A stretch of 21,490 nt of DNA from a virus, in IMG/VR virus record IMGVR_UViG_3300025120_000663, positions 1-21,490 of that record. One strand, given 5' to 3'. Position 1 is the stretch's first letter. The number at the start of each line of letters is the position of its first letter. The position numbers and the translations under genes were made by a program. The notes below the pieces were generated by a model. That model saw only the letters and a program-made list of their open reading frames with translations, was not told the origin of the DNA and ran no database searches. Positions 1 through 21,490 of the stretch are shown piece after piece.

Positions 1-1
1 T

Positions 2-151
2 AAACGATGGACAGCATACGTTACCGTCTACCACAAATTTGAGGTGGAAGGTGACACATGGGATGAGGCACACGATGATGCAGTTCATACCATTTGGGAT
101 GACCACATAAAAGAAGTTGAAATTAACCTAGAGGAGAATGAAAATGAGTAG
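2..151 (+). CDS. C-terminal fragment of a small acidic hypothetical protein
   Basis: The frame is open from the left edge to a TAG stop, giving the last 49 residues of a gene whose start lies outside the window. The visible part begins KRWTAYVTVYHKFEVEG and ends in a very acidic tail (NLEENENE). The pattern of a short beta-like stretch followed by D/E-rich helix resembles small uncharacterised phage proteins with a WTA-x-V-x-V start, but I cannot assign a family. Its stop overlaps the next start within ATGAGTAG, so the two are likely co-translated. Confidence 0.6.
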   Translation, partial: KRWTAYVTVYHKFEVEGDTWDEAHDDAVHTIWDDHIKEVEINLEENENE

Positions 152-308
152 ACAAACACAAAAACAACACATCCTTGCCTTGATTGAAGAGGTGAGGCAG
201 CTAGAATCACGTATGCAACCCACTGACACAGGACACATTGCAACTGCAATCAATGTTCTTATGCATAGGATTGAGGAACTACTAACTGAACTTGTAGAGG
301 GGAAGTAG
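144..308 (+). CDS. Small helical hypothetical protein, 54 aa
   Basis: ATG at 144 follows a good Shine-Dalgarno (GAGGAG, 131-136) and overlaps the previous stop by 8 bases. The 54-residue product (MSRQTQKQHILALIEEVRQL...) is predicted to be almost entirely helical, with heptad-like leucine and isoleucine spacing and a second helix TAINVLMHRIEELLTEL. It has no catalytic motif, signal peptide or membrane segment. Its TAG is followed one base later by the cell-wall hydrolase start, which supports a real gene in a tightly packed operon. Function unknown. Confidence 0.65.
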   Translation: MSRQTQKQHILALIEEVRQLESRMQPTDTGHIATAINVLMHRIEELLTELVEGK

Positions 309-309
309 T

Positions 310-729
310 ATGTTTGCTGAAGCACTCGTATGCCTAGCACTAAACACATACCATGAGGCCCGTGACCAGCCCTTCATTGGGCAGGTTGCGGTAGCCCAAG
401 TGGTGATGAACAGGGTGCGTGATGACAGATACCCTGACAATCCCTGTGATGTCATTAAGCAAGGCCCAACATACTCATGGGCAGAGGACTACCCTGTGCG
501 TCATCGCTGTCAGTTTAGCTGGTACTGTGATGGCAAGTCAGATAAGCCAAGAGATACAAAGGCTTACGAACAGGCAAAGACGATTGCTCATGGTGTGTAT
601 TACGGCAACCTTGATGACTTTGTTGAAGGTGCAACACACTACCACGCTCACTACGTATATCCTGAGTGGGCTAAGAGCAAGACACGCACAGTCAGAATTG
701 ATGATCACATATTTTATAGGTGGGATTAA
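310..729 (+). CDS. SleB-like cell-wall hydrolase (probable endolysin)
   Basis: The 139-residue protein matches the Hydrolase_2/SleB family, which cleaves peptidoglycan glycan strands. Visible landmarks are YHEARD near the N terminus with the expected catalytic Glu16, the helix GQVAVAQVVMNRV (residues 24-36), QFSWYCDG (68-75) and GATHYHA (107-113). The last is the typical GAthYH motif. Length fits the bare catalytic domain. No cleavable signal peptide is obvious, so release would need a holin or host help. It sits at the end of a small-gene cluster in the forward block, away from the virion genes, which is unusual for a lysis gene. A virion-associated entry enzyme is the alternative. A promoter begins directly after its stop. 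Confidence 0.85.
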   Translation: MFAEALVCLALNTYHEARDQPFIGQVAVAQVVMNRVRDDRYPDNPCDVIKQGPTYSWAEDYPVRHRCQFSWYCDGKSDKPRDTKAYEQAKTIAHGVYYGNLDDFVEGATHYHAHYVYPEWAKSKTRTVRIDDHIFYRWD

Positions 730-732
730 TAC

Positions 733-761
733 TTGACTTAAGCTGTGTCTTGTTGTATAAC
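733..761 (+). promoter_or_regulatory. Sigma70-like promoter upstream of DUF932-integrase
   Basis: TTGACT (733-738) and TATAAC (756-761) are separated by exactly 17 bp. It lies in the 97-base gap between the hydrolase and DUF932 genes, the longest non-coding gap in the forward block apart from its terminator end. Expected transcription start is near 768. A perfect dyad lies about 26 bases downstream. Confidence 0.65.
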
Positions 762-793
762 ACAGTATCACTTGCCCTTATGGGGTATTAACC

Positions 794-808
794 GTCCCAA
801 GTTGGGAC
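794..808. promoter_or_regulatory. 15-bp perfect dyad, copy 1 (possible operator)
   Basis: GTCCCAAGTTGGGAC has 7-base arms around a central G. It lies between the predicted transcription start and the Shine-Dalgarno of the DUF932 gene (GAGAGGAGA, 812-820). The same 16 bases (through the A at 809) recur at 2843-2858. As DNA it looks like a dimeric regulator site. As RNA it could form a 5-bp hairpin (GUCCC/GGGAC) just before the ribosome site. Which is used cannot be told from sequence. Confidence 0.6.
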
Positions 809-826
809 ACTGAGAGGAGAATAAAA

Positions 827-1672
827 ATGCCTTTAGATTTTATAGCACAGGACATCGTACCTGATCACATTAATTTCCCTGTGGAGTTTGAGCCTACTAA
901 GTTTGACAAGTCTAAGTATGTTGTGAATGGCAACACTGGCGAGTATCTTGGTATTGTAGGTAAAGGTTTTCCTAAAAACCCACATGGTGACTATTTTAAT
1001 AACGTACACAACGGCATCTCTGAACACTTTGGGATGGAGTTTTGCGATAGCATGAACATCAGTTTTAAAACTGCACGTAATAATGCATGGGTTATGATGG
1101 ACATGGTTATGCCTAACGTACTACGCAAGATTGAGTCTGATAAGCATAGCACCACAATTGCACCACGATTGATTGCCTTACACGGTATTGACGGTAGCTG
1201 TTCCAATCAGGTGTACTTTGGTTCCATTGATTTCTTTTGCACAAATGGAATGATCACTGGTGACTTTGATCAGGTGAAACGGAAGAACTCATCTAACTTT
1301 GTCTTGGAGAAGTTTATTAAAGAACTAAAAGACACAGTGTCAGACTTTAATGAGTCAGCTAATAAGTATCAGAAGTGGGCAGAGAAACGACTGATGGCCT
1401 CTACAGTAAAAGAAATGCTTGAGAGTATTATGCCAGACCGTAAGTCTGAAAAGATGTATAGCTTATACAACCAAGAGGCGGCTACCCGTGGTCAGAATGC
1501 GTGGGCTTTGTACTCTGCCTTCACTAACTTCTCTAGCCATCAGAGTGAGAACAATGGTTTCTCTTTGAGAAATACTGGCAATGATACACAGGCAGAGAGC
1601 ATGTGGAAGCGTGAACAGGAAGTAGCAAAGTGGACTAGTTCACCACAGTTCCGTCAATTGGTAGCGGCATAA
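827..1672 (+). CDS. DUF932 family protein
   Basis: The 281-residue product resembles DUF932 (phage/plasmid-like protein), a family of unknown biochemical role common on phages and plasmids. Supporting segments are QVYFGSIDFFCTNGMITGD around residues 128-146, which fits the family's conserved CxNG core, and a C-terminal NAWALYSAFTNFSSHQ helix (about 224-239) that fits the family's N-W-x-x-Y-N/S-A-x-T pattern. No membrane segment or signal is present. The start follows GAGAGGAGA with good spacing. It is the first gene after the 733-761 promoter and the dyad, and it ends 2 bases before the integrase start, so the two are surely co-expressed. Confidence 0.75.
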   Translation: MPLDFIAQDIVPDHINFPVEFEPTKFDKSKYVVNGNTGEYLGIVGKGFPKNPHGDYFNNVHNGISEHFGMEFCDSMNISFKTARNNAWVMMDMVMPNVLRKIESDKHSTTIAPRLIALHGIDGSCSNQVYFGSIDFFCTNGMITGDFDQVKRKNSSNFVLEKFIKELKDTVSDFNESANKYQKWAEKRLMASTVKEMLESIMPDRKSEKMYSLYNQEAATRGQNAWALYSAFTNFSSHQSENNGFSLRNTGNDTQAESMWKREQEVAKWTSSPQFRQLVAA

Positions 1673-1674
1673 CG

Positions 1675-2568
1675 ATGCGTTACAAACTACCAGAAGTTGT
1701 GGATGATTACTACAATTCTTATGATTTCAATATCTTACGTGATGAAACTAAGAAAGAGTATCACTACCACATTGGTGTCATGCTAGACACTGTAGTTGAG
1801 GGCAAAGCTATTCGGGAAAGATACTGTGACAAAGTGTCATCCCGAATGGCGAAGCTGTCATACAATCAATGGTGTGAGAGAGGTATTTACTTGGCTAATC
1901 ATGTCTTATCTGCCTCTCGCATACTATTTAATCATGGTCTGCACATGGAGATGTTGTTTATCAACCCATTTATATCGGTCAAGAAACGCCCTGTGAGCGT
2001 CCGTAGCACTGTCTGGAGTAGGGAGCAGGTAAGAACCTTTCTAGACACGGCCTATAGCGATTTTAGCACCCGTAATGTAGGTCTTATTGCACAGATGGCA
2101 TATGAATGGTGTCAGAGGCTGGGTGATATGCGTATGTTAACATGGGATAGCCTAGATTTAGATGCCTGTCGGGTACATATTAAACAATCCAAACGTAAAG
2201 CAGAGGTATTTTTGCCAATTGAGCAACAATTAAATGAGATGTTGACTGAGCAAAAACAAGACTTTGGCTTTCAAGACTACATTGCACCTATGACAGAGCC
2301 TATCAGGGGTGTATATCATCCTTATACAATATACAGACTACCTAAAGTAGCACGTAGGGTAATGAGGGATGCAGGACTACCTGAATCTTTACGGCTATCT
2401 GATCTTAGGCGTACAGGTACTACTGAAATGGTTGAGGCGGGAGTATCTATGGGCAATATTATGTCGGTTACAGGACATGCTAACCCACAATCAGTTAAGC
2501 CTTACATGAAAAATACTTTTGCCAGTGCAGATTTAGCCTTGACCACTCGTAAAAAACATGATATCTAA
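1675..2568 (+). CDS. int: Tyrosine recombinase / phage integrase
   Basis: The 297-residue protein has the tyrosine recombinase fold order: an N-terminal SAM-like core-binding region (about 20-105) and a catalytic domain (about 110-290). Catalytic residues visible are Arg148 (CQRLGDMR), a beta-hairpin lysine at 173 or 175, Arg245 (SDLRRTGTT), His268 (VTGHAN) and the nucleophile Tyr277 (KPYM). The usual His of the HxxR box is Ser242 here. It would integrate or resolve phage DNA. The start lies 2 bases after DUF932. No tRNA fragment or obvious attP core was found next to it. Presence of int suggests the phage can be, or recently was, temperate. Confidence 0.9.
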   Translation: MRYKLPEVVDDYYNSYDFNILRDETKKEYHYHIGVMLDTVVEGKAIRERYCDKVSSRMAKLSYNQWCERGIYLANHVLSASRILFNHGLHMEMLFINPFISVKKRPVSVRSTVWSREQVRTFLDTAYSDFSTRNVGLIAQMAYEWCQRLGDMRMLTWDSLDLDACRVHIKQSKRKAEVFLPIEQQLNEMLTEQKQDFGFQDYIAPMTEPIRGVYHPYTIYRLPKVARRVMRDAGLPESLRLSDLRRTGTTEMVEAGVSMGNIMSVTGHANPQSVKPYMKNTFASADLALTTRKKHDI

Positions 2569-2572
2569 ACAT

Positions 2573-2606
2573 CGTGATTGCCAAACAGACCTATATATAA
2601 TACATA
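2573..2606 (+). promoter_or_regulatory. Possible promoter upstream of primase
   Basis: The 56-base gap before the primase contains a perfect TATAAT (2596-2601) in a TA-rich stretch, but no good -35 at the right distance. The alternative reading is TTGCCA (2578-2583), 17 bp, TACATA (2601-2606). Either could start a transcript for the replication genes. The TA-rich context makes chance matches likely. Confidence 0.35.
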
Positions 2607-2624
2607 TATATGAGGAGAATAATA

Positions 2625-3395
2625 ATGAATATTAAAAGTTACGTAGAAGATTTAGATATACCAGTAGGTGAATCTCGTAGAATTAATTGTCCTGTTTGTA
2701 GTTCATACAAAACATTTACTGCTACAAATAATATGGGTAAGCTACTATGGAATTGTTACAAGGCTTCTTGTAGTGTTAGTGGTAATACTCGTGCTAAAGT
2801 TACTGCTGATGATTTACGTAAGATGTATGGTGATCAGGAAGTGTCCCAAGTTGGGACATTTGAAATGCCAAGTTATGTAGTCAATCGTAGTGGTGGTACG
2901 TACATGAACAGATGGTGTATCAAATGGGGCATTGATGCTGAAGCATTAGGTCTGATGTATGATGTAAAGGAAGACAGGGTTGTGTTTCCTGTCGTACATG
3001 AGGGCTTGGCAGTAGATGGTACAGGTCGTTCACTAGGCAAGAGATTACCTAAATGGAAAAGATATGGAAATAGTGGCTTGCCATACACGTATGGTTGTGG
3101 TAAAGTCGCAGTTGTTGTTGAGGACTGTGTTAGTGCAGCCGTTGTTGGTGAGTACGGTTCTTTTGTCGGGGTTGCGATACTAGGCACTTCTTTGTCTGAA
3201 TCGCATAAAAGGTATCTGGCACAGTTCTCAACAGCCGTTATAGCATTAGACCCCGATGCTATACCCAAGACATTACAGTTTAAAAAAGAATTAAGTGGCT
3301 ATGTGAATGACGTTAAGGTGCTACGCCTTAATGATGATATTAAATACCGAAACCCCGATGACATGGAACGGCTTCTTGCCTTCCAAAATATATAG
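2625..3395 (+). CDS. DNA primase (zinc finger + TOPRIM), separate from helicase
   Basis: This 256-residue protein makes RNA primers for lagging-strand synthesis. A T7 gp4-like zinc ribbon is visible (Cys22, Cys25, Cys44, Cys49), followed by a TOPRIM-type region with VVVVEDCVSA (Glu166) and IALDPDA (Asp209, Asp211). I chose ATG 2625 because GAGGAG at 2612-2617 sits ideally before it. An in-frame ATG at 2610 would place that ribosome site inside the gene. Unlike T7 gp4, primase and helicase are two genes, 11 bases apart. The coding sequence contains a perfect 17-bp dyad (2842-2858), the second copy of the site before DUF932. Confidence 0.88.
   Translation: MNIKSYVEDLDIPVGESRRINCPVCSSYKTFTATNNMGKLLWNCYKASCSVSGNTRAKVTADDLRKMYGDQEVSQVGTFEMPSYVVNRSGGTYMNRWCIKWGIDAEALGLMYDVKEDRVVFPVVHEGLAVDGTGRSLGKRLPKWKRYGNSGLPYTYGCGKVAVVVEDCVSAAVVGEYGSFVGVAILGTSLSESHKRYLAQFSTAVIALDPDAIPKTLQFKKELSGYVNDVKVLRLNDDIKYRNPDDMERLLAFQNI
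2842..2858. promoter_or_regulatory. 17-bp perfect dyad, copy 2, inside primase gene
   Basis: TGTCCCAAGTTGGGACA has 8-base arms around a central G and encodes primase residues 73-78. Sixteen of its bases are identical to the site at 794-809. Copy 2 lies about 240 bases downstream of the possible primase promoter. The two copies bracket DUF932 and int. It may be an operator or roadblock site, or another protein-binding element. Function is inferred only from symmetry and recurrence. Confidence 0.5.
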
Positions 3396-3406
3396 GAGAA
3401 AACCAA

Positions 3407-4636
3407 ATGGAATTATCAATACTAAGAAGTTTAATGGATAAAGAGTTCTACGATAATCATCGTGGAGCCAAGTGTCCTGACCGTCTGTTTGGCACAGACA
3501 ACCGAAAGATCAAGAAAGCCATTGACAATGCAATGGATAAGTACAGTAGGTCTGTCGTGCCAGAGGAGATTGAGGCATTGTTCCTATCCGACAATCCTTC
3601 TATGACTACAGCACAAAAGCAATCTTTCCAGCATTTGTTTAGTCAGATAAAAAAAGAGCATCCGCTTGGCAGTGACGTGGCACAAGAAGTGTTATCTAAA
3701 CTGTTTCAGTCAGTAGTGGGTACAGATATTGCAGAGTTAGGGTTTGAGTATGTAAATGGTACACAGGGTAGTTTAGAGTCATTGCGTACATTGCTTGAAC
3801 AGTACAATGAGAACTTTCTACCTGATCTGAATGTGGAGTGGGATGACATGGACATTGACACACTGCTTGCCAAGAATGATCTTGAGGCTCGTTGGACATT
3901 TAATATACCAACACTAGGTCGTCAGGTTGAGGGTATCAATGCTGGTCACTTGATTGAGATTGGCGCACGTCCCAACACTGGAAAGACATCGTTTCATGCC
4001 AGCCTTATTGCATCACCGCAAGGTTTAGCATCACAGGGTGCTAACTGTATTATCTTATGTAATGAGGAAGGCAGTCATCGTGTTGGCGCACGTTACCTGA
4101 CTACTGCAACTGGAATGACGATGAAGCAGATTAAGAATAACCCATCCAAGGCACGTGACCTGTATGCTCCTGTCAATGAGCGTATCAAGATCAAGGATGC
4201 AACAGGCCGTGACATGTCGTGGGTAGAGTCTGTTTGTAAGACCTATAAGCCCGATGTAGTGCTTCTGGACATGGGAGATAAGTTTGCACGACAGGGTGGC
4301 TTTGCACGGCCTGACGAGGCTCTAAAGGCGAATGCCATCCATGCCCGTATGATTGCCAAGCAATATAACTGCGCTGTATTCTATATGTCACAGTTATCTG
4401 CAGAGGCAGAGGGTAAGGTGTTGCTTAATCAAAGCATGATGGAAGGTAGTAGAACAGGTAAGGCTGCAGAGGCTGATCTTATGCTGCTTATCGCTAAGAA
4501 TCCAATGAAGCAGGAAGATGATCCTAACACAGAAGACCTACAGCGTCACATTAATGTAGTTAAGAACAAGCTGTCAGGTTGGCATGGAGTAGTCACTTGT
4601 GAATTAGATTATCGCACAGGAAGGTATACAGCATGA
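3407..4636 (+). CDS. Replicative DNA helicase, DnaB/T7 gp4 type
   Basis: A 409-residue RecA-fold helicase that would unwind the replication fork as a hexamer. Walker A is GARPNTGKTS (186-195), the catalytic glutamate lies in NEE (219-221), Walker B is DVVLLDMGD (283-291), MSQL (327-330) fits motif H3, and SRTGKAAEADLML (348-360) holds the expected arginine-finger region. Residues 1-150 form a divergent N-terminal domain with no zinc finger, so priming must come from the separate upstream primase. The start follows AGGAGA at 3393-3398. Its TGA overlaps the endonuclease VII start (ATGA, 4633-4636). Confidence 0.9.
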   Translation: MELSILRSLMDKEFYDNHRGAKCPDRLFGTDNRKIKKAIDNAMDKYSRSVVPEEIEALFLSDNPSMTTAQKQSFQHLFSQIKKEHPLGSDVAQEVLSKLFQSVVGTDIAELGFEYVNGTQGSLESLRTLLEQYNENFLPDLNVEWDDMDIDTLLAKNDLEARWTFNIPTLGRQVEGINAGHLIEIGARPNTGKTSFHASLIASPQGLASQGANCIILCNEEGSHRVGARYLTTATGMTMKQIKNNPSKARDLYAPVNERIKIKDATGRDMSWVESVCKTYKPDVVLLDMGDKFARQGGFARPDEALKANAIHARMIAKQYNCAVFYMSQLSAEAEGKVLLNQSMMEGSRTGKAAEADLMLLIAKNPMKQEDDPNTEDLQRHINVVKNKLSGWHGVVTCELDYRTGRYTA

Positions 4637-5088
4637 GCCAACTAGATTTCTTTGTAGAAGATATTGAAAAGGTGTGTGAGGATGGTCTTGTCTGTATCAA
4701 ATGTGATATTAGACAGCCTGTCACTAATTTCCAACAGATGTCCTACACAAAAACAGGAGATGCAGAGATAAAGAGAACCTGCCGTTCCTGTCAGTCAGGA
4801 CACAGGAAGGTAATTGCTGATCTAAGAAGACGTAACGTGTATCCACAAGAAGCTAGTTACAAATGCCCTATATGTCAGAGAACTATAGATGAAGTAAATA
4901 AATATGGGCAGAAACTACTAGGAACGTGGGTATTAGATCACTGCCATGATACGAACACATTTCGTGGTTATATATGTAAACATTGTAATGACGGTCTTGG
5001 GGGGTTTAGGGATGACTTAACAACTGTTATTAATGCAGTTAAATACCTACAAGGTCATAAGGAGAAGTTAAATGAAACTAACACTTGA
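4633..5088 (+). CDS. Endonuclease VII-like HNH (His-Me finger) nuclease
   Basis: This 151-residue protein matches recombination endonuclease VII (T4 gp49 family), which cuts Holliday junctions and branched DNA. The C-terminal half carries the signature: zinc cysteines CPIC (78-81), VLDHCHDTNTFRGYIC (100-115) with the catalytic DHCH, and CKHCNDGLGGFRDD (115-128). A second cysteine set in the N-terminal half (Cys21, Cys24, Cys50, Cys53) suggests an extra zinc finger. It overlaps the helicase by 4 bases and the DNA polymerase by 17, so it belongs to the replication operon. A general HNH homing or restriction-type role is less likely because of this placement. Confidence 0.88.
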   Translation: MSQLDFFVEDIEKVCEDGLVCIKCDIRQPVTNFQQMSYTKTGDAEIKRTCRSCQSGHRKVIADLRRRNVYPQEASYKCPICQRTIDEVNKYGQKLLGTWVLDHCHDTNTFRGYICKHCNDGLGGFRDDLTTVINAVKYLQGHKEKLNETNT

Positions 5089-7114
5089 TGTAGAGAACAC
5101 CACTGTTACTAGGAATGGGAAACTTCACCTTGATCCATTTGAGCCAGAGAACTCACTTACTATGGTTGGTATGTTGGACGATACGGGTCGTGAGCATCTT
5201 ATATACTTTGACCACAACGACATAGAAGCTACACCATTTGGTCATGGTGTTGTGCAGAATGAATTAGACAAAGCTACTATACTCATCTGTCACAATGCGG
5301 CACACGACTTACTGTGGCTGTGGGAATCGGGCTTTACATATGATGGCCCTGTATTTGACACTATGCTGGCAGAGTATGTGTTACAGCGTGGACAGAAGGA
5401 ACCATTGTCTCTTGAAATGTGTGCTATTCGTTATGATTTAGATACAAAGAAACAGGATACCTTGAAAGAGTATTTTAAAAAGGGTTATACTACTAAAGAT
5501 ATACCACATGATGAGTTAGCCGAATACCTAAGTGCTGATCTACTAGCTACACAACAGTTATCTGACAAGTTGTATTATCGTCTTAATACGCAAGAAGATT
5601 CAGGTCTTATGGAAACAGTTATACTTACAAATAAAGTAGCAGTATGTCTGTCACGTATATATCAAAGAGGATTCAAAGTGGATTTGTCTGCACTTAATAG
5701 TGTGCGTCAAGAATTTGAGCAGGAGAAACGTCAACTTATTGACAGTCTACAGCGTCAGGTTACACAGATAATGGGAGATACACCTGTTAATTTAAATAGT
5801 CCAGAGCAACTGTCTCAAGTTATCTACAGCAGAAAACCTATTGACAAATCTATGTGGCAGAACAACTTTGATAAGTATATGAGCAAGACAGCATACAAAG
5901 AGATGACATCAACGCATTCAGAGCCTGTCTATAAAACGAGGGCAAAACAATGCCCCAACTGTTATGGTCGTGGTACATATTATAAAAAGAAGGTGGATGG
6001 CAGTAATTGGTCAAAGCCTTCTAAGTGTCAGGCTTGTAACGGCGTGGGTTTCTTATTTATAAATACAAAAGAACTGGCTGGATTACGTTTCTCTGCACCT
6101 GATGCAAAGTGGGTAAGCGCACATGGATTTACGACAAGCAAAACTAATCTAGAAATACTAGAGGGTTTTGCTAGGCAGCGTGGTATGGAAGATGCTACAA
6201 GTTTTTTACATAAGGTAAAACGTCTTAGTGCTTTAGATACGTACTTATCATCATTTGTTGATGGCATTGAAAATTACACTAAAAAGGATGGCAAGTTGCA
6301 TGTTCGCTTGCTACAGCACCGCACTGCTACTGGTAGGTTTAGTGGGGCTGACCCTAATATGCAGAACATGCCAAGAGGCGGCACATTCCCTGTCAAGAAA
6401 GTGTTTATATCACGGTGGGAAAATGGCAAAATTATGGAAGCAGACTTTGCACAGCTTGAGTTTAGGGCTGCTGCATTTTTATCACAAGATGGAGTTGCAA
6501 TTGAAGAAGTATCTACTGGATTTGATGTACACGCATATACCGCTAAAGTTATTAGTGATGCTGGTCAGCCTACGAGTAGGCAGGATGCAAAAGCGCATAC
6601 GTTTGCTCCGTTATATGGAGCAACAGGCTATGGAAGAACAAAAGCGGAAGCAGAATACTACGAACACTTCACTAATAAGTACAAAGGCATTGCCGCTTGG
6701 CACTCCCGATTGGCTAAAGAAGTTTTATCAACAAACAAAATAACAGCACCTTCTGGTCGTCAGTATTCATTCCCTAATGTAGTGAGGAAGACGAATGGTA
6801 CAGTAAGTTACTTTACACAAATAAAAAATTACCCTGTGCAGGGGTTTGCTACAGCAGACATTGTTCCGCTTACCCTCTTGCATATTGATGAATTATTGTG
6901 TAATATGCAAAGTTGTATTGTTAACACAGTGCATGATTCAATTGTGATTGATATACATCCAGACGAGGAACGTGAGGTTATCAACCTTATTGAAAAGGTA
7001 AACAGTGACTTGACTACTATCGTAAATAACACGTTTAGGATTGACCTAAATGTGCCTTTGCTTTTAGAAGCAAAAATTGGAAATAATTGGCTTGACACTA
7101 AGGACGTAAGCTGA
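5072..7114 (+). CDS. Family A DNA polymerase with DnaJ-like zinc insert
   Basis: The 680-residue phage replicase has a T7-like 3'-5' exonuclease (Asp6 and Glu8 in LDVENT; HNAAHD 74-79; YLSAD 152-156), then a zinc-finger insert, then the polymerase. The insert has CPNCYGRG (294-301) and CQACNGVG (319-326), two CxxCxGxG motifs as in the DnaJ central domain. Polymerase motif A is ADFAQLEFRAAAF (457-469, Asp458), motif B is RQDAKAHTFAPLYG (503-516) and motif C is VHDS (620-623). Phe511 aligns with E. coli Pol I Phe762. The start ATG 5072 follows AAGGAG and lies within the end of the endonuclease VII gene. The DnaJ-type insert is the described feature of HMO-2011-type phage polymerases. Confidence 0.95.
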   Translation: MKLTLDVENTTVTRNGKLHLDPFEPENSLTMVGMLDDTGREHLIYFDHNDIEATPFGHGVVQNELDKATILICHNAAHDLLWLWESGFTYDGPVFDTMLAEYVLQRGQKEPLSLEMCAIRYDLDTKKQDTLKEYFKKGYTTKDIPHDELAEYLSADLLATQQLSDKLYYRLNTQEDSGLMETVILTNKVAVCLSRIYQRGFKVDLSALNSVRQEFEQEKRQLIDSLQRQVTQIMGDTPVNLNSPEQLSQVIYSRKPIDKSMWQNNFDKYMSKTAYKEMTSTHSEPVYKTRAKQCPNCYGRGTYYKKKVDGSNWSKPSKCQACNGVGFLFINTKELAGLRFSAPDAKWVSAHGFTTSKTNLEILEGFARQRGMEDATSFLHKVKRLSALDTYLSSFVDGIENYTKKDGKLHVRLLQHRTATGRFSGADPNMQNMPRGGTFPVKKVFISRWENGKIMEADFAQLEFRAAAFLSQDGVAIEEVSTGFDVHAYTAKVISDAGQPTSRQDAKAHTFAPLYGATGYGRTKAEAEYYEHFTNKYKGIAAWHSRLAKEVLSTNKITAPSGRQYSFPNVVRKTNGTVSYFTQIKNYPVQGFATADIVPLTLLHIDELLCNMQSCIVNTVHDSIVIDIHPDEEREVINLIEKVNSDLTTIVNNTFRIDLNVPLLLEAKIGNNWLDTKDVS

Positions 7115-7120
7115 TATAAC
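7092..7120 (+). promoter_or_regulatory. Sigma70-like promoter overlapping the polymerase stop
   Basis: A perfect TTGACA (7092-7097) and TATAAC (7115-7120) are separated by exactly 17 bp, the same architecture and the same -10 as the site at 733-761. The -10 begins directly after the polymerase TGA. It would start a transcript for the SSB-like, nuclease and nucleotide genes, allowing their level to differ from the polymerase. Confidence 0.65.
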
Positions 7121-7151
7121 TACAAATCTTAATCTGAAAGGAGCAGAAAGA

Positions 7152-8078
7152 ATGAATGACTTAACAGTACTTAGTAGTGGTAACTATGACGCTATAGCGC
7201 AGATGGTTGGTATTACTGATGATGCAAACACAGGGGGTAAAGTAAACACCCTTAATCGTTTGCGTCTATGGCATTACCCTACTATGGGTCAGGCCGAAAT
7301 AAATGGCAAACTAAAAAACGTAGAAGTAATTGATGGTGGTGTATTTCGCTTAGAAGTTATTGAAGGTAGTTTATCTAAATATGTATTTAGTAAAACAATT
7401 AGTGTGCGGCCTTTCATGCAGAGGTTTATGCTGAAGCGTTATATACCAAATAAAAATCCCAAGCCTAATGAGAAGAAGGGTGAGTTTCAGCGCACAATCT
7501 TGTCAGATAGCTTAAAGAAAGACCTTAAAGATAATACTGGTAGGTTCAACTGCGGTAAGCCATCTGGATACATTGAGGACTTCCAAGCGTTACCCACAGA
7601 TATGCAAGACCTGATTCGTCAAGTCAAGCGGGTAAGAGTTTTGTTTGGTATTGTGACTATGGAAAATCCTGTAGATGAAAAAGGTAAGCCATTAGATGAG
7701 TTTGAAACCCCTTTTATCTGGGAGATTGATAACAAAGATGCTTTTAAGAGTGTAGGTGAATGTATGGGTACATTTGCTAGGCATCAGCGTCTTCCATTTA
7801 ATCATGCAATTACATTCACAGATTCTACACAGCATGAGATGGATAATAACAGTAGTTACTATACTCCCGTGTGTAAGGTAGATATGGACATAAGATATGA
7901 ACAAACTAAGGAAGATGACGAAACTATATCTAATTTCTTGGATTGGGTTAAAAACAACAATGACTACATCTGTAAAGAGTGGGATATAAAAAACACTAAA
8001 CGTCAGGAAGAAATGCCTGAAGAAGATATGGATGTAGTAGAAGACTTCATTGACATTGAACTGGAAGAGGGAGAATAA
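7152..8078 (+). CDS. Probable single-stranded-DNA-binding-type protein, acidic tail
   Basis: The 308-residue protein is not a recognised family by motif. Two things suggest an SSB role: it lies between the DNA polymerase and a recombination nuclease, as T7 gp2.5 lies among the replication genes, and it ends in a strongly acidic tail (EEMPEEDMDVVEDF... ending LEEGE, about 285-308) like the tails SSBs use to bind partner enzymes. The middle has basic and aromatic stretches (FMQRFMLKRYIPNKNPKP, about 89-106) and beta-rich segments compatible with an OB fold. Starts after GAAAGGAG and behind its own predicted promoter. The function is an inference. Confidence 0.6.
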   Translation: MNDLTVLSSGNYDAIAQMVGITDDANTGGKVNTLNRLRLWHYPTMGQAEINGKLKNVEVIDGGVFRLEVIEGSLSKYVFSKTISVRPFMQRFMLKRYIPNKNPKPNEKKGEFQRTILSDSLKKDLKDNTGRFNCGKPSGYIEDFQALPTDMQDLIRQVKRVRVLFGIVTMENPVDEKGKPLDEFETPFIWEIDNKDAFKSVGECMGTFARHQRLPFNHAITFTDSTQHEMDNNSSYYTPVCKVDMDIRYEQTKEDDETISNFLDWVKNNNDYICKEWDIKNTKRQEEMPEEDMDVVEDFIDIELEEGE

Positions 8079-8080
8079 AG

Positions 8081-8941
8081 ATGAATCATCCTGCCGAAAT
8101 GAAACTACATAGATACATGGCTGATGCAGCTAATGGAAAATCCACAATATCTGAAGAAGTAATTCAGAAGATAGGCTCTGACATCATGGACGCTTTGCGG
8201 CGGCAGTTCGGTGGGAGAGAGAAGCGAGAGTTTAGGTTGCGTATGTCTAATGTTGGTCGCCCAACTTGCCAACTATGGTTTGAAAAGCACAAGCCAGAGA
8301 CAGCGCAACCTAAGTCTAGTAACTTTGTAATGAACATGATGCTTGGAGATACAGTTGAAGCTATATTCAAGGGTCTGTTGGATGAAGCAGGAGTTGAATA
8401 TGGTGATGCAGAAAGTGTTGTGCTTAAACTTGAGGACGGTACAGAGATTAATGGAACATATGATATTGTTATGGACGGTGCGGTTGATGATATCAAGTCA
8501 GCATCTGATTGGTCTTACCGTAACAAGTTTGAGTCATATGATACCCTCGCTGCTGGTGATGGCTTTGGGTATATTGGACAACTGGCTGGCTATGCTAAAG
8601 CAACAGGTAAACCTGCTGGTGGCTGGTGGGTAGTAAATAAAGCCAATGGTAAGTTTAAATATGTACCCGCTGAAGGTATTGACACAGACAAAGAAATAGC
8701 TAAAATACAGGAGACAGTAAATACTGTTGAGAAAGATGAGTTTGTGCGTTGTTTTGAGCCAGAAGAGGAAACATTTAGAAAAGTACCTACAGGAAATAAA
8801 GTGTTAAATAAACATTGTACATTCTGTGATTTTAAAAATACTTGTTGGACTAATCTACAAGAACATCCACAAGCTAAGTCAAAAGCAAAGTTTCCTAAAA
8901 TGGTGCAGTACATTGAATATAATGCAGAACAAGCAAGCTAA
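8081..8941 (+). CDS. PD-(D/E)XK exonuclease with Cas4/AddB-like Fe-S cysteines
   Basis: A 286-residue RecB/Cas4-type nuclease that would resect DNA ends in recombination or recycle host DNA. The nuclease core shows GDTVEAIF (89-96), GTYDIVMDG (125-133, Asp128), DDIK (136-139, Asp137 and Lys139) and the QxxxY motif at Gln167-Tyr171. One cysteine lies before the core (Cys63 in GRPTCQLW) and three after it (Cys246, Cys249, Cys255 in HCTFCDFKNTC), the 1+3 arrangement that holds a 4Fe-4S cluster in Cas4 and AddB. No helicase motifs are present. It starts 2 bases after the SSB-like gene and overlaps endonuclease I by 20 bases. Not part of a CRISPR locus, since no array or other cas gene is seen. 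Confidence 0.85.
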   Translation: MNHPAEMKLHRYMADAANGKSTISEEVIQKIGSDIMDALRRQFGGREKREFRLRMSNVGRPTCQLWFEKHKPETAQPKSSNFVMNMMLGDTVEAIFKGLLDEAGVEYGDAESVVLKLEDGTEINGTYDIVMDGAVDDIKSASDWSYRNKFESYDTLAAGDGFGYIGQLAGYAKATGKPAGGWWVVNKANGKFKYVPAEGIDTDKEIAKIQETVNTVEKDEFVRCFEPEEETFRKVPTGNKVLNKHCTFCDFKNTCWTNLQEHPQAKSKAKFPKMVQYIEYNAEQAS

Positions 8942-9365
8942 AAAGCATGGATATCGTAGTGGGCTAGAACACAAAATTTCTATTTACCTTGATGAACTTA
9001 AACAAAACTATGGTTATGAATCTATTAAGATTGAATGGGAAGACCTAGCCTACCGTACCTACACCCCAGATTTTATTCTAAACAATGGAATAATAATTGA
9101 AACAAAAGGTAGGTTTTTAACAGCAGATAGACGTAAGCATCTTGCTATTAAAAAGCAGCATCCTAGACTTGACATACGTTTTGTTTTCACTAATAGTAGG
9201 GCAAAGTTACGTAAGGGATCAAAGAGCAGCTATGCTGAGTGGTGTATAAAGTATGGTTTTCTATACTATGATCGCATAATCCCAGAAGATTGGTTAAAAG
9301 AAAAAGGTAAAAACAAACATCCCAGCTTCATAAAGTTTATGGGTACAAAGGTAAAAAGGAGATAA
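8922..9365 (+). CDS. T7 endonuclease I-like Holliday junction resolvase
   Basis: The 147-residue protein closely follows T7 gp3, which cuts branched DNA and helps degrade the host chromosome. The catalytic set is visible: Glu16 (SGLEHK), Asp50 (YTPDF), Glu60 and Lys62 (IETKG), followed by the shared segment IRFVFTNSRAKLRKGSKSSY and the ending IPEDW. I chose ATG 8922, inside the end of the preceding exonuclease gene, because the T7 homology begins there. A frame extension to 8826 lies wholly inside that gene and adds unrelated residues. It is the second resolvase in the window, besides endonuclease VII. Confidence 0.93.
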   Translation: MQNKQAKKHGYRSGLEHKISIYLDELKQNYGYESIKIEWEDLAYRTYTPDFILNNGIIIETKGRFLTADRRKHLAIKKQHPRLDIRFVFTNSRAKLRKGSKSSYAEWCIKYGFLYYDRIIPEDWLKEKGKNKHPSFIKFMGTKVKRR

Positions 9366-9368
9366 AAA

Positions 9369-9707
9369 ATGTCAACAAAATTAGAACCCTCTTCATTTAA
9401 TATACAGTTAAAACCAGAAGTAGATGAAGATTTTTGCTGGACAGGTGGATTGGAAGTTAGTATTAGCTATGATAAGTATAGTCCTCTAGACAAACAGAGT
9501 TTTCTTCATCTTCAGCATCTTGCAGAAATAGTTGCTTGTTCTGTAGCCTTCATGGAAGAGAATCCAGAAGTAATAAAACAAATAGAAGATTTTATTGTTG
9601 AAACTCACGATTTAGAAGATGAAGATGCAGAATATCACACAGTTGAAACTATAGGAGATAATGTAGTAAAGTTATCTTTTAACAGTCGCACGAAAGGAAA
9701 AGCATAA
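9369..9707 (+). CDS. Hypothetical acidic protein, 112 aa
   Basis: Not recognised. The start follows AAAAGGAGATAAAAA with ideal spacing and 3 bases after the endonuclease I stop. The product is acidic (clusters DLEDEDAE and PEVIKQIEDF) with an N-terminal beta-like part (GGLEVSISYDKYSPLDK) and a central helix (LHLQHLAEIVACSVAFMEE). It has no cysteine pair motif, signal or membrane segment. The stop shares its last base with the DUF3310 start (TAATG), so the two are coupled. Confidence 0.7.
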   Translation: MSTKLEPSSFNIQLKPEVDEDFCWTGGLEVSISYDKYSPLDKQSFLHLQHLAEIVACSVAFMEENPEVIKQIEDFIVETHDLEDEDAEYHTVETIGDNVVKLSFNSRTKGKA

Positions 9708-10090
9708 TGAGGCATGAAGAGTTTATGAATGGCAAGTTTCGTGAAGAAAAAATGGAGATAAGTACCTTGCCAAGCGAGATGGCACAGGATATTATTAGTA
9801 CAGCAGACCGCATTGGTAGAAAAATTGATGCCGCAGAACAAACAGGTAAAGAAGCATATGGTAATGTTGACATGGTAAACAGTCCCTCACACTATAATCA
9901 ATCCGGTATTGAGTGTATTGCAGCTATTCAAGCAGCACTAGGGCCAAACTTTAAATATTACTTACAAGGAAATATTATGAAGTACCTATGGCGTTTTGAT
10001 TACAAAGGCAGACCACTAGAAGATTTAGAGAAAGCACAGTGGTATCTTAATACTCTCCTAGAAGATGTGGCGGCTAGTGATGAGAGTTAA
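9707..10090 (+). CDS. DUF3310 family protein (phage nucleotide-kinase-like)
   Basis: Residues 54-121 carry the DUF3310 signature: VNSPSHYNQSGIECIAAI, then QGNIMKYLWRFDYKG, then DLEKAQWYLNTLL. Proteins of this family are widespread in phages and are often annotated as nucleotide kinases after T7 gp1.7. That activity is not shown by any P-loop here. The first 53 residues (many E/K, helical) are an extension without known match. ATG 9707 overlaps the upstream stop by one base and is preceded by AAAGGA. An internal Met57 would give the bare domain but has a weaker ribosome site. Its place before the ribonucleotide reductase fits a role in nucleotide supply. Confidence 0.82.
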   Translation: MRHEEFMNGKFREEKMEISTLPSEMAQDIISTADRIGRKIDAAEQTGKEAYGNVDMVNSPSHYNQSGIECIAAIQAALGPNFKYYLQGNIMKYLWRFDYKGRPLEDLEKAQWYLNTLLEDVAASDES

Positions 10091-10247
10091 AATGTTTGTC
10101 TCACTAGATATTGATGAAGAAGAATATCCTATACCGTCTGACGGTAGAGTAGATGAAGAGTTAGAAGATGCGTTTTTAGACTTGATACATGACATAGAAG
10201 GTGTTACAGTAAAATCAATTAGAGCAGTTATGGAGAATAAAGAATGA
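10080..10247 (+). CDS. Small acidic hypothetical protein, about 55 aa
   Basis: The product (MRVKMFVSLDIDEEEYPIPS...) has a beta strand, an acidic loop and the helix ELEDAFLDLIHDI, followed by VTVKSIRAVMENKE. This looks like a small alpha/beta phage protein of unknown function. Starts at 10065, 10080 and 10092 are all in frame. I prefer 10080, which gives a basic MRVKM start overlapping the DUF3310 stop, but this is not certain. The TGA overlaps the reductase start (ATGA, 10244-10247), which argues that it is translated. Confidence 0.65.
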   Translation: MRVKMFVSLDIDEEEYPIPSDGRVDEELEDAFLDLIHDIEGVTVKSIRAVMENKE

Positions 10248-12184
10248 ATAATTATCTACCAACAGATTATCAAAACTTTATCGCGCTATCACGGTATGCA
10301 CGATGGAAAGAACATGAACAACGCCGTGAGACATGGGTTGAGACAGTAGAACGCTACTTTGACTATATGGAAGGGCATCTAGGTGCTAACTACCAGTACA
10401 AATTACCTGATGACCTACGCAGTGAACTAGAGCAAGCTGTACTGAATCAAGACATCATGCCTAGCATGAGAGCCTTGATGACATCTGGCCCTGCACTAGA
10501 CCGTTGCCACGTTGGTGCATACAACTGTTCTTACGTCCCTGTGGATAGCCCTAGAGCATTTGATGAGACTATGTACATCCTAATGTGTGGCACAGGTGTA
10601 GGCTTCTCTGTGGAGCGTGAGAACGTAGACAAGATGCCTATTGTTAATGAAGTGATGCACGATACAAATACCGTAATCAAGGTAGGTGATAGCCGCCCCG
10701 GATGGGCAAAGTCTCTACGTGAACTTATCTCTTTATTGTATGCTGGTCAGATACCAAAGTGGGATGTTTCAGAGGTACGTCCTGCAGGTGCAAGGCTAAA
10801 GACATTTGGTGGTCGTGCAAGTGGACCAGCACCATTAGAAGAACTGTTTGATTTTGTCATTGCTAAGTTCAAGAACGCAGCAGGTCGTAGGCTATTCCCT
10901 ATTGAATGCCATGATATTATGTGTAAAATTGGTGAAGTTGTAGTTGTAGGTGGTGTACGCCGTAGCGCACTCATCAGCCTGTCTAACTTAAATGATGACC
11001 AAATGGCACATGCTAAGTCAGGACAGTGGTGGGAGAATGAAGGGCAACGTGCCTTGGCTAACAACTCTGTAGCCTATAAGGGTAAGCCAGAGATGGGTAC
11101 ATTCATGCGTGAATGGGTATCATTGTATGAATCTAAGTCGGGTGAGCGTGGTATCTTTAATCGTCAGGCAGCACAGACACAAGCAGCTAAGAATGGCAGA
11201 CGAGATATACAACATGATTTCGGATGCAATCCTTGCAGTGAAATTATCTTACGTCCATATCAGTTCTGTAACTTGTCAGAGGTAGTTGCCCGTGCGGGTG
11301 ACACGCAGCAGTCGTTACGTGAGAAGGTACGCTTGGCTACAATCTTGGGTACGTTCCAATCAACACTGACGGACTTCAAATATCTGCGTAAGGTGTGGCA
11401 GAAGAACACAGAGGAAGAGCGTTTGTTGGGCGTGTCACTGACTGGTATCATGGACAACGACTTGCTAAGTGGTACATCTGCACACCTTGGCAAGAACATT
11501 GGTCAGACACTGGAGACGCTGCGTGACACAGCAGTAGAGACTAATGCTGCTATGGCTGAACAGCTTGGTATTCCACAGTCAACAGCCATCACATGCGTCA
11601 AGCCTAGTGGTACAGTGTCACAGCTTGTAGACAGTGCGTCTGGTATTCATGCAAGGCACAACCCACACTACATTCGGACTGTACGTGGCGATAACAAAGA
11701 CCCGCTTACACAGTTCTTGATATCGGAAGGTATCCCAGCAGAGCCAGATGTTATGAAGCCAGAGTCTACTACAGTGTTCAGCTTCCCTATGGCATCTCCA
11801 CGTTATGCTGTTACACGTACAATTTTAACAGCCATTGAACAGCTTGAGTTGTGGCTTACCTATCAGCGTTACTGGTGCGAACACAAACCATCAGTAACAA
11901 TCTCTGTGAAGGAAGAAGAGTGGATGGATGTAGGTGCTTGGGTATACAAACACTTTGATGAAGTGTCAGGCATCAGCTTCTTGCCGTTCAGTGATCATAC
12001 ATACAAGCAAGCACCATATCAGGACTGTACAGAAGATGAATATAATGCTATGTTAGTACAGATGCCTAATAGTGTTAACTGGTCAAAGCTGAAAGACTTT
12101 GAGAAAGAAGACACAACTACAGGTGGACGTGAGTTAGCGTGTACTGCAGATGCCTGTGAAATTGTAGACTTGAACGCAGCATGA
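10244..12184 (+). CDS. nrdJ: Class II (adenosylcobalamin-dependent) ribonucleotide reductase
   Basis: A 646-residue reductase that makes deoxynucleotides for phage DNA. It resembles the monomeric ribonucleoside-triphosphate reductase of Lactobacillus leichmannii (RTPR). Visible are the first redox cysteine Cys95 (YNCSYVP), the loop RLKTFGGRASGP (184-195), the active centre NPCSEI (329-334, thiyl Cys331, Glu333), partner Cys342 (FCNLSE), CVKPSGTVS (451-459), and the C-terminal swinging pair CTADAC (633-638). Being class II, it needs B12 but neither oxygen nor a second subunit. It is somewhat shorter than the bacterial enzyme (about 740 residues). Start and stop each overlap neighbours as ATGA, so it sits inside a coupled chain of small genes. 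Confidence 0.93.
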   Translation: MNNYLPTDYQNFIALSRYARWKEHEQRRETWVETVERYFDYMEGHLGANYQYKLPDDLRSELEQAVLNQDIMPSMRALMTSGPALDRCHVGAYNCSYVPVDSPRAFDETMYILMCGTGVGFSVERENVDKMPIVNEVMHDTNTVIKVGDSRPGWAKSLRELISLLYAGQIPKWDVSEVRPAGARLKTFGGRASGPAPLEELFDFVIAKFKNAAGRRLFPIECHDIMCKIGEVVVVGGVRRSALISLSNLNDDQMAHAKSGQWWENEGQRALANNSVAYKGKPEMGTFMREWVSLYESKSGERGIFNRQAAQTQAAKNGRRDIQHDFGCNPCSEIILRPYQFCNLSEVVARAGDTQQSLREKVRLATILGTFQSTLTDFKYLRKVWQKNTEEERLLGVSLTGIMDNDLLSGTSAHLGKNIGQTLETLRDTAVETNAAMAEQLGIPQSTAITCVKPSGTVSQLVDSASGIHARHNPHYIRTVRGDNKDPLTQFLISEGIPAEPDVMKPESTTVFSFPMASPRYAVTRTILTAIEQLELWLTYQRYWCEHKPSVTISVKEEEWMDVGAWVYKHFDEVSGISFLPFSDHTYKQAPYQDCTEDEYNAMLVQMPNSVNWSKLKDFEKEDTTTGGRELACTADACEIVDLNAA

Positions 12185-12309
12185 TTGAAGGAATGGGCAT
12201 GCCTACATGGTGGCAGTGGTGGCTGATACTAGCTATCACTGTCAACACCACAATCAATTTGATTGTATTCTTTAAGCACAGATTTAAACGGAAAGGTGTT
12301 GACAAATGA
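12181..12309 (+). CDS. 42-aa single-span membrane protein
   Basis: ATG overlaps the reductase TGA (ATGA) and its own TGA overlaps the next ATG the same way, so this tiny frame fits the operon exactly. The product starts MIEGMGMPTWWQWW, has a hydrophobic span of about 17-20 residues (roughly 13-31, WWLILAITVNTTINLIVFF) and ends in a basic tail KHRFKRKGVDK. By the positive-inside rule the C terminus would face the cytoplasm. A holin or a membrane-anchored regulator is possible, but no family is recognised and the region is a nucleotide-metabolism operon. Confidence 0.65.
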   Translation: MIEGMGMPTWWQWWLILAITVNTTINLIVFFKHRFKRKGVDK

Positions 12310-12509
12310 GAGAGATGATGATACAAACATTAAAGCAGCACGCAAGGGCTAATACCCAGTTGCATTGTATGAATATTGAAGTTTATCTTAAAAACCCGGC
12401 AGGTATCGGAGAGCATTCAGATATTATGGAAGCTATACAAGCTGAGTTAGATAAGATGGCTATGCATGAAGACAGACTAGATATTCTGGACAACTACTTT
12501 AATGAGTAG
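12306..12509 (+). CDS. Conserved small marine-phage protein, 67 aa
   Basis: The product contains the segment VYLKNPAGIGEHSDIMEAI followed by a helix (AELDKMAMHEDRLDILDNYF). I recognise this GIGEHSDI-type pattern from many small hypothetical proteins of marine phages, including T4-like cyanophages. No function is known to me. The N-terminal part (MREMMIQTLKQHARANTQLH) is helical and histidine-bearing, without metal motif spacing. It overlaps the membrane-protein gene before it by 4 bases and the next small gene by 8 (ATGAGTAG). Confidence 0.7.
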   Translation: MREMMIQTLKQHARANTQLHCMNIEVYLKNPAGIGEHSDIMEAIQAELDKMAMHEDRLDILDNYFNE

Positions 12510-12639
12510 GTTTGTCTGGAAACGGGGCGAGGATTGGTTGATTGCTAATCCACCCCGCAAGTCTGAACAGTGGGGAGAATGGCTAAAGGAAAAGGAAAAA
12601 GATGAAAACAGGAAGACCAGAGAAAACGATACATCCTGA
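12502..12639 (+). CDS. 45-aa basic/acidic tryptophan-rich hypothetical protein
   Basis: The frame starts in the ATGAGTAG overlap with the previous stop, the same eight-base junction found at 144-151. The product (MSRFVWKRGEDWLIANPPRK, then SEQWGEWLKEKEKDEN) has four tryptophans and a strongly charged C-terminal helix. It overlaps the next gene by 38 bases in another frame, which weakens the case slightly. No family recognised. Confidence 0.5.
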   Translation: MSRFVWKRGEDWLIANPPRKSEQWGEWLKEKEKDENRKTRENDTS

Positions 12640-12982
12640 CTTTCAAGAGTTCTTTAGAAAAGATGTTAATAGTAAAATGACTGTTAGAAAGTTAGCAAAT
12701 AAGTATAATGTATCTGTAGGAAAAATACACAGTTTAAAAAAGGAGATGAAAATGGCAGAAGAGAATAAGCAGATGGTTACAATTGATGGGGAAGAATATG
12801 CACTAGATGACTTGACAGACCTGCAGAAGTACTTATTAGAACAAGTAATGGACTTGAAGGGCAGGATAAAAATTGCACGTATGCATCTTGATCAGCTTAA
12901 AGTTGCCAGTGCAGAGTTTGGTAGAAGCCTATCTGAATCAGTAAGACTAGAATCTCAAGGGGAAGAGAATGAAAAGGCGTAA
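12602..12982 (+). CDS. HTH-DUF6447 fusion protein, 126 aa
   Basis: The N-terminal 50 residues contain a helix-turn-helix-like stretch (TVRKLANKYNVSVGKIHSLKKE, 27-48) resembling small HTH domains of the transposase/terminase-small-subunit kind. Residues 58-112 (VTIDGEEYALDDLTDLQKYL..., then helix) resemble DUF6447, a short phage domain of unknown role. The gene start ATG 12602 follows AAAGGAAAAGG. An internal ATG at 12752 has a better ribosome site (AAGGAG, 12740-12745), so a 76-residue DUF6447-only protein may also be made. It may bind DNA and could regulate the phage, but no target is shown. Confidence 0.6.
   Translation: MKTGRPEKTIHPDFQEFFRKDVNSKMTVRKLANKYNVSVGKIHSLKKEMKMAEENKQMVTIDGEEYALDDLTDLQKYLLEQVMDLKGRIKIARMHLDQLKVASAEFGRSLSESVRLESQGEENEKA
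12752..12982 (+). CDS. Nested internal start giving DUF6447-only product (76 aa)
   Basis: AAGGAG at 12740-12745 is 6 bases before ATG 12752, in frame with the 126-residue gene. The predicted product begins MAEENKQMVTIDGEEYALDD, exactly where the second domain begins. This is either a separate start within one gene or the ancestral start of a gene that later fused to the upstream HTH. Confidence 0.4.
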   Translation: MAEENKQMVTIDGEEYALDDLTDLQKYLLEQVMDLKGRIKIARMHLDQLKVASAEFGRSLSESVRLESQGEENEKA

Positions 12983-13214
12983 TGGATTAAGTAAATATGA
13001 TGCTCCACTTAAGTTACAATACGAGTGGGGACATCAAGACTTTTTTACTTGGGGTGAATCTATTGGCAAAGATAAGAAAATTAAACCAAAGGTAGAAAGG
13101 AAACTGCACCCTAACACCATGCAGTTTCGTGAGTGGCAAAGAGGCTGGAATGATGCTTACAATGCTAACCTAAAAAGGGTACAAAAGAATGAACAATCTA
13201 GAGCAAGAAGCTAG
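12969..13214 (+). CDS. Basic hypothetical protein, 81 aa
   Basis: The start overlaps the previous gene by 14 bases and follows GGGGAAGAGA. The product is basic (MKRRNGLSKYDAPLKL..., ending KNEQSRARS). It contains FREWQRGWNDAYNANLKRV (about 54-72), an aromatic G-W-x-D-A-Y motif seen in small phage and RMF-like proteins. RMF relationship is only a faint resemblance. No catalytic motif, signal peptide or membrane segment. Confidence 0.6.
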   Translation: MKRRNGLSKYDAPLKLQYEWGHQDFFTWGESIGKDKKIKPKVERKLHPNTMQFREWQRGWNDAYNANLKRVQKNEQSRARS

Positions 13215-13236
13215 ACAGTGGATGAAGGAGAATAGG

Positions 13237-13575
13237 ATGAGTCAAATTACAGGAACAACCTATCAAGAGAAGGCATGTGAGACTGCCATCTTCCCAAAAG
13301 AAAAGGCCACAGAGTATTTAACTCTGGGCCTGACGGGTGAGGCGGGAGAGATTGCTAATAAGGTAAAGAAGTTTATTCGTGACGGTGCTACACAGGATGA
13401 ATATGAAGCCAAGAAGATTGAAATTGGCTACGAGATTGGGGATGTAATGTGGTACTGTGCAGTGCTAGCACAAGAAATGGGGATGGACCTTGGACATATC
13501 ATGGATAATAACTTACAGAAACTGGCTGATCGCAAGGCTCGTGGTACTCTTTCGGGTAGTGGGGATAATCGTTAG
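13237..13575 (+). CDS. mazG: MazG-like nucleotide pyrophosphohydrolase
   Basis: The all-helical MazG fold hydrolyses nucleoside triphosphates. In phages it has been linked to lowering host (p)ppGpp or cleaning nucleotide pools. Metal ligands are visible as EAGE (Glu35, Glu38) and EIGD (Glu66, Asp69) around GLTGEAGEIANKVKK and YEIGDVMWY. I chose ATG 13237 because AAGGAG (13225-13230) is 6 bases upstream and the family homology begins at TYQEKA. An in-frame ATG at 13189 would add 16 residues but has no good ribosome site and overlaps the previous gene. Length 112 fits single-domain phage MazG. It is the last clear enzyme of the forward block. Confidence 0.88.
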   Translation: MSQITGTTYQEKACETAIFPKEKATEYLTLGLTGEAGEIANKVKKFIRDGATQDEYEAKKIEIGYEIGDVMWYCAVLAQEMGMDLGHIMDNNLQKLADRKARGTLSGSGDNR

Positions 13576-13591
13576 GGTACTGCCTATAACA

Positions 13592-13699
13592 ATGATTATT
13601 CTGTGGTTGTCATATGTGATAGGGATGGCACTTACAAATACTATATGTGATTGCGCCAAAGATTTTAATGGTTGGTGGGAGTTAGAATACTGGACATAA
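13592..13699 (+). CDS. Possible 35-aa membrane peptide before the terminator
   Basis: ATG 13592 lies 16 bases after the MazG stop and the frame ends directly at the terminator stem. The peptide begins with a short hydrophobic segment (MIILWLSYVIGMAL), then two cysteines and an acidic aromatic tail (NGWWELEYWT). No convincing ribosome site precedes it; AGGG is 14 bases away. The frame is open upstream to 13490 inside MazG, but that part is likely a shadow. It may be chance. Confidence 0.35.
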   Translation: MIILWLSYVIGMALTNTICDCAKDFNGWWELEYWT

Positions 13700-13731
13700 A
13701 AAGAGGGGGCTTAATTGCCCCCTTTTGTTAT
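13699..13731. terminator. Bidirectional rho-independent terminator between convergent blocks
   Basis: GGGGGC (13705-13710), loop TTAATT, GCCCCC (13717-13722), flanked by A-run on the left (AAAAAGA) and TTTTGTTATTTG on the right. Read rightward it is a GC hairpin followed by a T tract, and read leftward it is a GC hairpin followed by TCTTTTTA. It separates the forward replication block from the reverse virion block. The stop of the reverse gene (13728-13730) lies in its T tract. Confidence 0.9.
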
Positions 13732-16700
13732 TTGTATATTATGCCTCTTTCGTATATACGCTTAAGATTTTTCTTAGAAAGCTGATCTTTATATCCCGTT
13801 TCAGGCATGTTATATTCGTCAAGCATGTACGCAAAATCTTGATCCTCTGCAAAAGAACCTTTTCCTGCTTTTGCATCATATTCTTGTTCCATTATTTTTC
13901 TAATTTGTGCTGGAATTTCTCTATAATAACGAACTCTATTTTTTCGTTGATAGTCTTTTTCTGTATCACCTATTTTATATTGACTAACGTCATTTACAGC
14001 CTCTGCTTTAATAATTTGTACTATGTCTCTTAGATATTTTCTTTTCAATGTATCGGTTTCTATGCTTTGATAAAAAGGCGAAATGACCTCGTCAGACAAT
14101 ACATTTTCTATATGATTACCTAACAGTGCTTTTGCTTCATTATCTAGTTGAGGATCAAGTGTTCTTCGTGGAGCAACTTCAACCCAATCAAACTGCAATC
14201 TATTTAACTCATTTTCTGCGTAGTTTCTACGTTCTTCAAATGTAACTCCTGTAATTTGTTTAAGTATCGGATTTACATTTCTTAACGGTATTGTTTTAGT
14301 TGTTGATTGCATAGCCTCTCTAGGATTAAGAGGTGAATACAAAATAGGATCATCTGTTGGCACAGGTAGACTACGTGTTGCCTGTTTAAACAGATAAGGC
14401 CAAAATTGTAAATCTTCATTTAGCGGTACATTTATATATGCTGGGTCATACTGAGCATATATATCTTTAATCATTCCCCCACCAACAGCAAAAGAACCTA
14501 AATAGTTACCTAAAAATTTAGCTACTCCTGCTTCAATCCTATCCGTGCCTTTTGCTTCTGCTGTTTCACCAAGCAGTAATTTAACAGAACCATCAATAAT
14601 ATCTAGCCCCGTGCCAGACCGAAACTGACTACCAGTCAATGCTTCAATTGCCTCTCTAGTATTTACTTTTTCAAGAGCAACACGGTCATTATCATGTAAT
14701 GGAGGAAGACCGTACTCTGTTTCAAATACACCGCCGGGTTTTCCTAAACGATAAAGCATATCTGCTATGTAAGCAGGAGCCATAAATGGTCCAAGAGCAG
14801 CTTTAGCATTTACTACACCACCTGAAGTTGGGTCTTTATACTCATAGAATTTAGTGTTCTCATCACCCATATGTACACGCATAGCAAAGAAAGCACCTAT
14901 TGTAGCAATACCGCTAAACTGCTTGCCCATTCTTATAGACATAGCCTGTGATCCACCGCCAGTTTTATTTAATATGCCACCCATGTTTAGCACACCTAAA
15001 ATGGGAGTATGTTCATATACAAACCTAAACTGATTTATTAAGTAACGTGGGAATGGTACAACTGCTGATCCAAAAGTACTGCTTGCACCTTCAATAAAGG
15101 TATCAGCAAAAGAATTAAAAAATCCTTCTCTTCCTTTAAATTTTCCTGTTTGGTAGGTAAAATCTAAAGCCTCGTCCATAGCACGAGCAATAGCCTTTTC
15201 ACCTACAAACCCAAACTTTTCTTTCTTTAAGAGATCGCTAAGACCGTTTATTCCTTGCTTTTTAAATATACCATCTGGGTCAATAGAAATCATTTTATCT
15301 ATTTCCCGTGAAAATATAGCAGACTTAAACATGTTGTCTGACATAGTGTTAAAAGTATTAGAAAATCTAGCTGCTCTTAAAAGTGGGCTAGTTTCTGCAC
15401 CAGTTAGATTTGCAATATCTCCTAACTCTCTAAATAATTCTTGTGCTTGTTGCGAATTACCCAAGCGTGGATCACGAAGCATTTTTGTTAAAATAGCTGT
15501 TTCTTGTGACTGCATACCAAAAAACATATCATCAAATAAAATACCTTTACCACCCGCCTTCATTTGTGCAACACCAGTACGAACAGAAAAGTCTGCCGCA
15601 GCCTTGAGTTCTTTATTTCCAAAAGCAGATACTTGTTTTAGTTTTCCACCAGCATAATTTATAGAACCAGTTCCTAAATTTTCTAGAGAATATACATAGT
15701 TTCTCCAAAGTCCGTTTGTAGTATTTCTAACAGTTGTTGCTGCCTGTACAGTCATAAAACCAATACGTGTTTTATTTAACGCAGTAATAAAATTACCAAC
15801 ACCCAGTAAATTAAACGCCGAAGAATCTAGTTCTTTTAATTTAACATAAGCAGTTTCGGTCCTAGAGCCTAAGTCAATAAGTGATCTATCAATTTGAGTA
15901 AGACTTTCTTTAAGTTCATTTGAGGCGGCTCTAGAAAGTCTACCCTGTGCGCCAAGTTTAGCACCTGCCTCTGATATATCTGCTACATAGAATGCACTAA
16001 ACTGATCAAGTGTTATGCCGTGATCTTTCATAATCTTTAACATACCGTCAGTGCTAATTTGACCACCCTTTAATCCACGAGCAATGCGAGAAGTAATACG
16101 CTCTTTTGCGTCTTCCTTACTGCCTTTAACTACACCTTCTTTTGGGCCAATTTTTCGCATTGTTTGAGTTGCTGCTGCAGCGATATTTTTTATCTCCATT
16201 TCTTGAAGACTTGTTGTTAGGTTTTCATAACGAGAAAATGCTTTTTTGCGAGTACCTGTTAACTTTTTCTTTATCTTTTGTCCTTCTTCAATAGCACCTT
16301 CGGTTGTCTCTTTTAATGACAACTTTAGCATCTCTTCATTTTCTTTAGCAATCTTTCCATAAGTTTTGCTATTAAATATTGGACGTGTTTTTTTTGCATA
16401 AGCTGTTTCAATAATTCTTTTCTGTTTACCCAATTCTTTGATTGCGTATTGTTCTGCAACATTAGAACGTATAGTTCTTTGTGCGCCACTAAGTGTACCA
16501 AGAACACCGCCAGTCAAAGCAGACAAGCCTGTTGCCAAACCTACATTAGTTAAATCTACTTCATCGTAGTCTTCTATAGTTTCAACACGAGTTAATTCCT
16601 GTGCGGTCACACCAGCACCCGCACCTATAGCTTCAACTACACTTGCACCGATACCTGTTTTGTAACCACCTTCTTTTACACCACTAGCTATATTAGCAGC

Positions 16701-17258
16701 ACGTTGTCTTAATGAGACACTTACAGGGTCTTCCCCTTTAATTTTTTTAGCAGCACGTTGTCTTGCCGTATCAAATGTTACATCATCTAGTTGTTTCTTT
16801 GTAACTTTTTGACCAGCTTTTTTAGCCGCTTGTTTTACTATTTCACGAATACCTAATTTTACACCCTGCTGTGCAGCAAGTGTACCTGCTTTTGCAGCAC
16901 CAAATGAAAACATACCAGCATAAGTTGAAGGCGCAGTAAAAACGCCACCCAAATAATCTTGAGCAGCATCCAACCCAAAGTCACTATCCATGCGGTCATA
17001 GGTATCCATAAGCCTACCCACACGCAATCTACCTTCATCGTCTGTCTGATTATTTACATAATACAGATCACGCATAGCAGTAACTTCATTTACATTTTGG
17101 TATCTAAAGTGTTCCATAAATGCATCATAAATTTCTTCAGGGCTACCAAGGTCTTTATCCTCACGATCTGCAAGAAATATTTGTGCATCCTCTAAAAACT
17201 TATCATTATTAATAAGAAAGTCTTTATTTAAAACAACTTCATTTAATTCTTCTGCCAT
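13728..17258 (-). CDS. Large probable internal virion/ejection protein, 1176 aa
   Basis: No enzyme domain is recognised, and a lytic transglycosylase motif as in T7 gp16 is not evident. Size, position as last gene of a probable virion block, and composition (long Ala/Gly-rich helices, e.g. GLATGLSALTGGVLGTLSG around residues 237-255, charged coiled stretches 270-350, and a C-terminal KR-rich tail) suggest a podovirus internal protein that enters the host envelope on infection. A motif RQRAA is duplicated 18 residues apart (about 166-188). The start ATG 17258 has only a weak ribosome site and lies 1 base after the stop of the upstream -1-frame extension, so coupled translation is likely. A tape-measure-like role is an alternative. 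Confidence 0.6.
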   Translation of the reverse strand: MAEELNEVVLNKDFLINNDKFLEDAQIFLADREDKDLGSPEEIYDAFMEHFRYQNVNEVTAMRDLYYVNNQTDDEGRLRVGRLMDTYDRMDSDFGLDAAQDYLGGVFTAPSTYAGMFSFGAAKAGTLAAQQGVKLGIREIVKQAAKKAGQKVTKKQLDDVTFDTARQRAAKKIKGEDPVSVSLRQRAANIASGVKEGGYKTGIGASVVEAIGAGAGVTAQELTRVETIEDYDEVDLTNVGLATGLSALTGGVLGTLSGAQRTIRSNVAEQYAIKELGKQKRIIETAYAKKTRPIFNSKTYGKIAKENEEMLKLSLKETTEGAIEEGQKIKKKLTGTRKKAFSRYENLTTSLQEMEIKNIAAAATQTMRKIGPKEGVVKGSKEDAKERITSRIARGLKGGQISTDGMLKIMKDHGITLDQFSAFYVADISEAGAKLGAQGRLSRAASNELKESLTQIDRSLIDLGSRTETAYVKLKELDSSAFNLLGVGNFITALNKTRIGFMTVQAATTVRNTTNGLWRNYVYSLENLGTGSINYAGGKLKQVSAFGNKELKAAADFSVRTGVAQMKAGGKGILFDDMFFGMQSQETAILTKMLRDPRLGNSQQAQELFRELGDIANLTGAETSPLLRAARFSNTFNTMSDNMFKSAIFSREIDKMISIDPDGIFKKQGINGLSDLLKKEKFGFVGEKAIARAMDEALDFTYQTGKFKGREGFFNSFADTFIEGASSTFGSAVVPFPRYLINQFRFVYEHTPILGVLNMGGILNKTGGGSQAMSIRMGKQFSGIATIGAFFAMRVHMGDENTKFYEYKDPTSGGVVNAKAALGPFMAPAYIADMLYRLGKPGGVFETEYGLPPLHDNDRVALEKVNTREAIEALTGSQFRSGTGLDIIDGSVKLLLGETAEAKGTDRIEAGVAKFLGNYLGSFAVGGGMIKDIYAQYDPAYINVPLNEDLQFWPYLFKQATRSLPVPTDDPILYSPLNPREAMQSTTKTIPLRNVNPILKQITGVTFEERRNYAENELNRLQFDWVEVAPRRTLDPQLDNEAKALLGNHIENVLSDEVISPFYQSIETDTLKRKYLRDIVQIIKAEAVNDVSQYKIGDTEKDYQRKNRVRYYREIPAQIRKIMEQEYDAKAGKGSFAEDQDFAYMLDEYNMPETGYKDQLSKKNLKRIYERGIIYK
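16693..16764 (-). repeat. Short direct repeat inside the 1176-aa gene
   Basis: TTAGCAGCACGTTGTCTT (18 bases) occurs at 16693-16710 and 16747-16764, exactly 54 bases (18 codons) apart. It encodes the repeated RQRAA motif. In-frame spacing suggests a small local duplication of an 18-residue helical unit rather than a regulatory repeat. Confidence 0.6.
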
Positions 17259-17259
17259 A

Positions 17260-17553
17260 TTATTTTAATAACACCCCTGCATGTATCATTGCTTGGTTAC
17301 CCTTCATTCCGGGATTAGCGTCCCTTATTGCGTTTTGTACTGCTCTTCTAGCTTTGTTTCTGCTCAATCCACCAGTAGTTTTTCTAAATGCAGCTACAGC
17401 CGCTTGTATGTCAGGTGTATTTAAATTTAAAGTGCCTGTTGTTTTTGTAGTTACTACCACTGAATTATTTGGAAGGTAAGCAGAAACATCTCCACTATTT
17501 CCACCATCTTCATCGTCATCATTACTTTCATCATCTGATGTGTCGTCACTTAC
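17260..17553 (-). CDS. -1-frame C-terminal extension of the 405-aa protein (97 aa)
   Basis: Directly after the A12 run, the -1 frame stays open for 97 codons. It begins VSDDTSDDESNDDDEDGG, an acidic linker typical between domains, then NNSVVVTTKTTGTLNLN, then a basic helical segment (FRKTTGGLSRNKARRAVQNAI). There is no ATG near its beginning. The only candidate independent start is GTG at 17460, without a ribosome site. The simplest reading is that it is fused to the 405-residue protein by frameshifting or is in frame in the true sequence. The stop (17260-17262) is 1 base before the next gene's ATG. Confidence 0.65.
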   Translation of the reverse strand, partial: VSDDTSDDESNDDDEDGGNSGDVSAYLPNNSVVVTTKTTGTLNLNTPDIQAAVAAFRKTTGGLSRNKARRAVQNAIRDANPGMKGNQAMIHAGVLLK

Positions 17554-18767
17554 TTTTTTTTTTTTGTTAGGTTCTTAAATAACTCTGCATCCAGAATATT
17601 ACCATCTGATCTACCAAAAGTTAGTATACCAAAATCCTCTTCCTCAAATCCTGTTTGCTCTGTGCCAATTGCAACTAATTTATCAGATATTTCGTAACCT
17701 TTATTTTCTAAAAACGATTGAATTAGAAAACCAGCTTCCTGCATCATTTCGTCATTACCTGAGTTTTGCATTTTTGCTAAAATAGTAACAGCTTTATTAA
17801 TTTCCATTTGTAACTCAAACGCACCATCTATAGTGTCTTCAATACGTACACGATCACCTAGCATAGTGCTACCAGTTGTCTGTAATTTGTATGTGCTTGC
17901 CACAGCACTTGTTATCATATTAGCATACCTATCAAAATCTGCACCTGAAAATTCTTTTGCTTCACCTGTTTGTTTACGAGTATCCTCTCTTTGCAAAATA
18001 GCTATTTTAGATGCAATATGTTGAATTTTTGGGTCTTTAGATAAATCATTAGGAGTTTCAGTTTGTGCTACTGCGTCCTTCATCAAACCTTGAAAGCGTT
18101 TTACTTCTACTCTAAATGGATCATCTGTACGAATAATTAAATCCGCATCATAACCTGTTGATGCAATAAAGGGTAGTGCTTCGTCAGGATCATCCATTAC
18201 AGTTTCTAAAGCAGCAATGCTTTGTTGTGCTTCGTCTTCAACGGTTGGTCCACCAAAAACTCTATCTAAGAAAGTAGGTTTAACAGGAATGCCAGAATCT
18301 GTTAAATTAACAGGTGTAGGTTTACGGGTAATACCACCAGCAATATTTCTAAATGAGAGATTTGTACCATTAGCAGCAGCCGTGGCATTAATTTCGCTTA
18401 GTTGACTTATACCAAATCTTTTATTTTGATCATATAATCTTTTAGCTTCTGCTTGTGCGCCAGCTAAAGTTTTGGTTTCAATTAGGTACTGTGCAGCACT
18501 AAGAACTTCTTGTGAATTAGCAGATACACCATCAGGTGTTAGACTAGCAGCAAGTGATTTAACTTGTGCCTCATTAGCATCCAGATCATTAATATACTCT
18601 TGCTCAATACGATTTGTTTTTTCAAGGCCATAGGTGCGTAACTGGTCAAGCGTTTTGTTTCTACGATCTTCACCTTTGTCTATTGTTTCAGTAACGCCTC
18701 TAGCTATACCTGCCACAAAATCAGGATCAGTTATATAATCTGCTATATTTTTTAAACCGGCAAACAT
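17550..18767 (-). CDS. Virion-block protein of unknown function, 405 aa, ending at A12 run
   Basis: Not recognised. It is mostly helical (MFAGLKNIADYITDPDF..., then Ala-rich stretches such as VLSAAQYLIETKTLAGAQAE), with a Pro/Gly linker near residues 139-170 and no catalytic motif, signal or membrane segment. The start follows AGGAG and shares a base with the previous stop (TAATG). The zero frame ends in NLTKKKK and TAA because the last codons are read from twelve consecutive A. A -1 slip there continues for 97 codons, giving a product of about 502 residues. Location between small structural-type genes and the giant protein suggests a virion component. Confidence 0.65.
   Translation of the reverse strand: MFAGLKNIADYITDPDFVAGIARGVTETIDKGEDRRNKTLDQLRTYGLEKTNRIEQEYINDLDANEAQVKSLAASLTPDGVSANSQEVLSAAQYLIETKTLAGAQAEAKRLYDQNKRFGISQLSEINATAAANGTNLSFRNIAGGITRKPTPVNLTDSGIPVKPTFLDRVFGGPTVEDEAQQSIAALETVMDDPDEALPFIASTGYDADLIIRTDDPFRVEVKRFQGLMKDAVAQTETPNDLSKDPKIQHIASKIAILQREDTRKQTGEAKEFSGADFDRYANMITSAVASTYKLQTTGSTMLGDRVRIEDTIDGAFELQMEINKAVTILAKMQNSGNDEMMQEAGFLIQSFLENKGYEISDKLVAIGTEQTGFEEEDFGILTFGRSDGNILDAELFKNLTKKKK
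17554..17565 (-). promoter_or_regulatory. A12 homopolymer, candidate slippage site
   Basis: Twelve T on the + strand read as twelve A in the mRNA of the 405-residue gene, 2 codons before its stop. Runs of this length are known to cause ribosomal -1 slips and RNA-polymerase slippage. They are also the commonest place for sequencing length errors. One extra A or a -1 slip joins the gene to the 97-codon extension. Confidence 0.6.
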
Positions 18768-19279
18768 TATGTTCTCCTAGACATTAAACCAGTGTTCTCT
18801 ATTACAGGCTCGTCTTGTACTTCCTGTACAGACTGCTCCTGCACAGGCTCCATCATATCTTTATTATCAGCTTCTGATTGCAACAACTTACCTATAGTTG
18901 CCGTTGTTACAACATTTTGATCAAGTTCCTTGTTATCAGCCAAGCCTGTGTCATAATCTACACCTGCAGCATCACCAATAAGCATCATAGTTTCCATGAT
19001 AACTGGTATCATTAGAATGCCTACATCAACAGAGTGCTTACCTTCCATTACTCCTGTTAGTTGCAAGCTATTAGCAATGGTAGTTAAAGGTACACCAGTT
19101 TTCATTGTGTGAATAAGGTTTTTAGCAAAGGTATCATCTGCTATTTGTGTTATGTAATATTCTGCCGCATCATCTACGTTTGGAATATCAGCAGGTTGCT
19201 GCCAAGGTCTAGCACCCAACTCATGTGTCAAAGACATGCCGGGAATAGGACGATCAAAAGATTGTTCGTTAGGTTGCAT
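18767..19279 (-). CDS. Conserved marine-phage structural-type protein, 170 aa
   Basis: Residues 8-27 (FDRPIPGMSLTHELGARPWQ), 57-83 (a short helix, then VPLTTIANSLQLTGVMEGKHS) and VDVGILMIPVIMETMML (84-100) match a pattern I recall from hypothetical virion-associated proteins of T4-like cyanophages and pelagiphages (PIPG-S-LT..., MEGKHS-DVG). This is from memory and was not searched. The segment 84-103 is hydrophobic but not long or clean enough to be a sure membrane span. The C-terminal 40 residues are acidic and low-complexity. The start follows AAAGGATATGAGA and overlaps the preceding gene by 11 bases. Confidence 0.65.
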   Translation of the reverse strand: MQPNEQSFDRPIPGMSLTHELGARPWQQPADIPNVDDAAEYYITQIADDTFAKNLIHTMKTGVPLTTIANSLQLTGVMEGKHSVDVGILMIPVIMETMMLIGDAAGVDYDTGLADNKELDQNVVTTATIGKLLQSEADNKDMMEPVQEQSVQEVQDEPVIENTGLMSRRT

Positions 19280-19505
19280 TTCTCATATCCTTTATTTCTT
19301 GTCTGTCTTTTTTAATTCTTTGTTGTATCTTTGCTACAATAAAAGCAGGTTCTTTTTCTATATTGTTTTTGTTACTAGACATGTTTGATTTTTTAAGTAA
19401 AGGAGACATCATGCCAGAAGTACTACTAGTTTTTTCTTTTCTGCTTTTAATTTCAGGAAGAGCATCTATTGATGAATATATTTTTGCTGCAGGATTAGTT
19501 ATCAT
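19269..19505 (-). CDS. Small basic hypothetical protein, 78 aa
   Basis: The product starts MITNPAAKIYSSIDALPEIKS, has a Ser/Lys-rich disordered middle (KEKTSSTSGMMSPLLKKS) and a charged C-terminal helix (AFIVAKIQQRIKKDRQEIKD). The AAGGAG ribosome site lies 9 bases before ATG, inside the end of the 661-residue gene, and the ATG overlaps that gene's TGA (ATGA). It overlaps the next gene by 11 bases. The N-terminal IYSS-D-LP pattern looks like small proteins that accompany the 170-residue gene in marine phages, but I cannot confirm this. Confidence 0.6.
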   Translation of the reverse strand: MITNPAAKIYSSIDALPEIKSRKEKTSSTSGMMSPLLKKSNMSSNKNNIEKEPAFIVAKIQQRIKKDRQEIKDMRNAT

Positions 19506-21490
19506 TTAAATTTACTCCTTATAGCCTTATCCATAAAGTAACGAATGTATTTTTTAATACGAGGCTTTGTTGAAACAAACTTTGCAAATGTTTCGCCATA
19601 ATTTCCATACAGATATACCAGCCATTTAGGTGCGTCTTGCTGTAACCATAAACGAAAGCGAACCCAATCTGTGTTACTAGGACCATATACTTCACGAGCA
19701 ACCCAACAGCCAAACAGCCCCTTTTCAATAGCGGCAGAACCAAGTCTACCAATTAAACCACCGATTGCAGACTTAGAAGCAGAACTGTTTGTAGCATCTG
19801 CTAGTGCTGTTTGTGCATCTGCGTCTAGCTGTGCAACTGCAACACTTACCTTTCTGTCTAATTCATTTTCAGCACTTGTCCATGCCCACTCCATAGTGTC
19901 AGCATAGTAACTCCACAGATTATCGTAGGCAGTTTTACTAATATCTAAAACAGCATTTGCATTGAGTTCATTAGCCCTATTAACAGCAGCGGTGTCTGCA
20001 GTAGCAATCTGCCTACGCCACTGAGCATTAGACTGTGCAACTACAAGTTGATTCTGTGCGTTGAATTGATCACGCTGATTATTCATCTCTGCGTTAAAAC
20101 GCTCTACTGTATTAGCTTGACCTGCATTGAACTGTGCCTGTGCATTTTGCTGTGTAGCATTAAACTGTGATGTCTGCTGTCCCAAGTTAGCAAAAAATTG
20201 ATCAACTTGATTTTGACTAGTGGCGTTAAACTGACGTGCTGCATTAGTAGCTGCTGCATCTGTGAACATAGACTGTGTACGTTGTTGTGCTTTAAATAAT
20301 TCTGTTTGCTGCTCATTAGACAGGTTAGCCATATCAAGCTGCATAAAGTTCTGTGCATTGTTTACTGCACTCTGTTGTCTATTGTTTAAGTTAGACGAAT
20401 CCATCTGCGCTAAAGCAGCAGCCTCTGCCATCACCATAGCCTGTGAGTTAGACAGGTTGTTAAGGTTCATTGTATTTGCAGCACGAGAGTTTTCTAGCTG
20501 TACCTGCTGTTCAGCAGTAAAGTTCATGTTAGCAACTTCACTAATCTTAGCAGCGTTTTGAACACGGGATTGAAAGGCTTGGTCAAACTCTTGACCCATA
20601 AATGTCGCACGTTGCTGTGCCGCAAGCATAGCACGTTGCTGCTTGTTTGTCAAGTTCTGTGATTCAAACTGTGCAATAGTCTGTGCATCAGCAGAGGCAA
20701 TTGGTAAAGCAGACTCCATAGCCGCTTGAACCATAGCTTGACCAGCTATAGAAGAAGCACCAAGCCCTCTTTGAGCCATCTGTGCCTGTACACCCCTCAA
20801 TGCACCTGCAGCCCACGCTGGTGGGTTTGTAGCGTCAAAGTTAGCAGTTAACTGTGCAAGCTGACCTTGTACTGTAGCTTGTGTAGATGGTGCAGCTTGT
20901 GCAGCCTGTACCTGTTCAGTAAAGGTGGCAGCAGTCTGTGCGTTAGCTGCGCCAGTAATTAACTCACCAGATTGTATACTTCGTTGTACAGGGCTATTGA
21001 TTAATGTGGCATTACCTTGTGCTTCAGTTAGATTACCTACAGAAGATGCTGTTTGCTGTGCAGCAGTTACTTGTGCGCGAGGATCAGCAACATTAGTCTG
21101 TGCAGCCTGTGTAGCATTCATAGCGGCATCTACAGCAGGTGCAGCCTGTGCAGCACTAAATGTGTTAGCAGCCTTCTCTTGCTCTGCTACTGATTGTGCT
21201 GTCATTGCCATTGCAGTAGGCACAGCTACTTGACCTGTTACAGCCCCACTTCCGGGTGCTACATCTTGACCCGGACCAGTTGGTGTTATAGCAGCTTGTG
21301 TTACACCACCTTCAGGAACTCCGGGTGTAAACATACGTTGCATTGTAGCTTCACCAATTGTGCTAGGTGAAGTTTGTGATGCAGCAGGTGTGGGTGCTGG
21401 TTGTGCTGGCTCTGCTACTTGGTCATACTTCATTTTAGGGCTAGGCTGCATAGGTATAGGTGAAGTACCCGGCGGCAATGACATCACAGG
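19502..21490 (-). CDS. Ala/Gln/Asn-rich hendecad-repeat virion protein, 661+ aa (5' end may lie outside)
   Basis: The frame is open to the right window edge. ATG 21484 is the first plausible start but upstream coding is possible. Residues 1-100 are Pro/Ala-rich. Residues 279-410 are six 22-residue units (L or F at 279, 301, 323, 345, 367, 389, usually followed by x-N-x-Q-Q), and 420-496 are seven 11-residue units starting FNA (420, 431, 442, 453, 464, 475, 486). The C terminus (594-661) is a compact domain beginning CWVAREVYG, then WVRFRLWLQQDAPKWL and PRIKKYIRYFMD, a pattern also seen at the ends of other phage and bacterial repeat proteins. A coiled-coil fibre or tail/portal-associated structural protein is likely. 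Confidence 0.7.
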   Translation of the reverse strand, partial: PVMSLPPGTSPIPMQPSPKMKYDQVAEPAQPAPTPAASQTSPSTIGEATMQRMFTPGVPEGGVTQAAITPTGPGQDVAPGSGAVTGQVAVPTAMAMTAQSVAEQEKAANTFSAAQAAPAVDAAMNATQAAQTNVADPRAQVTAAQQTASSVGNLTEAQGNATLINSPVQRSIQSGELITGAANAQTAATFTEQVQAAQAAPSTQATVQGQLAQLTANFDATNPPAWAAGALRGVQAQMAQRGLGASSIAGQAMVQAAMESALPIASADAQTIAQFESQNLTNKQQRAMLAAQQRATFMGQEFDQAFQSRVQNAAKISEVANMNFTAEQQVQLENSRAANTMNLNNLSNSQAMVMAEAAALAQMDSSNLNNRQQSAVNNAQNFMQLDMANLSNEQQTELFKAQQRTQSMFTDAAATNAARQFNATSQNQVDQFFANLGQQTSQFNATQQNAQAQFNAGQANTVERFNAEMNNQRDQFNAQNQLVVAQSNAQWRRQIATADTAAVNRANELNANAVLDISKTAYDNLWSYYADTMEWAWTSAENELDRKVSVAVAQLDADAQTALADATNSSASKSAIGGLIGRLGSAAIEKGLFGCWVAREVYGPSNTDWVRFRLWLQQDAPKWLVYLYGNYGETFAKFVSTKPRIKKYIRYFMDKAIRSKFK
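20000..20653 (-). repeat. Coding repeat region: six 66-base units, then seven 33-base units
   Basis: At protein level the 22-residue units sit at exact spacing (20258-20653) and are followed, after a 9-residue break, by 11-residue units (20000-20230). 22 is twice 11, so the whole array has hendecad periodicity. DNA identity between units is modest, as expected for an old duplication kept by structure. Confidence 0.75.

Follow-up and report, generated by a model that had tools for sequence, protein, structure and literature searches.

We analyzed a stretch of 21,490 nucleotides of viral DNA (IMG/VR record IMGVR_UViG_3300025120_000663, positions 1 to 21,490, hereafter the window), in which a gene for a 405-aa protein on the minus strand ends at a long run of A. 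The run is exactly 12 A long and is followed by G and TAA, and the 3' end of the 405-aa open reading frame (ORF) reads ...ACA AAA AAA AAA AAG TAA, with the codon AAG directly before the stop. When the junction is read in the -1 frame the product is NKKKKVSDDTSDDESNDDDEDGGNSGDVSAYLPNN..., and this frame stays open as far as a TAA at 17262-17260. The -1 segment reads NKKKKVSDDTSDDESNDDDEDGG... and includes DGGNSGDVSAYLPNN..., and the N-terminal part of the protein lies in the 405-aa ORF. A single T (17259) separates the TAA of the -1 frame from the ATG of a gene for a giant protein of 1176 aa. There is no useful ATG within the -1 segment, the first methionine being residue 88 of 102, and its sole candidate start, a GTG (17460), lacks a Shine-Dalgarno-like sequence. 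The first-pass annotation had described this layout of an A12 run, the end of the 405-aa ORF, an open -1 frame with no ATG or ribosome site of its own, and a 1-base gap to the giant gene, and every element is present where it was placed. The features are collected in Table 1.

Table 1 Features around the A-run in the window.
Feature	Position	Strand	Basis
Run of 12 A	17554..17565	-	Sequence; holds A AAA AAG in phase with the 405-aa frame
405-aa ORF, N-terminal helical body of a ~502-aa gene	17550..18767	-	Homologous to roughly the first 400 residues in the 512-aa L002 protein; its family matches HMO-2011 gp23 by N-terminal profile
Stop TAA of the 405-aa ORF	17552-17550	-	Directly 3' of the run
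-1 frame segment, Asp-rich linker and C-terminal three-helix domain	17260..17565	-	Continuous with the 405-aa part in relatives
1176-aa giant gene	13728..17258	-	Next gene downstream; homologous to CRP-2 gp44 and, at profile level, to HMO-2011 gp22
170-aa gene upstream	18767..19279	-	Place equals that of HMO-2011 gp24 (164 aa); position only

The earlier assignment of the window to the HMO-2011 type is borne out by its 680-aa DNA polymerase, which is 71.9% identical to that of Puniceispirillum phage HMO-2011 over the full length. The 661-aa gene at the right end of the window is 71% identical to HMO-2011 gp25 over 93%, and the order 661 - 78 - 170 - 405(+97) - 1176 aa resembles that of HMO-2011 gp25, gp24, gp23 and gp22. 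The last three of these (164, 502 and 1128 aa) have one-base overlaps with each other. A homolog of the giant protein is detectable in three isolate genomes, CRP-2 (gp44) among them. HMO-2011 gp23/gp22 and CRP-2 gp45/gp44 occupy the same place and order in the module, with the upstream gene followed directly by a gene of more than 1100 aa, and they resemble the window in the giant gene and, for gp23, in the N-terminal profile of the upstream gene. The upstream gene encodes 502 aa in HMO-2011 and 565 aa in CRP-2, while the joined reading of the two frames in the window gives ~502 aa, the length of gp23. However, in both of these pairs the upstream gene is uninterrupted and its longest A/T run is 5-7. 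From their place in the morphogenesis module, the 502-aa and 1176-aa proteins are presumably virion or DNA-ejection proteins.

Next, we asked whether the -1 frame encodes protein. Its 97 open codons have a chance probability of ~7e-5, given a stop density of 0.093 per codon as found in the off-frames of the window's own genes. The nearest relative that covers the junction is a metagenomic locus (L002), whose giant protein is ~75% identical to that of the window. Its upstream gene is a single frame of 512 aa that spans both parts seen in the window: the first ~400 residues align with the 405-aa ORF at 48% identity, and the C-terminal 84 residues match the -1 segment (aligned residues 428-510; 42%, E 2e-14). 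The C-terminus of the corresponding protein in a second locus (L003) likewise matches the -1 segment (E 4e-8). The AlphaFold2 model of the L002 protein comprises a helical body, a disordered region (394-452) and a three-helix C-terminal domain (458-510), with a pLDDT mostly of 81-91, and alignment with the relatives positions the A-run of the window at the border between body and linker. Thus, the 405-aa part and the -1 segment belong to one protein, the latter being its linker and C-terminal domain, as the first-pass annotation had supposed when it read the -1 frame as a fused extension. In the -1 part the window and L002 are too divergent (dN 0.65, dS 1.15) for these values to be decisive, and an ARRAV..AI motif in the -1 segment is shared with relatives. 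The locus has an A-run of at least 8 at the frame break and coding sequence on both sides, one of the features expected of a programmed transcriptional realignment (poly-A) gene. For practical purposes, a single gene should be annotated that joins the 405-aa ORF with the -1 segment.

These features make it very improbable that the gene is decaying, with only the 405-aa form made and the C-terminal domain being lost. The stop does directly follow the run in the recorded frame, but the remaining 97 codons have not acquired a stop and have kept the residues shared with relatives, and a linker and C-terminal helical part also appear, by weak alignment, in distant relatives.

No convincing family was found in Pfam and PHROGs for the 405-aa, -1 or giant parts. 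A structure search of the L002 model against the PDB gave nothing significant, and the fold therefore points to no function. The -1 segment has a weak match (E 0.003) to phrog_6708, a family of unknown function.

We then compared the junction with 29 non-redundant loci that cover it, 22 metagenomic and 7 from isolates (CRP-1, CRP-2, CRP-13, HMO-2011, CRP-345, CRP-207 and CRP-603). A first scan for relatives of the giant protein had yielded 25 loci in IMG/VR, and several more came from a profile scan. A comparison with homologs had been proposed at the outset as a check on whether the run is kept or the genes are fused, and the outcome was fused genes and no kept run. All 29 loci carry one uninterrupted gene, of roughly 300-570 aa, directly before the giant gene. 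No A/T run in these upstream genes is longer than 8, nor is any of them similar to the A12 site; the run and frame break, whose conservation would be expected of a programmed realignment gene, are conserved in 0/29. Since the gene is intact and lacks a comparable A-run in every relative, there is no conservation of either the run or a two-product arrangement, and both run and split are private to the window's record. The ancestral state is a single gene, of which the -1 frame is a coding part.

L002 and L003 show strong homology in the upstream gene, while it is weak in the other metagenomic relatives, at about 15-19% to L002. For HMO-2011 gp23 the homology covers the N-terminal 110 residues only (hhalign, probability 96.7%). 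In CRP-345 homology of the upstream gene was looked for and not found, and for CRP-345, CRP-207 and CRP-603 the gene was assigned by position. Direct searches of phage records with the 405-aa and 102-aa pieces, of viral contigs with the 405-aa protein, and of genome contigs with the giant protein gave no match. Degenerate DNA patterns spanning the run and the C-terminus found no near-identical strain across the junction. A contig from another sample (L004) is 99.7% identical to positions 9831-15026 with no gaps over 5196 bases, which indicates that the window sequence is otherwise reliable; this contig ends short of the run.

The A12 is by far the longest homopolymer in the window, which has a GC content of 40%, and the only one above 8, the next being a T8. 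When the same proteins were recoded synonymously, the longest run reached at least 12 in 41 of 300 recodings. Because the protein carries KKKK at this point, AAA usage is enough to account for the run. Among the IMG/VR contigs that were fetched, A12 runs flanked by coding sequence coincide with a change of frame in 10 of 16 cases, a rough yardstick, as normal gene boundaries also count as splits and most of the A12 contigs had been selected because they contain the run. The corresponding counts are 58/306 (19%) at A7 and 10/68 (15%) at A8. Therefore, a frame break at A12 is unremarkable in the IMG/VR collection fetched. Four other viral contigs in this set (L065, L118, L163 and L181) combine an A11-A12 run, at which the frame changes, with a long open frame before and after it, with 417/245 open codons flanking the run in L065 and 510/91 in L118. 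They are candidates for slippage, homopolymer errors or plain gene boundaries.

Together, these comparisons suggest that the locus is probably one ordinary gene of ~502 aa in an HMO-2011-type marine podovirus, with a poly-A tract that is specific to its lineage and recorded at an out-of-frame length, and with no dedicated switch. In the window's lineage the KKKK where the helical body meets the acidic linker is written as an unbroken A-run, and the recorded run length shifts the linker and C-terminal domain into the -1 frame. The split probably reflects homopolymer length, either as a miscount in sequencing, amplification or assembly or as a drifting variant in the population. Full-length protein would arise from an in-frame run in most genomes, or from slipping of RNA polymerase and ribosomes on A12, while the giant gene would be translated by ordinary stop-start coupling, as in the relatives. 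Whether the product has ~405 or ~502 aa depends on a single base of the run. The first-pass annotation had named an indel at this homopolymer as the main alternative, and it is the account that fits best. In the large GeneTack survey, singleton frame breaks of one class are expected to be sequencing errors and not genuine indels (PMC3711429). Against this reading, however, the gapless match to L004 backs the window sequence elsewhere, and a real A11 split with functional slippage has been proven in C. rodentium tssM1 (PMC4256274).

That precedent bears on a second explanation, in which the genome truly has 12 A and transcriptional slippage, with some sliding of ribosomes, rescues a chance indel, giving the 405-aa and the full-length protein with no dedicated signals. 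We regard this as possible but on balance unlikely. Slippage on poly-A of this length does occur in bacteria. Transcripts of tssM1, with its A11, were measured to carry 10-15 A, about 25% of the product was full-length, and the two forms are both required (PMC4256274). In E. coli, ribosomes can slide along iterated AAA codons (PMC4363877). The -1 part, with the motif shared with relatives and its 97 open codons, still looks like functional protein. The likeness to tssM1 extends to the position of the run just before a premature stop, with the C-terminal domain in another frame and canonical relatives that are full-length. The two cases differ in that tssM1 was proven by resequencing, western blot and mRNA mass measurement (PMC4256274), whereas the window case is an observation on the recorded sequence. 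In one reporter study, E. coli RNA polymerase did not restore the frame by deletion on the poly-A runs examined, but insertion is the direction needed at the run in the window. A mixture of products would be expected whether the genome has 12 A or an in-frame number. If the run really is 12 A in the population, this locus would be a phage example of tssM1/spa13-type poly-A slippage, in an abundant marine phage group.

The first-pass annotation went further and proposed that slippage may set the stoichiometry of the giant protein. In this programmed arrangement a fixed A12 site would yield 405- and 502-aa forms of a virion protein at a set ratio, and only slipped messages would bring ribosomes to the giant gene, tuning a probable DNA-ejection protein. 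The heptamer A AAA AAG lies in phase and a stop follows it directly (...AAA AAG TAA), as in dnaX-type -1 ribosomal frameshifting, and the giant gene starts 1 base past the stop of the -1 frame. Gating by slippage also has a precedent in Shigella spa13/spa32, where slippage gives access to an extension that stops at the start of the following gene and influences expression of that gene (PMC5009743). However, that effect was measured in Shigella, whereas the layout in the window is present in one record only and in 0/29 relatives. The window also differs from dnaX-type sites downstream of the run: a stem-loop stimulator there was considered and rejected, with z-scores of +0.65, -0.08 and -0.31 that do not exceed chance. 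Inspection by eye of the sequence upstream of the run, TTTAAGAACCTAACA, revealed no clear Shine-Dalgarno-like element.

In the relatives 0-50 bases lie between the upstream gene and the start of the giant gene, or the two genes share one base, and tight coupling is therefore a general habit of the module. A poor ribosome site before the giant gene is likewise often seen in relatives whose upstream gene is intact, so that neither the weak site nor the tight spacing in the window is evidence for control by slipping. The -1 frame stands as part of the same protein in an HMO-2011-like phage, while the proposed role of the slip as a control device is not supported, and we consider a programmed switch improbable. 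The locus illustrates how one homopolymer in one metagenomic record may be mistaken for a recoding switch, and how the gene structure is settled once relatives are compared.

Two further features were observed in the window. An integrase is encoded at 1675-2568 (phrog_1, E 1e-27), and the phage may therefore be temperate. GGGGG (13705-13709) and CCCCC (13718-13722) lie where the rightward and leftward gene blocks converge, between their ends, as expected of a two-way terminator hairpin.
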